Made by a program: the position numbers and the translations under genes. From Oligoflexia bacterium (GTDB lineage: Bacteria > Bdellovibrionota > UBA1018): a stretch of DNA of 64,000 nucleotides. The notes beneath the pieces were generated by a model that was not told where the DNA came from, did no database searches, and saw only the letters and a list, made by a program, of their open reading frames with translations. This document shows, one piece after another, positions 1 to 64,000 of the stretch; positions within the stretch are counted from its first letter, which is position 1; each line of letters opens with the position of its first letter. The DNA is taken from the NCBI GenBank assembly GCA_903935335.1, contig CAIZRG010000017.1, positions 62,001-126,000 of the forward strand, in the 5' to 3' direction.

Positions 1-1301
1 AAAAAGCTCAAGAGCGTGATCACAAAAAACTAGGCAAGGAACTAGAGATCTTCACCATTGATGATACCGTAGGCAAGGGGCTTCCCCTTTGGCTCCCCAA
101 TGGAACTGTCATCCGAGATGAACTGGAAAAGCTCATGCGAGAACTTGAGTTCAAGGGAGACTACCAGCGGGTTTGTACCCCTCATCTAGCTAAGGCTGAA
201 CTTTACTATCAAACAGGTCACCTCCCTTACTATGCAGCCCACATGTACCCAATGATGGAGCTCAAAGAATCGAGCCCTCTAGAACTCTCTGAAGAGGTCT
301 CCCGTGCTCCACGAGCTGAGGGCACCCAGGAAGTTTATTACTTAAAACCCATGAACTGTCCTCATCACCACAAAATCTATGCCTCAAAGATGAGGAGTTA
401 CCGGGATCTCCCTCTTCGCTTAGCTGAGTATGGGCAAGTTTATCGATTTGAAGACTCAGGTGCACTTTCAGGCCTTTTACGAGTTCGGGGCATGTGCATG
501 AATGACGCCCACATTTATTGTACGAAAGATCAGATCAAACAAGAATTTCTGAAAGTCATGGATTTACATCGGGAAGTTTATGAAATTTTAAAAATCACCT
601 CGTATCACCTAAGATTTTCAACTTGGGATCCTCAAGATCCGAAAGGAAAAGAAAAGTACGTCAATCAACCTGAAGCCTGGGAGTGGACACAAAAGATTGT
701 CTATGAAGCCATGCTTGAAAGTGGTCTACCTTTTATCGAAGGAAAGGGCGAAGCGGCCTTCTACGGACCTAAAATTGATGTTCAGTTCAAGACAGTGACT
801 GGAAGAGAAGAAACGGCGAGTACCAATCAACTCGATTTTGCTATTCCAGAAAGGCTGAACCTCAAATATGTGGGTGCAGACAACCAGGAGCATCGACCTT
901 ATATTATCCATCGTGCCCCCTTAGGAACCCATGAACGCTTTATTGCTTTCTTAATTGAACATTATGGAGGAGCCTTTCCAACATGGCTAGCCCCCATCCA
1001 GGTAAAAATTCTGACAGTGAGTGAAAAATTTACAGAATATGCAAACAAAGTAGTCACTCAATTACGAAGCCATCAAATTCGGGCAGAGCTTGAGTCATCT
1101 TCAGACACCATCAGCAAAAAAATCCGTAACGCTTCTCGCTTGAAGATTCCAAACCTTTTGATCATCGGAGAAAGAGAACAATCAGAGGGTACGGTCACCC
1201 TTCGAAGATTTGGACATGAAGCACAAAAAACCCTGGCCTTAGATCATTTGACGCAGCTTCTTTTAAAAACTATTCAGACTCGAGGAAAATTAGATGAATA
1301 G
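1..1301 (+). CDS. thrS: Threonyl-tRNA synthetase, 3' part (cut by window start)
   Basis: Charges tRNA-Thr with threonine in the cytoplasm. The reading frame is open from base 3, well before the first ATG at 135, so about 44 extra residues are present and the true start lies outside the window. The N-terminal TGS and editing domains are missing only because of the window edge. The class II catalytic core is clear: the zinc-binding Cys of PMNCPHHH, a second ligand in the DAHIYC stretch, and the third His in HRAPLGTHERF. The last ~100 residues form the anticodon-binding domain. A putative HD-domain gene follows 45 bases downstream on the same strand. Family assignment is secure. Confidence 0.97.
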   Translation, partial: KAQERDHKKLGKELEIFTIDDTVGKGLPLWLPNGTVIRDELEKLMRELEFKGDYQRVCTPHLAKAELYYQTGHLPYYAAHMYPMMELKESSPLELSEEVSRAPRAEGTQEVYYLKPMNCPHHHKIYASKMRSYRDLPLRLAEYGQVYRFEDSGALSGLLRVRGMCMNDAHIYCTKDQIKQEFLKVMDLHREVYEILKITSYHLRFSTWDPQDPKGKEKYVNQPEAWEWTQKIVYEAMLESGLPFIEGKGEAAFYGPKIDVQFKTVTGREETASTNQLDFAIPERLNLKYVGADNQEHRPYIIHRAPLGTHERFIAFLIEHYGGAFPTWLAPIQVKILTVSEKFTEYANKVVTQLRSHQIRAELESSSDTISKKIRNASRLKIPNLLIIGEREQSEGTVTLRRFGHEAQKTLALDHLTQLLLKTIQTRGKLDE

Positions 1302-1346
1302 GAACCGCTATTCATTTCTCTCTCGTTACGGTATTATAAAAAAGGA

Positions 1347-2381
1347 ATGGAAATACCATCAGGATACATGAAGGTTTCGCCCGTTTTCTTACAGGCAGAA
1401 GAGCCACTCCAAGTGAGTCTTTATATCTTCATGCCATTAAACAAAAAAGTAGTCCCTTATCAAAAAAAAGGTGAAATTCTTCCGACCGCTAAGTTATTGG
1501 AACTCATGAAGCTCTCCTCTTCAGTCATTCTTACTCCAATAAACGAAGGTTCCGGTGCCATGGACGAGGTCGTTCAAGATATCGCACAAGATCTAGAGAC
1601 CTCCGGATCAATCCATGAAAAAACGAGTGAAGCTGCTTCCCGAGTCGTTCAGTCTTTAGCACAGATTCAAGAGATTGCTTCTGAAGAAGTTCGGCTCACA
1701 GAAACTCATTCCATCTTAGACGAATCCTCTAAAATGGTAACCTCGATTGTAAGTTTATTGAAGGAATCTGGATCAAAAAAAGGGTTTCAAAAAGTTTTAA
1801 CAAACCTAAAAAGTGATCATAGCTCATTAGAGTCTCACCATCGGCATACTTCGGCCTTAGCAGTCCTTCTTCTGCTCTCTTTTGGGGAAGGAAACTCAAG
1901 TGATGTGGCTGACCTTGCCTTTGCAAGCTCAATTCATGACTTAGGACTCAAGTCTCTTCCTGAAGCGGAACTCCTACGCCACGTACAAGGAGATGAAATT
2001 AAATCCGTACTGAGTCCAGCCCTAGCAGCAAAAACTAATATCCAGACCCCCAGAACTAAACATATTGATGGAACTCTGAAAGCTCTCAAGGACTCTGGCA
2101 CTCAAATCTCTGAAAATGTATTTAAAATTATTTCTCAGCACCATGAAAATTTTGATGGCAGTGGACCGATTGGACTCTCTGGAAGAAAGATTTTCGGATC
2201 TGCTAGAATTCTTCGACTCACAGATGACATCACTTGCCTCCTAAATCCCTTAACTGGCATAAGTGATTTAGAGTCTGCCTTCCAAGGATTAAAAGCTGCC
2301 AATGTAAAAGCTGGGCAAGTCCGCTATTACGATTTAGAATTAATAGATCAATTAGACAAAGTTATGCACAACGAAGAATAA
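1347..2381 (+). CDS. HD-GYP-like domain protein with degenerate GYP motif
   Basis: 344 residues. The C-terminal half (about 160-340) resembles HD-GYP phosphodiesterases: His residues near 164-167, an HD pair at 197-198 (SSIHDLG), then QHHENFDGSGP at about 264-274 where the family has HHE..DGSGYP. The GYP signature here reads GPI, so c-di-GMP hydrolysis is uncertain. The first ~160 residues are unassigned and resemble the variable N-terminal part of PilZ-like or DUF3391-type HD-GYP proteins only in position. There is no membrane segment. The ATG at 1347 overlaps its own AAGGA-like sequence, so the ATG at 1368 is an alternative start. It lies just after thrS and may be co-transcribed. Confidence 0.7.
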   Translation: MEIPSGYMKVSPVFLQAEEPLQVSLYIFMPLNKKVVPYQKKGEILPTAKLLELMKLSSSVILTPINEGSGAMDEVVQDIAQDLETSGSIHEKTSEAASRVVQSLAQIQEIASEEVRLTETHSILDESSKMVTSIVSLLKESGSKKGFQKVLTNLKSDHSSLESHHRHTSALAVLLLLSFGEGNSSDVADLAFASSIHDLGLKSLPEAELLRHVQGDEIKSVLSPALAAKTNIQTPRTKHIDGTLKALKDSGTQISENVFKIISQHHENFDGSGPIGLSGRKIFGSARILRLTDDITCLLNPLTGISDLESAFQGLKAANVKAGQVRYYDLELIDQLDKVMHNEE

Positions 2382-2482
2382 AACTCTTTTCTTGCTGAAG
2401 CAAAGCAGATTACTCCTGTCCAGAAATCCAAAAAACATCATTTTATCTATAAATTGCTTCAAATGACTTTAAGGCTAGGCTC

Positions 2483-2854
2483 TTAATTACCCAAAATACT
2501 TTGAGGACAACGAAAGACTATACCTGTGATAGACACATTCGTTTGTCGTGTACCCCCACCATGCCGACCATAAGAACCAGTTTGACCAGCTCGGTTGGTC
2601 AGCATCACGACAGCATTACCACCCATGTCAACAGCTTTGTTTTTTAAAGTATTTCTTGCTCCTGTTTCCATGTTTTCATTACTTGTCAAACCACCTATAA
2701 AAGCGTTTCCTTGATTGCCAGTTGCTTCACCCAGGTATTTACAACCTTTTGGCTCTGATTGCATGAAGTGAACTTTTTCTGCTCCAGGTTTTAATGGTTC
2801 TGCGGCACAGCCAGTTAACAAAAGCAAAACTGTCCCCATGATGCTTTTTTTCAT
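2483..2854 (-). CDS. Small DUF4156-like lipoprotein
   Basis: 123 residues. The N-terminus is a lipoprotein signal: Lys-rich start, short hydrophobic core, then LLLLTGC, with Cys16 as the predicted acylation site. The body has the pattern seen in DUF4156-type lipoproteins: a GCKYLGEATG segment, a GARNTLKNKA segment and a following GGN. This suggests an envelope protein of unknown role. A strong GGGGGA ribosome-binding site precedes the ATG, matching the one in front of the secreted protein at 25210. The gene converges with the HD-domain gene. Family match is by eye. Confidence 0.7.
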   Translation of the reverse strand: MKKSIMGTVLLLLTGCAAEPLKPGAEKVHFMQSEPKGCKYLGEATGNQGNAFIGGLTSNENMETGARNTLKNKAVDMGGNAVVMLTNRAGQTGSYGRHGGGTRQTNVSITGIVFRCPQSILGN

Positions 2855-3071
2855 AAATCCCCCAAATTTAATTAAATCCGTTCTTTAAATCACAGGTCTT
2901 AACTGAGACCCACTAAAAGCCGTAGAACATTATTATAATATAATTTTTTCGGTAAGCTTCCAGTTTTTCTTAAGTATCGTGAATGAAAAATATCAAATTA
3001 AAACATTTGTCATATAATTTTCTACTATGCTTTTAGGCAATGCTTTTTTGATTTTCGAACAGACTTATTAT

Positions 3072-4484
3072 TTATTTAATAATTTTAGAAATTTGACTTT
3101 TACTGCTTTTTAAAAAAGCAACCATATCACTGGACTCATCTTCTAAGCAGGGCGTAAAAAAAGCTCCCTCCTGAGTCAATTGCTCTTTTTGAGCATCAGT
3201 AAGCCCCCCCTTAACTTTCGCCATCAAAAAATCCCCCTTAGCTTTTTTTAGGTCTTCAAGCAAAGGAATGAAGTCTTGAAAGTTTTCTCTGATTTTCCTG
3301 AAAAACTCAGCGTCAGTGGTATTGGACAAACCAAAAAGACCCGAATCACTAAAATCTGTTGTAAACACTTTATTCACAGCAACCCAAGCTGCACCCGAAG
3401 GATATTGCTGTAGAACTGAAGCTTTTATTTTTTTTAGTAATTCTTCTGAAGAGTCACTATTTTCAATGAATCGAACTGAAAAATCATACTTTGTAGGCAA
3501 CCTGACTGCATGAATCGAAAACACCTTGCCTTCTGAACTTTGAAGCTTCATCAAAGCATCTTCGTAATCTGGAGCTGAAACCCATTGAACAGGACCTTGA
3601 TAACGACTATAAATTTTTGGATCAACTCGAAAAATTTCGTCTTTTTTAAAAAAAGATTCTTTATAGAAAATTTCTAAAAAATCTGAAACTTTATTGACGG
3701 CAGTCGGCCGAGACTGAACCTCAATAATTTTAATACGAGGATACTGAGCAAAAACACTGTTTACCTCGTCTAAGTATTTTGTTGGAGACAAGATAGCTTG
3801 AATCGAAGAATAAGGAAAAGAAAGTTGAGTTTTAATTTCTACAATGGCATTTGTTTTTTTGATCTGACTATTAGATAGAAATGCTTCATCTAAACAACGA
3901 CCTCTCCCTTGATAAAGACCATCGTTATGCCCTATACTATAAAGACTATAAAATGCTAAAGAAGTTCCAGGTAACATCTCCATTTTCTGGAAAATTTCAC
4001 TCTCATCAATCTCTTTTTGAGTCAGCTTTCTCAGCTCTTGAGGAGGAGTTAGAATAAAAACTAGGGTACTGGATAAACGATCTGAAAACTCTTGAAGACC
4101 GGCTGCCTGGTCTTTTGCATTTCCTAATGCATTCAATGGGGAATGCAATGGCCAAACTCTTTCGTGTGCAATACCAAAAATTCCACGAGTCTCTTCAAAA
4201 ACAGCAATATGAACAGCATCCCTGACTTCCTCTTCAGTCCTAGACTCAAGATTAACATAATTGACACTGATCTCAGGCGCTTTTAAACTTGTACCCAGGA
4301 TAAAAACAGGACTAACTCGATCCTGTGCTTTTTTGGAGAGTAAATGATAAGGCTGAATCCCGTAGGTTGAAATGCTTTGAATTATTTTTCTAGCTTCATC
4401 TTCAGAAACTCCAGAAAAAGTTAAAGTAGGATTCACTAAAAAAGAAAAATAAAGACCAAAACATAAAAAATAAAATTTTTTCAA
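3072..4484 (-). CDS. Secreted protein of unknown function (470 aa)
   Basis: I do not recognise this protein. It begins with a TTG codon preceded by AGGTGA. The first ~25 residues are a Sec-type signal (MKKFYFLCFGLYF... ending near FSG), so export is likely. The rest is a soluble mixed alpha/beta sequence with few Cys residues and no membrane helix, repeats or catalytic motif I can name. The C-terminal ~60 residues are Lys-rich and helical. It is transcribed divergently from the antiporter-like gene at 4646. The coding status is well supported by length and codon pattern. The function is open. Confidence 0.75.
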   Translation of the reverse strand: MKKFYFLCFGLYFSFLVNPTLTFSGVSEDEARKIIQSISTYGIQPYHLLSKKAQDRVSPVFILGTSLKAPEISVNYVNLESRTEEEVRDAVHIAVFEETRGIFGIAHERVWPLHSPLNALGNAKDQAAGLQEFSDRLSSTLVFILTPPQELRKLTQKEIDESEIFQKMEMLPGTSLAFYSLYSIGHNDGLYQGRGRCLDEAFLSNSQIKKTNAIVEIKTQLSFPYSSIQAILSPTKYLDEVNSVFAQYPRIKIIEVQSRPTAVNKVSDFLEIFYKESFFKKDEIFRVDPKIYSRYQGPVQWVSAPDYEDALMKLQSSEGKVFSIHAVRLPTKYDFSVRFIENSDSSEELLKKIKASVLQQYPSGAAWVAVNKVFTTDFSDSGLFGLSNTTDAEFFRKIRENFQDFIPLLEDLKKAKGDFLMAKVKGGLTDAQKEQLTQEGAFFTPCLEDESSDMVAFLKSSKSQISKIIK

Positions 4485-4645
4485 AATTCACCTACTTTTA
4501 TACATTGATATTTAACATGAATGCAAAAGACATATCATGATTGAAGTAAATAGCAATAGATTACAAATTTTTATCTTCATGCTCAAAAAATATTTGTCTC
4601 AAGCACTCTCTTGCAATTTAAGCGGGGTCGTGTTGAAGTTGAAAA

Positions 4646-5920
4646 ATGCACTCCTTAGAAGCTCAAGAATGGATGGGAACTCTTTTTCTTGCCTTCGCCA
4701 TTGTGAACACTTTATTTACTAAAAAAATAAAAAATCTCGCTTTTTATTTTCCAAAAAAATCCCTCTTTCACTCACTTTTTTATTTGTTAGGAGAAGTAGA
4801 ACTTGCTTTTGGCTTCTGGGGAGGACTTTATCTTCTTTTTCTCTTCTTAGCCTATGACTCTATTCATGTTTTCAATGATCTCAAAAACCAAAGTTTTCTA
4901 GAACCTGTGTTCATTTTTATCATGATGACTCTTTGCTCAACCCGCCCTCTCCTTGTCTTAGCTTCAAAATGGATTCACTCTGCATCCAAATTCCTCCCCA
5001 TAAAAAAACCTTTAGCCTTCTATATCACTACCTTGACAATGGGTCCATGCATAGGAAGCTTACTCACTGAGCCTGCAGCTATGACTTTGACTGCATTTGT
5101 TCTCCTGAGGCATTTTTTTATCCAAAATATTTCTCCATCCCTTCAATACTCAAGCTTAAGTCTCCTATTCGTGAACGTCTCTCTAGGTGGAACATTGACC
5201 TCCTTTGCAGCTCCACCTGTTCTCATGGTTGCTCAAAAGTGGGGATGGAATAGCCAATTCATGCTATCTCATTTTGGATGGAAAGCTCTGATCGCTATTT
5301 TAGTCTCAACGCTTTGGATCACTTATCGATTTAGACATGAAATCATAGCCATTCCATGGGAAAAAGAAACTCTAAAATCAGACAACAGTCCCCCTCTTTG
5401 GCTGACTCTAGGACATGGCTGTACCCTTTTTTTAGTTCTTCTCTTCTCTCATCAAATTTCAATCCTTCTTTGTATTTTTGGCTTTTTTCTGATCCTGATT
5501 CATATGACTCAAAGTCATCAAACGAAGCTCAAACTGAAAGAAAGTTTCTCTGTCTTTCTTTTCCTCTCAAGCCTGATTGTCTTGGGTAGCCACCAAAGCT
5601 GGTGGTTAGAGCCACTCTTGCTTGAACTTAAGAACCTACCCCTTTATTTGGGAGCAATCCTGCTCACTGCTATCACTGATAATGCTGCACTGACTTACTT
5701 AGCCTCGCAGGTCCCTTTTCTAGACAACTCCTCACGCTATCTCCTGGTTGCAGGCACTTTGGTCGGAGGAGGCTTAACACTGATTGCAAACGCACCTAAT
5801 CTCACCGGGTATGAAATCCTACGATCTTCGTTTGGAGAAAAGGGGATCAGTCCCTTTCAACTCTTTACAGCAGCACTCACTCCTACAGTCATTGCGGGGT
5901 GCTGTTTTTGGTTTTTCTGA
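4646..5920 (+). CDS. Putative Na+/H+ antiporter family membrane protein
   Basis: 424 residues with about ten hydrophobic segments spread over the whole length, so an inner-membrane carrier. Conserved-looking stretches are GPCIGSLLTEPAAMTLTA (about 130-150), the LGGTLTSFAAPPVLMVA loop, AITDNAALTYLASQ near 340, and GGGLTLIANAPNLTGYEIL near the C-terminus. These match the putative Na+/H+ antiporter family (PF07399) and the wider ion-transporter superfamily in which Asp/Asn and Pro-rich loops sit in the transport path. Substrate is inferred only from family. No strong ribosome-binding site is visible before the ATG. The gene ends 5 bases from the convergent glycosylase-peptidase gene. Confidence 0.75.
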   Translation: MHSLEAQEWMGTLFLAFAIVNTLFTKKIKNLAFYFPKKSLFHSLFYLLGEVELAFGFWGGLYLLFLFLAYDSIHVFNDLKNQSFLEPVFIFIMMTLCSTRPLLVLASKWIHSASKFLPIKKPLAFYITTLTMGPCIGSLLTEPAAMTLTAFVLLRHFFIQNISPSLQYSSLSLLFVNVSLGGTLTSFAAPPVLMVAQKWGWNSQFMLSHFGWKALIAILVSTLWITYRFRHEIIAIPWEKETLKSDNSPPLWLTLGHGCTLFLVLLFSHQISILLCIFGFFLILIHMTQSHQTKLKLKESFSVFLFLSSLIVLGSHQSWWLEPLLLELKNLPLYLGAILLTAITDNAALTYLASQVPFLDNSSRYLLVAGTLVGGGLTLIANAPNLTGYEILRSSFGEKGISPFQLFTAALTPTVIAGCCFWFF

Positions 5921-5925
5921 AAAAA

Positions 5926-8070
5926 TTAAAACTTTACTATCCACTTTCTGAGCAAGATATCCTGTTTTTGGCGAACCCGTTTATTCCATGAATCAGCCTG
6001 AGTCTCAAGACTTTGAGGCAACTCCTCCAATCTATTGAACGCCTTGCGTTTCCCAGGTGAAAGACATAAGATTGCAAAAATAAGACGCTTACCCGAAAGA
6101 GGATAAAGATATCCTGCAATCGCAGTCACATAAAACAGACTTCCCGTTTTTGCCCAAACTCGAAATTGAGCCTCTGGATGGCTCAGTCGACTCGACAAAG
6201 TCCCCTTCCATCCTGCAATCGGCAACAGAGATTCATAACTCCGATTATCAAAACGAAAAGGATCTATATATTCAAGAATGGATACTAATTGCTGAGCCGT
6301 TATTCGATGCATTGGGCTCAGACCTGATCCATTAACGAGCTCAAGAGAATCCCATGAAGATGAAACCACCTCTTGAGTGAGCCATTTTTTTAAAATCTGG
6401 GCTGCTTTTTCAAGAGTCACTGCTTGCCCTTCGATTTGACGAGCGGCTGCTAGGAGGATCAACTCAGCCATGAGATTATTACTGTACTCAAGCGCTCTTT
6501 CAACTAAATCAAGTAACGGAGGACTCTGATGGACACCTAAAATCTTGACGTTTTTAGGCATCATTTGAGACTGAGGACTTGAGAGCAAAATCCCATTCAT
6601 TCGACAAAACTGAGAAAATAAAAGTGCGGCCCTAAAACTAGGATGTCTGATGGGTATCCTTTTTTCGCCATGTGAACTGATCGATGAAGAAAAAAGCCAC
6701 TTCTCCTTCACCTGATCTTGGGAATCATCTTGCAACTCCTCTTGTAAGGAAACAATTTCATCACTTTTTTGACCCCTCTTTGGGTCAGTAAAAAACCCTA
6801 ACTCAACCAAAGGAAAATCAGGGGTTACTTTAACATCCAAAATAGACTGAGTTTTTAAATTGGGACTCCATTGAAGTAAAAGCTGATTAAAATCTACTGA
6901 AAGTGCTCCCACCCCTGGATTATGCGCAGCTGCCTTATCCCCATCTAATCGAATCATCGACTGAGAAAGAACCTCAGACTCATCGTAGTAAAAGTTTCCA
7001 ATCACTTTCTGAATTCCATGATCGGACAAACTTCTCATTAAGCTCCATAGATGCGAAGCAAACAGACTCGGATCACCACTGCCTTTTAAGTAAAGATCAC
7101 CCACCAAGGTATTTTTTTTTATTTCCCCTGAGTAAGCAACTTGGGTTCTAAATCTAAACTGAGGGCCTAGGATTTTTAATGCGGCAACTGTTGTCAGTAT
7201 CTTTGTCGTTGAAGCTGGAATAAATGACTGGTTTTCAGCCCGATGATCTAAAATTCGACGAGTGCTTGGATCATACAAAAGATAGGCAACTTCTCCTTGA
7301 GGAATCTTTAAGTTGAATTTTTCAAGATCTTCCTGAATTTCATGAAAATACTCCTGATCCTCAAGAGTCAGTCGGCGAACCTGATCCCTCTTTTCAACTG
7401 GATCAACCCTGTTCGGACTGCTTTGACACGACACGAGAAAAGGAACCAGAACTAAGATAAAATGAAATACAATCTTCCCGAAAAATCTCCAGGGTAAAGC
7501 AGCATCAGCACCCGCATACTGAACTCCAATCCTTGGACCCGTTCGAACCTCTCCACAAGAGGGTGGACTACCCGACTCTAGCCAAATCCCTAATTCAGGC
7601 TGAAGAGGAAGACCATTATGAGAAGAATGAACCCCCAAACCTTGTGCTACTTTCGCAGGCCCTTGAAGCCACTTTTCTAGGCAAGTAGGTGGGTAACGTA
7701 ATTTTTTAAAATTTCGATTTTCCCGGATCCTCTCTAACCCCTCGAGAGGAATCGCCCCCCGGACCATCACCGCCTCCCCCACACCCTCTTTCCCAGTTAC
7801 AAAGTTGAGAATCCAGTGCATTCCATAAACGAAATACACATAACTGACCCCACCTGCTTCAAACATCACACGATTGCGAACTGTCTTCCGACCACCAAAG
7901 GCATGGCAAGCTCGTTCATGCTGATGATAGGCTTCAACATCACAAAGCCGTACCCGCAAGACCTCTCCTTGCACTTGAACACAAAGATCCCGACCCACTA
8001 AATCAGGAGCAACCTCAAGGGCAGGTCTTCTAAAGAATTGAATCTGAAGGATTGAAGAAGCCATAAACAC
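5926..8070 (-). CDS. 3-methyladenine DNA glycosylase fused to D-Ala-D-Ala carboxypeptidase (DacB/PBP4 type)
   Basis: A single open frame of 714 codons. Residues 1-196 are an MPG/AAG-type glycosylase that excises alkylated bases: VEAY (catalytic Glu46, Tyr48), ACHAF (His56), RNRVMF, YVYFVYGMH, and the usual C-terminal IGVQYAGADAALPWRF. A hydrophobic segment (about 200-214) with a lipobox-like LVSC follows. The rest is an S13 peptidase with SxxK (Ser287-Lys290), SNN (530-532) and KTG (641-643), a PBP4-type enzyme trimming peptidoglycan in the periplasm. No ATG, GTG or TTG in frame would give a separate peptidase its signal; only an unusual ATT could. A cytoplasmic glycosylase, one membrane helix and a periplasmic peptidase is topologically possible. 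ATG at 8064 is an alternative to GTG 8070. Confidence 0.88.
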   Translation of the reverse strand: MFMASSILQIQFFRRPALEVAPDLVGRDLCVQVQGEVLRVRLCDVEAYHQHERACHAFGGRKTVRNRVMFEAGGVSYVYFVYGMHWILNFVTGKEGVGEAVMVRGAIPLEGLERIRENRNFKKLRYPPTCLEKWLQGPAKVAQGLGVHSSHNGLPLQPELGIWLESGSPPSCGEVRTGPRIGVQYAGADAALPWRFFGKIVFHFILVLVPFLVSCQSSPNRVDPVEKRDQVRRLTLEDQEYFHEIQEDLEKFNLKIPQGEVAYLLYDPSTRRILDHRAENQSFIPASTTKILTTVAALKILGPQFRFRTQVAYSGEIKKNTLVGDLYLKGSGDPSLFASHLWSLMRSLSDHGIQKVIGNFYYDESEVLSQSMIRLDGDKAAAHNPGVGALSVDFNQLLLQWSPNLKTQSILDVKVTPDFPLVELGFFTDPKRGQKSDEIVSLQEELQDDSQDQVKEKWLFSSSISSHGEKRIPIRHPSFRAALLFSQFCRMNGILLSSPQSQMMPKNVKILGVHQSPPLLDLVERALEYSNNLMAELILLAAARQIEGQAVTLEKAAQILKKWLTQEVVSSSWDSLELVNGSGLSPMHRITAQQLVSILEYIDPFRFDNRSYESLLPIAGWKGTLSSRLSHPEAQFRVWAKTGSLFYVTAIAGYLYPLSGKRLIFAILCLSPGKRKAFNRLEELPQSLETQADSWNKRVRQKQDILLRKWIVKF

Positions 8071-8141
8071 GTATTTTACTCTACTCTAGAGCATTTTATA
8101 AATTTAGCTGAAATTTTTCGCACCAAAGGTTAAGAGAATTT

Positions 8142-8969
8142 ATGATGAACACATTACAAAATGTGCCTGTATTTATTTTGGCTGGAGGTCTGGGTACGCG
8201 AATCTCAGAAGAAACACATCTTAAGCCTAAACCCATGATTGAAATAGGTGAACTTCCAATTTTAGTCCATATCATGCGATGGTACTATTCACACGGCTTT
8301 ACGGACTTTGTGATCTGTGCAGGATATAAGTCATGGGAAATTAAGCAGTATTTTCTGAACTACGAGTTTAGATCAAATCACCTCCTCATTGACCACCGAA
8401 ATTCTCCTCACACCCCACCCATGGCTCTGGGTCAAAACTCAGGTCAGGAGCGTTGGCGGATTCGTATCATTGATACAGGTATCGAAAGCATGACTGGCAG
8501 TCGAATTGCCAGGGCATTTGACGAAATTTCTAAAACAGATTCCTTTTCTACATTTGCAGTCACCTATGGAGACGGCTTATCTGACACGAACCTCACTGAA
8601 GAATTCAAGTTTCATCAAAACCACGAAAAAATTGGAACTGTTCTCGGCGTTATTCCATTCGCCCGATTTGGGGAACTAGACACTAACTCTACAGGTTGCG
8701 TAGAAGGATTTTTAGAAAAACCAGAATCTAAACAAGGACGAATCAATGGAGGATTCTTCTTTTTTAAACGTGAATTCAGAGAATACCTGGACAACCATCC
8801 TCAGTGCATCATGGAGAGAAATCCTCTCGAAAAACTCGCGAAAGACTATCAACTCATGGAATTTAAGCACTCAGGGTTTTGGCAACCGATGGATACTCTT
8901 CGAGACAAGAATATGCTTCAGTCCCTTTGGGAAAGTGGAAATGCCCCATGGATCCCAAAAAAAACCTGA
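8142..8969 (+). CDS. rfbF: Glucose-1-phosphate cytidylyltransferase
   Basis: Makes CDP-glucose from CTP and glucose 1-phosphate, the first step to CDP-linked 3,6-dideoxyhexoses. The N-terminus has the nucleotidyltransferase signature GGLGTRISEETHLKPKPM. It continues with the RfbF-type features VICAGYKSWEIKQYF, VTYGDGLSDTNL and FWQPMDTLRDK. Length (275) is close to the family's ~257. Two adjacent ATGs (8142, 8145) can serve as start. The gene is convergent with the GT2 gene and divergent from the glycosylase-DacB fusion. The following enzymes of the pathway (CDP-glucose 4,6-dehydratase and the E1/E3 reductases) are not in this window. Confidence 0.9.
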   Translation: MMNTLQNVPVFILAGGLGTRISEETHLKPKPMIEIGELPILVHIMRWYYSHGFTDFVICAGYKSWEIKQYFLNYEFRSNHLLIDHRNSPHTPPMALGQNSGQERWRIRIIDTGIESMTGSRIARAFDEISKTDSFSTFAVTYGDGLSDTNLTEEFKFHQNHEKIGTVLGVIPFARFGELDTNSTGCVEGFLEKPESKQGRINGGFFFFKREFREYLDNHPQCIMERNPLEKLAKDYQLMEFKHSGFWQPMDTLRDKNMLQSLWESGNAPWIPKKT

Positions 8970-9011
8970 GCGCACCACTTACAAAAGTTTAATGGGAAAT
9001 TCCTTAAAAAA

Positions 9012-9704
9012 TTATATTGATATTCTAAGTTTAATAATTGTGAATAAATAGGTAAATACAAATTTGATAAGATTCCTTTTTGTTTCACCAAACATTCTCT
9101 GTTTAAAGGAAAATGGAATTTCTTTCACTTTCATAGCTGGATGAAGACGATGCAACTTAAAAAGAATTTCTTCAATAATATCAAAATTGTGACACTTAAG
9201 ATGAAGCTCCTTCATCCAATCTGATCTGTAAACTTTGTAACTATTTGAAATATCCTTGTAATTAAGATCAAGGACGAGTCTGTAAGTGAAGTTTAAAATA
9301 CGACTCATGCAAATAAGTAAAAAACTATTATCTGTGTGCCCACCTGGAACGTAACGTGACGCAATAACAACATCGCAGGAAGAAACCTCAGCTAACATCT
9401 TAGGGATGAACTCAGGAGAATGTGATCCATCAGCATCCATAAAAAGAAACCATTTCCCTTTTCCTGCCTGAATTCCAGTTCGAACAGCATCTCCAAAAGA
9501 TGACCCAGGACCCCTCCTCACACAAATGGCTCCAAAATCTTTTGAAACCTCCTCCGTTCGATCCAGAGGTTCAGGAGTATCGATAATGAGTATTTCACAA
9601 GAAAACGAAAGATTTTCAAGAGTTTTTTTAATTCTAGGAAGAATAATTCTTAGGTTCTCTTCCTCCATATACGAAGGAAGGATAAGACTAAAATCAATAG
9701 ACAT
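9012..9704 (-). CDS. Family 2 glycosyltransferase (polyprenyl/dolichyl-phosphate sugar synthase type)
   Basis: About 230 residues with a GT-A fold. The N-terminus is SLILPSYMEEENL, followed by EILIIDTPEPLDRT, then GPGSSFGDAVRTGIQAGKG and the metal-binding DADGSHSPEF. This order matches DPM1/ArnC-like enzymes that load a sugar onto a polyprenyl phosphate or onto a glycolipid. There are no C-terminal membrane helices. The ATG at 9704 shares one base with the TAA stop of the upstream epimerase gene (TAATG), so translational coupling favours this start over the ATG at 9713. It is part of a three-gene minus-strand operon with both epimerases. Confidence 0.87.
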   Translation of the reverse strand: MSIDFSLILPSYMEEENLRIILPRIKKTLENLSFSCEILIIDTPEPLDRTEEVSKDFGAICVRRGPGSSFGDAVRTGIQAGKGKWFLFMDADGSHSPEFIPKMLAEVSSCDVVIASRYVPGGHTDNSFLLICMSRILNFTYRLVLDLNYKDISNSYKVYRSDWMKELHLKCHNFDIIEEILFKLHRLHPAMKVKEIPFSFKQRMFGETKRNLIKFVFTYLFTIIKLRISI

Positions 9705-10726
9705 TAAATACACTCCCTTACCCAGTGAATCATATTTAGAAGACCTTCATTTTTTCCAATTTTTGGTTTCCAATCTAACAATTGTTTTGCTTTTTCAATA
9801 TTTGCCACAAATACTTTTTGATCACTTTGTCGCCAAGGCAATTGAGTATAAGACAACTGAATAGACAGTTCATGCTCAAGAAATTTAAAAAGCTCAAGAA
9901 GAGATAGACTATTTTCTATTCCTCCTCCAATATTAAAAACTTGTCCTTTTACAGAATCAATCTTTTCAACAGCAGACAAATAACAGTTCACTAAGTCACT
10001 TGAAAAAAGTACATCTCGAACCTGCTTTCCTGTTCCAGAAATCGTAAAAGAATCACCACTTCGAAGCTTTTGCTGGCTCAATGCCTTCTGCACAAACCAC
10101 CCAACCCATCCTTGATCAAAAGTACTAAACTGACGACCGCCAAAAATTGAAGAATGCCTAAAAACAACGGTTCTTAAACCAAATAAACGGCTAAAATCTA
10201 ACATATATTGATCAATTGCTCCTTTTGAGCAACCATAAGGACTTCGAAAATCTAAACCCATAGATTCATCAAAACCCTGCTCATAACCCCTAGCCCTATA
10301 GCGAGTTGAAGTTTCAATGTATTCCAAGTAATCTAAATCACCATAAACTTTATTTGTTGATGAATAAATAAGAATAGTTTCTGGTAAATTTTTTCTTACG
10401 ACCTCTAAAACATTGTTTCCTCCTATAACGTTAGTTTCAAAATCCAGTCGTGGATTATCAATTGAAGTGGTCATCGCAACTTGCCCAGCAAAATGAAAAA
10501 TCACTTGAGGACGACTCAAAAGTAATGCACGATCAACGTCATGGTATGAACGGATATCAGATTGAAAAAAATGCAATGAACCCAAAGTCTTAAGCCATTT
10601 TAAATTCTCTACACTTCCTTGACGTGTTAAATTATCAAAAAGAAAAACTTCTTCTCCTCTTTTAATCAACTCAGCAGCCAAGTTGGAACCTAAAAATCCA
10701 CATCCACCTGTAATAAAATATTTCAT
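9704..10726 (-). CDS. NAD-dependent epimerase, CDP-paratose 2-epimerase-like
   Basis: 340 residues, extended short-chain dehydrogenase fold. NAD-binding GGCGFLGSN is at the N-terminus. YSSTNKVYGD supplies the catalytic Ser/Thr. YGCSKGAIDQY carries the Tyr-x3-Lys pair. The combination of that motif with RHSSIFGGRQFSTFDQGWVGWF is characteristic of RfbE/Tyv-type CDP-paratose 2-epimerases, which make CDP-tyvelose, and separates it from UDP-glucose 4-epimerases. The start ATG overlaps the stop of the upstream gene by four bases (ATGA). With rfbF nearby, a CDP-deoxysugar role is likely, but the exact product is an inference. Confidence 0.85.
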   Translation of the reverse strand: MKYFITGGCGFLGSNLAAELIKRGEEVFLFDNLTRQGSVENLKWLKTLGSLHFFQSDIRSYHDVDRALLLSRPQVIFHFAGQVAMTTSIDNPRLDFETNVIGGNNVLEVVRKNLPETILIYSSTNKVYGDLDYLEYIETSTRYRARGYEQGFDESMGLDFRSPYGCSKGAIDQYMLDFSRLFGLRTVVFRHSSIFGGRQFSTFDQGWVGWFVQKALSQQKLRSGDSFTISGTGKQVRDVLFSSDLVNCYLSAVEKIDSVKGQVFNIGGGIENSLSLLELFKFLEHELSIQLSYTQLPWRQSDQKVFVANIEKAKQLLDWKPKIGKNEGLLNMIHWVRECI

Positions 10727-11622
10727 AATTTCAAACTTAACCTCTCCGATTCAATTGTTTTTCGAAGACCTTCCTCCAAGGAAACCCTGGGCCTCCAACC
10801 CAACTGGGACAAGAGAGAAGCATCAAGTTTAGACTCCATAATTTCATGATCACGGTAAGGTAATCCTCCAAACTCGAATCGAGTGACAGTATTATGAGTC
10901 ATTTTTTTCACAAGCTCTACAAAATCACGAATTTTAACAGGCTTACAACTTCCTACTTCAAATTGAGTAAAACCTGCCTTCATTGCAAGAGCGGATTCAA
11001 TGACTCTATCAAAGGCAAGAACAACATCTTCAATATGAATAAAATCTCTTTTCTGTTCTCCTGGGGTAAGCGATATGGCTTCTACTCGACGAAGAGATTG
11101 ATGAATCAACTTTGTCACAAACTTTGAAGAATCGTCTCCAAATCCATAAAAATGATCTAACACGACATTAACACATGTTAAATGATTAGAAAATTCTTTA
11201 AACCACTCTGTAAAAGTCTTTTTAGAATGAGCATATAAGCTAATCTTTCGATCTAAAACAGTATCTGTATTGATAAAGATTTGAACATTAAAATTTTTAG
11301 CTTGTTCCAATAAAAAAAGAGGGAAAATAAGATTCGTTTCAAGAACCTGACATATTGTTTCAGATCCTCTTCCATAGCTCGTAGCACAGTGAAGAATAGC
11401 ATGAATTTGATTTTCTTGAAATACACGGGAAACTTCATCCTTACCACAGTCAATATTATACATCGAAATATTATCTAAAACTTTATGAAGACTGGAGAAA
11501 TCAGAAGTCTTTCTCTTCAAGAGAAGAATTTTATAATTCTTGTGAACGAGGTGTTGTACAATGCGACTTCCTAAAAATCCAGTACCCCCTGTAACAAGAA
11601 CGTTTTTTTTACCTGCTAACAA
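10723..11622 (-). CDS. NAD(P)-dependent sugar epimerase/reductase (possible CDP-deoxyhexose synthase)
   Basis: 299 residues. The N-terminal GGTGFLGSR is a Rossmann dinucleotide site. INTDT and YAHSK give the Thr and Tyr-x3-Lys catalytic set of the extended short-chain dehydrogenases. KRDFIHIEDVVLAF is the usual conserved segment before the sugar-binding part. It may be the reductase that makes CDP-abequose or CDP-paratose (RfbJ/RfbS type), which would feed the epimerase encoded downstream, but the sequence does not distinguish this from other nucleotide-sugar reductases. It is the first gene of the minus-strand operon and overlaps the next by four bases. Confidence 0.8.
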   Translation of the reverse strand: MLAGKKNVLVTGGTGFLGSRIVQHLVHKNYKILLLKRKTSDFSSLHKVLDNISMYNIDCGKDEVSRVFQENQIHAILHCATSYGRGSETICQVLETNLIFPLFLLEQAKNFNVQIFINTDTVLDRKISLYAHSKKTFTEWFKEFSNHLTCVNVVLDHFYGFGDDSSKFVTKLIHQSLRRVEAISLTPGEQKRDFIHIEDVVLAFDRVIESALAMKAGFTQFEVGSCKPVKIRDFVELVKKMTHNTVTRFEFGGLPYRDHEIMESKLDASLLSQLGWRPRVSLEEGLRKTIESERLSLKL

Positions 11623-11666
11623 AATAAATCCATCTCCTTCAAAAAAAGGTTTATCTCATCAAGCCA

Positions 11667-13370
11667 CTACTTATGAATCTTTACCTTCAAAAAGTAGGGC
11701 ATTTTATAGGCAGAATGTGCCAAGTAGGCAACAAACCCAAGCCCATCATATTTAAATCGAATGCTTGCCGACTCCCCTCTCATATTTAAAATTCCATCAT
11801 CCATCCACCAACGAAGAAACCGTTTAGACTGGCTACCAGAAATTTCCCCATTAGAATGAAAATAAAGCTCTTCGTCAAGGCTATAAGGCAAAAAAGCTCT
11901 ATTACCCACTCTCCATTCAACGACATGTGCCGAGAATTCGGTCATTGCTCGAAGAGAGGGTGGAAAGCAAATTTTTAAAAAGATAACAAGAACAGGAAGT
12001 GAAATAATGACAGCAGAGCCTAGTAAAAGAGTTTTTAAAACTCTTTTATGACTGATGTAAGTATCAAAATTAATTTTTCCAAGGCAGTGCCTCAAAAATT
12101 GATTTTTGAGGGATAAATAACTGGATTTCGAGCTAAAAGCATTTCTTGAAATACTACAGGATAGTTTCCCCTGTTTCCATTCTTGGTAAAATTCTAAAAT
12201 TAAAATAATAACTATTAAAAAAATAAAAATTTGAGGTAAAGCATAAGTTCTCCCAAAAATTCTTAGATTTTCTTTTGACTGAAAAAAATTACCTGCAACA
12301 AAAAGAGAAAAAGTAAATCCAATCAAAATAGAACCTAAAGTCAAGCTTTTGCCCTTAGGCCAGTGATCCATAAGACAGTAAACAGGAAAAATTAGAAGCA
12401 CTAGATAAGTCATCCAAACAACAGGAGAAAAAACCAGCATAAAAATACTAATCAACGAATAGATAAGTAGAGCATTGCTCTGATAAAAATTTTCTTTTCT
12501 TTTTTTACTATTTCTTAAAAAATAGAGAATTATAAAACAAGAAAGAGTAAAAAAAACACTTGCACATGAAGCCGCAAAATGAATCAATCTATCAAGATTA
12601 AACTGAGTCAGTATCCGAGTTATCACAGCTTGCAAAGCCATGTTATTCGAATCAAAAGGTCCTGCTATAGGATTCTTAACAATCTCTATCCAATGCAAAC
12701 AAAGGCTTCCCAGCTCACTGGGAGAGTAAAAAATCAGAGAAGAAGACGATAAGATTCCAAATAGAACTAAAAAAATTCGGACAGTAGTTAGAAAATTTTG
12801 TAATAGAAACGGCAAAACAAAAAATGCATAATGAGGCTTCAGCATAACTAGGGGTACAAGGAGAGCCACCCCCAACCTGAGTTCTCTTCCTTTCAAACAC
12901 TTCATAGATATGATCAAAATTGTGATAAATATAACGTGAAGGTTGCCAACCATAAAATCTTCATAGACAGAAGGGCTCACGAAAACACTTGCTGCTATTG
13001 CACCAAGAAGGGATCTTGAATGGATCTGTTTTGATGCATGTGAATGAGAGGACAAAAGCAAATAAGGCCAAAGAAAAAAAAGAAAGAGCTTCAAAACAAA
13101 AAAAACAATTTTACAAAGCTTTATGGGTAGAATAGTAAAAAGAAAAAATACCGGACTTCCCAATGGAGGATAGGCATACATTGGAGCCATCTCTGAAAAA
13201 TTATAAATTTCACTTTGAAAGCCTGACTTAAAAAGTTCACCCACGAAATAATAGATATCAAAATCAGCCCCTACAGCCAAATAGGGTTTAAAGCTTTTAA
13301 GCCCCATCAGGGTTACAAATGCAAACCATACAAAACTCAAAGCAAGAAATGTTTTACTAGACTGAGACAC
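11667..13370 (-). CDS. GT87-like (DUF2029) membrane glycosyltransferase with soluble C-terminal region
   Basis: 567 residues. The first ~400 contain about ten membrane helices. Early loop residues VGADFDIYYFVGELF and MYAYPPLGSPVFF fit the GT-C fold of GT87 polyprenyl-phosphomannose-dependent transferases, where an Asp in the first extracytoplasmic loop is catalytic. Between about 410 and 470 is a basic linker and a further helix. The last ~95 residues look like a periplasmic beta-rich domain (WRVGNRAFLPYSLDEELYF and onward) that I do not recognise. It probably adds a sugar to a lipid-linked glycan on the periplasmic face. It lies upstream of the epimerase operon on the same strand. Confidence 0.75.
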   Translation of the reverse strand: MSQSSKTFLALSFVWFAFVTLMGLKSFKPYLAVGADFDIYYFVGELFKSGFQSEIYNFSEMAPMYAYPPLGSPVFFLFTILPIKLCKIVFFVLKLFLFFLWPYLLLSSHSHASKQIHSRSLLGAIAASVFVSPSVYEDFMVGNLHVIFITILIISMKCLKGRELRLGVALLVPLVMLKPHYAFFVLPFLLQNFLTTVRIFLVLFGILSSSSLIFYSPSELGSLCLHWIEIVKNPIAGPFDSNNMALQAVITRILTQFNLDRLIHFAASCASVFFTLSCFIILYFLRNSKKRKENFYQSNALLIYSLISIFMLVFSPVVWMTYLVLLIFPVYCLMDHWPKGKSLTLGSILIGFTFSLFVAGNFFQSKENLRIFGRTYALPQIFIFLIVIILILEFYQEWKQGKLSCSISRNAFSSKSSYLSLKNQFLRHCLGKINFDTYISHKRVLKTLLLGSAVIISLPVLVIFLKICFPPSLRAMTEFSAHVVEWRVGNRAFLPYSLDEELYFHSNGEISGSQSKRFLRWWMDDGILNMRGESASIRFKYDGLGFVAYLAHSAYKMPYFLKVKIHK

Positions 13371-13419
13371 AAGATCAGCACTTATCAGAATAGAAAGCTA
13401 TTTGACCAGAGAAAATTAT

Positions 13420-13812
13420 ATGATAATGATCATGCTATTGAAAAAAGCATATTGCCCTAGAGTCGTTTATTTTTTTTACTTACTTTCACCACTTTTAATA
13501 CCCACAGAGCCTCCACAATCTAATATAGTCAATACAACTGTACCTTTAAAAAAAGAACTTCTACAGGACACTGAAAAATTCATTTTTGCACCCCGCTGGG
13601 AAAAAACAGATGCAGAAGCTTGTATTGAACAGACATCCAAAGCTTTGCCTTACAAAAACCAATGCCCCACTTATGGAGCAGATCCCAGTCATCAGTCTTC
13701 CCGTGAAGCTTACGATCTCATTCAAAAGCAGACAGAACAGCTCAAAAGTACAAACCCATACGCCAATCCACCTTTAAAATACGAAATGGCACCTACGCAA
13801 AACGGGTTCTAG
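13420..13812 (+). CDS. Small hypothetical protein, possibly exported
   Basis: Not recognised. Starts ATG at 13420, with further ATGs at 13426 and 13432 and a TTG at 13402. The N-terminal ~35 residues contain a basic pair and a hydrophobic run (VVYFFYLLSPLLI) that could be a signal peptide or anchor. The remainder is polar, with two Cys residues (in EACIEQ and NQCPTY) that might form a disulfide, and a Pro-rich end. It precedes serS on the same strand and may share its transcript. Confidence 0.5.
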   Translation: MIMIMLLKKAYCPRVVYFFYLLSPLLIPTEPPQSNIVNTTVPLKKELLQDTEKFIFAPRWEKTDAEACIEQTSKALPYKNQCPTYGADPSHQSSREAYDLIQKQTEQLKSTNPYANPPLKYEMAPTQNGF

Positions 13813-13922
13813 AAAGCAGCGATTGTAATGAAGGCATAGCTTTGCTAACCTTTCTCTGGAGTGATGTAGAAAAGTTGGGTTTTCTAGCCTTTCTAGACTT
13901 AAAGAGGAGCTTTAAAACAATC

Positions 13923-15188
13923 ATGGTAGACTTAAAATTCATTCGTCAAAATCCAGAGGCAATCCGAAAAGCAATTCAAGAGAAGAAAGTAGATCTGAGT
14001 TTAGATGCACTCTTAAGCACAGATGAAACCGTGCTGAGTTTTAAGAAACAATTACAGACCTTAGAGGAGGAAAAAAACTCGAACGCAAAAAAAGTCGCTC
14101 AAACCTCACCCCAAGAGCGTACGACTCTCATTGAGCGAGGCAGAACCATTAGTCAAAAGATTGAAGAAATCAAACCCCAACTCTTGCAGGCAGAGGAAAA
14201 ACTCCAGGAGTTTCTCTGGCTAGTTCCTAACATTCCTGCTCCTGAAGCACCACGAGGATTGACTGAAGAGGATAATGTTCAGATTAAACAATGGGGTACA
14301 CCCAGATCCTTTGATTTCCCTCCTCTCGATCACGTAGAGATTCTTGATCAGCATCACTGGGCAGAGCTCGAACGCATCGCCAAAATAGCTGGAAGCCGTA
14401 GCTACTCTCTCCGAAACGAAATGGTCCTTTTAGAAGCTGCATTACATCGATTTGCATTGGAACACTTAAGAGCAAAAGGATTCCAACTCATTACGGTTCC
14501 GGCAATAGCAAGAGATTTTGCTTTCTACGGAACAGGACATTTTCCCACAGGTAAGGAACAAGCGTATTTTTTACCTCAAGATGATTTGTATTTAGCAGGC
14601 ACAGCAGAAGTCCTTCTCAATAGCCTTCATCGAGGCGAAGTCTTTAAGGAGAATGATCTTCCGATTCTATATGCTGGTTTTTCTCCTTGCTTTCGTCGAG
14701 AGGCAGGAAGTGCAGGTAGAGATACTCGAGGATTGATTCGAGTTCATCAATTTATGAAAGTAGAACAATTCATCATTTGTAAAAATGATCCAGCAGAATC
14801 TGCTCATTGGCATGAGGAACTTTTGAAAACTTCAGAAGAAATCGTTCAGGCTTTAGAGTTACCCTATCGGGTTGTTGATGTTTGTACGGGAGACATGGGA
14901 GCTGGGAAAATCCGCCAATATGACATTGAAGCTTGGGTCCCAAGCGAAAAAAAATACCGTGAAACTCATAGTTGCTCTTCTCTTCATGAATGGCAGGCTA
15001 GGCGGACTGATTTAAGGTACCGTGAAAGCGATGGAAAAATGAAATACTGCCACACTCTCAATAACACAGCCATTGCAACCCCCCGAATCTTGGTCCCATT
15101 ATTAGAAAACCACCAACAAAAAGATGGCAGCATTAGTTTACCTCAAAAAATTCAACCTTATTTATCAGGGCTACACAAATTAGGATGA
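13923..15188 (+). CDS. serS: Seryl-tRNA synthetase
   Basis: Charges tRNA-Ser (and tRNA-Sec if present). The start ATG at 13923 is chosen because the protein then begins MVDLKFIRQNPE, the standard family N-terminus, and GAGGAG lies 13 bases upstream. A longer frame to 13842 exists but adds residues with no family counterpart. Residues ~25-110 form the antiparallel coiled-coil arm that contacts the long variable arm of tRNA-Ser. Motif 2 is FRREAGSAGRDTRGLIRVHQF, and motif 3 is NNTAIATPRILVPLLEN. About 421 residues, normal for the family. Confidence 0.96.
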   Translation: MVDLKFIRQNPEAIRKAIQEKKVDLSLDALLSTDETVLSFKKQLQTLEEEKNSNAKKVAQTSPQERTTLIERGRTISQKIEEIKPQLLQAEEKLQEFLWLVPNIPAPEAPRGLTEEDNVQIKQWGTPRSFDFPPLDHVEILDQHHWAELERIAKIAGSRSYSLRNEMVLLEAALHRFALEHLRAKGFQLITVPAIARDFAFYGTGHFPTGKEQAYFLPQDDLYLAGTAEVLLNSLHRGEVFKENDLPILYAGFSPCFRREAGSAGRDTRGLIRVHQFMKVEQFIICKNDPAESAHWHEELLKTSEEIVQALELPYRVVDVCTGDMGAGKIRQYDIEAWVPSEKKYRETHSCSSLHEWQARRTDLRYRESDGKMKYCHTLNNTAIATPRILVPLLENHQQKDGSISLPQKIQPYLSGLHKLG

Positions 15189-15319
15189 GCACAAATAAAA
15201 ACATTAACCTAGACAACTCCCTTTAAGGAAGTCCGACTCATCAATCTACCGGCTATGCCAAGGGTAGTCTGAATTAAATCTCCTTGTACCAAATATTAAA
15301 TTAAAGTAAATAGAGAAAT

Positions 15320-16981
15320 ATGTTTATCAATTTGAATAAATTTATTTTTTTGTTCACTGGGATTCATTTTATATTGAGTTCATTTACTTTTTGTGCTATC
15401 CGGAAAGAAACCACATCTTTGGTTACCTATCAACAAATTCGACCTACTAAAAACAAAGAGAAGGTTAAAATAAACGTATTTATCCCAACTGAAGCAGGAT
15501 GGGAATCATTCGAACAGATCCTTAAAAAAGGACTCCCCTTAGCAACAAATGTATCAAACGAAATGAAAGAAACAATGGGAAAAGCATTTCCTTTCGTCAA
15601 AGAAGATTACAAATTATTTTTTAAAAGTTTTAAAAATAATTTTAAAATAACAGCAGAAAATAAACTTATTTTTAATAAATTTTTTAGCAAGTTTATCTTT
15701 GGATTTGCTGCTCTTTCTCCCTCTTATCAAGCTTTATGTATTGAGAATCCAGACGAAAACTACTGTAAAGACCATTTTGATTCAGAATTTAAACCTTTTT
15801 TAGAAACTCTTTTACCTGTCATCTCTACTCTCATCGAGACTGCCGAATACTTTTCTATCCCCATTACATATAACAATGACGCCCGAGTAAAAGTTGGAGT
15901 CATTCTAGCAGAAGAGAACATTCTAGGCTTTGGCCTAGGATTTTATATAGACTCCGAAAATGACAAAATTCCTTTTGTATACAGACAACAAAGCCCTATT
16001 TTTTATCCCGCAATTCCTTGGAAAAAAAGAATAGGCGATGTTCAAGAGCACGACTTTACATTTTTAAATGGAAGCCTCATTCCAACTCAATCTTCTGGGT
16101 TTAGGTTTACGTATTACCCAAGTTTTATGAACCAGCAAGGGATCTTAAGACAGTCAGTAGAGGTTGAGAAATATCATGGTTCAAAAGGAGAAAACCCTTA
16201 TTCTCGGTCAATTCAATGTGTTAACATTGAAATATTAAAATCTCTAGATCAAGACCCTTATCTAGAGATTTTACCCAATGCTTTTCTGAAGCATTTAGAA
16301 TCAGAAAAGTATGCTTTTCTCTCAATCCCTGAAGAAAATAGCTTTGATGAAAAAATGCTTCAGCTTCTCATTACTGAAAAACTCATCGAAGAACTAAAAC
16401 GAGATCCCACTCTTGAAGAAGTGGAAATCAATCAAACTTTAGAGTCTTTAGAATTCGATAGAAGAACCATTGAATCTGAAATTATTTCAAAAATTTCTGA
16501 AAATCCCTCAGAATACGAAAAAATGATCGAAGCAGAGTGGACTCAAAGACAAGAAGCAATCAGTTCTGGATCTATTTACTTAACACAAAGTTTATCTTCC
16601 TCTGCTACAAGCCAAAAAAGAAAAAACAAACAGCAATCCACACACAAACAACCCCAGACTCAAACAGAGAATAAACAAAATCATGAACGGAAAATTTTAA
16701 AAATCTTTGATCAACTTAAAGCCCAAGGAGCACAGAAATATAGAGACTTAGTTCAAATTTCTGAAAAAGCTAAAGAATTTTTCTCTTTTAAAATTCAATC
16801 AAAGATTCACATCAATGAGGTTGGAAGCCATCGAATTCTTCATGGATCTTCTGGATCATTTTCAATGGTTGTTCCACACCAAGGAGATGGCAGCCTACCT
16901 GATTATCAAGTGAACAAGTGGCTTAAGGGATTGATTCGCTTTTTATCCAATGAAAGTCTAACCACTGAAAGTCCAAAATAG
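15320..16981 (+). CDS. Secreted orphan protein (553 aa) with HicA-like C-terminal segment
   Basis: Not recognised as a whole. An N-terminal signal-like hydrophobic stretch (residues ~7-26) suggests export. Residues ~30-330 are a globular region of unknown family. Residues ~330-440 are acidic and helix-rich (several EEVE/EEL-type runs). A Gln/Lys-rich linker at about 435-455 follows. The final ~65 residues contain VGSHRILHGSSGSFSMVVPH followed by a short helix, which recalls the GSH(H)..F......PxH pattern of HicA/YcfA double-stranded-RNA-binding folds. That resemblance is weak and unconfirmed. No HicB-like partner is adjacent. Confidence 0.7.
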   Translation: MFINLNKFIFLFTGIHFILSSFTFCAIRKETTSLVTYQQIRPTKNKEKVKINVFIPTEAGWESFEQILKKGLPLATNVSNEMKETMGKAFPFVKEDYKLFFKSFKNNFKITAENKLIFNKFFSKFIFGFAALSPSYQALCIENPDENYCKDHFDSEFKPFLETLLPVISTLIETAEYFSIPITYNNDARVKVGVILAEENILGFGLGFYIDSENDKIPFVYRQQSPIFYPAIPWKKRIGDVQEHDFTFLNGSLIPTQSSGFRFTYYPSFMNQQGILRQSVEVEKYHGSKGENPYSRSIQCVNIEILKSLDQDPYLEILPNAFLKHLESEKYAFLSIPEENSFDEKMLQLLITEKLIEELKRDPTLEEVEINQTLESLEFDRRTIESEIISKISENPSEYEKMIEAEWTQRQEAISSGSIYLTQSLSSSATSQKRKNKQQSTHKQPQTQTENKQNHERKILKIFDQLKAQGAQKYRDLVQISEKAKEFFSFKIQSKIHINEVGSHRILHGSSGSFSMVVPHQGDGSLPDYQVNKWLKGLIRFLSNESLTTESPK

Positions 16982-17015
16982 CAGAAAATTTCAAGATCGC
17001 TCTACTTTATCTTTT

Positions 17016-18017
17016 TTATTGGATGAGTATTTCTGGGATTTTGTATTGAACAACCTGCCCAGAAAACTGTTCTTTAAACTTGCAAACCCCATAATACGAA
17101 TGAGAAACAGGAGCATTGACTAGGTATCCATTGAGATCATAAACTTGAATGCCATTTTTCCTCGACTGATTGATCGCCTCCCAGTGAGCAGCGGCTGAAG
17201 TACTCAGCCTAGCTTGGCAAACAGAATCTCGCTTCTCATAACCAAACAAATAGTGGGCACGATGGCCCATGAAACAAATTAAAATTTTGGATTCTAAAAC
17301 AGGTTCTTCCAAAAAAAGAGACGATCTTTTTTTTACCGCTGAAGATAACCAAAAACTTAAGTGCTGACTCCCAATCAACTGAGACTGAGTAAAAGATTGA
17401 AACCAAGAAAGAGGAGGAACTGTAAAACCTTTATGAGATCCAAATTGAGTCAGGTTTTTAACAAATGAAGGCAAAACATCCATACTCAATTTTTCCCATT
17501 GAGTTTCAATTCCCTCCTTTTTTGCATAGCTTAAGGTTCTTTTTATCCGGTGAGATAAACAACCCCATTGCTGAACTTCAGTTTCACAAATTGGAATTTC
17601 TAAGGTAGCTGCCTGACTTTCAGAAAATACCGGAAAAGGGAGATGTTTGAGACGCCCCTCATACTGATCTTCCTCCCAGCGAGGTTTCATACTGAGCGAG
17701 ATAAACTTAGGATTCAGTTTAGAAACAGCCATAGCAAATGTAGCTAACTGTCGAGTGACATCATGAGGATGATCCCAATGAAGAAAAGGACCGTTGATGC
17801 ACTCAAATTTCATACCTAAATTCATTAAATTTGAAGCACAAAAAACGATACCCCCCACTCTTTCGTCAGGACTAAAAACTAAAAAGCATTGACCTGAAAC
17901 CACTTCTGCAGCTTGAGCCCAGGATAGACTTTGAGCTAAGGGAAGTTGAACTTCAATTTCATGCCAAACTCTTCGTTCTTCAGTAGATAAGGTAGAAATT
18001 GGCTTAGCAATCCACAT
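17016..18017 (-). CDS. FemAB/FemX-type aminoacyltransferase-like protein
   Basis: 333 residues with two GNAT-like halves. Features typical of the FemAB family are the hydrophobic core strand INGPFLHW, the basic helix LSHRIKRTLSYAKKEGIE that starts the second half, and the C-terminal AAHWEAINQSRKNGIQVYDLNG followed by GVCKFKEQFSGQVVQY. FemAB members use aminoacyl-tRNA to add amino acids to peptidoglycan precursors. Related proteins act in exopolysaccharide systems. The substrate here cannot be read. The gene converges with the orphan at 15320 and is divergent from the MenH-like gene. Confidence 0.78.
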   Translation of the reverse strand: MWIAKPISTLSTEERRVWHEIEVQLPLAQSLSWAQAAEVVSGQCFLVFSPDERVGGIVFCASNLMNLGMKFECINGPFLHWDHPHDVTRQLATFAMAVSKLNPKFISLSMKPRWEEDQYEGRLKHLPFPVFSESQAATLEIPICETEVQQWGCLSHRIKRTLSYAKKEGIETQWEKLSMDVLPSFVKNLTQFGSHKGFTVPPLSWFQSFTQSQLIGSQHLSFWLSSAVKKRSSLFLEEPVLESKILICFMGHRAHYLFGYEKRDSVCQARLSTSAAAHWEAINQSRKNGIQVYDLNGYLVNAPVSHSYYGVCKFKEQFSGQVVQYKIPEILIQ

Positions 18018-18066
18018 CAGAAGTCTAGTCTAGCAATAAAGTAAATTTTTGGTAAAAAACTCATGC

Positions 18067-18840
18067 ATGAGATTCAAAGGAACTCTCATTTGTATCCACG
18101 GCTTTCTTGGACAAACCAGAGATTGGGATCCTATTCTTCCCATGGCATATCATTCTGTTCGAGTTGACCTATTTTCATCACAAGCCCAGGTCAAATTTCC
18201 TAGAATCAAAGCTCCTCAAAAAGACCTAAAAAATTTAGGCTCCTGGATGAATAAAACTCTGAAAGATCTTAAAACTCCTCGAATTTTAATAGGTTATTCT
18301 CTTGGCGGCAGACTTGCTCTGCATGCCCTACTGAGCCATCCAACGCCTTGGTCGGGTGCAGTTTTAATCTCCACACATCCTGGATTTTCAGAAAACACTG
18401 AAAAACAAAAGCGTGTCAAAGCTGACGAAGTTTGGGCTAAGCGATTTGAAGAGGATTCATGGGACTCAGTCATTCAAGATTGGAACAACCAACCGGTGTT
18501 TTTAAAAAGCAAGCCCTCCCCTTATCGGCATGGCCCTGAGTTTTCAAGAAAATCACTGGCTCATGCTCTGCGATGCTACTCCCTTGGCAAACAAAATCTA
18601 CTTGAACAGCTCCATGAGCTTTCAGTTCCCACACTTTGGATTTATGGAGACCTAGATCTGAAGTTTAAACAGATCCACAAAGAACTCTCTTTAAAAGCCC
18701 TTCCTTTAGTCAAAACTCTCAGTATCCCTAGCGCAGGTCACCGTGTTCTATTTGAACAGGCAGAAAAAGTGCAACAAGCTCTGGTTGAATACTTAGAAAG
18801 ACGTGAAGATTTGGATTCTGACCCAAAAATACTTTCTTAA
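18067..18840 (+). CDS. MenH-like alpha/beta hydrolase
   Basis: About 257 residues. The fold shows an oxyanion-loop HGFLG, the nucleophile elbow GYSLGG (Ser), the acid in YGDLDLKF (Asp) and the His in SAGHRVLF. The segment after the nucleophile (LISTHPGFSENTEKQKR) and the W...QPVF stretch resemble MenH, which makes 2-succinyl-6-hydroxycyclohexadiene carboxylate in menaquinone synthesis. No other men gene is in the window, so the substrate is inferred from similarity only. A TTG at 18049 is an alternative start. The folate operon begins ~90 bases downstream. Confidence 0.75.
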   Translation: MRFKGTLICIHGFLGQTRDWDPILPMAYHSVRVDLFSSQAQVKFPRIKAPQKDLKNLGSWMNKTLKDLKTPRILIGYSLGGRLALHALLSHPTPWSGAVLISTHPGFSENTEKQKRVKADEVWAKRFEEDSWDSVIQDWNNQPVFLKSKPSPYRHGPEFSRKSLAHALRCYSLGKQNLLEQLHELSVPTLWIYGDLDLKFKQIHKELSLKALPLVKTLSIPSAGHRVLFEQAEKVQQALVEYLERREDLDSDPKILS

Positions 18841-18933
18841 GGAAAGGTTTCAGTTGAGATTTTAAAACTTTATGCTAAAGGATATTACGATCATACAAAA
18901 ATGTTTCCGTAGCATACGAAAAGGCTATGAAAA

Positions 18934-19347
18934 GTGCTATATCCAAGAGACTCCATAGACTTCAATCTTATCTCTCCTCCTTTCAGTGCTCTTTCTCTGA
19001 ATAATTTACGACTTCAAGTCAAACTAGGCTATGGGGAAGAAGAACGAAAAAACCTTCAATTTGTTCGCTTTGATATTCGTATTCGTTTTGAAACTCTTCC
19101 ACCTGGATGTTTCAGCGATCAGCTGCAACAAACAGTTTGCTATGCAGAATTAAGTGAACACCTCACCCGCATTTGTCTCAAAGAATACCACCTCATTGAA
19201 CATCTCGGCTGGACAGCTTTTTCGCACTTAAAGTCACATTTACCAAAAACACTCAAGCTTTGGATAAAAGTTACAAAAGAAAATCCTCCTATTTCAAATC
19301 TTCAGGAAGGTGCTTCTTTTGCCTTGGGAGATTGGAACGAGTTCTAG
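18934..19347 (+). CDS. folB: Dihydroneopterin aldolase-like protein
   Basis: Converts 7,8-dihydroneopterin to 6-hydroxymethyl-dihydropterin. The family pattern is visible: LNNLRLQVKLGYGEEERKN..F at the N-terminus, TVCYAELSEHL in the middle, the IEHLGWTAFSHLK helix, and IKVTKENPP near the end. Starts on GTG, since no ATG is available in a plausible place. About 137 residues, slightly longer than usual because of the N-terminus. Its TAG stop shares one base with the GTG start of folKP (TAGTG), so the two are translationally coupled. Position directly before folKP supports the call. Confidence 0.82.
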   Translation: MLYPRDSIDFNLISPPFSALSLNNLRLQVKLGYGEEERKNLQFVRFDIRIRFETLPPGCFSDQLQQTVCYAELSEHLTRICLKEYHLIEHLGWTAFSHLKSHLPKTLKLWIKVTKENPPISNLQEGASFALGDWNEF

Positions 19348-20711
19348 TGATTATTCTGGGACTAGGCACTAATATTCCTATTCCAGGACAGAATCGTCTT
19401 TATTTTCTAAGGCGAACGATTCAACTTTTGAAATCAGTTCAATGCTCCAGATGGATTGAAGTACTTGCTATTTCACCTCTTTATGAATCCGAAGCCTTAC
19501 TTCCAAATGATGCACCTCAATCCTGGAACCATCCTTACCTCAACCTTTGTTTGCTCTGCAAGACAGAGCTTGAACCTCCGCTCCTTCTCAAAAAACTAAA
19601 GAAAATTGAAAAACAAATCGGCAGAAAAAATAGGGACCGCTGGGCCCCTCGTGAAATTGACATTGATATTTTAGCTATGGAATCCGGCACATTCGAAAGT
19701 CCTGATCTTAAGATTCCCCATCCTTCCCTTTTGAATCGACCTTTTGCACTCTTCCCAATGGCTGACTTAGTTCCTAACTGGAAGTTGACGCAGCCAGGCC
19801 CTTTTCATAAAAAAACTGCGGCCGAATTTGCCTCATTCTGGAAATACCAAACTCAAGGAAAACTCCCGTTTCATACTCACCGCTCTTTATTGAGTCTGAC
19901 AGAATTCATGGGAATCTTAAACCTAACTCCTGACTCCTTCTCTGATGGAGGTCAGTTTTTCAATCCAAAAGCTGCACTGATTCAAGCTGAAAAACTTTTA
20001 ATTGAAGGAGCCTCAATTCTAGATCTTGGAGGAGAATCAACGCGACCGGGCGCTCAAACCATTTCATGGGAAGAAGAATGGAATCGGATCAATCCAGTTA
20101 TCAATTCTTTGAATCTTTTATTTTCTCAATATTCTTTTATTCTCAGTGTCGATACTTATCACCCTGAAACTGCAGCACGGGCTATTGCTGCAGGAGCCCA
20201 TTGGATTAACGATGTCACTGGATTTAAAAATCCAGAAATGATCAAGACTGTTGTCAACTCTCAAGTCGACTTGGTACTCATGCATAGTATGAGTGTTCCT
20301 CCAGAAAAAACATCCCTCTTGCCACAAGACGTAAATCCTATCGAATTTCTCTTAGAATGGGGCAAAAATCGTATTAAGGATCTCCAACAAGCAGGAATTT
20401 CAAGAGATAGAATCATTTTTGACCCAGGAATTGGCTTTGGAAAATCAGTAGAGCAAACCTGGGATATTTTTAAGAAAATAAATCAATTCCAAAAACTAGG
20501 GGTTCGGTTGTTGATAGGACATTCCAGAAAATCATTTTTTTCAAGCATCATTACAACTGAAGCCTCCAATCGAGATCTGGAAACCGCTACACTGACTGTA
20601 GAACTCTGTAAAAAAGGGGTCAATTACTTAAGGGTTCATGATGTCCAAAGTAATCAAAGAAGCCTCAAAGTGTGGTCTCAATTAGACGGGATCATCCAGT
20701 GTCAATCTTAA
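19347..20711 (+). CDS. folKP: Bifunctional HPPK-dihydropteroate synthase
   Basis: One polypeptide of ~454 residues carries two successive folate enzymes. The FolK part (1 to ~150) shows GLGTNIPIPGQN, NLCLLCKTEL, and RDRWAPREIDIDILAM with the ATP/Mg-binding Asp pair. The FolP part (from ~185) shows MGILNLTPDSFSDGG, LDLGGESTRPGA, SVDTY, DPGIGFGKS and GHSRKSFF, all the pterin- and pyrophosphate-binding segments. The start GTG at 19347 overlaps the folB stop. An open frame reaches to 19260 but runs inside folB. Such fusions are known in eukaryotes and some bacteria. It is the expected sulfonamide target. Confidence 0.93.
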   Translation: MIILGLGTNIPIPGQNRLYFLRRTIQLLKSVQCSRWIEVLAISPLYESEALLPNDAPQSWNHPYLNLCLLCKTELEPPLLLKKLKKIEKQIGRKNRDRWAPREIDIDILAMESGTFESPDLKIPHPSLLNRPFALFPMADLVPNWKLTQPGPFHKKTAAEFASFWKYQTQGKLPFHTHRSLLSLTEFMGILNLTPDSFSDGGQFFNPKAALIQAEKLLIEGASILDLGGESTRPGAQTISWEEEWNRINPVINSLNLLFSQYSFILSVDTYHPETAARAIAAGAHWINDVTGFKNPEMIKTVVNSQVDLVLMHSMSVPPEKTSLLPQDVNPIEFLLEWGKNRIKDLQQAGISRDRIIFDPGIGFGKSVEQTWDIFKKINQFQKLGVRLLIGHSRKSFFSSIITTEASNRDLETATLTVELCKKGVNYLRVHDVQSNQRSLKVWSQLDGIIQCQS

Positions 20712-21970
20712 CTTACCCTGAAATCATAAAAAAAATTGAAGACCTAGAACTCATGCCTGAGACTCCTCCAAGCCTTGACCGAATAAAAGAAGGCTTAAAA
20801 AAAATTTTAACTTCGTCCTCTTTCCAACCTCATCAAACCATTGTCGTTGCTGGAACAAATGGCAAGGGCAGTGTTTGTGTGTTTTTAGAAGCCCTTTTCC
20901 TTTCAATGGGTGAATCCGTTGGTCTTTTCTCCTCTCCTCACCTTGAAGAAACTACAGAAAGAATTCGCATCAACGGCAAGGACATCGAAAAAAATCTTTT
21001 TTGTAAAGCCTACGAAATTGTCAACAAAAAAACAAAAGACCTGAAACTCAGTCATTTTGAGATTCTTACCCTCATTGCTGCTTGGGTTTTTTATTCTAAA
21101 GAAAGCGACCTCATCACTCAACGTTTTATTTTTGAAGTAGGTTTAGGTGGAACCTGGGATGCAACCAATGCAATCCCACATCAAAACTGTGTGATCACTT
21201 CTTTAGATTATGACCATCAAAATCTCTTAGGGCATACTTTAAAAGAAATTGCGCTCAGTAAATTTGGGATCATTGGTCCTCAGTCTATCGTTGTTCACTC
21301 CCCCTTGCCTAAAGAGGTTCAATCTGTAGCCCAAGAAGTCCAAATTTCAACAAAAAGTTACTGGCGGCAAAGTGCTCCATTCTCTCTTAAAGTCATAGAT
21401 TCAAAATCAGAACCTCAATTTATTCTACAAACTGAATGGGGGAAAACTAAACTGGGTCTTCCTGGGCTCCGATCAGCCCAAAATGCTACAACTGCTCTCA
21501 CTCTTTTTCACGAACTTGGATATCAACCAGAAAAACATATCAAAAGTCTCTCTCAGATTCGATGGCCTGGCAGAATGGAGCGTATCCTACATCCTAATTG
21601 TCTTTGCCCCCTCTATTTTTCAGGTGACCACAATCCAGGAGGAATAAAAAGCTTGCTTGAACTCCTTCCTTATTACCCAAGAAACCATCTTTACATCCTT
21701 TTAGGAATTGGAAAAGATAAAGACCAAAACGGCATTCTTGCTCCACTTTTTAAGCTTCCCGATACTTCAATTTTTTTAACAGAGACTCCCTTTCGAGGTC
21801 GATCCTTGAACCAATATGGCTCTTGGCTAGATCATGCTAGCGGAGCTTTTTTAGACCCCTTAAAAGCCCTAAAAACAATTATGGAATTGGCTAAACCATG
21901 CGACCTTATTTTAATAACTGGATCTCTTTATTTAGTTGGATTTTTAAGAAAAAATCTGAAGAAACTATGA
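20699..21970 (+). CDS. folC: Folylpolyglutamate synthase / dihydrofolate synthase
   Basis: Mur-ligase-type enzyme that adds glutamate to dihydropteroate and folates. Visible motifs are the P-loop VAGTNGKGSV, LFSSPHLEETTERI, FEVGLGGTWDATNA, SLDYDHQNLLGHTLKEIALSKFGI, and the C-terminal WPGRMERI and GDHNPGG. About 423 residues from the GTG at 20699, which overlaps the end of folKP by 13 bases. A GTG at 20672 is also possible. It completes a folB-folKP-folC unit in which each gene overlaps the next. Confidence 0.92.
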   Translation: MSILTYPEIIKKIEDLELMPETPPSLDRIKEGLKKILTSSSFQPHQTIVVAGTNGKGSVCVFLEALFLSMGESVGLFSSPHLEETTERIRINGKDIEKNLFCKAYEIVNKKTKDLKLSHFEILTLIAAWVFYSKESDLITQRFIFEVGLGGTWDATNAIPHQNCVITSLDYDHQNLLGHTLKEIALSKFGIIGPQSIVVHSPLPKEVQSVAQEVQISTKSYWRQSAPFSLKVIDSKSEPQFILQTEWGKTKLGLPGLRSAQNATTALTLFHELGYQPEKHIKSLSQIRWPGRMERILHPNCLCPLYFSGDHNPGGIKSLLELLPYYPRNHLYILLGIGKDKDQNGILAPLFKLPDTSIFLTETPFRGRSLNQYGSWLDHASGAFLDPLKALKTIMELAKPCDLILITGSLYLVGFLRKNLKKL

Positions 21971-22206
21971 TCAAGATAACAAAAAAAGTTGTTGTTCATA
22001 CACTATTTGTAGAGCCTGTTCGACAAGTCACAAGAAACATCTCCAAAATATTATATAATCACAGGATAGTTTAAAAATCCATGAAATGCTTCAATGAAAT
22101 TTTTATAGCAAGTCCTAATTCGTCACATCTTCTTGAATCAGCTTATTGATCACTTGACTGACCTCCCCCAAAAAATGAACTAAACGAAAGGAAACTTGTT
22201 TTGGAA

Positions 22207-23142
22207 TTATTTCCAAATATCATCAATGATTGTAGCCGTTTTGTCTTTTTTCCCTAAATCGGATAGCCCAAGAATCTGCTCAGTCGTGGCTAGAGTGCTG
22301 TAATGATCGTAGCATATGCTTGATGCAGATCCTGGATTTACACCCGCTCCATAAAAAACCGGGTAGATTTGATTAGGTGCATCTGTCAGGCTTTCATCAT
22401 AATTAAAAATCACGAGTGTTCCAGTCATAAATGCACTGTTTTTCAGGAAAACGTCAAATGTTTGAGACAACCAACGGTCAGCATATGCAGGCCCTGTATC
22501 GTGACCATCACTTGCAAGATTTGGAACATAAAGACTAAATTCAACCAGATCATTTTTATCTATGTCCGAGGCCAATTGTGATGCTGGCACAATATTTGAG
22601 CACTCAGCAACAGATCCAGTAACATTCTTGAAACTCAAAAAAGGAACATGCTTCCGAACATAGTTTCCGGAAACCATCCCCTGAAAGCAATCTCCAGGAT
22701 AATCTTCTGCATAGACTCTCCACCTTTTTCCAGCTCCCTTCAGAAGGTCTCCAATATGCTGACTATCGAGATTCACTTCATCGTCTCCTGTCACTCCTTG
22801 AGTATCTCCGGAAATTAAAGCAATATAATTAGGTTGTGATGGGTGAGCGACAGCTGAAAATCCAGCAAAGCTAGCGCCATTTTTAGCTAATTCTCCTAAA
22901 TAAGGCTGCGCAGCTGCAACACTAGCATCGACATTCTCCAGCATGATGATAAACACTCTTTTAATCTCCTGCCAACTCAAGGGCGCTTTGAATTCTTCAC
23001 GAGGTTTTCCTTGAGTACACTTGACTTCTAGTCTCTGACTGAAGATGGGAGTCGAGTTGTTTTCTAGTATCTTTTTGGTACAGCCATAAATGGCCCAAAG
23101 TAAAACAACAATGGGACCGATTTTTATTGGGTCTTTACACAT
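22207..23142 (-). CDS. Lipoprotein-like phosphoesterase (acid phosphatase family)
   Basis: 311 residues. A hydrophobic N-terminus ends at WAIYGC, a plausible lipobox. The mature protein has VFIIMLENVDAS, HPSQPNYIALISGD, the central WRVYAEDYPGDCF, NLASDGHDTG and FNYDES, the order of metal-binding segments in the phosphoesterase family PF04185 (acid phosphatases and phospholipase C relatives). It would act in the periplasm or at the surface on phosphomonoesters or phospholipids. The exact substrate is not visible. The gene is convergent with folC, separated by 236 bases in which I see nothing. Confidence 0.83.
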   Translation of the reverse strand: MCKDPIKIGPIVVLLWAIYGCTKKILENNSTPIFSQRLEVKCTQGKPREEFKAPLSWQEIKRVFIIMLENVDASVAAAQPYLGELAKNGASFAGFSAVAHPSQPNYIALISGDTQGVTGDDEVNLDSQHIGDLLKGAGKRWRVYAEDYPGDCFQGMVSGNYVRKHVPFLSFKNVTGSVAECSNIVPASQLASDIDKNDLVEFSLYVPNLASDGHDTGPAYADRWLSQTFDVFLKNSAFMTGTLVIFNYDESLTDAPNQIYPVFYGAGVNPGSASSICYDHYSTLATTEQILGLSDLGKKDKTATIIDDIWK

Positions 23143-23426
23143 GGTATTTAGAATAATTTTAAGTTAGATATAGTGCAATTTTTTTAGTTGATAAATCCCA
23201 TTCGAATCGAAGGAATTTGCTCCATCGAGATCCAGAAACCCTCTAGGATTGGGTCTGAAACTAACCAATACCTGCACCATTCTGTAAAAGACCAGGCCTC
23301 GATACCCTAATCTGATCGGGTTGAAACGAAAAGTGAACTCGTCAAGATAGGATTAAAGGCTCAGTATGTCTCTAGGTCACGTCAAGTGCATATCCAAAGA
23401 CAATCTCTCTAGCACCTTGAAATCAT
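23143..23426. other. Intergenic stretch without recognisable gene
   Basis: This 284-base stretch between the phosphoesterase gene and tRNA-Leu has no open frame with coding character, no repeat and no clear promoter. I see nothing assignable in it. Confidence 0.5.
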
Positions 23427-23512
23427 TGGTGCTCGCGGAGGGACTTGAACCCCCACGCCTTTTGGGCACTGGCTTCTAAGGCCAGCGTGTCTGCCAATTT
23501 CACCACGCGAGC
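23427..23512 (-). tRNA. tRNA-Leu (UAG anticodon)
   Basis: Read on the minus strand: a seven-base acceptor pair GCTCGCG/CGCGAGC, a D-arm, an anticodon stem CTGGC/GCCAG with loop CTTAGAA giving anticodon UAG, a long variable arm (TGCCCAAAAGGCG) as expected for a class II tRNA, and the T-loop GTTCAAGTC. Discriminator A and an encoded CCA follow. All class II leucine features agree. Confidence 0.95.
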
Positions 23513-23611
23513 TTTTTTAAAGTCGTAAACTATTTTCTGAAGATACACAATTTGAATCAGGAAAAATCCTTCATTTTTAACTTTTCCCCTTCACGGATGA
23601 TCTCATGCACC

Positions 23612-24508
23612 CTAAACTTTACGAAATCCCCCCGAATAAAGAATTTCTAGGATTCCAGGACAATGAGCTTCTCCACAGAGAACCAACATAGTCCGATCTA
23701 CAGTCCGCTCGAACCCAAATTTTAGAATTTGGTTTGCCATCACCTGATCACGACGGCGAACCATAGACTCAATCAAAAGATTTTCCCTAGAGGACATTCT
23801 CAACTCATTGAGGAAATACCCAGCAGCACCCAGACCTGAAAAAACTAGGAGACTCTTAGCAAAAGAATGAGCACCTAGGCACTTTGCAAAACTCAAGGTA
23901 GCAGCAAGACTCAGTCCAGTTTTATAAGCAACTTTAAAACGCCGAACTTTTTGGATCAAGGAATCCAAAAAAGTAATCACTTCTACTGGCAATGGGTCGT
24001 AAGACTCAAGAAAAAGTAAGTTTAATGAATGATTCTGTTGAATGGCCCATTCTTCTGGATTTTGAGTAGATGCATCCAAAATCGCAACACCTCTACTTTT
24101 GTCTCCACTCATTTCTTCTTGTTCTTTGAAAAATCGACTCACAGCAACAGTAATTGGACCTGGAAACGATCCAGCCCTATGTATAAAAAATGCTAAAAAC
24201 CAGTCAATAGAACTCAACTCCTTCTGCAGCTCTTCACTCAATTGAATTCCTTCAACACCAATCAGGTGAAAGCTATTCACTAAAACTTGACCACACACAT
24301 ACCTCTCTTGATTCACACTATGCGTCTCCCCGACTAAAACCAAGGCATGAATCAGTCCATCCACCTCTTTTTCAAGAATGGTAACAGGATATTTTCCAAC
24401 TCCAACTGCAAGCTGCAGTGCTTCAAACTGCTCCTGAGAAAGCTCTACAGCAACCGCTGAACTCAGACTAAAAAATATCATAACTACACTGAAAAGATTT
24501 TTTATCAT
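23612..24508 (-). CDS. TraB/GumN-like secreted or membrane protein
   Basis: 298 residues. A Sec-type signal sits at residues 1-20 (ending SSAVA). The first conserved element is LVLVGETHSVNQER. The last is MLVLCGEAHCPGILEIL, preceded by RENLLIESMVRRRDQVMANQI. This paired GE.H ... R..... GE.H.pG pattern resembles the TraB/GumN/TIKI fold, some of whose members are metal-dependent peptidases. A hydrophobic stretch at about 205-230 could be a membrane segment or buried helix. Assignment is by pattern only. It lies just downstream of tRNA-Leu on the same strand order. Confidence 0.6.
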   Translation of the reverse strand: MIKNLFSVVMIFFSLSSAVAVELSQEQFEALQLAVGVGKYPVTILEKEVDGLIHALVLVGETHSVNQERYVCGQVLVNSFHLIGVEGIQLSEELQKELSSIDWFLAFFIHRAGSFPGPITVAVSRFFKEQEEMSGDKSRGVAILDASTQNPEEWAIQQNHSLNLLFLESYDPLPVEVITFLDSLIQKVRRFKVAYKTGLSLAATLSFAKCLGAHSFAKSLLVFSGLGAAGYFLNELRMSSRENLLIESMVRRRDQVMANQILKFGFERTVDRTMLVLCGEAHCPGILEILYSGGFRKV

Positions 24509-24572
24509 AAATAAAAAAATTAATTAATTATAAAACTATAGATATTTAGATGAACCTTTCGTAGTCAGTAAT

Positions 24573-24629
24573 CAATAAAATGTTTTTTGGAGCATGAAGA
24601 TTTAGATTTCGATCCAAAACATTTTATTG
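24573..24629. repeat. Near-perfect inverted repeat downstream of the small secreted protein gene
   Basis: The left arm CAATAAAATGTTTTTTGGA and the right arm TCCAAAACATTTTATTG are complementary except for two extra T residues in the left arm, with a ~21-base spacer. It lies 24 bases beyond the stop of the gene ending at 24653. There is no U-tract after it on the minus strand, so a classical intrinsic terminator is not shown. It could stabilise mRNA 3' ends. Confidence 0.6.
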
Positions 24630-24652
24630 AGCACTCTAGAGCACAGAAGTAC

Positions 24653-25210
24653 TTAACGAGCATTACCAGCACCTCCAACAGGCCCCTTTGGAATTTGAAT
24701 AGAATCGAGTTGATTTTCAAGTTCGTGCTTTTTCTTGAGAGTTGCTTCATCTATAAATTCCTGAGCAATTTGTCTAGGTTCTTTATTCATTTCTTTTTCA
24801 GCATCTTCTTTTAGGATTAACGCTCTTTTTAAAGCACCCCCTGGATCTTTCCCAGTCGCTTGTTCTAGATTACGTAAAATATTTTCAATTTCCTGTATTT
24901 TTTTAGATTTTTTTTCCGTGCAAATCCTGCGCATTGATACAAAATGTTTAGCAAATTTATCAATTAACTCATGCTGAATGTCCTGAATTGGCCTACGATC
25001 AAATGAACTTCCTTTTAAATTTAAAATCCTTTTTTCAATTTCTCGAGCACTTGTTGTAATTCCTTTGCAAGAGCCATCTGCAATTTGATCTCGAAATTTG
25101 TCAATTACTTCTTGTACTTCTGTATTTGTGTATTTTTTTGCAGCTTGGGCAGAAGGAAATTGATTCAACATAATTCCTAAGACCCCTAAAGCAACCCATA
25201 GTTTTTTCAT
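24653..25210 (-). CDS. Small secreted helical protein of unknown function
   Basis: 185 residues from the ATG at 25210. The ribosome-binding sequence GAGGGGGGAT lies directly before it, and a longer frame to 25306 is rejected because it would bury the signal peptide. The signal spans residues 1 to ~24 (MKKLWVALGVLG... ending AQAA). The mature part is highly charged and helical (many KK, EE and IE repeats), with two Cys (in DGSCKG and RRICTE) and a Gly-rich end. I know no family for it. Confidence 0.7.
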   Translation of the reverse strand: MKKLWVALGVLGIMLNQFPSAQAAKKYTNTEVQEVIDKFRDQIADGSCKGITTSAREIEKRILNLKGSSFDRRPIQDIQHELIDKFAKHFVSMRRICTEKKSKKIQEIENILRNLEQATGKDPGGALKRALILKEDAEKEMNKEPRQIAQEFIDEATLKKKHELENQLDSIQIPKGPVGGAGNAR

Positions 25211-25229
25211 AAAATCCCCCCTCATTTTT

Positions 25230-25445
25230 TCATGAATGCGAGTGCCCAGAATTTGGACACCCATGACACCCATGTTGTGTACTCTCCCGTAGATCACCTT
25301 GCCCACCTACAGAAAAACATGAAATTAACTTTTTTTTAGCTTTTGTTTGACATTTTGGACAAATTCCGTTTTCAGCTACATTTGTCGAACTCATTTCTTC
25401 AAATTTTTGGAGACATTTTTCACAATAGTACTCATAAAGTGGCAT
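25230..25445 (-). CDS. FmdB-type zinc-ribbon protein
   Basis: 71 residues from the ATG at 25445, giving the family N-terminus MPLYEYYCEKCLQKFE. Two CxxC pairs (YCEKC and CPKC) form the predicted single zinc ribbon of the FmdB regulatory-protein family. The tail is rich in Gly, Ser and His with two further Cys (HGCHGCPN). FmdB-like proteins are common but their role is poorly known; some are tied to transcription or amidase genes. It ends 20 bases before the start of the secreted protein gene, so the two are probably co-transcribed. Confidence 0.85.
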   Translation of the reverse strand: MPLYEYYCEKCLQKFEEMSSTNVAENGICPKCQTKAKKKLISCFSVGGQGDLRESTQHGCHGCPNSGHSHS

Positions 25446-25513
25446 ATTTATCGATGGCCATAGCTTTCTCGTACCCAAATACCTCAAGACTGTTGTATAG
25501 AAAAGGTCTATGC

Positions 25514-25591
25514 GACCTCGTAGCTCAGCTGGATTAGAGCAGGTGCCTTCTAAGCATCAGGTCGGGGGTTCGAGCCCCTCCGAGGTCGCCA
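25514..25591 (+). tRNA. tRNA-Arg (UCU anticodon)
   Basis: Acceptor pair GACCTCG/CGAGGTC, T8-A9, D-arm GCTC/GAGC with AGCTGGATTA loop, anticodon stem GGTGC/GCATC with loop CTTCTAA (anticodon UCU), five-base variable loop, T-arm around GGTTCGAGCCC, discriminator G, encoded CCA. The cloverleaf is complete. Transcribed divergently from the FmdB gene. No integrase or att-like repeat is beside it. Confidence 0.96.
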
Positions 25592-25725
25592 TTCCTTTCT
25601 CATTATTAGGATGAATCCATCTGGATACCCAATTCAAGTGGTTTTTCAAGTTTCTGCCCATTTTTCATGAAAGAAGGAGTTCTCATGAATTTTAAAAAAA
25701 AATAAAAACTAAAGCCCATCCTAAA

Positions 25726-26928
25726 TTAAACTGATCTGATCAAGAATTGTTGAGAACAGGATCCCATGATACACACACCCTTTCCTCTTCCATCCTCTGA
25801 AACTGGATTCAAAAGACAATTTATTGTCCAAACCCCAATGAATAAATAAGGAATAGCTATCCATTGAACTAGATATGAAATCGTTTTTGAATACTGCCCA
25901 AAAACAACAAGTGAGACTTGAAACGCTATCAACAATCCAACATAAAAAAAGAAAGGTTTTAATACATTCAATCTTTCTTTCTGAGAAGGAATTTCAGCAA
26001 GAATCAAAGGTAAAATAAAAAAAACTGAACTATGAAACTGAGGATGCCCTACCTGAAAAAAAAGGAAAAGGACTAAAGCCATAGCAGCAATTGCTCTATT
26101 CCTGGATACTTTCCCATTCAAATACCTAAAGAGTACAAATCCAGCTCCACAAGACATTAAGGTCTTACTCAGAAAAGATAATATAGCCATGACCTGGTCG
26201 ACAGGTAAAAAAGGCATAAAATCAAAAATTCTTTTTTGAAAAAAATTAAAAATCGATAGCATGGCAGGAGGTCTGTTTGATGCAAACAGCAGAGGATAAA
26301 AAACACTCTTTCCCCAATAAAGGTAAGCTATTTCATACCCAACCACTAAAGTGATAAAGCAGCTCATCAAAAACCTTAGATTCCAGATGATCTGGTTTCT
26401 TCTCAATTCGATCCAAAAAAAAGGTATTAAAAAAATAGGAAAAAATTTCAATAGAATTGCTAAACCAATTAAAATTCCTGAAAAAATTTGCCTTGATTTT
26501 TGAATTTCAACTGCAGCAAAAAAGACAAGAAATGCTACAATTGCATCATGATGACCCCAGGAAACAAATTCGATCCAAAAAAATGGATTCAAAAGAAAAA
26601 ACATCAGAACAAATGGGCGCTCATTTTTATTCCACTGAATACTTAATGCCGCATAAAAAGAAACAGCCAACCAAGCCCCGATAAAGATCATCTTAGGTAA
26701 CAAAACGTGCCAACTATATAGCAGTGCAAATGCATTATGAAAGGGACCATAGGCGTTCGTCGTAGGAACTCCACCTTGAATCCAAGGATCAAGTCCCATC
26801 AGGACATCACTCCATTGCCAACCATAAGCAATGTAGTCATGGCGAGCGCCTAAGAGAAAACCTACAATCAAATACAGAACAGCAAGCAGATATCCAGCTA
26901 CTTTTAATCCAGTGGAGGCAAAATGCAT
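25726..26928 (-). CDS. GT-C type membrane glycosyltransferase (GT87/DUF2029-like)
   Basis: 400 residues with about ten membrane helices. The first extracytoplasmic loop contains DYIAYGWQWSDVLMGLDPWIQGGVPTTNAYGP, and a following SWGHHDAIVAFLVFF and LLKFFPIFLIPFF match polyprenyl-linked mannosyl/glycosyltransferases of the GT-C class. It would transfer a sugar from a lipid carrier in the periplasm. The acceptor is unknown. It follows the broken GT2 gene and the DUF2304 gene on the same strand, a common trio for making and then using a lipid-linked sugar. Confidence 0.72.
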   Translation of the reverse strand: MHFASTGLKVAGYLLAVLYLIVGFLLGARHDYIAYGWQWSDVLMGLDPWIQGGVPTTNAYGPFHNAFALLYSWHVLLPKMIFIGAWLAVSFYAALSIQWNKNERPFVLMFFLLNPFFWIEFVSWGHHDAIVAFLVFFAAVEIQKSRQIFSGILIGLAILLKFFPIFLIPFFWIELRRNQIIWNLRFLMSCFITLVVGYEIAYLYWGKSVFYPLLFASNRPPAMLSIFNFFQKRIFDFMPFLPVDQVMAILSFLSKTLMSCGAGFVLFRYLNGKVSRNRAIAAMALVLFLFFQVGHPQFHSSVFFILPLILAEIPSQKERLNVLKPFFFYVGLLIAFQVSLVVFGQYSKTISYLVQWIAIPYLFIGVWTINCLLNPVSEDGRGKGVCIMGSCSQQFLIRSV

Positions 26929-27015
26929 CGGCTCAAATTAGTTGGGTCAAACAGATTTAGATAGTAAATTCATCCCGACCAACTGTAAAAAGATAAATTT
27001 GCGTGCCCTAGCTCT

Positions 27016-27818
27016 CTATAAAAATAGAGTTCGAATTTGAAGACCGAATAATGCACTCATCACCTTCAAAACAAACTGAACTGATTTGATTCCAGAGATA
27101 GAAGATAAGCCCACTTTTCTTGGACTCATTCGAACCAATGTTTCTACAACACTTAAACGCCTAGCAAGTAAAATGGCAATGGACTCTGCCTCTGGATATT
27201 CATCTGGCATCTGGCTAAGCAAAGTTAAAAATGCGGATCTGGAGTAAACTCGAAGACCTGATGTAGGATCAGTTATTTCCCTGCCTCCAGAAAAAAAGAG
27301 TAAAGGCACTCGAATCAACCAGCCACCTATTCTGCGACTGAGCGTAGTACTCTCAAGTCTTTTAAGAGGCACTTCTTGCGTTATTTTAGGATCCCTCATT
27401 TTAGTGAACTGAGAACCAATGAGCAATTCCATTTTTTCCGTAATGGCTTTTTCTACAAGAGCAGGGATTAACTCAACGGGGTGTTGTCCATCGGTATCAC
27501 ACCGCACTACAAAATCAAAATTTGCTGCATTTGCAATTTTAAACACTGTCATTAACACACCTCAAACCCTAAATTGACCGTATGACTGACATATTACCCA
27601 GGAAAGTGTTTCGCTAAATAATTTTCTGATCCATCTTCTGATCCATCATTAATGATACAGAACTCTAGGTAAACAGGAAATTGCTTTTTCCCAAGCTCTT
27701 GAAGGCGAGAGATCATGCTTGGCAAAGACATTTGCTCATTGTAGCAAGGCAAAGCAACTAATACTCTTGGCAGCAACTTAGACTCAAAAAGCTCAACAAG
27801 CTTCATTTGTGATGACAA
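27016..27818 (-). pseudogene. Broken family 2 glycosyltransferase gene
   Basis: The two halves of one GT2 protein lie in different frames. The first part (27818 to 27594) has LVALPCYNEQMSLPSMI and FCIINDGSEDGSENYL, then a TAA. The same frame beyond the stop still reads VSHTVNLGFE, the usual N.G segment of the family. The continuation is one base out of frame and resumes at GVLMTVFKIANAANFDFVVRCDTDGQHP, with a conserved C-terminal part to 27016. The gene therefore carries a nonsense codon at 27594-27596 and a one-base loss near 27560-27565. The overlap with the upstream DUF2304 gene and all other conserved segments are intact, so the damage looks recent or is a sequence error. Confidence 0.75.
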
Positions 27819-28125
27819 ATTGATTTTTTGCTAAAGAAGATACAAAGTTTCTAAATTTTCTATTTTGCTCTAAAATTTGTGTAGCATGATTTATATTCTG
27901 ATAGAGAAAAAAAAGAGTAAACCCTGATAAAACTAGATTGCTAATAACCTGAATACCTAAAAAATCCGCCAAAGGCCTAAGCAATTTAGGATCAATCCCA
28001 GCAATCAAAAGAAACAATAGAATCATCCACCACTCTAAGGATGATTTTGCTGCTAGTCTTCTTCCAAATTCTGAAATAATCGCAAAAGCGAAGCAAATAA
28101 CAAAAAAAGAAAAAATTAAACTCAC
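27793..28125 (-). CDS. DUF2304-family membrane protein
   Basis: 110 residues. Starts on GTG at 28125. Three hydrophobic helices (residues ~2-20, ~32-48 and ~60-80) are followed by an amphipathic, charged end (ATQILEQNRKFRNFVSSLAK). DUF2304 proteins of this size usually sit next to a GT2 polyprenyl-phosphate sugar synthase, and that is exactly the context here: the gene overlaps the start of the GT2 coding sequence by 26 bases. Function is not established; it may assist the neighbouring transferase. It is transcribed divergently from the GT-C gene at 28182. Confidence 0.75.
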   Translation of the reverse strand: MSLIFSFFVICFAFAIISEFGRRLAAKSSLEWWMILLFLLIAGIDPKLLRPLADFLGIQVISNLVLSGFTLFFLYQNINHATQILEQNRKFRNFVSSLAKNQFVITNEAC

Positions 28126-28181
28126 AACTCCAAATAACTGATTCTTGTGCTAAATTCAACAACTGGAGCAGTGAGACAAAC

Positions 28182-28291
28182 GTGGTAAAAAAAATATTAT
28201 TGCATTTTTTCTTTTTTTTATAGCATGCAGTCAATTTATTTGGTCAACTATAAACCCCATTTTCCAAGCATCAGATGAAGTACAGCACTTC
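28182..28291 (+). other. Out-of-frame N-terminal coding segment of the GT-C gene
   Basis: A GTG at 28182 followed by an A8 tract (28187-28194) and a T8 tract (28212-28219). In the frame of the downstream gene, this stretch reads NIIAFFLFFIACSQFIW, a good first membrane helix, then NPIFQASDEVQHFMM, the Asp-Glu loop expected at the start of a GT-C transferase. No usual start codon lies in that frame, which is closed by a TGA at 28172. One added base in either tract would join the GTG to the gene. This supports a lesion or slippage site, not a gene start at 28292. Confidence 0.65.
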
Positions 28292-29824
28292 ATGATGGCT
28301 AGCTTAATGGATAAATATGGCATTGCATTTTATGGAAATTTAAAAAAACTAGCTGCTCCAGTCAATTGGAAGCTATTTGAAGAATCTTATGATTTTTCCA
28401 ATGATTTTTACCAACAAAAAGGAGTTGTAGGCAATTCAAACGCCCGAGCAAAGTTTAACCCATCTTCTCGATGGGGTATAAAAGAAAGAGAAACTCTTCA
28501 CGAAAGTCCTTTCGATCTAAAAGAAGGAATTGATACAACTCGACATACCACAATGACTTATCCTCCCGGTTACTATCTGATCGCAGGAAAATTCGCTGGG
28601 TTATTCCGTCCATTTAAAATTACTTTAGTTTCTTATCAACATTTAATACGATATTCAGGATTACTGTTTTTCTTGTTTTATCTAGTCATGTGTTGGAAAC
28701 TATTTGCACTTTTAATTTCAGGGAAATCAAAATATTTTTCTTTTTTAGCAGTAGCACTTCATCCAATGGTTGTATTTTTATTCTCAGCAACCAACAATGA
28801 TCTTGGATTGTTGGCATTTGGAGCTGCATTTCTCTATTTAATTGCACTAGTTGCACTTCAAGGATGGAATAGTCTTCGTTTTTTTTCATCAGCTTTAGCT
28901 GGAGCAGCAGCAACCTTAAGCAAAGCGAACGGAATTATTTTTTCTTTGTGTTTTTTAGCAATTCTGGCAGCTTACCAACTGTATCAACGAAAAATTAAAT
29001 CTATTTTTTCTACAATAGGACTGGCTGTAATTGTTACTTTACTCCATTTTTTATTTGTTTGGATAGCAGGAGATTTAAAACTAAATGGTGAAACACACCC
29101 TGTAACTCTTCTCAAATGCCTAAAAATTATTTCTACCCCATTTTCTATGTTTAAAAGCTATTTTGGTTGTTTTTGTTGGTATGAAATATCTTTTTCAAAT
29201 TGGGTTTATGCATTTTATTATAGTTTAATTATTTTTATTACATTTAATCTATTTTTTTCTATGCGGCGTTCAAAGCAAGAAGAAAGACTGAATCCTAATC
29301 ACTTAGTCAATTTAGTTCTATTTTTAGGTTCATGTCTTTTTATTTTATCAATGTATAGTGCTCAGTTTTTCTTAATGAAAAAAGTAGGATTTATTCTCCA
29401 GGGGCGCTATTTTTTACCTACTTTACTTGTATTATATTTGTGGATAGGAGTTTATTTTGAAAAACTATCCTCTTCTCATAACAAATTAAAAAAAATGAAC
29501 CTTGTTACAATACAGAAAACCATACTCATTTTTTTAATCATTTTATCAAACTATGCTCTACTTCTTGTTATCAAGAGACATTACATGAGTCCTGGCGATA
29601 AACTTAGATTTTTATTTAATTCCTCTTATATGGAAATGATATTAAACCGAATGATGCAGTATAAACCAGAATATTTAAAATCTGACTTTGTGTTTACCAT
29701 CGTTTGGACTAGCTATATTCTTTCACAAATAGGAATGTGTATTATTATATCGTTATTTGACAGGAATTTTTTAAAAATCCAACACAAAAACAAGACAGAC
29801 TTCAGCCTATACGTTCCTAGATAA
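28292..29824 (+). CDS. GT-C type (GT39-like) membrane glycosyltransferase, N-terminus out of frame
   Basis: 510 residues as read from the first in-frame ATG. About ten membrane helices alternate with short loops. The TTMTYPPGYYLIAGKFAG segment is the second loop of GT39/PMT-like enzymes, and ALVALQGWNSLRFFSS with LSKANGIIFSLC resembles the same class. The first helix and acidic motif lie upstream in frame but without a start codon, so the product from 28292 would lack catalytic residues. Base composition is distinctly more A+T-rich than the ribosomal block. The 3' end overlaps the convergent GT2-GT4 gene by 18 bases. Confidence 0.7.
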   Translation: MMASLMDKYGIAFYGNLKKLAAPVNWKLFEESYDFSNDFYQQKGVVGNSNARAKFNPSSRWGIKERETLHESPFDLKEGIDTTRHTTMTYPPGYYLIAGKFAGLFRPFKITLVSYQHLIRYSGLLFFLFYLVMCWKLFALLISGKSKYFSFLAVALHPMVVFLFSATNNDLGLLAFGAAFLYLIALVALQGWNSLRFFSSALAGAAATLSKANGIIFSLCFLAILAAYQLYQRKIKSIFSTIGLAVIVTLLHFLFVWIAGDLKLNGETHPVTLLKCLKIISTPFSMFKSYFGCFCWYEISFSNWVYAFYYSLIIFITFNLFFSMRRSKQEERLNPNHLVNLVLFLGSCLFILSMYSAQFFLMKKVGFILQGRYFLPTLLVLYLWIGVYFEKLSSSHNKLKKMNLVTIQKTILIFLIILSNYALLLVIKRHYMSPGDKLRFLFNSSYMEMILNRMMQYKPEYLKSDFVFTIVWTSYILSQIGMCIIISLFDRNFLKIQHKNKTDFSLYVPR

Positions 29825-31831
29825 ATAATTAAAAAATTTAGCAGAAGAAACCAAAAATTGCCTGAGGACACCTTTCAGGCCTTGTGATTTATAATTTTTA
29901 AAGATTATTTTAAGTTCAAAATTCGCTCGATCCCACAGAATAAATTTTCGGTCATTATACATTTCAGATTTTGTTGCCACTAATTTCAGTGGAAAGACGT
30001 ATCCTAAAGGTTTGACTGCATAACAACCCTCCAGGATAGCCTGAAAAGCTTTAAAGCCATTGAGAGAAGAATAAGACAAAGACAATTTTTCTGCCGACGC
30101 ACTTAAGGAATTTACCTCAGTTGAACTCAGGCAAAGTAATTTCTGAATAGCTTCATTGGGTTCAACTGGCTTTGTCACTAAAATACTGTTACTCGAATTA
30201 AAGATTGTATTTGATCCGCCGTTCTGCGTAATAATAGGCACTGCTCCACAAAAAGCAGCTTCAAGCGGAATTAGACCCAACCCTTCATAAAAACTGAAGT
30301 CAGCATAAAACTCAACTTGATTAAACAGAGTTGCCATTCCATGAGAGTCTAAATCCCCGTGAAGAGTAGCAAAACCCTGAGGTAGCTCAAAAGCACCACA
30401 CTCTTTTCCAAAAAGATGAATCTGGTAACCCTGTTTTTTAGCTAAATATAAAAAATTCAAAAGATAACAGGATCCCTTTTCAACAGTAGTTCGGAGACAA
30501 CCTGCAATTGATTTTGGCTGTCTTGTTTTATTTTTTGAGTAATAAACTAAAGGACTTGGTCCCCAAGAAATGTTTTTGATCTTTGCTCTGGGATCAGAAT
30601 AAGCCTGAAGGTATTTATGCAAATACTCTGAAACACAAATAATATCAGAGGCCTCAGAATAAGTTTGAGTCACCGTTTCAAAAAACTGAGCGTTATTAAA
30701 CATTCCTTCTGGTCCTTGAACGAAATAGACATATTTTGCATTTAATTTTTGACTTAATTTTTTTGAAGCTAAAACAGTATTATAATGAGTTGAAAAAACT
30801 AATTTACATTTTTTTATATTTTTCAAACTTCTTAATCTTATTGGATTGAAAGAATGAAATTTTTCAACATAATTTTTATCAATCACTCCTGTGACAAAAA
30901 TATTTGCCTTATAACCTATCGCATTTAATTTTTCAACAAGCTCTACCACAACAGAAATACCACCACTTTTTTCAATCATTGCTGGTAAAACAAATAAAAC
31001 ATCATACTCAAAAGAATCCAACATCCATTTACTAGTTTGCAATTTCAAATCTAATCTAAAAAGCAGATCTTTGTTTTTAGAAAATTTTTTAATCTCTGTT
31101 AAATGAGTTTTTCCCCATCGCTCCATAAAAAAATCAAAATTAGCTTTTCTTTTTGCGTTCAGATCTTCCAATTGAAAAAAACTGCCTGAACCCAAATGAT
31201 GAACCAGTAAATGATCTACAATGACAGAACGATAGCCCAAACTTTTGAGATGATAATGGAGATCAGACTCTTCCCCATAGCCAAGCCCAAAAACTTCATC
31301 AAAAAGGCTTGGACGGTCAATCGCCAAACGCCGAATTGCTAAACAAAATCCAACAGCTGTACAAGCTTCTGGATAAGTAGGTTGAAAAAAATTGAAAATG
31401 TGATCCAAATCTACCCAACTATGTCCAGAAGGGATTCGAACTGTTAAATTCGCAGCAGACGTAGAAAAAGGAGTGGCTAAAGCAATTTTAATGTCAGTTT
31501 CAAATGGTTGAAGCATTCGTGGAAGCCAGTTTTTTGGAACCAGAATATCAGAGTTAATCAAAATGCACACATCAGCAGAACTGGCATTAAACAATCGATT
31601 ACAATTTTTAACAAAGCCTACATTCTGCTTATTTGTGATAACACGTAATCTAAAAGAAGATCTCAGTCGAAATGACTCAATGACTGACTGAGTTGAAGGA
31701 TCACTCCCATCATCCCCTACCAAAAGCTCATTGACTTGATCAGGATCCGTATGCGCAACTAAACTTTCAAGAAAATTGAGTAATAAATTTGGACTATTAT
31801 AAACTGGTAACAGAAGATCGGCTTTTATCAT
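29807..31831 (-). CDS. Two-domain glycosyltransferase (GT2 + GT4)
   Basis: 674 residues. Residues 1 to ~250 are a GT2 domain: ADLLLPVYNSPNLL, ELLVGDDGSDPSTQ, ITNKQNVGFVKNCNRL, the metal motif ILINSDILVP, and a GYGEESDLHYHLKSLG acceptor loop. A linker of ~30 residues follows. From ~285 the second part is a GT4 fold: LFVLPAMIEKSGGISVVVELVEKL at its start, FVQGPEG, and near 530 the nucleotide-sugar site YEGLGLIPLEAAFCGAVPIIT. One protein probably adds two sugars in turn, on the cytoplasmic side, to a surface glycan. The downstream GT-C gene on the other strand and the upstream methyltransferase support a glycan role. Confidence 0.87.
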   Translation of the reverse strand: MIKADLLLPVYNSPNLLLNFLESLVAHTDPDQVNELLVGDDGSDPSTQSVIESFRLRSSFRLRVITNKQNVGFVKNCNRLFNASSADVCILINSDILVPKNWLPRMLQPFETDIKIALATPFSTSAANLTVRIPSGHSWVDLDHIFNFFQPTYPEACTAVGFCLAIRRLAIDRPSLFDEVFGLGYGEESDLHYHLKSLGYRSVIVDHLLVHHLGSGSFFQLEDLNAKRKANFDFFMERWGKTHLTEIKKFSKNKDLLFRLDLKLQTSKWMLDSFEYDVLFVLPAMIEKSGGISVVVELVEKLNAIGYKANIFVTGVIDKNYVEKFHSFNPIRLRSLKNIKKCKLVFSTHYNTVLASKKLSQKLNAKYVYFVQGPEGMFNNAQFFETVTQTYSEASDIICVSEYLHKYLQAYSDPRAKIKNISWGPSPLVYYSKNKTRQPKSIAGCLRTTVEKGSCYLLNFLYLAKKQGYQIHLFGKECGAFELPQGFATLHGDLDSHGMATLFNQVEFYADFSFYEGLGLIPLEAAFCGAVPIITQNGGSNTIFNSSNSILVTKPVEPNEAIQKLLCLSSTEVNSLSASAEKLSLSYSSLNGFKAFQAILEGCYAVKPLGYVFPLKLVATKSEMYNDRKFILWDRANFELKIIFKNYKSQGLKGVLRQFLVSSAKFFNYLSRNV

Positions 31832-31916
31832 AAAGTCATTTTAATTTATTATTTCTCAATGCTTTTTACTTCAAAAAAATCGTCTAAAACTTGATTTAAA
31901 CATTAGATTTTAATAA

Positions 31917-32792
31917 TCACTGTTTACACTTTATGTAGCGAATCACACTTTTCACTCTGCTTTTGATAAAACCCAAAAAACTTCTACTCTCCTCTAAAAG
32001 ACGAGAATATTCTTTGACTTGTTGAGTTAATTGGTTTACCTGATCTTGAGTTCGTCTTAAATCCGGCTGAAGCTCTTCAGATATTCTTTTTTTCGCAGAA
32101 TAACATTCAAAAAGCAACAAGTAGATATATGAAAGTTCAAATTGAACATCATCTTTTGCCTCAAGCAATTCTGAAAGCAACTCAATTTTTTGAGCAGACT
32201 CAGGATTTAAAAATAGAACGCCAAGACCCCAGCCCTGAAGAAATGAAAAGGTGGGATATTTTTTTGACAGCTCTTCCCAGAGCTTCCAAACTCCAAAATC
32301 ATCATGGCGAACTACGATATCATGGAATAAAATAACCCCCTGCTTAGACATCTTAGGTAGCCAAGTTTCAAAATCATGTTTTACAGCTTCATAAGTATGC
32401 AATCCATCAATATGTAGTAAGTCGATGGTCTCATCTGAAAACTGTTTTAAAAAATGATCAAACTGACCTCTGAGCAGATAAGCAAATTGCTGATAATATT
32501 GATCCCGATGGCGAAGAACAGCTTGATAAATATCTTCCCCATAAAATCCTGAATGCTTATCTCCTTCCCATGTATCAATTGCATAAGCAGTACAGGAGAT
32601 TTGATTTTCAGCAATGCTTTGGCAAAAAGAAAAAAAGGACTCCCCTTGGTGAGTTCCAAGTTCAACCAATATTTTTGGCTTTAGACTGGCAACTAAATCA
32701 TATGCAAAAAAAACGTGTTGAGACCATGCTCCTATTCGAAAAAGTCGAGGTGAGTACTGCATCGACTTAAAATACATAGACATAAAAGCCAC
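31917..32792 (-). CDS. SAM-dependent methyltransferase with C-terminal coiled coil
   Basis: 291 residues. The N-terminal ~200 resemble Methyltransf_24/CmcI-like enzymes: ILVELGTHQGESFFSF (SAM-binding), AYAIDTWEGDKHSG, TIDLLHIDGLHTYEAVKHDF and GVILFHDI. After ~205 the protein becomes helical and charged, with a likely coiled coil at about 235-270 (QPDLRRTQDQVNQLTQQV) and a basic end. Such enzymes often methylate sugars or cap glycan chains and the coiled coil can act as a ruler, but that is inference. It lies directly upstream of the GT2-GT4 gene on the same strand. Several near-adjacent Met codons make the start uncertain. Confidence 0.78.
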   Translation of the reverse strand: MAFMSMYFKSMQYSPRLFRIGAWSQHVFFAYDLVASLKPKILVELGTHQGESFFSFCQSIAENQISCTAYAIDTWEGDKHSGFYGEDIYQAVLRHRDQYYQQFAYLLRGQFDHFLKQFSDETIDLLHIDGLHTYEAVKHDFETWLPKMSKQGVILFHDIVVRHDDFGVWKLWEELSKKYPTFSFLQGWGLGVLFLNPESAQKIELLSELLEAKDDVQFELSYIYLLLFECYSAKKRISEELQPDLRRTQDQVNQLTQQVKEYSRLLEESRSFLGFIKSRVKSVIRYIKCKQ

Positions 32793-32842
32793 CTTACTTT
32801 TCTATGCTAGGTCTCTCATTCACTTGAGCTAATCAGCAGTCA

Positions 32843-33427
32843 CTAGTCCCCACCACCTGTAGGAGTCTTTCGCCCTGCCCCACCCTTAGGTGAAACAGCA
32901 AGAGGGCCATGACCGCCGCCTCCCTTAACCTTGGATCGAGACTGGAAAAGACGCTTAAACCGACCAAAAGTATCTTTAGACCCTGATTCAGACTTACCCC
33001 CTTCAGATGCTGAACCCCCTTCAGTCGAACTTGCTGCTGGTTTAGCCTTTCTCTTGCGATCCAAGATAGGGTGATCCACAAGCTCAAGAACAGCCATTTC
33101 TGCAGCATCGCCCCAACGGCGATCAGCCATTTTCAAAACTCGTGTATAGCCTCCTGGTCGAGACTTATATCTCTCTGCAAGGGTTGTAAAAAGCTTAGAA
33201 ACCACTTCGTTATTTCGAGTCCGATCAAAGGCTAAACGACGGGAAGCAGGAGATCCACTTTTTCCAAGCGTAATCAGCCGATCTACTACTCTACGAATTT
33301 CTTTTGCCTTTTGAACCGTGGTCACAATCTGTTCTGAACAGATCACCGAGTTGGCCATGTTCCTAAACATCGCTTTCCTGTGCGACGTATTTCGACCAAA
33401 CTTACGACCGTCGACTTGATGCCTCAT
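32843..33427 (-). CDS. rplQ: 50S ribosomal protein L17 with long C-terminal tail
   Basis: The first ~125 residues are standard L17: [24 protein letters not shown] at the start, [18 protein letters not shown], and the [10 protein letters not shown] segment. A Ser/Gly/Lys-rich tail of ~70 residues (from about 125, ending in [13 protein letters not shown]) is additional and of low complexity. Last gene of the alpha operon, 87 bases after rpoA. No terminator hairpin is visible after its stop. Confidence 0.95.
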
Positions 33428-33514
33428 AAAACTCTCCTCAAACTACCTTTCCACAGACTGGAAAACCTTCAGTTCAGCCTTAAATTAAAACAAAACTGAG
33501 CTGAACCTTTTTCA

Positions 33515-34606
33515 TCAACCTAATTCATCGGGGGTATCATCCATTCCTTCATCAAAATCTTCGCTTTTACGTCGATCATGCATCCGATTCTCATCTCCAT
33601 CCGACTCAGCTTGCTTTTGAGGCTGTGAAGGAGCTACAAACCCATCCAGCTTCATCCCTAAACTCAACCCCATCTCACCTAAAATATCTTTAATCTCGTT
33701 CAAAGATTTTCTTCCAAAATTCTTTGTTTTTAACATCTCAGATTCAGTCTTTTGTACCAACTCATAAATGTACTTAATACAAGCGTTCTGAAGACAGTTG
33801 GCCGAACGCACGGACAATTCTAGCTCTTCTACTGACCTGTAAAGATTTGGATTAAACTGAGAACTTCCTTCTTCCCGAGCCTGAGCAATGGGTTCAGGTT
33901 CTTCTTCAAAATTTAAAAAGACAGAAAGCTGATCCTTTAAAATCTTAGAACCTAAAGAAACTGCATCCTCAGGCTCCACAGAACCATCTGTCCAAACCTC
34001 AAACGTCAGTTTATCAAAATCAGTCCGCTGACCCACGCGACTCTGAGTCACTGTATAATTAACCCGACGAATGGGAGAGAAAAAGCTGTCAATAGGAATC
34101 CATCCCAAGGGCATTTCTTCCATCTTATTTGCTTCAGCAGCTCGATAGCCCCGACCCCGAGCAATTTGAACCTCGCCCTTCAGCTTTCCCCCTATCCCTA
34201 AAGTAGCAATGAGCTGATCAGGATTTAAAACCTGAACTTGATCCGAAACCTGAATATCAGAGGCTTTGACTTCTCCCGGGCCTGTTTGATCAATAGACAC
34301 CGTCACCTGTTCAACTCCATGCAACTGAAATCGAACCTCTTTTAAATTCAGAATGATTTCAGCAACGTCTTCTTTGACATCAGGAATCGATGTAAACTCA
34401 TGAACAACTCCATCAAACTTCACAGCAGTTACTGCTGCCCCCTGAAGTGAGGACAACAAAACACGTCGAAGCGAGTTTCCCAGAGTCAAACCAAATCCTC
34501 GCTCCAAAGGCTTAGCAATAAACTTACCGTAAGAAGTACTCAAGGTTTCTTTATCAACGTCTAATGCCTTAGGTTTGATCAAATCTCGCCAATTTTTTTC
34601 TAACAT
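33515..34606 (-). CDS. rpoA: DNA-directed RNA polymerase alpha subunit
   Basis: 363 residues. The N-terminal domain for dimerisation and assembly is clear: [40 protein letters not shown]. The C-terminal promoter-binding domain runs from ~265 to ~325 and includes [14 protein letters not shown] and [19 protein letters not shown]. After it is a charged, Ser/Glu/Asp-rich tail of ~30 residues, longer than the usual end. It lies between rpsD and rplQ in the canonical order. Core family assignment certain. Confidence 0.97.
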
Positions 34607-34680
34607 CTCTTTCTCTCCTGTTTCATCCCCTCACTGTTCTATCCTTGAACCAGCCATACGGGGAAGTATTCAAATTTTTC

Positions 34681-35307
34681 TTATTTTGAATACAGTTCAA
34701 CCACTAACCGCTCTTGCATCGGCGCTGTCACATCATCTCGAGAAGGTAAATCACGAACACGAGATTTCATCGAGGGCGAATCCAACTCTAGCCATTGAGG
34801 AATTTCTCGACGTTTCACAGCTTCAAGCGCGCCTCCAATTCGTGCGATAGTACGGCTCTTCTCACAAACTTCAACCGTATCTCCTTTTCCAACTAAATAA
34901 GAAGGAATATTAACCCGCCGCCCATTCACTGTGAAATGCCCATGCCGAACTAAATGCCTTGCCTCAGCCCGGGAGTTAGCAAAACCAGATCGATAAGCCA
35001 CATTATCCAATCGCCTTTCTAGCATGGACAATAAATGAGAGCCTGTGACCCCTTTCATCCGCTCAGCCTTTTCAAAAAGATTTCGAAACTGACCTTCAAG
35101 CAATCCATAAATTCTTTTAATTTTTTGCTTTTCTCTCAGCTGAAGCCCATATTCAGAAAACTTAATTCGTCCTTGCCCATGCTGACCTGGAGGGTAACCT
35201 CGTCTTTCAAAAGCACATTTATCTGTACTACAACGATCTCCCTTTAAAAAAAGCTTCTGATTTTCTCGACGACAAAGCCGACATACTGAACCAATACAAC
35301 GAGCCAT
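34681..35307 (-). CDS. rpsD: 30S ribosomal protein S4, zinc-binding form
   Basis: 208 residues, binds 16S rRNA early in assembly. The N-terminus has a Cys-rich zinc site (CIGSVCRLC, then [12 protein letters not shown]), the C+ form. The S4 RNA-binding motif follows: [34 protein letters not shown]. It begins 3 bases after the rpsK stop. Confidence 0.96.
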
Positions 35308-35310
35308 AAA

Positions 35311-35790
35311 TTACACTCTCCTCCGCTTTGGCGGACGGCATCCATTGTGAGGAATAGGGGTTACATCTTCGATAAAATTAACCCGCAAACCTGCCGATGC
35401 AAGGGCCCGTAAAGCAGATTCTCGACCTGCACCGGGACCACTTACAAAAACCTGAACATTTCTCATTCCATTTTCAACTGCTTTCCTAGCAGCATCCTCT
35501 GCAGCAACTTGAGCTGCAAAAGGAGTGTTCTTCCTGGATCCCTTGAAACCCTTACCCCCAGCACTCGACCAGCAAATAGCATTGCCCATCGGATCTGTAA
35601 TAGTCACAATCGTATTATTAAAAGAAGAAAGAATATAAACATTTCCAGAAGAAATATTTTTCTTGCCCTTTTTAATTTTTTTCACAGTGCCATCACTACC
35701 AGGAATCGCAGTGCTAATCTCTTTTTTAGAGTCAGTTTTTGAAACTTCTGGTTTTGTTATTTCTGGATTTTGATCAGACATATTCATCAC
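35311..35790 (-). CDS. rpsK: 30S ribosomal protein S11 with N-terminal extension
   Basis: Core S11 begins near [20 protein letters not shown] and ends [10 protein letters not shown]. The N-terminal ~40 residues (Asp/Lys/Ser/Thr-rich) precede it, and the start could be GTG 35790, ATG 35787 or ATG 35781. The first of these abuts the TAG of rpsM. The core binds the 16S platform and the mRNA path. Confidence 0.95.
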
Positions 35791-36174
35791 CTACTTCATT
35801 GCTTTCACAGATTTTTTACCTGCAATCGCCACTGCAGGACCCTTTCGAGTCCGTGCATTTGAATGGGTTCTCTGGCCCCGAACAGGAAGACTCTTTCGAT
35901 GACGCATTCCCCGATAACAGCTTAAATCTACTAAACGCTTAATGTTTAAGCTCACTTCACGTCGAAGATCCCCCTCAACTCGATGAGCTCGATCAATGAT
36001 CTCTCGGATCTTTGCCACTTCAGATTCGGTTAAGGTGTCTGATTTCTTATTCAAGTCAATACTTGCTTCAGCCAAGATCTTTTTAGACATTGGCCGCCCA
36101 ATTCCATAAATATAGGTCAGGGCTACTTCCATCCGCTTATTGCGAGGGAGATCAACTCCCGCGATTCGAGCCAC
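35791..36174 (-). CDS. rpsM: 30S ribosomal protein S13
   Basis: 127 residues, head of the 30S subunit, contacts tRNA and the L5 bridge. Starts [26 protein letters not shown], and contains the [26 protein letters not shown] segment that is nearly universal. Sits between rpmJ and rpsK as in other bacteria. Confidence 0.97.
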
Positions 36175-36211
36175 GTTTTTACCTTCCTTTCAACTTCCTC
36201 AGGTTCATCTT

Positions 36212-36325
36212 TTAACCCTGCCTTTGTTTGTGCCGAGGGTTTTCACAAATCACTCGGACTACACCTTTACGACGGATTACCTTGCATTTATCACAAATTT
36301 TCTTTACTGACGCTCGTACTTTCAT
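36212..36325 (-). CDS. rpmJ: 50S ribosomal protein L36, zinc-binding form
   Basis: 37-residue gene found by reading the minus strand: [19 protein letters not shown], then [16 protein letters not shown]. Cys11, Cys14, Cys27 and the following His make the zinc ribbon of the C+ form. It lies between map and rpsM; infA, which often sits here, is not present in the 36-base gap to map. Confidence 0.97.
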
Positions 36326-36361
36326 AAAAGTCTCCAACTCACTTCATCTGACTTCGCTGAT

Positions 36362-37111
36362 TTAAACTAAAGTCAAAATCTCCGGCCCTGCCGAAGTAAT
36401 AGCGACCGTATGCTCAAAATGAGCTGAAAGCGAGTGATCTACTGTAATAGCTGTCCAGCCATCTTCTAGAACCCTCACCTCATAACGACCTGCATTGATC
36501 ATAGGCTCAATTGCTAATACCATACCTACTTTCAATAACAAACCTTTACCTTTAGACCCATAATTTGGAACTTGTGGATCCTCGTGTAGTGCTCTACCTA
36601 TACCATGACCAACGAATTCCCTTACCACGCTATAACCAAAACCTTCAACATAATTCTGTACTGCGTAACCAATGTCAAAAATTCGGTTTCCCTCATGACA
36701 AACCGCAATTCCCTTTTTCAAACCTTCTTCAGTCACATCGATCAATTTCTGAGCCTCTTGATGGATTGAACCCACTGCTACTGTTCGAGCAGAATCTCCA
36801 TACCACCCTTCACGACTCACTCCAAAATCTAAACCGACAATGTCTCCCTGCTTGAGGATACGCTTGGGAGAGGGGATTCCATGAACAACCTCGTCGTTCA
36901 CAGAAATACAAACCGTTGCAGGGAAACCGTGATAACCTTTAAAAGCAGGCACCACTTTCAATTCTTTACACCGAGATTCAGCATACCGATCGAGTTCCCC
37001 TGTTGTTATCCCAGGCTGAACCAACTGAGACATCTCATCAAGAATTTGAGCAACAGTTTTTCCTGCTTTTCGCATTTGATCGAGTTCACGCTCAGACTTC
37101 AAAGAAATCAT
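36362..37111 (-). CDS. map: Type I methionine aminopeptidase
   Basis: Removes the N-terminal Met from new proteins. All metal-binding segments are present: HGIP before the first Asp pair (DFGV..., GDSARTVAVG), EFVGHGIGRALHEDP, LAIEPMIN and AHFEHTVAIT. The ATG at 37111 gives the family N-terminus MISLKSERELDQMRKAG. An upstream TTG at 37123 is less likely. Position after adk in the spc operon is common. Confidence 0.95.
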   Translation of the reverse strand: MISLKSERELDQMRKAGKTVAQILDEMSQLVQPGITTGELDRYAESRCKELKVVPAFKGYHGFPATVCISVNDEVVHGIPSPKRILKQGDIVGLDFGVSREGWYGDSARTVAVGSIHQEAQKLIDVTEEGLKKGIAVCHEGNRIFDIGYAVQNYVEGFGYSVVREFVGHGIGRALHEDPQVPNYGSKGKGLLLKVGMVLAIEPMINAGRYEVRVLEDGWTAITVDHSLSAHFEHTVAITSAGPEILTLV

Positions 37112-37128
37112 CGGCCCATCCAACTTTC

Positions 37129-37770
37129 TTACTTCAACAGATCAGACAATCGATTAAAAACTTCAAGAGCAGGCAAACGAGCATCTAAGTTTTTAAGCTT
37201 ATTTTGCTGGCTATAAAAACCGACAAGGGGCTCAGTTTGCTCATGATAAATCGCCAAGCGCTTTTCAACCACTTCGGGTTGATCATCCGGCCTCTGGCTC
37301 AGCACACCCCCACATTGATCACACTGATTGCCTAACTTTGAAGGCACAGACTCCAAATGAAACATGGATCCGCATTGAACACATGTCCTACGCCCAGAAA
37401 ATCTTTTCACTAATTCAACATCTAAAATATCAAAGAAAATCACCCAATCCACTTTTCGCATCTGACGACTCAGCATCTGGTCTAAAGCTTGAGCCTGAGA
37501 GATATTTCTTGGAAACCCATCTAAAATAAATCCAAGCCTACAGTCAGACTCCTTGTTTCTTTCCTCAATCAAGCGAATCACCACAGAGTCGGGAACCAGC
37601 TTCCCTTGGTCCATGAATGCCTGAGCTTCTTCCCCCAATCGGGTCTTCTTTTCAATCGAAGCACGCAACATATCCCCAGTGGATAACTGAGGCCAATGCT
37701 TTTGCTTGGAAAGGAGTTTGGCTTGGGTCCCTTTTCCTGACCCCGGAGGGCCTAGAAAAACAACAATCAT
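37129..37770 (-). CDS. adk: Adenylate kinase, zinc-LID form
   Basis: 213 residues. P-loop GPPGSGKGTQAKLLSK, AMP-binding LSTGDMLRASI and LDGFPRNISQAQAL. The LID domain carries four Cys residues (CVQCGS...CDQCGG) that bind zinc, followed by RPDDQPEVVEKRL. The start overlaps the secY stop by four bases (ATGA). Confidence 0.97.
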   Translation of the reverse strand: MIVVFLGPPGSGKGTQAKLLSKQKHWPQLSTGDMLRASIEKKTRLGEEAQAFMDQGKLVPDSVVIRLIEERNKESDCRLGFILDGFPRNISQAQALDQMLSRQMRKVDWVIFFDILDVELVKRFSGRRTCVQCGSMFHLESVPSKLGNQCDQCGGVLSQRPDDQPEVVEKRLAIYHEQTEPLVGFYSQQNKLKNLDARLPALEVFNRLSDLLK

Positions 37771-39071
37771 GTGTAAGCCGCTCGCCCTTTCAATCGAGTA
37801 TGTTTCATAAACCCATCGTAGTTACGGGTCAGTAGAAATGTCTCGATTTGGGCTACGGTATCAAGCGCCACCCCTACCAAAATCAGAACACTCGTCCCAC
37901 CAAAATAAAAGGGGACCTTCATCGTCTGAGTAAAAAAGGTGGGTAGAACACAAATAGCAGAAATATAGACCGCTCCCCCTAAGGTGATCCTCGATAAAAC
38001 ATAATCAATATACTGTGCAGTCGGAGCTCCAGGGCGAATTCCAGGAATAAAACCTCCGTATTTTTTTAAATTATCCGAGACATCTTCCGTCTTGAAAGTC
38101 ACCGCTGTGTAAAAAAAACAGAAAAAAACGATCAAGGCTACAAAAAGAACATTATACAGGAGTGTCCCTGGCTGCAACAGAGCGGTCATCTTCTGAACAC
38201 GCTCAGATGGGAAAAAACTAGCGACTGTTGCTGGAAACATAATCAAAGAAGATGCAAAGATGGGAGGAATCACCCCAGAAGTATTGACCTTGAGTGGCAA
38301 ATGGCTATTTTGCCCTCCGTAAACCTTCCGTCCCACAATTCTCTTAGCATATTGGATGGGAATCCTTCTCGCTCCCCGCTCCACAAAAATAATGCAGAAA
38401 AACGTCGCTACAATCACTGCTAAAACGAGTAAAATCTTAAAAAAGCTGAGTTCCCCAGAACGATAAAGACTCAAAGTTCCCCCGATTCCTTGCGGAATCC
38501 GAGCAGCAATCCCTGCATAGATAATCAGAGAAATCCCGTTCGTAATCCCCCGCTCTGAAATTTGCTCACCCAGCCACATTAAAAACACAGTCCCGGCTGT
38601 CAGAGTACATGTCGTAAACAACCTAAAAGCAAGCCCAGGATGCAAAACGACTGCAGGATTACTATAATGCTCCAAACCCGTTGCAATTCCATAACCTTGC
38701 ACTAAGCAAAGCAAAACAGTCCCATAGCGAGTGTACTGAGTAATTTTTTTTCTTCCCTGCTCACCTTCTTTTTGCAGATCGTGAAGATAAGGCCAGATCA
38801 CCGTAAGAAGCTGAAAAATAATCGAACTACTAATGTAAGGCATGACCCCAAGTGCAAAAATACTAAAACGCTCTAAAGCCCCACCACTAAAAAGATTAAA
38901 CCACCCAAAGATGGTCCCTTTCATATTAGAAAAAACGTGTTGGAGAGCTGCACCATCCACGTCAGGAGTTGGAATATGAACGCCAATCCGGTAGACAGCA
39001 AGAATCATCAAAGTAAAAAGAATTCGTTTACGCAATTCCGGAATCTTTACAAGTCCATCCGCGCCTGACAT
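37767..39071 (-). CDS. secY: Protein translocase subunit SecY
   Basis: About 434 residues with ten membrane helices, the pore of the Sec translocon. Key segments are PELRKRILFTLMILAVYRIG, the plug/TM2 region, GISLIIYAGI, and the cytoplasmic loops that bind SecA and the ribosome. The ATG at 39071 is chosen because AGAGGG lies five bases before it. The TTG at 39107 would overlap rplO. Ordered rplO-secY-adk-map as usual. Confidence 0.95.
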   Translation of the reverse strand: MSGADGLVKIPELRKRILFTLMILAVYRIGVHIPTPDVDGAALQHVFSNMKGTIFGWFNLFSGGALERFSIFALGVMPYISSSIIFQLLTVIWPYLHDLQKEGEQGRKKITQYTRYGTVLLCLVQGYGIATGLEHYSNPAVVLHPGLAFRLFTTCTLTAGTVFLMWLGEQISERGITNGISLIIYAGIAARIPQGIGGTLSLYRSGELSFFKILLVLAVIVATFFCIIFVERGARRIPIQYAKRIVGRKVYGGQNSHLPLKVNTSGVIPPIFASSLIMFPATVASFFPSERVQKMTALLQPGTLLYNVLFVALIVFFCFFYTAVTFKTEDVSDNLKKYGGFIPGIRPGAPTAQYIDYVLSRITLGGAVYISAICVLPTFFTQTMKVPFYFGGTSVLILVGVALDTVAQIETFLLTRNYDGFMKHTRLKGRAAYT

Positions 39072-39099
39072 TTGCACCCTCTGTCTGAGAAGAGAATCT

Positions 39100-39588
39100 T
39101 CATCCAACCTTCTGTTTCCGTGTAGCCTTTCCAGGTACAGGAATCAACTCTACTTTACCACCCACTTGAGCAATCTTTTCTTGAGCAGAAGCACTCACTT
39201 TATGAGCCTTGACGTGAAAAGCGTGAGTCACTTCACCTTCTCCTAATACCGTTAAACGGTCATAACGGCCTTTAATCCGCTTAGCAGCTATGAGCGACTC
39301 CAGAGAAATCTCCTTCAATTGAGATGCGCCCAGCTTTTCAAGATCAACAAGATTTAAAACCGCAATCGTTCGCCTTGCGAAATTTTTAAAACCTCGTTTT
39401 GGAACACGTCGGTAAAGAGGCATCTGCCCCCCTTCAAATCCAGGTCGAACACTTCCACCTGAACGAGCCAACTGCCCCTTATCCCCTTTTCCAGCTGTAG
39501 GGCCATGTCCAGAACCTGAACCACGCCCAAGACGCTTTCTTTTATGAGTTGCCCCTGGCTGAGCCTTAATTGTATTGAGTCTTAACAT
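39100..39588 (-). CDS. rplO: 50S ribosomal protein L15
   Basis: 162 residues. Gly-rich, basic N-terminus: THKRKRLGRGSGSGHGPTAGKGDKGQLARSG, typical of L15, and GFEGGQMPLYRRVPKRGFKN. It binds 23S rRNA late in assembly. It precedes secY, as usual. Confidence 0.96.
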   Translation of the reverse strand: MLRLNTIKAQPGATHKRKRLGRGSGSGHGPTAGKGDKGQLARSGGSVRPGFEGGQMPLYRRVPKRGFKNFARRTIAVLNLVDLEKLGASQLKEISLESLIAAKRIKGRYDRLTVLGEGEVTHAFHVKAHKVSASAQEKIAQVGGKVELIPVPGKATRKQKVG

Positions 39589-39600
39589 AATTACCCTCTT

Positions 39601-39801
39601 TTAACCCGTCTCAGCCACCACTTCGACTAAGTGTAATACTTTTTTAATCATCCCTCTCACGGAAGGAGTATTTTCTAATGTTCTGACCTGTTCCCTACGC
39701 TTTAAGCCTAATCCATGGATTGTTGCTCTCTGAGTCGGACTACAGGCAATCGTTCCTCTCATTAACCGAAGGGTGATTGTTTTTTTACTAACGGCTGACA
39801 T
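39601..39801 (-). CDS. rpmD: 50S ribosomal protein L30
   Basis: 66 residues. ITLRLMRGTIACSPTQRATIHGLGLKRR is the L30 pattern, followed by TPSVRGMIKKVLHLVEV. Sits between rpsE and rplO. Confidence 0.94.
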   Translation of the reverse strand: MSAVSKKTITLRLMRGTIACSPTQRATIHGLGLKRREQVRTLENTPSVRGMIKKVLHLVEVVAETG

Positions 39802-39837
39802 ACTTCACTCCTTTTTGCCATTCCAGTCTGGCTTATC

Positions 39838-40350
39838 TCATAAAATCTCAGCGACAGTCTTTCCTCGAGCCTTTGCAATATCAGCAAAATTTCTTAGCTC
39901 TTTTAATCCCTGTAAGGCCGCACGAACTACATTATGAGGATTATCTCTTCGAATCGACTTAGTTAAAATATTTTGAACTCCAGCCACCTCCATAATAGCT
40001 CTAACTGAAGAACTGGCAATAATCCCAGTTCCTTCAGGTGCAGGCTTCATCAAAACTTGACTCGCTCCAAAATGACCCACGACTTCGTGAGGTATTGTAT
40101 TGCCTTCAAGAGGGATTTTCATCAAATTCTTTTTTGCCTGTTTTCCTGCTTTTTTGATGGCCTCAGGCACTTCACCCGCCTTACCTAAACCGACTCCCAC
40201 CTGACCTTTTTTATCTCCAACCACCACAATTGCTGCAAAGCTGAAACGACGCCCCCCTTTCACCACTTTAGCACAGCGATTAATATGGATGACTTTGTCT
40301 TCAAATTCAGATTCTTCATGCTGACGGCCTGCTTGTTGACCTACTGCCAT
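39838..40350 (-). CDS. rpsE: 30S ribosomal protein S5
   Basis: 170 residues. [41 protein letters not shown] is the S5 double-stranded-RNA-binding signature. The [26 protein letters not shown] segment is the C-terminal domain. Residues in these loops affect decoding accuracy. Confidence 0.97.
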
Positions 40351-40376
40351 AATTTCTCCTTAGATTATTTTTCTCT

Positions 40377-40754
40377 CTAAAACTTCAGGCCGCCTTCACG
40401 GGCTGCATCAGCGAGTGCCTTAATCCTTCCATGATATAAATATCCACTCCGGTCAAAAACGATTTGAGAAATATTTTTAGCTAAAGCACGCTTTGCCACT
40501 AAATTTCCTAAAGTCTTTGCTCCTTCAATGGTACTAGACACTTTTTCCTTCAGCTCTTCTTCTAAACTTGAAGCAGAAACTAAAGTATGTCCTTTAGCAT
40601 CATCAACCAACTGAATATATAAATTCCGATTTGAACGAAAAATTGCAAGTCTTGGCTTTTCGAGAGTTCCCTCCACCCGAGCACGAATGCGTTTTTTCCG
40701 TTTAAATCGAACCACCTGCTTCTGACTCGTCACTCGACGTATCTTAGTAGCCAT
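40377..40754 (-). CDS. rplR: 50S ribosomal protein L18
   Basis: 125 residues. Basic N-terminus, then LAIFRSNRNLYIQLVDDAKGHTLVSASSLE and the C-terminal FDRSGYLYHGRIKALADAAREGGL, the 5S rRNA-binding L18 pattern. Between rplF and rpsE. Confidence 0.96.
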   Translation of the reverse strand: MATKIRRVTSQKQVVRFKRKKRIRARVEGTLEKPRLAIFRSNRNLYIQLVDDAKGHTLVSASSLEEELKEKVSSTIEGAKTLGNLVAKRALAKNISQIVFDRSGYLYHGRIKALADAAREGGLKF

Positions 40755-40770
40755 AAACTAAAATTCCTTG

Positions 40771-41316
40771 TTACTTCGCACCAGCAGCCTTACCCTGCTT
40801 GCGAATAATATGTTCGTCCATATACTTGATTCCCTTACCTTGATAAGGCTCAGGTTCCCTAAAAGACCGAATCTTAGCAGCTACCATGCCTACCAAGATC
40901 TTATCTGCTCCTGTCACTACAATATGTGTATTATTTTCTACCTTAGCTGAAATCCCAGAAGGAAGCTCATAATCAATCGGATGGGAGTAACCTACTGTTA
41001 AGGTTAATGTAGAACCTTTCACAGCAGCTCGATACCCTACTCCAACAATATCAAGCTCTTTAGTAAAACCAAGATGCACTCCGTGAACCATGTTATAAAT
41101 GAGCGTACGAGTCAATCCATGAAGGGCTGCAGCTTGGTTTGTGATGCTTTCATCCCGAGTCACAATCACTGAACCATTTTCAATTTTAACGACTACTCCA
41201 CGTGCCAGCTTATAAGAAAGCTTACCTTTTGGGCCTTCTACTTTAACGAATCCATCTTTTACATCTACTTTAACGCCCTGTTGAATCTTTACAGGGACTT
41301 TACCCACTCGTGACAT
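40771..41316 (-). CDS. rplF: 50S ribosomal protein L6
   Basis: 181 residues, two repeated L6 folds. VEGPKGKLSYKL near the start and the C-terminal signature PEPYQGKGIKYMDEHIIRKQGK are diagnostic. Four bases after rpsH. Confidence 0.97.
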   Translation of the reverse strand: MSRVGKVPVKIQQGVKVDVKDGFVKVEGPKGKLSYKLARGVVVKIENGSVIVTRDESITNQAAALHGLTRTLIYNMVHGVHLGFTKELDIVGVGYRAAVKGSTLTLTVGYSHPIDYELPSGISAKVENNTHIVVTGADKILVGMVAAKIRSFREPEPYQGKGIKYMDEHIIRKQGKAAGAK

Positions 41317-41319
41317 AAT

Positions 41320-41718
41320 TCACCATACCTCACAAAGAATCTCGCCGCCCACCTTTTGAACTCGGGCCTTATGTCCAGTCGTTACACCTCTGGAAGTTGA
41401 CACAATAGCAACTCCAGCACCGCCTAAAGGTCGTGGCATTTTTTCATATCCCGTGTAACGCCTTAGCCCCGGGCGACTCACCCTTCGAATCCCTTGGATC
41501 ACGCTGTCTCCAGCATCGGTGTACTTTAAATAAACCTTGATCATGGGACGGCCTTCTTCTCGCATTAAGCGGAAGTTTTTAATATAGCCTTCTTCTTTCA
41601 AAACACGAACCACATTTGCTTTTAAACGAGACGCCGGCACTTCCAACTTTTCATGCTTCTCTTGAGTCGCGTTTCGTATTCGGGTTAATAAATCTGCAAT
41701 AGGATCAGTCATACTCAT
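41320..41718 (-). CDS. rpsH: 30S ribosomal protein S8
   Basis: 132 residues. MTDPIADLLTRIRNAT at the N-terminus and GVAIVSTSRGVTTGHKARVQKVGGEILCEVW at the C-terminus are standard. S8 is the translational repressor of the spc operon in E. coli; no target fold is claimed here. Confidence 0.97.
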   Translation of the reverse strand: MSMTDPIADLLTRIRNATQEKHEKLEVPASRLKANVVRVLKEEGYIKNFRLMREEGRPMIKVYLKYTDAGDSVIQGIRRVSRPGLRRYTGYEKMPRPLGGAGVAIVSTSRGVTTGHKARVQKVGGEILCEVW

Positions 41719-41740
41719 AATTTTGTATCCTCTTCACCGC

Positions 41741-41926
41741 TTACCAGCTAGACTTAGTCACGCCAGGAAGTTGTCCCTTCAATGCCAAACCACGGAAACA
41801 AAGACGACACATATTAAATTTCCGCATATAGGCTCTTGGACGACCACAGAGAGGGCAGCGATTTTTCGTCCGAGTCTTAAATTTTGGCTTCTTTCCAATT
41901 TTTTCTAGTTTACACTTTTTGGACAA
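41741..41926 (-). CDS. rpsN: 30S ribosomal protein S14, type Z (zinc)
   Basis: 61 residues. [28 protein letters not shown] has the two CxxC pairs of the short zinc form. The long Cys-free form used by many gammaproteobacteria is different. Between rplE and rpsH. Confidence 0.97.
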
Positions 41927-41940
41927 GATCGATCTCCTTT

Positions 41941-42678
41941 TTACTTACGGAATGGCATACCTAACTCAGCTAATAAAGCACGAGCATGCTCATTGGTCTT
42001 AGCGGTGGTCGTCACTGTCACGGTCATCCCGCGAACCTTATCCACCTTGTCATAATTAATTTCAGGAAAAATAATTTGTTCCCTGATCCCTAATGAATAG
42101 TTCCCTCGACCATCAAATGATTTTGCATTGACCCCTTTAAAATCTCTCACTCGAGGCAATGCAACATTCATGAGCCGATCTAAGAATTCATACATCCGAG
42201 CACGCCGAAGGGTAACCATAACTCCAACTGGATTGCCACTTCTAACCTTAAATGCCGCAATGGCCTTACGAGCACGAGTCAAAACAGGCTTCTGACCCGT
42301 AATCGCCATAATTTCTTCAAAAGTTCCATCCAATACTTTTGGATTAGCTACCGCATCTTTGACTGCACAGTTGACAACAACCTTTGCAAGCCTAGGCACT
42401 TGCATCGAGTTTTTAAACTGGAACTGCTTCATCAAAGCCGGCACTGCCTTAGACTGATATTGCTTGAGAAGTCGAGGCGGCTGGCTCGGAGAAACTTTTG
42501 TTTCTCCAGGAGCAGCGATTTTCAAGGCTGAAGCAGCAGCATCTTCCTTCGCTCTCTTGGCTTTTGCTCGAGCAGTATCGGCTGCAGCTTTCTTAGCTTC
42601 GGCTTTGTGTTTTGCGGCAGACTCACCTCCACTCGGCTCAGCTCCGTCTTTAGAACCTTCATTTTTTGATGCTACCAT
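41941..42678 (-). CDS. rplE: 50S ribosomal protein L5 with Ala/Lys-rich N-terminal extension
   Basis: Core L5 (about 180 residues) starts near [20 protein letters not shown] and includes [37 protein letters not shown] and [20 protein letters not shown]. The preceding ~66 residues are unusual: rich in Ala, Lys and Glu ([20 protein letters not shown]), likely helical or disordered. No internal start with a better site was evident. It binds 5S rRNA. Confidence 0.95.
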
Positions 42679-42697
42679 GACCTACCTCCTATCTGAC

Positions 42698-43084
42698 TCA
42701 CGCGACATCCAAGGCTTCACTGCAGCGCTTGCAGATTCGAATTTTAGCTTTCTTTTGACCTTTTGAAGAAGCTTCTGGCTTCGTATTCTGTTTATTGACT
42801 CCATCCATCCATTTTATCCCGTGACGAACTCCACGATTACACTTAGGGCAAAGTAAAAGCACATTCGAATAGTGAAGAGGCAGTTCCTTCTCAACAATTC
42901 CCCCTGAATTTTTTTGAGTAGGACGAACATGCCGCTTGACTAGGTTCGTTTTTTCAACGAGAACTCGACAGTTTTTCAAATCAACCTTAAGAATTTTTCC
43001 AATCTTACCTTTTTCACGACCTGAAATAACTTGAACCTCATCGTTTTTTCGGAGCGAAAATTTATAACTATCGTTTTTTAACAT
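42698..43084 (-). CDS. rplX: 50S ribosomal protein L24, zinc-ribbon form
   Basis: 128 residues. [24 protein letters not shown] is the KOW motif. [29 protein letters not shown] follows. The C-terminus has CPKC and, near the end, ICKRC, giving a zinc-binding pair of CxxC sites. It initiates 50S assembly. Confidence 0.95.
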
Positions 43085-43090
43085 AAAACC

Positions 43091-43459
43091 TCACAGTACT
43101 TCCGGTGCTAACGAAATAATTTTAGTAAACGCACGAGCCCTAAGTTCCCGCGCCACCGGTCCAAAAATACGGGTACCAATCGGTTCGTTTTGAGCATTAA
43201 TCAAAACCGCTGAATTCGTATCAAAACGAACATAAGTACCATCGTGTCGATTGACTTCTTTCTTCGTACGCACAATGACTGCTTTAAGAATTTCACCTTT
43301 TTTCACTTTTCCGTTGGGAGCAGCGTCTTTCACAGTGACCACAATCACATCACCTAAAGAAGCATATTTTCTTTTAGTTCCACCTAAAACTTTAATGCAC
43401 ATCACAGATTTAGCGCCTGAATTATCTGCAACGTCTAAGCGAGTACGCATTTGTATCAT
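43091..43459 (-). CDS. rplN: 50S ribosomal protein L14
   Basis: 122 residues. [27 protein letters not shown] and [24 protein letters not shown] are family-defining. Forms bridges with 16S rRNA. Confidence 0.97.
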
Positions 43460-43480
43460 TGACTCATCTCCTCTTTTACT

Positions 43481-43819
43481 TTAGACGTTCGCTTCAGGAG
43501 CCTGAACTGCCCGACGAATAATCGATTGCAAAACCCATCGCTTTTCACGGCTGATAGGACGAGATTCAACTAATGAAACCCGATCACCTAGCTGTGCTTC
43601 ATTTTTTTCATCATGAGCCTTATGACGACGATTTTTTTCAATATACTTTTTATAAAGTGAATGACGAACCTGACGGTCCACTTGAACTACTATGGTTTTT
43701 TGCATCTTAGTACTCACCACAGTGCCAACGACAGATCTTCTCTTCTGAAGAGCATTTCTTGAGTCAACCTGACCCACTGTATTCTGCTGTTTTACCTTTT
43801 CCTCGTTTACACTAGTCAT
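43481..43819 (-). CDS. rpsQ: 30S ribosomal protein S17 with N-terminal extension
   Basis: Core S17 begins at RRSVVGTVVSTKMQKTIVVQVDR and ends near SRPISREKRWVLQSII. About 25 polar residues precede it. The start ATG overlaps the rpmC stop by four bases (ATGA). Between rpmC and rplN. Confidence 0.95.
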   Translation of the reverse strand: MTSVNEEKVKQQNTVGQVDSRNALQKRRSVVGTVVSTKMQKTIVVQVDRQVRHSLYKKYIEKNRRHKAHDEKNEAQLGDRVSLVESRPISREKRWVLQSIIRRAVQAPEANV

Positions 43820-44049
43820 TGCCTTGCCGCCTTCTCAACCTTTCCTTCAGCACTGGACTTAGAAGAAGAATCAAGCATCTTCATGCGGGCTAAACTTTTG
43901 CGCAAACGCCAAAGCATTGCCGTATCTTCTAACTGCCCCGTTGCTTTCTTCATCCTAGCATCAAAAAGTTGTGCTTCGGATTCCCGAATTTTTGTTTTTA
44001 GCTCATCTTGAGACAAATTTGTCAGCTCTTTAAACCGCATTGTAGCCAC
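43816..44049 (-). CDS. rpmC: 50S ribosomal protein L29
   Basis: 77 residues, two-helix protein. RFKELTNLSQDELKTKIRESEAQLFDARMKKATGQLEDTAMLWRLRKSLARM matches L29. A short Ser/Lys-rich tail follows. Sits at the exit tunnel. Confidence 0.95.
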   Translation of the reverse strand: MATMRFKELTNLSQDELKTKIRESEAQLFDARMKKATGQLEDTAMLWRLRKSLARMKMLDSSSKSSAEGKVEKAARQ

Positions 44050-44062
44050 ATTTACTCCTTAA

Positions 44063-44557
44063 TTAAGCCTTGAGCTTGGCAGCCACTGCCATCTTCTGGT
44101 TAGCCTTTGCTTTACGTAAAGCTTCCCTTTGTTTCAATGCTAAAGCCTCTGTCGCCTTACTGATGGGCTTACAATGAAGTGGCAACTTATTGTTGGCTAA
44201 CCGAAGAGCTTCAAATGCTTCGCTCTGCGGAATACCACCCATTTCAAAAATGACTCGTCCAGGCTTAATCACTGCTGCCCATTCTTCCACATTTCCTTTC
44301 CCAGATCCCATACGAGTTTCTGCAGGTTTCTTCGTAATAGGCTTGTCTGGAAAAACTCGAATCCAAATCTTTCCACCCCTCTTTACATAACGAGTCATCG
44401 CTACTCGGGAAGCTTCAATCTGCTTTGAATTAATCCGGCCACATTCAGTTGCTTGCAGACCGAATTCTCCAAAAAAGAGAGTTCCTCCTCGATCAGCTCG
44501 TCCTCTCATCCTACCTTTTTGCTGCTTTCGCCACTTGACTCTTTTGGGTGATAACAT
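44063..44557 (-). CDS. rplP: 50S ribosomal protein L16
   Basis: 164 residues. [33 protein letters not shown] and [25 protein letters not shown] are standard. A basic C-terminal tail of ~25 residues (from [12 protein letters not shown]) is longer than usual. Confidence 0.96.
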
Positions 44558-44601
44558 AATTAATCCTTACTTATCCTTATTCATCCTTCAATCGCACCAC
44601 A

Positions 44602-45273
44602 TCAAGCACTCTGCATCGACCTAGCTTCAACTGCTGCTTGTTTTTTCAAAGTTTGCGCTTCACCATGATACACCCAAGCTTTCACACCAATCACTCCATA
44701 GGTGGTTTGAGCTTCAGCAGTTCCGTAATCAATATTGGCGCGAAGGGTGTGAAGAGGAACACTGTCTTCACTGTACCATTCAGTCCGAGCAATCTCGGCA
44801 CCTCCTAAACGGCCAGAAACACGAATTTTAATTCCCTTAATTCCCTGCTTGAAAGCAGAAGTCATACACTTCTTCATAGCTCTACGAAAGGGAACCCTTT
44901 TTTCCAACTGAGATGCCACGTTATCTGCAATCAAGGTGGCATTTGCCTCAGGCTTTTTGACTTCAATGATATTTAAAAAAACTTCGTTTTTGGAAAGTCG
45001 CTGAACATCACTCTTTAAAGACTCAACCCCAGCGCCTTTTTTACCAATCACAATTCCAGGACGGGCTGTATGCACATTGATTTTTACCTTATTGGCAGCT
45101 CGTTCAATTTCAATCCGAGCAATTCCAGCTCCTTGTAACTTGCCTTCCAAATATTCACGAAGCCGAATATCTTCATGCAAAAGACGGCTATAATCTTTTT
45201 TTGCATACCACCGACTATCCCAGGTACGGGTAATTCCTAAGCGAAATCCAACTGGATTAACTTTTTGACCCAT
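44602..45273 (-). CDS. rpsC: 30S ribosomal protein S3
   Basis: 223 residues. [24 protein letters not shown], the KH-domain [13 protein letters not shown], and the C-terminal [34 protein letters not shown] are all clear. Part of mRNA entry helicase site. Confidence 0.97.
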
Positions 45274-45283
45274 ATTCTCCTCT

Positions 45284-45619
45284 TCACCGCTCCGCGAGCG
45301 TTACGCTCACATGACTAGTTTTCTTATGAATTCGAAATGCCGAACCCTTCGCACGAGGTCGAAACCGCTTGAGTGTGGTGCCTTGACCCACCAAGATCGT
45401 CTTCACAAACAAGGTATCAACATCTACCGTTTCTCTTTCATCAGCATTGGCCACAGCACTTTTTAACAAGGTATGAAGCACATGAGCGGTTCGCTTTCGA
45501 GGTGAAAATCGAAGATAATTCAACGCCTCGTTGATTCCCTTGCCCCGAACTTCATCGGCTAACAACCCCATTTTCCTTGGGGTAATTCTTACAGAGCTTA
45601 CTTTTGCCGTCACTTCCAT
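45284..45619 (-). CDS. rplV: 50S ribosomal protein L22
   Basis: 111 residues. [32 protein letters not shown] and [23 protein letters not shown] (the tunnel-facing hairpin region) are standard. Precedes rpsC. Confidence 0.97.
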
Positions 45620-45632
45620 CGCTTACTCCTCA

Positions 45633-45986
45633 TCACGCTTTTGCTGGGGCTGCTGAAGTTCCACTCGCCTTGGGTGCACCGCCCGCAGAACTTGCCGAAG
45701 CTCCCCCACCTTCAGCCGCTTTCTTATCTGCCGGAGTATGACCATGGAAAGTTCGAGTTGCAGCAAACTCACCTAACTTATGGCCCACCATATTTTCAGT
45801 CACATAAACAGGAATAAATTTTTTCCCATTATGAACTGCAAAAGTTAAACCGACAAAATCTGGAAACACAGTCGAGCGCCGCGACCAAGTTTTGATTACT
45901 TTTCGATCTTGAGTCTGTCGAGCAGTCTGAACCTTTTTCAATAAATGGTCATCACAAAAGGGGCCTTTTTTAATTGAACGAGCCAC
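45633..45986 (-). CDS. rpsS: 30S ribosomal protein S19 with Ala/Gly/Ser-rich tail
   Basis: Core S19 runs from [19 protein letters not shown] to [15 protein letters not shown] (~92 residues). The last ~25 residues are a low-complexity Ala/Gly/Ser tail not usual in the family. Binds 16S head with S13. Confidence 0.96.
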
Positions 45987-45998
45987 GATTCACTCTCC

Positions 45999-46832
45999 TT
46001 ACCGGCGACGTTTCACAATAAAAGCGTCAGTTCGCTTATTATTTCGAGTTTTATAACCTTTAGTTGGAACACCCCAAGGCGTTCTTGGATGACCTCCACC
46101 TGAGGATTTTCCCTCTCCCCCTCCGTGAGGATGATCCACAGGATTCATAGACACACCACGGTTCGTAGGTCTCACTCCCATCCACCGATTACGCCCTGCT
46201 TTGCCAATGGTAATGTTTTCATGATCCGTATTGGACAACTGACCGACTGAAGCCCGGCAACGCCCATGGAGTAATCGAATTTCACCACTGGGCATCTTCA
46301 CCTGACAATATTGACCATCCTTTGCCATCAACTGAGCAAAACCTCCAGCTGATCGAGCCAATTTACCTCCTCGGCCAGGTTCAATCTCAATATTATGAAT
46401 CAAAGTTCCAACTGGAATCACTAAAAGTGAAAGGTGATTAGCTGGCTTAATATCAGCCTGGTCACTCGCAATCACCGTATCTCCCACGTTTAAATTCAAC
46501 GGAGCTAAAATATAAGTTTTCTCTCCGTCAACATAATTCAACAATGCAATGTATGCTGTTCGATTTGGGTCATACTCCAGAGAAGCAACCTTGGCAGGAA
46601 TCTCCTTCTTAGCCCTAAGAAAGTCAATCAAACGATATTGACGCTTATGACCTCCTCCTCGGTGCCGAACGGTCATTTTACCGAACTGATTTCTGCCACC
46701 CGTACTTGTTAAAGCGATTTTCAGCTTTCTAGGCTTCCTAGGCTGTTTTTTCTTAGGAGTAAGAACCGAAAAATCAGCCACATTCTTATATCGAAGAGCT
46801 GGAGTGATGGGTTTAAAAGATTTAATCGCCAT
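45999..46832 (-). CDS. rplB: 50S ribosomal protein L2
   Basis: 277 residues. [26 protein letters not shown] near the N-terminus and [29 protein letters not shown] near the C-terminus, the latter carrying the peptidyl-transferase-associated His. Lies between rplW and rpsS. Confidence 0.98.
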
Positions 46833-46839
46833 AAACTAC

Positions 46840-47130
46840 TCACTTTGCTTGGAAGAAATCAATCTTTTGTCCTTCAGGTAAGGTTACAAGAGCCTTCTTC
46901 CAATTGGCTCGCTTTGTTTCAAAACGGCCTACCCGTTTCACCTTGCCATGCATCACCAGGGTTCGAACATCTCGAACCTTTACATTAAACAGTCTTTGAA
47001 CTGCAGATTTAATCTCTTCTTTCTTAGCCTTCAGTGCTACTTCGAAGACATAGCGATTGGCTACCTCTGCAAGGGCAGTACTTTTTTCGCTGATAATTGG
47101 TCTACGAATTACTTCATATAGCGTACGCAT
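46840..47130 (-). CDS. rplW: 50S ribosomal protein L23
   Basis: 96 residues. VIRRPIISEKSTALAEVANRYVFEV and the IKSAVQRLFNVKVRDVRTLVMHGKVKRVGR segment match L23, the docking site for trigger factor and SRP at the exit tunnel. Confidence 0.96.
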   Translation of the reverse strand: MRTLYEVIRRPIISEKSTALAEVANRYVFEVALKAKKEEIKSAVQRLFNVKVRDVRTLVMHGKVKRVGRFETKRANWKKALVTLPEGQKIDFFQAK

Positions 47131-47143
47131 CCCTCACCTCACC

Positions 47144-47773
47144 TTAATTGGTCGGTGCAAGGCGAGTTTCTACTGCCTGCACCGCACGCTTTGTCATCAC
47201 AATCCACTCATTTCGAACAACATCGTAAACATTCAGCCCCTCTGTCCTAAGAACTTTCACTCTTGGAATATTTCTTCCAGAAAGCTCTAAGCTTCGGTTC
47301 ACATCATCAACAATGAGCACCTGATCGATTTGAAATTTGTCCTTCAATAACCCATTGAGAACCTTTGTCTTTGCAGACTCAAACTTAAATTCGTCAACCA
47401 CCAAGAGTCGTTGAGATTGAAGACGATCTGATAATACTGACCTCAATGCTCCACGCACCATTTCCTTCGGAGTTGCTTGAGCATAAGAGCGAGGCACCGG
47501 CCCAAAGGACTGACCCCCTCCCGGCTGAAGTGGTGAACGAGAGGAACCCTGTCTGGCATTCCCAGTTCCCTTCTGACGAAAAGGCTTACGCCCCCCCCCT
47601 CGAACTTCGGATTTCGTCTTCGTCTTTGCAGTTCCCTGTCTGCGCCCAGCAAGCTGAGCTTTCAAAACTTGGTGAACCAAAGCAATGTTAACAGTCACTC
47701 CAAACACATCTTCTCTTAAATCGATGGTTCCTATTTTTGTCTTTTCTTGATTGATCAAATCTAAAGTCGGCAT
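47144..47773 (-). CDS. rplD: 50S ribosomal protein L4
   Basis: 209 residues. The tunnel-loop segment GTAKTKTKSEVRGGGRKPFRQKGTGNARQGSSRSPLQPGGG is diagnostic. Later conserved parts include LVVDEFKFESAKTK and GLNVYDVVRNEWIVMT. In E. coli L4 represses the S10 operon. Three bases after rplC. Confidence 0.97.
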   Translation of the reverse strand: MPTLDLINQEKTKIGTIDLREDVFGVTVNIALVHQVLKAQLAGRRQGTAKTKTKSEVRGGGRKPFRQKGTGNARQGSSRSPLQPGGGQSFGPVPRSYAQATPKEMVRGALRSVLSDRLQSQRLLVVDEFKFESAKTKVLNGLLKDKFQIDQVLIVDDVNRSLELSGRNIPRVKVLRTEGLNVYDVVRNEWIVMTKRAVQAVETRLAPTN

Positions 47774-47776
47774 AAA

Positions 47777-48526
47777 TCACCCAGTGTTCTTCACAGTTCG
47801 TCGAATCGTTACAATCCCACTCCGTGGCCCCGGAACACTTCCGTGAACCAAAAGAAGCTGATTCTCGAGATCAACACGGACCACGCGAACGTTTTGAACC
47901 GTGACTCGCACATTTCCCATTTGACCGGCCATCTTTTTATTCTTAAAACATTTACCTGGATCAGCACGGTTCCCAATGGAGCCCAGTTGGCGATGAGAGA
48001 GTGAAGCCCCATGGCTTTTCATTCCGCCTGCCATATGGTATCGTTTCATCCCCCCTTGGAAGCCTTTTCCCTTACTTACTGACGTCAAATCCACTAAATC
48101 GCCTACCTTGACAAATTCAGGCGAAAGAACCTTACCCACAGCTAGATCACCCAAGGACTCACCCCCCGGGATTCTAAACTCTTGGTAATGATAAAATCCT
48201 GCAGATCCGGAGGTTTTTAGATGACCTTGTTCAGACCGATTGACTGATTGAGGCTTTTTTTCAAGCAGTCCCACTTGAATGGCTTGATACCCATTTTTTT
48301 CCTGAGTCTTTAATTGTGTAATCACAGAAGGCTTCAAATCAATCACTGTCACTGCGAGAGCCTCCCCTGCCTCATTATAAACCTGAGTCATCCCAGCTTT
48401 AATCCCAAGAACCCCTCCCCGGCCCTGAGATAAAACCACTCGCTCACGCGAAGAAACAGAAGTCTTCGGGGTACCTGAATCTATCGGCACACTATCATTC
48501 ACCCCTACTTCAGGAGTTTGATCCAT
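47777..48526 (-). CDS. rplC: 50S ribosomal protein L3 with N-terminal extension
   Basis: 249 residues. Core L3 begins at GGVLGIKAGMTQVYNEAGEALAVTVI and contains VSKGKGFQGGMKRYHMAGGMKSHGASLSHR and GSIGNRADPGKCFKNKKMAGQMG. The first ~35 residues (Ser/Thr/Asp/Val-rich) are additional. A strong GGAG precedes the ATG. An unusual 265-base spacer separates it from rpsJ. Confidence 0.96.
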   Translation of the reverse strand: MDQTPEVGVNDSVPIDSGTPKTSVSSRERVVLSQGRGGVLGIKAGMTQVYNEAGEALAVTVIDLKPSVITQLKTQEKNGYQAIQVGLLEKKPQSVNRSEQGHLKTSGSAGFYHYQEFRIPGGESLGDLAVGKVLSPEFVKVGDLVDLTSVSKGKGFQGGMKRYHMAGGMKSHGASLSHRQLGSIGNRADPGKCFKNKKMAGQMGNVRVTVQNVRVVRVDLENQLLLVHGSVPGPRSGIVTIRRTVKNTG

Positions 48527-48593
48527 AATCTTATCTCCAAGACGAAACTGCTCGCCTACTCTCCATTCACTTAACCTACGAATCTACCCTCAC

Positions 48594-48642
48594 AGCATCA
48601 CCGGGAAGCCGCCACGTTTCTTACTCCGGGCCGCCGGATGCT
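48594..48642 (-). ncRNA. Candidate structured RNA in the rpsJ-rplC spacer
   Basis: Read on the transcribed (minus) strand, AGCATC and GATGCT pair as a six-base outer stem. Inside it are further complementary G+C blocks, CCGG with CCGG and AAG with CTT, around an A-rich loop. The block is far richer in G+C than the flanks. It lies inside the ribosomal operon, ~70 bases before rplC, where such spacers are normally short. A translational or transcriptional control element for the rplC part is possible. No family is recognised. Confidence 0.4.
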
Positions 48643-48791
48643 TTCATGGGATAATCGTTGAACTTATTGACTTTCTTTTTGGGAACTCCTTAAAAGCAGC
48701 TGCAAAAAGTAGTTTCAACTTATTCCAAATAGATTAAAGCTTAACTTTCGCTGAGCTCAATCCAAAAATTCAAATTCAAAAACCTAAAAAA

Positions 48792-49097
48792 CTAAGACTT
48801 AATCTCAACATCCACACCCGCAGACAAATCCAATTTCATCAATGAATCAATAGTCTGCTGAGTCGGCTCTAAAATATCTAAAAGCCGCTTATGGGTTCGT
48901 GTTTCGAACTGTTCACGGGACTTTTTATCTACATGAGGAGATCTCAGAACGCAATACTTATTAATCACTGTTGGCAGAGGAATTGGACCCCGCACAGTCG
49001 CACCTGTTCTTTTGGCAGTGTTCACAATCTCCCAAACAGACTGATCCAAAACTCGATGATCAAAAGCTTTTAATTTAATTCTTATTTTGTGTTCCAT
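48792..49097 (-). CDS. rpsJ: 30S ribosomal protein S10
   Basis: 101 residues. [57 protein letters not shown] and the closing [12 protein letters not shown] match S10 (NusE). It sits directly after fusA with no tuf gene between them, and is separated from rplC by a 265-base spacer. Confidence 0.97.
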
Positions 49098-49151
49098 ACA
49101 ATGACTTCCACATCTTTCCTATTAAATGCTTGATTAACTTCGAGGAGTTCC

Positions 49152-49178
49152 CTGATCCACAGATGTGATGTGGATCAG
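49152..49178 (-). promoter_or_regulatory. Perfect 10-bp hairpin in fusA-rpsJ spacer
   Basis: CTGATCCACA and TGTGGATCAG are perfect reverse complements with a seven-base loop. It lies in the 183-base gap where tuf is found in many str operons. On the transcribed strand it is not followed by a U-tract, so a classic terminator is unlikely. mRNA processing or stability is possible. Confidence 0.5.
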
Positions 49179-49280
49179 CAATCTATCTCAAACGTTAGAA
49201 TTCATGATTTATACTGCTTTTGAAAATTGAAAACAATAAAAAAAGAACCTACCCCCTAAGAATCCTCAAGCAACTCCGAA

Positions 49281-51365
49281 TCAAGAGATCGTTCTTGAAA
49301 CCACCCCCGAGCGAATTTTGATCTCCTCACCGATCTGATCAGGAACGGGCTCATATTGAGCAAACTCCATCGTATAAGTTGCCCGACCCTGAGAAGAAGA
49401 TCGAAGCGCTGTCGAGTAACCAAACATGGTAGCTAATGGAACTTGGGCTTTAATCACTTGCAACCCATGTCGAACCATCATATTGAGAATTTTCCCTCTT
49501 CGGCTATTTAAATCCCCAATCACTCCGCCCATATAATCTTCTGGGCAAGTAATTTCACAAGACATCATCGGCTCAAGGATCAGAGGTTCAGCTTTCATAA
49601 CTGCTTCCTTAAAAGCCATAGAAGCTGCAATCTGATAAGCAACCTCAGTTGAATCAACCTCATGAAAAGACCCATCCAAAAGAGTTGCCTGAACTCCAAC
49701 GACTGGATACCCAGCTACAATCCCTCCCAGCATAGCCTCTTGAATTCCTTTATCAACTGCTGGAATAAACTCTCTAGGGATTGCAGCTTCACGAATGAGG
49801 TTCACAAAGCGATACCCTGATGGCAACGGCTCAAATCGAATCACACAGTGCCCATATTGGCCACGCCCCCCCGATTGACGAACAAACTTCCCTTCCCCAA
49901 GAGAAGACTTAGAAATCGTTTCTTTATAGGAAACCTGTGGCTGCCCCACATTTCCTTCTACTTTGAACTCACGGCGCATTCGGTCCACAATAATTTCTAA
50001 ATGAAGCTCCCCCATCCCGCTCACTAAAGTTTGACCTGTATCTTCATTCATATGAACCCGAAAAGAGGGATCTTCCATGGCAAGACGTTGAAGAGCTGTC
50101 GCTAGTTTATCTTGATCTGCCTGGGTCTTAGGCTCAATCGCAATTGAAATCACAGGCTCAGGAAAATCCATTTTTTCAAGTAAGATCGGTTTTGATTCAT
50201 CACAAAGCGTATCTCCGGTAGTGGTCAGCCGAAGTCCAACAACGGCAGCAATATCTCCTGCTTGAACTTCTTCAATATCCTCACGCTTATTTGCGTGCAT
50301 CTGCAAAAGCCTTCCCAATCGCTCTCGCTTTCCTTTAGCTGAGTTATAAACCATCACTCCAGATTTCATTTTTCCAGAATAAACCCTGAAGTAAGTCAAT
50401 TGACCCATGTATGAATCGTTCATAATTTTAAAAGCTAAAGCTGAAAAAGGGGCATTGATATCGCATTTTCTCTCAAAGGACTGGGTTTCATTTTCAGGAT
50501 TCTTTCCTATAACCGGAGGCCGATCCAAAGGAGAAGGCAAGTAATCCACAATGGCGTCCAACATGGGTTGAACTCCCTTATTTTTAAAACTTGCACCACA
50601 CAGAACAGGAACAATCTTTAAGGCTACGCATCCCTTTCGAAGGGCTTTTCGAATTTCATCAGCACCTAAGACTTGACCTTCCAAATACTTATCCGTTAAA
50701 GCTTCATCGCAATCTGCCGCAACCTCTAAAAGCCGCTCTCGATAGGACTGAGCTTGAGACAGCAAATCTTGTGGGATTTCTTCCTTTGTAAAAGTAGCTC
50801 CCAACCCTTCTGAGTGCCAGGCAATAGCTTTCATATCAATTAAGTCGATCACTCCTTGAAAAGAATCTTCTGACCCCCAGGGAATCTGCAAGGCCACTGG
50901 ATTGGCCTTCAAATTTTCTTGTATCTGACGCATGACTTCAAAATAATCTGCACCGACTCGATCCATCTTATTGACAAATGCAATCCGAGGAACGTGATAT
51001 TTGTTTGCTTGTCGCCACACAGTTTCAGACTGAGGCTCCACCCCACCGACTGCACAGAAAACTCCCACAGCTCCATCTAAAACCCGAAGAGAGCGCTCCA
51101 CCTCAATAGTAAAATCAACATGACCCGGAGTATCAATGATGTTAATTCGATGGTTTTTCCAAAAACAAGTGGTTGCTGCTGAGGTAATCGTAATGCCTCG
51201 CTCTTGCTCTTGAGGCATCCAGTCCATGACAGTCGTACCTTCATGGACTTCACCTAGTTTATAAGTTTTTCCTGTGTAATAAAGAATTCGCTCAGTCGTT
51301 GTTGTTTTGCCTGCATCAATATGAGCCATGATGCCGATATTACGAGTTTTTTCTAGAATCGACAT
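49281..51365 (-). CDS. fusA: Elongation factor G
   Basis: About 694 residues. GTPase motifs: [42 protein letters not shown] and FVNKMDR. Later [16 protein letters not shown] and the domain IV/V segments [16 protein letters not shown] and [20 protein letters not shown]. The ATG at 51365 is chosen because GGAG lies eight bases before it and the protein then starts [17 protein letters not shown]. An ATG six codons upstream is possible. It drives ribosomal translocation. Confidence 0.97.
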
Positions 51366-51416
51366 CTTAAATGCTCCATTCACCCGGAGCGAAACACACC
51401 CAGCAACCGTGATTCA

Positions 51417-51887
51417 CTACCAGCGATAATGAGCAAAAGCTTTGTTTGCTTCTGCCATTTTGTGAACGTCTTCTCTCTTTTTCATCGCACCCCCTCGACC
51501 ATTGGAGGCCTCAATCATCTCTCCAGCTAGACGTTCGGCCATCGAATGCTCAGGACGTGTACGAGCCGACTCAATCAACCACCGAGAAGCAAGGGACTGA
51601 CGCCTCGCAGGCTTCACTTCGACAGGAACCTGGTAAGTAGCTCCCCCTACCCGGCGAGATTTCACTTCTAAAAGAGGCTTCGTGTTTTCCAATGCTTTCT
51701 TAAAAAGCTTCAGCCCATCTTCTCCCGTTCGAGCTTGCATGACATCCACACATCCATAAAAAATGCTTTCAGCTACGGATTTTTTACCTTCTTTGAGAAG
51801 ACTACTCACAAACTTAGCAACCACCACGTCATTAAACTTGGGGTCAGGAAGAATTTCACGTTTACGAATAAAACTTTTTCGGCCCAT
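51417..51887 (-). CDS. rpsG: 30S ribosomal protein S7
   Basis: 156 residues. [56 protein letters not shown] and [10 protein letters not shown]. In E. coli S7 represses the str operon. Sits between rpsL and fusA. Confidence 0.98.
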
Positions 51888-51917
51888 TTGAATTGTCCTT
51901 CTAATAAAAACAGATCA

Positions 51918-52319
51918 TCACTTTGATGCTGCAGCTCCAGGTGCTCCGGCTGCAACCTTCTTAGCTCCATACTTAGAGCGACTTTGCTTACGGTTGGCTA
52001 CCCCCTGAGAATCCAAAGTCCCTCGTACTGTGTGGTAACGAACCCCGGGGAGATCTTTCACCCGGCCTCCTCGAATCAAAACAATGGAGTGCTCTTGAAG
52101 ATTATGACCAATCCCAGGAATGTAAGAAGTGACTTCATACCCATTGGTCAGGCGAACCCGGCAAACCTTCCTCAGAGCTGAATTGGGCTTCTTAGGAGTT
52201 GTTGTATAAACACGAGTGCAAACTCCTCTTCGCTGAGGACAACTCTCCAGGGCAGGAGACTTAGTCTTCCAAAATTTATTGGATCGGCCCTTTCGGATCA
52301 GTTGATTAATTGTGGGCAT
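51918..52319 (-). CDS. rpsL: 30S ribosomal protein S12
   Basis: 133 residues. [32 protein letters not shown] and [20 protein letters not shown] are standard, and the Lys residues linked to streptomycin sensitivity (in PKKPNSA and RVKDLPG) are unchanged. A short Ala/Gly tail ends the protein. First gene of the str operon in this window. Confidence 0.98.
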
Positions 52320-52371
52320 GAAATACTCTTTCCTTTCCTAACATCACTCTAAATAGCCTTGAAGGCTCTGA

Positions 52372-52400
52372 AGGTTAGACGACTCAAATCATCAGGTCAA
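52372..52400 (-). promoter_or_regulatory. Possible sigma-70-like promoter of the str-S10 superoperon
   Basis: On the minus strand TTGACC, a 17-base spacer, then TAACCT. The -35 matches five of six consensus bases; the -10 is poor. It lies ~50 bases before rpsL and directly after the terminator of the outer-membrane gene. Confidence 0.35.
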
Positions 52401-52401
52401 G

Positions 52402-52439
52402 AAAAAAAGGGGCATTCAGCACAAAACACTGAACACCCC
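52402..52439 (-). terminator. Intrinsic terminator after the first outer-membrane barrel gene
   Basis: On the minus strand, GGGGTGTTCAG pairs with CTGAATGCCCC (11 pairs, two of them G-U) across a TGTTTTGTG loop, followed at once by seven T residues and CTT. It would end transcription of the 53166-52459 gene and insulate the str operon. Confidence 0.85.
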
Positions 52440-52458
52440 TGAAAAAACTCAGACCTCA

Positions 52459-53166
52459 CTAGAAGGAAAGAGCGGAAAGCGGAGCACTGACAGAAAGCAT
52501 CCAGGTTGAAGTGCTGTAGGAGGCTCCATTCGTCAACTCAGTGACTTTGTTATTATTGTTCACATCCGTGTAAGAGGAGTAGGAAGATCGAATGTACTCT
52601 AGGTTTGCAGAGAGAAAAGGTAAAATTTTATACCCAGCCCCTACCTTAAAAGATGTTCCAGAGTAGTCATATTTTTGGTTAACACTATTTAGGCCAGTTG
52701 CTTGGGACGCAGCCTGCGACAGAACGACATCACAATCGCTGTTCAGCTGATCTAAAAAATTATATCCGACCCAAAATCGTAAAGGAAGAATCGGTAACTC
52801 AACCCCTGCTACAACCCCTAAGGTAGTCCTAGATGTACCATTATCAACGACTTTAGAAAGGCCAGGAATATTTGTTATAAACTGATCACTCGCAGCATAA
52901 CCCAGCTTGGAATAAGAAAAATCAGGACCCACAAAAAACAGGCCTTGAAATTCCACTAAAGCTCGTGCACCGAACCCTAATCCTTTCAAACTCCCCAGAT
53001 CGGTCGTAGTTTTTGTTTGATTTGACTCAACAGTAGTCTGACTCATAGACCCCATCGTGTATCCCAAATAGGGTTCAGCAGTAAGACTCAGACCAGAGGC
53101 ATGAGCCCCTAAACTAAAAAATAAAGAAGCAAAGACTCCATAAACAATGTTTTTAGATTTTATCAT
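52459..53166 (-). CDS. Outer-membrane beta-barrel protein (paralogue 1)
   Basis: 235 residues. N-terminal signal to about residue 23 (ending AHA). The rest alternates aromatic and small residues as in an eight- or ten-stranded barrel: AEPYLGYTMGS, FGARALVEFQGLFFVGPDFSYSKLGY, LPLRFWVGYNFLDQL, SFKVGAGYKILPFLSANLEYIRSSY, WMLSVSAPL. It closely matches the next gene upstream, so the pair arose by duplication. Function unknown; possibly an OmpW- or OmpA-barrel-like porin or adhesin. Confidence 0.8.
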   Translation of the reverse strand: MIKSKNIVYGVFASLFFSLGAHASGLSLTAEPYLGYTMGSMSQTTVESNQTKTTTDLGSLKGLGFGARALVEFQGLFFVGPDFSYSKLGYAASDQFITNIPGLSKVVDNGTSRTTLGVVAGVELPILPLRFWVGYNFLDQLNSDCDVVLSQAASQATGLNSVNQKYDYSGTSFKVGAGYKILPFLSANLEYIRSSYSSYTDVNNNNKVTELTNGASYSTSTWMLSVSAPLSALSF

Positions 53167-53253
53167 TTTTAATCCCTTTTTATACCTTTCTTAAAAAGAA
53201 AGCTTCAATCTAGCACAGCCTAAAACGAGGAGCAAAGAATTTTGATTTTAAAC

Positions 53254-53348
53254 ATAAAATGAAGGTAAAAATCCGTATCCAGCTGCCAGCTGAACAGATT
53301 TTTCAGCGTAGTCTAACACCTGGTTACTATAGCCCACCGATCCCACAA
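53254..53348 (-). pseudogene. Remnant of a third outer-membrane barrel paralogue
   Basis: Between the two intact paralogues, the minus strand reads LDYAEKSVQLAAGYGFLPSF, aligning with SGESFKLGAGYGFLPFLSAN of the upstream copy. The nucleotide match is clear around TAAAAATCC.TATCCAGCT. There is no start codon and the frame is not preserved on either side, so only a fragment remains. Confidence 0.5.
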
Positions 53349-53418
53349 AAAGCAATTTTTCGCTCGAACCTTAACTATTAAACTACAAGAAAATACCTGA
53401 AAAGAGCTAACTCCTCTT

Positions 53419-54087
53419 CTATATTCTCGCACTGATAGAAAACATCCAGCTTGAAGTCTTACCAGAGACTTCATTGTTTCTGTTGTTGTCGGTCTCATTA
53501 AGAAAAGAAGAGTAGGAAGATCTCATGTACTCCACATTTGCAGAGAGAAAAGGTAAAAATCCATATCCAGCTCCTAACTTAAAAGATTCTCCAGAGAAAT
53601 TCGCCACGTAGTGATCATATATTTGAGTAGATGACCAGTAAAACCAATTTGTTCTCAAGTGATCATAGAAATTATATCCGATCCAAAATCGCAAAGGAAT
53701 GACTGGCAGCTTAATCCCTGCCACAAGACCTACGGTCATTTTAATTGTATAATCGTCAGTCATGTGGTCAATTCCATACCCAGTCAGGGTTTCTATATAT
53801 TGATAACTTGGAGAATATTTGAAACTTGAATAAGAAAATTCAGGACCCAAGAAAATCACATCATTATAGTCCACCAAAAACCGTGTGCCGAACCCCAACC
53901 CATTCAGAGTTCCCATATCCATTTGTTCACCTGCTGGGTTAGCTGCCGTAGGAGGATTTAGATCAAAAGATCCCGCCGTGTATACCAAATAAGGTTCAGC
54001 GAATACACTCACATCCGAAGAATAAGCCCCCAGACTAAAAAAGAAAAAATAAAAAATTCCAAAAAAAATTTTTTTAGGTTTTATCAT
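53419..54087 (-). CDS. Outer-membrane beta-barrel protein (paralogue 2)
   Basis: 222 residues, signal peptide to about residue 23 (FSLGAYSSD). Shares with paralogue 1 the blocks AEPYLVYTAGS, LNGLGFGTRFLVD, LGPEFSYSSFKY, VAGIKLPVIPLRFWIGYNFYDHL, FKLGAGYGFLPFLSANVEYMRSSYSSF and a WMFSISARI end, the last aromatic-rich strand. The loops between blocks differ in length and sequence, as expected for exposed loops of a barrel. The ligand or role is unknown. Confidence 0.8.
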   Translation of the reverse strand: MIKPKKIFFGIFYFFFFSLGAYSSDVSVFAEPYLVYTAGSFDLNPPTAANPAGEQMDMGTLNGLGFGTRFLVDYNDVIFLGPEFSYSSFKYSPSYQYIETLTGYGIDHMTDDYTIKMTVGLVAGIKLPVIPLRFWIGYNFYDHLRTNWFYWSSTQIYDHYVANFSGESFKLGAGYGFLPFLSANVEYMRSSYSSFLNETDNNRNNEVSGKTSSWMFSISARI

Positions 54088-54192
54088 TACTATTCTTTTT
54101 CTTAGTTGTAGTTTTATATTTTATATACACACATTAAGAATAAGTGATTTAACTTTTACCACAGCTCAAAAAAAAGCAAACCATGAGCGACA

Positions 54193-56682
54193 TCAATGCT
54201 TAATCGTCTGAGGGAGTTGATCCACAGGCTCATCCCTAACCCGTTCTACAGGATGAATGGAAGCCATAGTAATCTCGCCTACCCCTTTTCGCATTAAAAA
54301 CTCTTCTGGTTTTTCAAGATCCAAGGCAAGTCTTAGAACTTGATCCGCATGCTCTACAGGAATAATCCTCATCCCTTCTGTAATTTCTTGAGAGATTTTT
54401 TTCATATCAGGAACATTCCCTTTGGGAATTAAAACCATCTTAATGTTTCCAATTTTAGCGGCTAGTAATTTTTCTTTAAGCCCTCCAATAGGAAGAACCC
54501 GACCTCTCAAAGTAATCTCCCCAGTCATCGCTACATCCCGTTTGACTGGAACTTTGATTAAAGCACTTGTAATCGCAGTTGCCATGGTAATCCCTGCTGA
54601 AGGACCATCCTTAGGCACAGCTCCCTCAGGGACATGAAGATGAATATCCATATTTTGATAAAATTCTTTATCTAAACCCAAAAGGGGTGCCCGAGAACGA
54701 ACATAGCTCATTGCAGTTGCCGCAGACTCCTGCATCACTTCGCCCAGCTTTCCTGTAATCTTCACCTGCCCTTTTCCTTGGACCACACTCACTTCAATTT
54801 GTAGAAGATCTCCCCCAGACTCGGTGTAGGCCAACCCATTGGTTAAACCCACTTCATTTTGCTCTTCTACTTTATTGACCGTATATTTGGGAGGGCCTAA
54901 CATCTCCTCAAGGTCTGGATCCGCAATTGAAATCATGGAAGAAGGCTGATCACTCTCTGGCTCCACACCTCGCCGATCAATCATCTTCTTCGCTATTTTT
55001 CGGCAAACAGTTGCAACCATTCTTTCTAAGTTTCTGACCCCTGACTCACGAGTATAATTTCGAATCAAGCCATGAACTGCAGAATCTGCAATTTCCATAT
55101 CTCCTGACTTAAGCCCATGAGCCTCCATCTGCTTGGTAATCAGATACTTTCGAACAATCGCATACTTTTCTACTTCAGTGTACCCTGAGATAGAAATGAC
55201 CTCCATTCGATCTAAAAGCGGCCTAGGAATCGTATGAAGCGAATTTGCTGTTAAAATAAACATCACTTTAGAAAGATCGTAATCCACCTCTAAATAATGA
55301 TCCCCAAATGATAAATTTTGCTCCGGATCCAAAACTTCAAGCAATGCCGAAGATGGATCCCCTCTAAAATCCATACTCATCTTATCCACTTCATCTAGAA
55401 GAAAAACAGGATTAGATGAACCCGCTTTTTTTAATGATTGTAGAACTTTCCCAGGCAAAGCCCCAACATAAGTCCTCCGATGACCCCGAATCTCAGCTTC
55501 ATCTCGAACTCCCCCTAAAGAACATCGAACAAACTTTTTATTGAGCGCTTTGGCAATAGATTTTGCCAAAGAAGTTTTACCAACACCGGGAGGACCTACA
55601 AAACACAAGATCTGTCCCTTTGAGTGATGAGTCAAAATGCGTACGGCTAAATACTCAAGAATCCTCTCCTTGACTTCTTCTAAACCATAATGATCCTCTT
55701 CTAGAACTTCATGAGCCATTTTCAGATCATTACGATCCTGGGTGCATTCAGACCAGGGTAAGCAAATGAGCCAATCAATGTAATTGCGAACCACAGTAGC
55801 CTCTGCTGACATCGGGGACATCATTTTTAGTTTTTTTAACTCTCGCCCCGCTTTTTCTTTCGCTTCCTTGCTCATAGGCTTAGAGCGGATCTGTTTTTCA
55901 AGCGCTTGAAGCTCAGCCTTAAACTCATCTTTTTCTCCAAGCTCCTTTTGAATCGCCTGCATTTGTTCATTCAGGTAATACTCTTTTTGGGAGCGCTCCA
56001 TTTGCTTCTTAACCCGAGAACGAATCCTGCGTTCAACCTGCAAAATTTCAATTTCACCTTGCATTAAATGCAACAATTTCTCTAACCGTTGTGAAGGATT
56101 CTGAATCTCAAGAATCTCCTGCTTATCTTCAAGCTTCAGATTTAAGTGCGCCACAATCAGATCAGCCATGCGTGAAGGATCTTCAATGGAATTCACACTC
56201 ATGAGCATTTCTGGAGGAATTCTCTTATTGAGTTTCACATAATTTTCAAAAGTTCCCTTTAAAGAACGAATCAATGCCTCAAGCTCCACTGTGCTTTCAG
56301 TCACATCAGAAAGCTCTTCAACCTCAGCTTGAATCATTCGATCTGTTTCAATATATTCCACAATTTTGGCACGTCGCTTACCTTCAATGAGAACTTTCAC
56401 AGTATTATCGGGAAGCCTAAGGATTTGCAGAATCGTCCCCAATGTCCCTACTTGAAAAATATCCTTTTCCTGAGGACTCACCGTTGTGGCCTGCCGTTGG
56501 GCAACTAAAAACAAGTCGATTTTTTTATTGACGCATTCTTCTAAAGCATTAATCGATTTCTCACGTCCCACAAAAAGCGGAACCACCATATGAGGAAAGA
56601 TAATGACATCTCTGAGTGGAAGCAAGGGAACTTTAATCCGGGCTGACTTCTTATCTTTGTCATTCTTTATGGGTTGGCTCAT
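54193..56682 (-). CDS. lon: ATP-dependent Lon protease
   Basis: 829 residues. The N-terminal substrate-binding domain starts [26 protein letters not shown]. The AAA+ module has the Walker [18 protein letters not shown] and Walker [11 protein letters not shown]. The C-terminal serine-lysine protease has [16 protein letters not shown] (Ser) and [12 protein letters not shown] (Lys). Degrades damaged and regulatory proteins in the cytoplasm. Followed by ClpX and ClpP genes upstream in transcription order. Confidence 0.98.
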
Positions 56683-56810
56683 AAGAGTTCCTCTCCTAAA
56701 TTAACTACATCATAAGCACTCAAACGTTGCAAACTTCTAAAAAATGAAAATTTGAAAAGGTTCTTTCTGAAAATTTTAATTTAGAATTTTTGTCCTTCTT
56801 AAACTTAAAT

Positions 56811-58124
56811 TTAGGCACTCTCTGCCTTGGCTGATGATGAAGAGGGTAGTTTTGCCATCTTTGTTCCATCTGCTAACATCATCACAGGTCTTTCCCCTTT
56901 TAGAATGACATTTTTAGTGACAATACATTTTTTCACATTATTTTTAGTAGGTAAATCGTACATCACCTCTAACATCGACTGCTCTAAAATAGCTCTCAGT
57001 CCCCGAGCTCCCGTATTTCTCTTAATCGCTTCTTTGGCTACAGCTTCAAGAGCTTCTTCTTCAAACTCAAGTGTCACACCATCATATTCAAACAATTTTG
57101 AATACTGCTTTGTCAAAGCATTTCTAGGTTTTGTTAAAATTTCAACTAAAGCTTTTTCATCGAGTTCTTCAAGAGTAGCAATCACGGGCAAGCGCCCAAT
57201 AAACTCTGGAATAAGACCAAATTTAATCAAATCCTCAGGCTCAACCTGAGAAAGAAGCTGGGAAACACTCTCTTGGGTTTTTGAACTAATATTGGCTTGC
57301 AATCCAAGACTTCGTTTGCCTTTACGCATCCCAATGATTCGATCAATACCTACAAATGCCCCACCCACAATAAAAAGGATATTCGAAGTATCTACTTGAA
57401 CAAAATCTTGTTGAGGATGCTTTCGACCTCCTTTAGGGGGGACATTAGCAAGGGTTCCTTCAATGATTTTTAATAGAGCTTGCTGAACTCCCTCTCCACT
57501 CACATCTCTTGTGATGGAAGGGTTTTCACTTTTTCTTGAAATTTTATCAACTTCATCAATATAAACAATTCCTTTTTGGGCTCGCTCGACATTATTATCG
57601 CAATTCTGAAGAAGATTAAGAATAATGTTTTCTACATCTTCGCCAACATACCCTGCTTCAGTCAAAGTGGTTGCATCAGCCATAGCAAACGGAACATTGA
57701 GTAATTTAGCCAATGTCTGAGCAAGCAGCGTTTTACCAGAACCCGTTGGGCCAATCAGAAGGATATTACTTTTTTGAAGATCAACCCCATCTTTTCCTTC
57801 TTTGCTTTTTTTATCTACCTGATACTGAATTCTCTTGTAATGATTATAAACAGCGACAGAGAGCACTCGTTTTGCTTTTTCTTGTCCAATGACATATTGA
57901 TCTAGAATTGCTTTAATTTCAGCAGGTTTTGGGATTGCTTGAGAAGACTTTGCAGGAGAATCCTTTTGGCCTTCCTCAGCAATAATGTCATTACAAAGCT
58001 CAATACACTCATCACAAATATAGACAGTTGGACCTGCAATTAATTTTTTTACTTCTCTTTGATTTTTTCCGCAGAAAGAGCAGCAGAGATTTCCAAACCC
58101 ATCACCATATTTTTTCCCATCCAT
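56811..58124 (-). CDS. clpX: ClpX, ATPase subunit of ClpXP protease
   Basis: 437 residues. The zinc-binding domain has CSFC (15-18) and CDEC (37-40). AAA+ motifs are [18 protein letters not shown] and [30 protein letters not shown], the pore-region [10 protein letters not shown] and the sensor [15 protein letters not shown] follow. Unfolds substrates for ClpP. Its gene starts 20 bases after clpP. Confidence 0.98.
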
Positions 58125-58144
58125 AGTTGCTCCTTACTTATGCA

Positions 58145-58828
58145 TTATGCTGTTGACCGTCTTTCAACGACCTTATCAATGAGTCCATACTCTACAGCTT
58201 CTTTTGCTGATAAGTAATTATCTCGATCTGTGTCTTTCTTCACTTGATCCATACTTCTACCCGTATGCAGAGATAAAATCCCATTGAGCCTATCCTTTAA
58301 AAACAAGATTTCTCTCGCTTGAATTTCAATATCGGAGGCCTGCCCTTTGGCACCTCCCAAAGGCTGATGAATCATAATTCGACTATGGGGTAAACTAAAA
58401 CGCTTTCCTGCTGCTCCAGCTGTTAATAAAAGTGCACCCATACTCGCAGCCATACCAATACAATAAGTGCAAACATCAGACTTAATAAATTGCATCACAT
58501 CATAAATCCCTAACCCTGCATAAACAGAGCCACCCGGAGAATTAATATACAAATGAATGTCTTTATCTGGATCCGAAGATTCTAAAAAAAACATTTGAGC
58601 CACTAAAAGATTAGCCACCGTATCATTCACTTCTGTCCCAAGAAAAACAATCCGATCTAAAAGTAAACGGGAATAAATATCATACTGCCGCTCTCCTCGA
58701 GGAGTTTGCTCAATCACAATCGGATTTGGAATGTAATTCAAGTGAGGACTCTCCAAATTAAACCCGACAAGATCAGGCTGAATTAATTCATCTGGAACTT
58801 TCCTGGGTGATAAGCTCAACATCATCAA
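58145..58828 (-). CDS. clpP: ClpP protease subunit with N-terminal extension
   Basis: 227 residues. Catalytic Ser129 (GMAASMGA), His154 (IMIHQPLGG) and the Asp in KKDTDRD are intact. Most ClpP proteins start near [24 protein letters not shown]; here ~32 residues precede this, possibly a cleaved propeptide. No trigger factor gene is upstream, unlike the usual tig-clpP-clpX order. Confidence 0.97.
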
Positions 58829-58920
58829 CGACCTCCCAATTTTTGGTACTGCATACTTTAGCTAAGTATACATAAATCATCCAAATATTGCTCTGGGCCA
58901 ATCAAAAAATGATTCAGTTG

Positions 58921-59139
58921 TTAATCTTTCTTCTGAATCAGGTCAGCTTGAACCGTCTCAAGGTAAATCAACATCGCATCTCTGAGTTGCTCTAAAGTGA
59001 TCTCTTTTTCATTTTTACCTGATTTTTCAATGAGTTGAACAAGTTCTTGACTCACCCAAGGCTCGGGTAGCCCAGTCAGTGAGGCTAAGGTATCCACCAA
59101 TTCACGACCATAGGTCTCTTCCACGTTGGAGACTTCCAT
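58921..59139 (-). CDS. Small hypothetical protein (72 aa)
   Basis: Starts ATG at 59139, where GAGAGGGGGG lies just upstream at a normal distance, making it preferable to the ATG at 59166. The sequence is acidic and helical: MEVSNVEETYGRELVDTLASLTGLPEPWVSQELVQL, then an EKEITLEQLRDAMLIYLETVQADL helix. No family known to me. It is transcribed divergently from the thioesterase gene and may be co-transcribed with clpP. Confidence 0.65.
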   Translation of the reverse strand: MEVSNVEETYGRELVDTLASLTGLPEPWVSQELVQLIEKSGKNEKEITLEQLRDAMLIYLETVQADLIQKKD

Positions 59140-59235
59140 TTCCCCGACCCCCCTCTCCCTCATCATTAGTATATGAAGGCATAACTCTCTTGAGCAACTT
59201 TATTTTTTAGGAAATTTCGATTATACTGTTAAGTT

Positions 59236-59760
59236 ATGCCAAACTCCAAAAAGAACCCAGCGACTGACACTCTTTTGGGGAAATCTCCTGAAAACTCCTC
59301 AGTCAATATGAGTGAGATTGTTTTACCCTCAGATACCAATGCTCTAGGCACGATCTTCGGTGGAAAAATTATGAATTGGATTGACATTGCAGGAGCCATT
59401 GCAGCAGGGAAACACTCCAGACGTGTGGTGGTTACAGCATCGATTGATGCCCTTCATTTTTTAGCGCCCGTCAAGGTGGGACACGTGGTTCATATTCGAG
59501 CTCGTGTCAATTTTACATCAAGAACCTCCATGGAAGTAGGTGTTCGCGTGGATGCAGAAAATCTAATTACTGGAGAAACCACTCATACGGCTACAGCTTA
59601 TGCTACTTTTGTTGCCTTAGATGATTACGGACGTCCCACCCCAACCCCTCCCATCTTGCCTGGGACAACGGATGAGAAAAGGCGTTTTGAAGCAGCCAAG
59701 AAACGCCGAGAATCCAGAATTCAACTCGCCGAAGTTCTAAAAGAACATTTTCAATCCTAA
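59236..59760 (+). CDS. Acyl-CoA thioesterase (hotdog fold, YciA/YkhA-like)
   Basis: 174 residues. Hydrolyses acyl-CoA thioesters. The hotdog core shows VLPSDTNALGTIFGGKIMNWIDIAGAIAA, VVTASIDALHFLAPVKVGHVV and TGETTHTATAYATFVALD, the order seen in YciA/BACH enzymes with the catalytic Asp in the DIAGA helix. The N-terminal ~25 residues and the last ~40 (charged, helical) flank the domain. Converges with murI, 9 bases away. Confidence 0.88.
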   Translation: MPNSKKNPATDTLLGKSPENSSVNMSEIVLPSDTNALGTIFGGKIMNWIDIAGAIAAGKHSRRVVVTASIDALHFLAPVKVGHVVHIRARVNFTSRTSMEVGVRVDAENLITGETTHTATAYATFVALDDYGRPTPTPPILPGTTDEKRRFEAAKKRRESRIQLAEVLKEHFQS

Positions 59761-59769
59761 AAACTGATT

Positions 59770-60597
59770 TCACAAACACAGACTGAATGGCTGATTGTAA
59801 ATGATTTGCTTTGCAAACTCAGGAACAACATCGGGATCCGTAAAGCTCCATTCAATCTGGTTTTGATCATTTTCAGAAACAATAGAACCTCCAAAGAGAT
59901 CACTTTGAACTAAAGACTGGGCAACGGCTTGAGCTGAGTTCACGATCCTCCACCCAGGTAAAGCTTTTTCAAAAGCAGAGTGAATCCACGGATAATGGGT
60001 ACAAGCTAAAAGAGCGACTCCTGTAGAATACCTCATAAGATGAGGACGTACGTACTCAGCAACTGTTTGATGCAAGACTGGATGATCAATCCAACCTTCT
60101 TCAATCAAAGGCACTAGAACTGAACAGGGCTGTTCTAGTACAGGAAATCTACCCAACTTGAGCTGAGGGCAAAACCGAATCTCTTTTTCAAAAGCTAAAG
60201 CATAGGCTTGACTCCGAGTTGTCGCTCGAGTCGCTAGGACAAGAAGGGGTATCTCAAAATCTCCGCTCTTCATACCCTCCAACGCTGACAAAGCAGCCTG
60301 AACCCCCGGGTGAACAACCCCAAAAACAGGTATAGGGTGCATCATGGCCCTCACTGCTTCTAAAGCCAAACTTGAAGCCGTATTACAGGCAACAATGAGG
60401 GCATCCACCTTTTTTTTCTTCAACACTTGAGCACATTCCACAGAAAGCTTTTGGACTTGAGAAGGACTTTTTGCTCCATACGGTAAATGCGCTGTATCTC
60501 CGAGATAAAAATAACTGACCCCTTTGAGCCTTTTGCAAAGCTCTGTGAGAACTGTAATTCCTCCAATCCCTGAATCAAAAATACCAATTTTTACCAT
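59770..60597 (-). CDS. murI: Glutamate racemase
   Basis: About 275 residues. Makes D-glutamate for peptidoglycan. IGIFDSGIGGITVL, LGDTAHLPYGAKS, the catalytic Cys in VACNTAS and the second in LLACTHYPW are all present. The ATG at 60597 gives MVKIGIFDSG; a GTG at 60618 is less likely. The start codon overlaps, in CATG, the ATG of a possible plus-strand frame, so the two genes' control regions are shared or the second frame starts further in. Confidence 0.94.
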   Translation of the reverse strand: MVKIGIFDSGIGGITVLTELCKRLKGVSYFYLGDTAHLPYGAKSPSQVQKLSVECAQVLKKKKVDALIVACNTASSLALEAVRAMMHPIPVFGVVHPGVQAALSALEGMKSGDFEIPLLVLATRATTRSQAYALAFEKEIRFCPQLKLGRFPVLEQPCSVLVPLIEEGWIDHPVLHQTVAEYVRPHLMRYSTGVALLACTHYPWIHSAFEKALPGWRIVNSAQAVAQSLVQSDLFGGSIVSENDQNQIEWSFTDPDVVPEFAKQIIYNQPFSLCL

Positions 60598-60682
60598 GCT
60601 TGAGATATCCACATTCACCTTTCATACTCACCTTAGCCTTCTCTGCTTGACGGAGGCAAGCCTTGCCAGTTATTTAAAAAAA

Positions 60683-60970
60683 ATGCAATTCTCCCAAATT
60701 GACCTGTTACCCTTGATACAAAAGATAGAAACCCTTTTTGAAGAACTTATTCAGCAACAACAAAAAAAGGTTCTTCAAACCGCTCGCACTCGGTTATCTC
60801 ACCTCACCTCTGAAGATATCTTAAATCCTCATGACTTTCCTGCCCTGATGTCAGACCCGATTTTCAATTATGAAGAAGGTCTTGCTGCTGGATTAATGAC
60901 CGCTCAAATGGCTATCCGAGCTCGAATCTTAGTTGACCTGAAAGAAAATGAGCTTGCATCCGTGAACTAA
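60683..60970 (+). CDS. Small hypothetical protein (95 aa)
   Basis: MQFSQIDLLPLIQKIETLFEEL, a Gln-rich run, then QTARTRLSHLTSEDILNPHDFPAL and NYEEGLAAGLMTAQMAIRARILV. Helical and soluble, unknown family. The frame continues upstream to ATG 60596 and beyond, but that part overlaps murI; no clear ribosome-binding site settles the start. The gene overlaps the dusB stop by 4 bases. Confidence 0.5.
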   Translation: MQFSQIDLLPLIQKIETLFEELIQQQQKKVLQTARTRLSHLTSEDILNPHDFPALMSDPIFNYEEGLAAGLMTAQMAIRARILVDLKENELASVN

Positions 60971-62004
60971 CCATGCCCCCCCATCAAAAAGGGCTGAGCT
61001 AAAAATTGAAGATCTCTTGCTTGGGTTTTTTTTTCAAAAAAAATCTTGGACTCGGCCCACAGGGTCTCAGGATCTGAAGTTGAAAAAACGAGCCGTCTAA
61101 ACTCATGGCAGCCTTGAAACCCAGCCGAAGACCAAGCTATCCATTTGCGTGCATGAATCATAGCCACTCTGGGTTCGTAGACCTCCTCCAGTAAAGTCCT
61201 TTGCTCCTGAAGCCATGAACTATAATCCTCCCCTGAGAGAGGTTTCTGTCCTTGCCCCTCTCCCCTTCTCCAAAGACATTCTGCTTGCTCAAAAATAAAC
61301 GGGTTCCGAAGAGCTCCTCGCCCCACCATGACAGCATCCATGCCATATTTCTTCAGTTTTTCTAGGGCTAATTCTGGGGTGGTTAAATCTCCATTTCCAA
61401 CAATAGGGATCGAGCTTTTAGCCTTAAGGTCTCCCATAAAATCCCAGTCAGCAAACCCACTGTAGCCTTGCGAGCGAGTACGGCCGTGAACAGCCACCCA
61501 AGATACTCCAGCATCTGTTGCTGCTTGGACTACATCCCAAGCATTTTTTGATTCTGCATCCCATCCAATCCGAATCTTAATAGTAACCGGAATCTGAACT
61601 GATTTAACCATTGCTGTCAGAATTTGACCTAGCCAGAGAGGGTCTCGACACAAAGCTGATCCTGCCCCCTTTTTAACCACTTTGGGTACAGGACAACCTA
61701 AATTGAGATCAACAAAGTCAGCTCCTAGCTTCTCAACCCACTGACTTGCTTTACATAAAAGTTTTAGGTCCTCTCCAAAGATCTGAAGACCTACAATTCG
61801 TTCTTCTTCATGAAAACGGAGCAAATCAAGACTACGCTGACCTGAATATTCGATTCCATGAGCAGAAACGAGCTCAGAAATCACTAGAGCTGCACGATGC
61901 CGACGCATCAATCTCCGATAAGGAGAGGTCGTAATACCTGCCATGGGCGCTAAAATAAAGGGATGCTCCAACTGAAAAGGCCCAAGACGAACTGAATCAC
62001 CCAT
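60967..62004 (-). CDS. dusB: tRNA-dihydrouridine synthase
   Basis: About 345 residues. FMN-dependent reduction of uridines in the D-loop. LAPMAGITTSPYRRLMR, ELVSAHGIEYS, the catalytic Cys in VDLNLGCPVPKVVKKGAGSALCRD, IKIRIGW, WVAVHGRTRSQGYSG and PIVGNGDLTTPELA match DusB. ATG 62004 follows the pepP TAG after a single base; the frame to 62031 runs inside pepP. Confidence 0.92.
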   Translation of the reverse strand: MGDSVRLGPFQLEHPFILAPMAGITTSPYRRLMRRHRAALVISELVSAHGIEYSGQRSLDLLRFHEEERIVGLQIFGEDLKLLCKASQWVEKLGADFVDLNLGCPVPKVVKKGAGSALCRDPLWLGQILTAMVKSVQIPVTIKIRIGWDAESKNAWDVVQAATDAGVSWVAVHGRTRSQGYSGFADWDFMGDLKAKSSIPIVGNGDLTTPELALEKLKKYGMDAVMVGRGALRNPFIFEQAECLWRRGEGQGQKPLSGEDYSSWLQEQRTLLEEVYEPRVAMIHARKWIAWSSAGFQGCHEFRRLVFSTSDPETLWAESKIFFEKKTQARDLQFLAQPFLMGGHG

Positions 62005-62005
62005 C

Positions 62006-63322
62006 CTACGCTCGCAACTGCTCAATTTCATCCCGCTCTTTTGGCACTCCTTGAGTCAAAATCTCACAACCTGTTTTTGTGATCAAAACATCATCTTCGA
62101 TTCGAATTCCTATATTCTGATATTCTCTAGGCACTTCAAAATCAGAGGGCTGAACATAAAACCCAGGCTCAATCGTAAAAACCATTCCAGGCTCTAAAGG
62201 CCGAGGTTGTCCATTTTTCATATACAAACCAGAATCATGGACATCCATCCCCAACCAATGGCTGGTGCTGTGAGGATAGAATCGGCGAAATTGTTTTCTT
62301 TTATAAATCTCCTGAGGGCTCCCTTCCAATAATCCCAAACACAAAAACCCTTCTATCATAACCTCAACGACTCTCTGATGAATCTCAGGAAGGGTCACCC
62401 CTGGCCTAGCCATTGCAATCGCTTCTTTTTGAGCTTTCAAAACCCAATCATACATCTGAGCCTGAACTTTTGAAAAATGCCGACCCACGGGAAAAGTCCG
62501 AGTAATGTCAGCCGTATAGTAATTGTATTCTCCGCCGGCATCCATCAGTAGCAATTCACCCTCTCGAAGGACGTCGCGGTGGGAGTGGTAATGTAAGCAA
62601 GCTGCATTTTTCCCATTTGCCACAATACTGCCGTAACCTAATCGTTGGCAGCCCTCTTTCCGACAAATATAATCCACGAGAGCTTCAACCTCGAACTCTC
62701 TCATACCTGGACGAACTTCTTGCATGACTCTCCGATGAGCCAAAGCTGAAATCTGACAAGCTCTGCGCAAAGCAATCAACTCTTCTAAAGACTTATAAAG
62801 CCTCAACTCACCTACAGGACCACGGGGATCTTGAACCGATAAAAGAGATCGACCCGTCCTTCCTTGACGGCTCCTCTGGCTTTCAAGTGCCGTTAGTACA
62901 ATTTGATCCATTTCAGCTGAAAATCCCATCCGATAAAAAACTTCTTCAGCACCTAAAAACAACTCTGGGAGCTTGGAACCCAGCTCCTCAATAGGATAAG
63001 CTTCATCTGCTTGAAAAACTTTTTTTGCCCCTTCCACTCCATACCGCTCACCCTCCCATATTTCCTTCTCAGAGTCTTTGGGTTGAACAAATAAGATCAT
63101 TCGATCAGACCCTGTTTGCGAAGGAACAAGAACAACACAGGACTTAGGCTCATCAAACCCCGTGAGATAATAAAAGCAACTATCTTGACGATAGGGATGG
63201 TGCACATCCGAGTTTCGGATCCAATGAGGATGTGCAGGTAATACAAAAACAGCAGAAGGATGTGCAGCCATGAGCCTATGACGACGAACTGGAAAATCTT
63301 GCGGTATTTGAGTCAAAAGCAT
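62006..63322 (-). CDS. pepP: Xaa-Pro aminopeptidase (M24B)
   Basis: About 438 residues. The N-terminal domain starts IPQDFPVRRHRLMA and contains DVHHPYRQDSCFYYLTGFDEPKSC. The catalytic domain has metal ligands in LLMDAGGEYNYYTADITRTFP (two Asp), SHWLGMDVHDSG (His), FTIEPGFYV (Glu) and GIRIEDDVLI (Glu). The ATG at 63322 is preceded by AGGAGTGAG and gives a normal-length protein; longer frames to 63412 overlap a small upstream gene. Cuts peptides with Pro at position 2. Confidence 0.94.
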   Translation of the reverse strand: MLLTQIPQDFPVRRHRLMAAHPSAVFVLPAHPHWIRNSDVHHPYRQDSCFYYLTGFDEPKSCVVLVPSQTGSDRMILFVQPKDSEKEIWEGERYGVEGAKKVFQADEAYPIEELGSKLPELFLGAEEVFYRMGFSAEMDQIVLTALESQRSRQGRTGRSLLSVQDPRGPVGELRLYKSLEELIALRRACQISALAHRRVMQEVRPGMREFEVEALVDYICRKEGCQRLGYGSIVANGKNAACLHYHSHRDVLREGELLLMDAGGEYNYYTADITRTFPVGRHFSKVQAQMYDWVLKAQKEAIAMARPGVTLPEIHQRVVEVMIEGFLCLGLLEGSPQEIYKRKQFRRFYPHSTSHWLGMDVHDSGLYMKNGQPRPLEPGMVFTIEPGFYVQPSDFEVPREYQNIGIRIEDDVLITKTGCEILTQGVPKERDEIEQLRA

Positions 63323-63341
63323 CTCACTCCTATTATATGAT

Positions 63342-63587
63342 TCAATCCACAGACTGTCTATCGAGAAGAGGATTGCAATGCACCCCCTTTTCAGACATAA
63401 TCTCGACACCACAGTATTTTATTTGTAGCTCATTTCCCTGCAAATGTGATAGGTAGCCAACCTGCAAGGCCCTGATTGGGTAATCCTCCATCAGATCCAT
63501 AATGACAAATCCACCTTTGGAGAAAAAATATAAAATCAAGTTTCCCTCACCTAATAAAATTTCATGAATGAACTCAGGATGGAACAT
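63342..63587 (-). CDS. Small hypothetical protein (81 aa)
   Basis: MFHPEFIHEILLGEGNLILYFFSKGGFVIMDLMEDYPIRALQ, then a mixed strand-rich end. Unknown family, no signal peptide. It ends 19 bases before pepP and may be its operon leader gene. The ribosome-binding site is weak (AAAAGAAA). Confidence 0.45.
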   Translation of the reverse strand: MFHPEFIHEILLGEGNLILYFFSKGGFVIMDLMEDYPIRALQVGYLSHLQGNELQIKYCGVEIMSEKGVHCNPLLDRQSVD

Positions 63588-63742
63588 TTTCTTTTTTGTG
63601 TGTATTGAACTTAAATAAATCTACTGAAATTTTATCATTATAAATAATAATCTTAATTCAGACCCAAAAAATTAAAAGGCCAAGATCCAAGACAGGAGGC
63701 CTTATCTTGAGTTTAACACTATCCTTTCATAGCATTATTTAT

Positions 63743-63771
63743 TTGAAATTCAATTAAATTGATCGTATTAT
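63743..63771 (+). promoter_or_regulatory. Good sigma-70-like promoter
   Basis: TTGAAA at 63743-63748, a 17-base spacer, and TATTAT at 63766-63771. It points to the small gene at 63826, giving a short leader of about 50 bases. Confidence 0.5.
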
Positions 63772-63825
63772 TCCTCCAAACAAAGATTCTATACGAAGTC
63801 TTTGAGGTTCAAGCGGAGTTTCGTA

Positions 63826-63978
63826 ATGAAAACAGAAAAAATCGATTTATTTCTGCATAAAAAAATAAATCTCTTGATTGACCAAGAACTCCAAGTTCAA
63901 TCCATTCCGCCATTATCTCAGTCTTTTGGTTCATTTTTTTATCTGATTAAAATTGGGGAGGACTTCTATTCAACTTGA
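63826..63978 (+). CDS. Small hypothetical protein (50 aa)
   Basis: A short frame MKTEKIDLFLHKKINLLIDQ then ELQVQSIPPLSQSFGSFFYL and a polar end, closing on TGA. GGAG lies 8 bases before the ATG and a promoter-like site lies ~55 bases upstream. No family recognised. A GAGGAG site at 63989-63994 follows, with AT at the window end, so another gene probably begins there and the two form one transcript. Confidence 0.5.
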   Translation: MKTEKIDLFLHKKINLLIDQELQVQSIPPLSQSFGSFFYLIKIGEDFYST

Positions 63979-63988
63979 AATCACCTAG

Positions 63989-64000
63989 AGGAGAATTCAT
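63989..64000 (+). promoter_or_regulatory. Ribosome-binding site of a gene starting at the window end
   Basis: GAGGAG is followed after four bases by the terminal AT, which would be the first two bases of an ATG start. Only the site itself is in the window. Confidence 0.45.

Follow-up and report, generated by a model that had tools for sequence, protein, structure and literature searches.

Results

Within the window, the 64,000-nucleotide stretch of DNA from an Oligoflexia bacterium analysed here, positions 5926-8070 of the minus strand form a single uninterrupted frame of 714 codons. It opens with a GTG, and the ATG at codon 3 (8064-8062) is an equally possible start. The frame encodes a complete MPG/AAG DNA glycosylase, a hydrophobic helix with a lipobox and a complete S13 peptidase, an arrangement proposed in a preliminary description of this DNA and confirmed by Pfam, NCBIfam and hydropathy. 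The positions given there for Glu46, His56, S287-T-T-K290, S530-N-N, K641-T-G and Cys215 are exact, and the expected masses need only small adjustment: the whole product is predicted at 80.7 kDa rather than about 78 kDa, and the mature peptidase counted from Cys215 at 56.8 kDa rather than about 55 kDa. The MPG fragment would have 23.9 kDa.

The MPG/AAG domain covers residues 11-197 (7480-8040, minus strand) and ends in the natural C-terminus LPWRFF. It is matched over the full length of PF02245 (171.2 bits, curated cut-off 27, E = 1.8e-50) and of TIGR00567 (150.9 bits, curated cut-off 116.35), and its sequence aligns end to end with the human AAG structures. The catalytic and conserved residues Glu46 (codon 7933-7935), which lies in the (V/T)EAY motif, and His56 (codon 7903-7905) are present, as are Y48, N89 and R104. 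The domain thus shares its completeness, the catalytic Glu and the neighbouring residues with known MPG/AAG proteins, but differs from them in that there is no stop at its natural end and the frame runs on into the signal segment and the peptidase.

The C-terminal part is an S13/PBP4 D,D-carboxypeptidase/endopeptidase domain (residues 260-669; 6064-7293, minus strand). It gives a full-length match to PF02113 (225.2 bits, curated cut-off 22.8, E = 1.7e-66) and matches TIGR00666 at residues 275-668 (206.6 bits, curated cut-off 107.8, E = 5e-61). The motifs STTK (SxxK, 287-290), SNN (SxN, 530-532) and KTG (641-643) occur in this order, and neither a stop nor a frameshift interrupts the roughly 500 codons of this part. 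It aligns by sequence with PBP4/DacC structures, and a complete domain with SxxK, SxN and KTG is shared with PBP4/DacB (MEROPS S13, TIGR00666; solved structures 2ex2, 3a3d and 1w5d). Unlike PBP4/DacB, the fused peptidase has no start codon of its own, and its signal is internal, behind an enzyme of 197 residues.

Between the two domains, the hydrophobic core and lipobox of what appears to be a former signal peptide, IVFHFILVLVPFLVS-C215, lie at 7426-7473 (minus strand). Residues 200-214 have a Kyte-Doolittle value of 2.67, well above any other 15-residue stretch of the protein (the peptidase reaches 1.35 at most), and Arg195 and Lys199 precede this core. The lipobox pattern is matched once in the whole protein, by ILVLVPFLVSC, which places Cys215 directly behind the hydrophobic core as in a lipoprotein. 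Two other lipoprotein features were not found: there is no signal in the first 35-40 or so residues and no basic N-terminal n-region, the Cys being residue 215 with no ATG, GTG or TTG just ahead of the signal. As encoded, the fusion is lipoprotein-like in its predicted features.

The nearest orthologues of the peptidase in the same family, in genomes G011 (55% identity) and G012 (37% identity), are separate genes that have a start, a signal and a lipobox of their own (MTSYLSLSKGLLVIVLAIHMVSC in L002 of G011; MKRNRLYWPILLLVVIFIFGC in L003 of G012). They share the type of lipobox with the fusion but differ from it in being free-standing, and no MPG match was found in either genome. The more remote S13 proteins from the phylum that we compared have mostly ordinary signal-like N-termini with no clear lipobox. 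The free-standing orthologues suggest that the peptidase was probably a lipoprotein before the fusion. Because these nearest orthologues carry a normal signal and lipobox, the hydrophobic segment is, to judge from this comparison, an old lipoprotein signal that was cut just inside its n-region.

At the junction (7471-7482, minus strand), Phe197, the last MPG residue, is followed by Gly198-Lys199-Ile200, with neither an MPG stop nor a peptidase start. MPG relatives terminate within a few codons of this same point, for example with LPWRFWLA-stop in L031. Past the end of the MPG core, no ATG, GTG or TTG occurs in frame before the signal core is reached. From the MPG core to Cys215 the only near-start codons in frame are ATT181, ATT200, ATC205, CTG208 and GTG213, the last of which is placed beyond the signal core, and this bears out the earlier remark that no ATG, GTG or TTG would give the peptidase a signal of its own. 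The DNA across the junction has no second copy in the genome, and its contig, 164 kb long, extends far on either side.

The two parts also differ in composition and in ancestry. The GC content is 48.7% in the MPG part, 41.2% in the peptidase part and 40.3% in the window, and GC3 is 38.2% in the MPG part against 34.7% in the peptidase part. The closest MPGs are 50-57% identical and come from freshwater metagenome-assembled genomes labelled mostly Myxococcota. In the tree, the MPG part clusters with Myxococcota MPGs with a support of 100/100. Its own family contributes 12 MPGs, 11 of which make up a supported clade apart from it; the remaining one, L014, is a long row without a placement. Given this affinity outside the own-family clade and the higher GC content, the MPG part was probably acquired by horizontal transfer. 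Its branch to the nearest relatives is 0.71, a divergence which indicates that the donor was not close, and its GC3 falls within the range of the other genes in the window, so that the transfer need not be very recent.

We then looked for the same architecture elsewhere. The fusion is known from one genome assembly, which is 94% complete. Among 369 genomes of the phylum, 120 of which have an MPG, there is no second MPG-S13 fusion; the longest frame around any other MPG in these genomes is 385 amino acids, against 719 at the fusion, and no S13 match in the phylum genomes reaches into the MPG part. An MPG fusion is likewise absent from 52 genomes of the Myxococcota class that holds the nearest MPG, and among 110 loci followed up from a scan of GTDB contigs both domains occur only at the window. 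Taken together, the searches of relatives, of the class and the phylum, of a Myxococcota class, and of GTDB and viral contigs gave no second case, and within this scope the MPG-S13 architecture is confined to one lineage. The search of related genomes proposed in the preliminary description finds the domains separate in all relatives searched, and the observation is a singleton fusion of two known families. In the part of the literature that was covered, we found no report of an MPG-S13 fusion and nothing direct on MPG fusions and internal lipoprotein signals.

A different MPG frame, at L052:1276-4731 (plus strand) in a Myxococcaceae metagenome-assembled genome, runs stop-free into a lipoprotein-like periplasmic substrate-binding protein. 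It was rejected as a second fusion because an ATG and a basic n-region precede the second part and because the frame stays open for 1,150 codons, far upstream as well; we read it as probably a chance effect of GC-rich DNA.

The genome contains one MPG gene and one S13 gene, and no match to an S11 carboxypeptidase was found in it. With a single MPG, a single S13 and no S11, both functions would rest on the fused gene, which is the only source found in this assembly of the predicted activities of these two families. The fused gene stands alone on the minus strand: its upstream neighbour, a nucleotidyltransferase gene, is divergent, and downstream a putative Na+/H+ antiporter gene (PF07399) is convergent and ends 5 bases away. 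Promoter-like sites near the fused gene occur at chance level. Since the gene is isolated on its strand, the peptidase part has no evident transcription except through MPG.

Discussion

The explanation that we consider the most probable, though with some reserve, is that an acquired MPG gene was joined to a lipoprotein dacB gene by loss of a stop and a start, and that the internal signal of the resulting precursor exports the PBP4 domain, with likely cleavage at the lipobox. A horizontally acquired MPG gene would have been inserted immediately upstream of a lipoprotein gene of the dacB type. At the junction, the MPG stop and the dacB start may then have been lost through a small deletion or through recombination, leaving one in-frame gene that would be translated as a single precursor. 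The MPG domain would be complete before the hydrophobic core exits the ribosome and could fold in the cytoplasm. With Arg195 and Lys199 ahead of it, the former signal core, which is now internal, would insert N-in and send the PBP4 domain to the periplasm; that a hydrophobic core of this kind can insert N-in as a signal or anchor follows from general membrane-protein biology. Lgt and signal peptidase II (LspA) would most likely act at Cys215, and cleavage would release the peptidase as a lipoprotein of 56.8 kDa and leave the MPG, at 23.9 kDa, with a short hydrophobic tail. Such a split would nearly restore the two-gene state, which would explain why a fusion that looks disruptive is tolerated. 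Processing by Lgt and LspA is not assured, because Cys215 lies about 200 residues deeper than the corresponding Cys in ordinary lipoproteins. Both parts are presumably active.

Gene fusions that arise by deletion are a source of new bacterial genes (PMC12803068). The fusion described here would belong to the same class of event, two genes joined by loss of intervening DNA, if a deletion took place as we suppose. The fusions examined there in the M. tuberculosis complex have lost catalytic motifs (PMC12803068), whereas the MPG-S13 fusion keeps both domains complete. It is a clean natural case of an in-frame fusion in which a cytoplasmic enzyme, probably acquired horizontally, runs into the signal of a secreted enzyme while both domains stay whole, and it raises the question of whether an internal lipoprotein signal behind a folded domain of 200 residues is still usable by Sec, Lgt and LspA.

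It is rather unlikely that the fusion is instead a stable type II membrane protein, left uncut, with MPG in the cytoplasm, PBP4 in the periplasm and the helix uncleaved, whether or not the tether has a selected role. A single chain is encoded, and the strong hydrophobic segment behind R195 and K199 would suit such a topology, but the well-formed lipobox at the end of the helix is common to the free-standing orthologues, and the fusion is kept in no other genome searched. The preliminary description had offered, as its first reading, a DNA repair enzyme tethered beside cell-wall trimming, and this is unsupported, since no conservation of the architecture was found and cleavage is likely given the lipobox. 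Its second reading, loss of the stop between two neighbouring genes, is favoured by the comparison made here, in which both parts have free-standing orthologues and no other genome searched carries the fusion.

An error of sequencing or assembly is unlikely. In that case the true junction would have a stop, a start or a change of frame, and there would be two separate, perhaps overlapping genes. We tried 555 single-base indels over the final 150 bases of the MPG part, and 135 of them give two overlapping frames. An out-of-frame ATG at 7517 has GGAG 6 bases ahead of it, and its frame would lead into that of the peptidase if one base were altered close to a run of five T; an error would also account for a singleton. 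However, the junction sequence occurs once in the genome and is far from the ends of its 164 kb contig, so that a misjoin at a repeat is less likely, and short-read sequencing seldom misreads a run of five T. Since the ATG at 7517 falls within the stretch that codes for the conserved GVxYAG motif of MPG, its start-like shape is probably due to chance. The frame that it opens (7517-7452, minus strand) has 21 codons and stops within the signal segment, at a TAG; a -1 shift at the five-T run would reach the peptidase frame.

We consider it quite unlikely that the fusion is a self-splitting envelope precursor, with repair enzyme and wall peptidase in one membrane-spanning chain and LspA action at the internal lipobox as its processing step, or else an uncleaved membrane-tethered glycosylase that has a selected role beside wall synthesis. 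A selected tether would be surprising if true, and nothing that we found points there or gives evidence of such a function. A one-off fusion accident, after which both working parts are still made, is most likely, rather than a new linked function.

An independent start of the peptidase at the rare codon ATT200 inside the frame, giving a product of about 57-58 kDa beside the MPG-containing chain, is very unlikely. The suggestion of an ATT start made in the preliminary description is sound in its position, as ATT200 lies exactly ahead of the hydrophobic core with GGGAAG just before it, but it is weak in other respects. The purine run ends right at the codon and is too near to serve as a Shine-Dalgarno sequence, the signal would lose its positive n-region (M-V-F-H-F), and ATT start codons are very rare. 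With no stop between MPG and the peptidase, ribosomes reading MPG would still make the fusion even if ATT200 were used. Finally, it is most improbable that this is a non-functional remnant of a recent fusion, heading for loss, in which one part (most likely the peptidase) no longer reaches the periplasm: its singleton status and altered signal context would fit, but all motifs are intact, the roughly 500 peptidase codons are free of stops and frameshifts, and the peptidase is the only S13 of a genome with no S11 found.

Several features of the surroundings can be added. Positions 8142-13370 of the window encode a nucleotidyltransferase, a family 2 glycosyltransferase, two NAD-dependent epimerases and a GT87 protein, and this content suggests that a surface-polysaccharide cluster adjoins the fusion. 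On the minus strand, 3072-4484 of the window encodes a protein of 470 amino acids whose N-terminus is signal-like and which has no match in Pfam. In G011, the gene that comes after the peptidase orthologue (L002:2294-3748, minus strand) is convergent with it and codes for a long ankyrin-repeat-like protein.

Follow-up and report, generated by a model that had tools for sequence, protein, structure and literature searches.

A sugar-decoration locus most likely in decay, with a GT-C glycosyltransferase gene whose best start is one base out of frame

We analysed a window of 64 kb (the whole stretch of DNA, 64,000 nucleotides) from a 2.61-Mb draft genome that consists of 59 contigs and is 94% complete. 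The closest named matches to its rpoA are from metagenome assemblies labelled Bacteriovoracaceae, Oligoflexia or Bdellovibrionales, with 78-86% identity to the first six named matches. Several glycosyltransferase genes form a block beside rplQ at 22-33 kb of the window (22207-32792), and the GC content is 31% at 28-30 kb versus 40% in the whole window. Among 80 rpoA loci from other genomes, we found no match (E <= 1e-6) to ten sequences from this block, in which the GT2 gene was entered as two pieces, and 77 rplQ matches; many of these loci are short and are thus a weak guide to the rarity of the block's location. The part of the block that concerns us contains the following features.

25726-26928, minus strand: GT87 glycosyltransferase gene, an intact neighbour (PF09594, E 2.9e-8)
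27016-27811, minus strand: GT2 gene resembling polyprenyl-phosphate-sugar synthases, broken
27793-28125, minus strand: gene for a small DUF2304 (GacJ-like) membrane protein, divergent from the GT-C gene (PF10066, E 1.5e-10)
28165-28175, plus strand: Shine-Dalgarno-like GGAG..GTGAG, pairing with a 2-base bulge and ending 6 nt before GTG 28182
28175-29824, plus strand: stop-free frame of 549 codons for a GT-C glycosyltransferase (DUF2142-like / PMT_2-like)
28182-28223, plus strand: GTG-started ORF of 13 codons in another frame, ending with TAG at 28221-28223 and having the best ribosome-binding site
28187-28194, plus strand: A8 tract, containing an A_AAA_AAA heptamer in the GTG frame
28193-28291, plus strand: stretch of the body frame ahead of ATG 28292 that encodes the first transmembrane helix and the acidic DEVQH motif
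28212-28219, plus strand: T8 tract, overlapping a T_TTT_TTA heptamer (28214-28220) that is in the GTG frame and abuts TAG 28221
29807-31831, minus strand: two-domain GT2+GT1 glycosyltransferase gene, intact and convergent with the GT-C gene

The GT2 gene is interrupted twice. An in-frame TAA occurs at 27596-27594, past which the frame runs on as YVSHTVNLGF, and a separate one-base frame change lies between 27566 and 27561. Both lesions are outside homopolymers. The two parts of the gene match PF00535 at positions 2-49 (N-terminal half) and 74-164 (C-terminal half). The genome has 15 PF00535 matches, two of which are these halves; the other 13 of 13 have no internal stop. The C-terminal half also weakly matches PpgS, a model of polyprenyl-phospho-GalNAc synthase, with an E-value of 3.4e-6 and a score far below the model's cut-off. 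We regard the gene as that of a probable lipid-linked-sugar donor synthase, judging by these family matches.

An intact counterpart occurs in a genome of the same family (G008, locus L137, 958-2019), where a single ORF of 353 residues encodes both DUF2304 and GT2. This ORF is 39, 43 and 46% identical to the three pieces in the window. It has FPGQFCTHAANIGVSGALLTGFKIA at the place of the GT2 lesions, with Gln at the position of the window's TAA. In the window, DUF2304 and GT2 are instead encoded in separate, overlapping frames. PF10066 has no second match in the genome beyond the DUF2304 gene at 27793-28125. The breakage of this GT2 gene, adjacent to the DUF2304 gene, had been missed by the initial annotation.

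The GT-C frame opens at 28175, directly after a TGA (28172-28174). Ahead of the Met at ATG 28292 its translation is DKRGKKNIIAFFLFFIACSQFIWSTINPIFQASDEVQHF. This upstream part of the frame has no ATG, GTG or TTG, but has two ATT codons, at 28196 and 28199, and the GTG at 28182 is one base out of frame with the GT-C body. The frame arrangement is therefore as initially annotated, and the A8 and T8 tracts are also present as described. A stretch of 39 stop-free codons is weak evidence for coding when taken alone (P about 0.11 in an order-1 Markov model of local composition). Codon usage in the window gives the body frame a score of +5.9 bits over 28187-28291, versus -4.6 bits for the third frame and -4.8 bits for the GTG frame past its own stop.

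The family of the GT-C protein is recognizable at a distance. A weak match to PMT_2 (PF13231) covers residues 154-286, with an E-value of 8.9e-4 and a score of 19.9 bits that is below the curated Pfam cut-off of 26.1 bits. A direct search of the genome with PF09913 (DUF2142) yielded no match at E <= 0.1. The same search identified DUF2142-type proteins in other genomes, and local BLAST against these found colinear matches at loci L005 (E 7e-10), L006 (1.7e-8) and L008 (3.8e-6), E-values that come from a very small database searched without composition correction; identity to these three is only about 22-26%. A profile built from the alignment of these three with the GT-C sequence (genomes G000, G055, G336 and G338) matched 8 of 368 genomes of the phylum, and thus added G005, G218, G116 and G324. 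The likeness to DUF2142 proteins, which is colinear in both local and profile matches, comprises helix 1 followed by DE..H, and a QGRY..P close to the C-terminal third.

The DE..H motif follows helix 1 in all six relatives with a readable N-terminus: DEPAH in L005, DEIGH in L008, DEPAH in L036, DEFVH in L037, and DEQSH and DEFTH in two ORFs of L038. This count leaves out L006, which is cut at a contig end, and L039. The family motif in all six is strong evidence that the sequence ahead of 28292 (NIIAFFLFFIACSQFIW...ASDEVQH) is a real part of the protein, and a start at ATG 28292 would lose helix 1 and the acidic motif. The initial annotation had likewise assigned this helix and ASDEVQH to the gene. 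Homologues beginning at the Met of ATG 28292 and lacking the motif would have spoken against that assignment; the homologues keep the motif.

More similar sequences were not found. There is no close GT-C orthologue in the 58 genomes of the class (the genome itself included), none in the 368 genomes of the phylum, where three other matches are short and weak, and none in genome_contigs, viral_contigs or plasmids. Solved structures gave no match, and no close homologue shares the frame transition: by reading, a usual in-frame start precedes helix 1 in L008, L036, L037 and the L038 ORF opening at 1327 but not in L005, and the L038 ORF that opens at 2 is truncated by the edge of its locus. A single-sequence AlphaFold2 model had a mean pLDDT of 44 and was not used.

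By its ribosome-binding site, GTG 28182 is the best predicted start. Its anti-Shine-Dalgarno pairing energy, calculated with a consensus sequence, is -9.1 kcal/mol. This value is attained by 8 of 38 gene starts in the window, and GTG 28182 equals or surpasses 30 of the 38, although these starts are mechanical first starts of ORFs and some are wrong. A value of -8 is attained by 3.4% of 352 random NTG sites. The distance from this GTG to the DE is ~31 residues, which fits L008 and L037 (about 28-34, by reading). The proposal that GTG 28182 is the natural start of the gene thus gains from its ribosome-binding site.

Ordinary translation could instead begin with AUU at 28196 or 28199. ATT is listed as a start in NCBI table 11, and such starts are rare in general. 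The DUF2142 gene at L005, from the same class, offers a parallel: at about 2697-2730 (minus strand) it has no ATG, GTG or TTG before helix 1, and the stop of the gene preceding it shares bases with an in-frame ATT. However, the L005 gene could begin at a TTG inside the helix. The pairing energy is -2.9 kcal/mol for each ATT, a weak ribosome-binding site, and -1.7 kcal/mol for ATG 28292. An AUU start would also give an N-terminus without the usual lysines. We therefore consider it quite improbable.

The two homopolymers led the initial annotation to suggest a gene that is switched off by slippage, a gene rescued by slippage or a sequencing error. We found 34 A/T runs of 8 or more in the 64-kb window. 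Of these, 27 are inside stop-free frames of other genes, 3 are in the GT-C frame and 4 are outside any frame; the host frames were picked mechanically at >=100 codons, and not all need be genes. By reading of the sequences only, the host genes include serS, secY, clpP and folC. A/T runs of at least 7 occur within the first 60 bases of 7 of 67 mechanically defined genes. Lysine codons followed by phenylalanine codons naturally give such runs. The occurrence of an A8 and a T8 within 110 bp has P about 0.003 in a local order-1 Markov model, which favours the initial annotation, but similar clusters are also found in intact genes of the window. One of these, at 53419-54087 (minus strand), has an A7 then a T8 within 30 bases at its start and an intact frame, and serves as a control for the argument from tracts.

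A mixed population, in which replication slippage at A8 or T8 has turned the GT-C gene OFF and other cells have it ON, would suit a surface-glycan enzyme with homopolymers near its start. Glycan genes are among the known phase-variable genes. Most such genes encode surface-exposed products (PMC3711429). Slipped-strand variation calls for a tract of unusual length, whereas this length is not unusual for the genome: eight-base tracts are commonplace, and some of the 34 are in essential-looking genes. The two lesions in the neighbouring donor synthase are outside any tract, and no second state was seen, with another close copy in 0 of 368 genomes of the phylum; the 57 others of the class include none from the same genus. 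The suggested OFF state is thus left without specific support, and we judge it highly improbable.

A consensus or assembly error, with start and body in one frame in the real genome, is also unlikely. A single homopolymer base is a classic error, the genome is a 59-contig draft whose nearest named relatives are metagenome assemblies, and a lone frameshift that homology confirms frequently reflects an error or a pseudogene (PMC3711429). However, of the other long A/T runs, 27 lie in stop-free frames of other genes and none of these breaks the frame, a control that is one-sided in that frame-breaking runs would tend to drop off the list. Moreover, the stop codon and the non-homopolymer shift in the adjacent GT2 gene are not homopolymer errors. 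The suggestion of a sequencing error, which would fit one homopolymer base, is weakened by these observations.

Slippage on A8 or T8 could rescue the GT-C gene at a reduced level, either through transcripts of altered run length or through a -1 ribosomal shift at A_AAA_AAA or T_TTT_TTA. Its product would join the GTG start to the body frame and have a lysine-bearing N-terminus. The GT-C body frame is intact, and the well-bound GTG lies just before two slippery heptamers, both in the correct frame for programmed -1 frameshifting. There are precedents. Interrupted genes can be rescued by transcriptional slippage, for example Citrobacter rodentium tssM1, with about 20-25% frameshifting on an A11 run (PMC4256274), and eight As have been proposed to support productive slippage in some IS elements (PMC1088944). 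The resemblance is that an A-run separates a valid start region from an out-of-frame body. The differences from tssM1 are that its run is 11 bases long and the run here a short 8, and that the putative start here is only a few codons before the run.

Other observations make such a rescue unlikely. PMC1088944 reports that many bacterial genomes show evident selection against A/T runs once these reach nine bases. Runs of eight abound in the window, and strong slippage on them would harm many genes. We found no downstream stimulatory RNA structure (z about +0.5 and +0.45), and the adjoining, putatively donor-making GT2 is broken. As to where the frame changes, codon usage scores the body frame at 5.7 bits over 28193-28222 and the GTG frame at 1.6 bits over 28182-28220. 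This mildly favours the A8 tract as the candidate site, but the two scores cover segments that do not coincide and the contrast is weak; we make no claim.

A more elaborate possibility, which we consider very improbable, is that the GT-C gene is kept at low expression by a combined start and slippery site that acts as a throttle on surface glycosylation. Here, A_AAA_AAA would lie within the first four codons of GTG and T_TTT_TTA.TAG nine codons later, and the membrane enzyme would arise only from shifted ribosomes or slipped transcripts. If slippage rescue were true, it would be a frame-shift throttle at translation initiation, which would be unusual.

The locus resembles a known type of module. 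In such modules, a lipid-linked sugar is made by the GT2 enzyme GacI with the DUF2304 protein GacJ, and a membrane protein then transfers it (PMC8327497, PMC8035078). Like GacI-GacJ-GacL-type systems, the window has GT2 and DUF2304 genes that adjoin a GT-C gene. Unlike them, it has a broken GT2 and a GT-C start that is out of frame; the TAA and the frame change mean that the intact donor synthase of such a module is missing. Those systems are from Gram-positives, whereas the nearest relatives of this genome are Bdellovibrio-type and Oligoflexia assemblies.

We think that the locus is probably a small, degenerating locus for extracytoplasmic glycan decoration of the GacI/GacJ/GT-C type, in which the GT-C start has also gone out of frame. 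Going by family knowledge, GT2 and its DUF2304 partner would load a sugar onto a lipid carrier, and the GT-C enzyme, through the DE motif of the first extracytoplasmic loop that follows helix 1, would transfer the lipid-linked sugar to an acceptor on the outer side of the membrane. In the GT2 gene, a nonsense codon and a one-base shift interrupt the reading frame, and in the GT-C gene the ribosome-binding site serves a start that is offset from the body by one base. Normal translation from GTG 28182 would yield only a peptide of 13 residues, and a start at ATG 28292 a protein that lacks both helix 1 and the acidic motif. As is typical of a pseudogene or null allele, homology spans the disrupted frame and the best start is out of frame. 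Most likely, the GT-C gene would be a null or nearly null allele that was fixed, or is rising, after loss of the donor synthase. The two GT2 lesions, being outside homopolymers, point to decay of the locus, and decay of the module accounts for the disruption of both GT2 and GT-C.

Some observations argue against decay. The 549-codon GT-C body is undamaged while the shorter GT2 has two lesions, which speaks against long neutral decay. The donor could come from another GT2 enzyme of the genome, no damage is apparent in DUF2304 or the flanking glycosyltransferases, and the GT-C gene has no close orthologue by which to gauge selection. On balance, ordinary decay of a sugar-decoration locus, and not an on/off switch, is the most likely account of the GT-C and GT2 genes, and the initial annotation is supported only in part, the most likely biology being ordinary. 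The significance of this result is mainly one of correction: a gene model started automatically at ATG 28292 would describe an enzyme that lacks its acidic motif, and the broken donor-synthase neighbour would be overlooked.

A promoter scan gave two overlapping sites versus 1.6 expected, which is uninformative. A perfect 15-bp inverted repeat (28102-28116 / 28204-28218) flanks the divergent DUF2304 and GT-C starts. We rejected it as an invertible switch: by hand from the coordinates, neither gene would be in frame after inversion, and both repeat arms are poly-T/A rich in phenylalanine codons.
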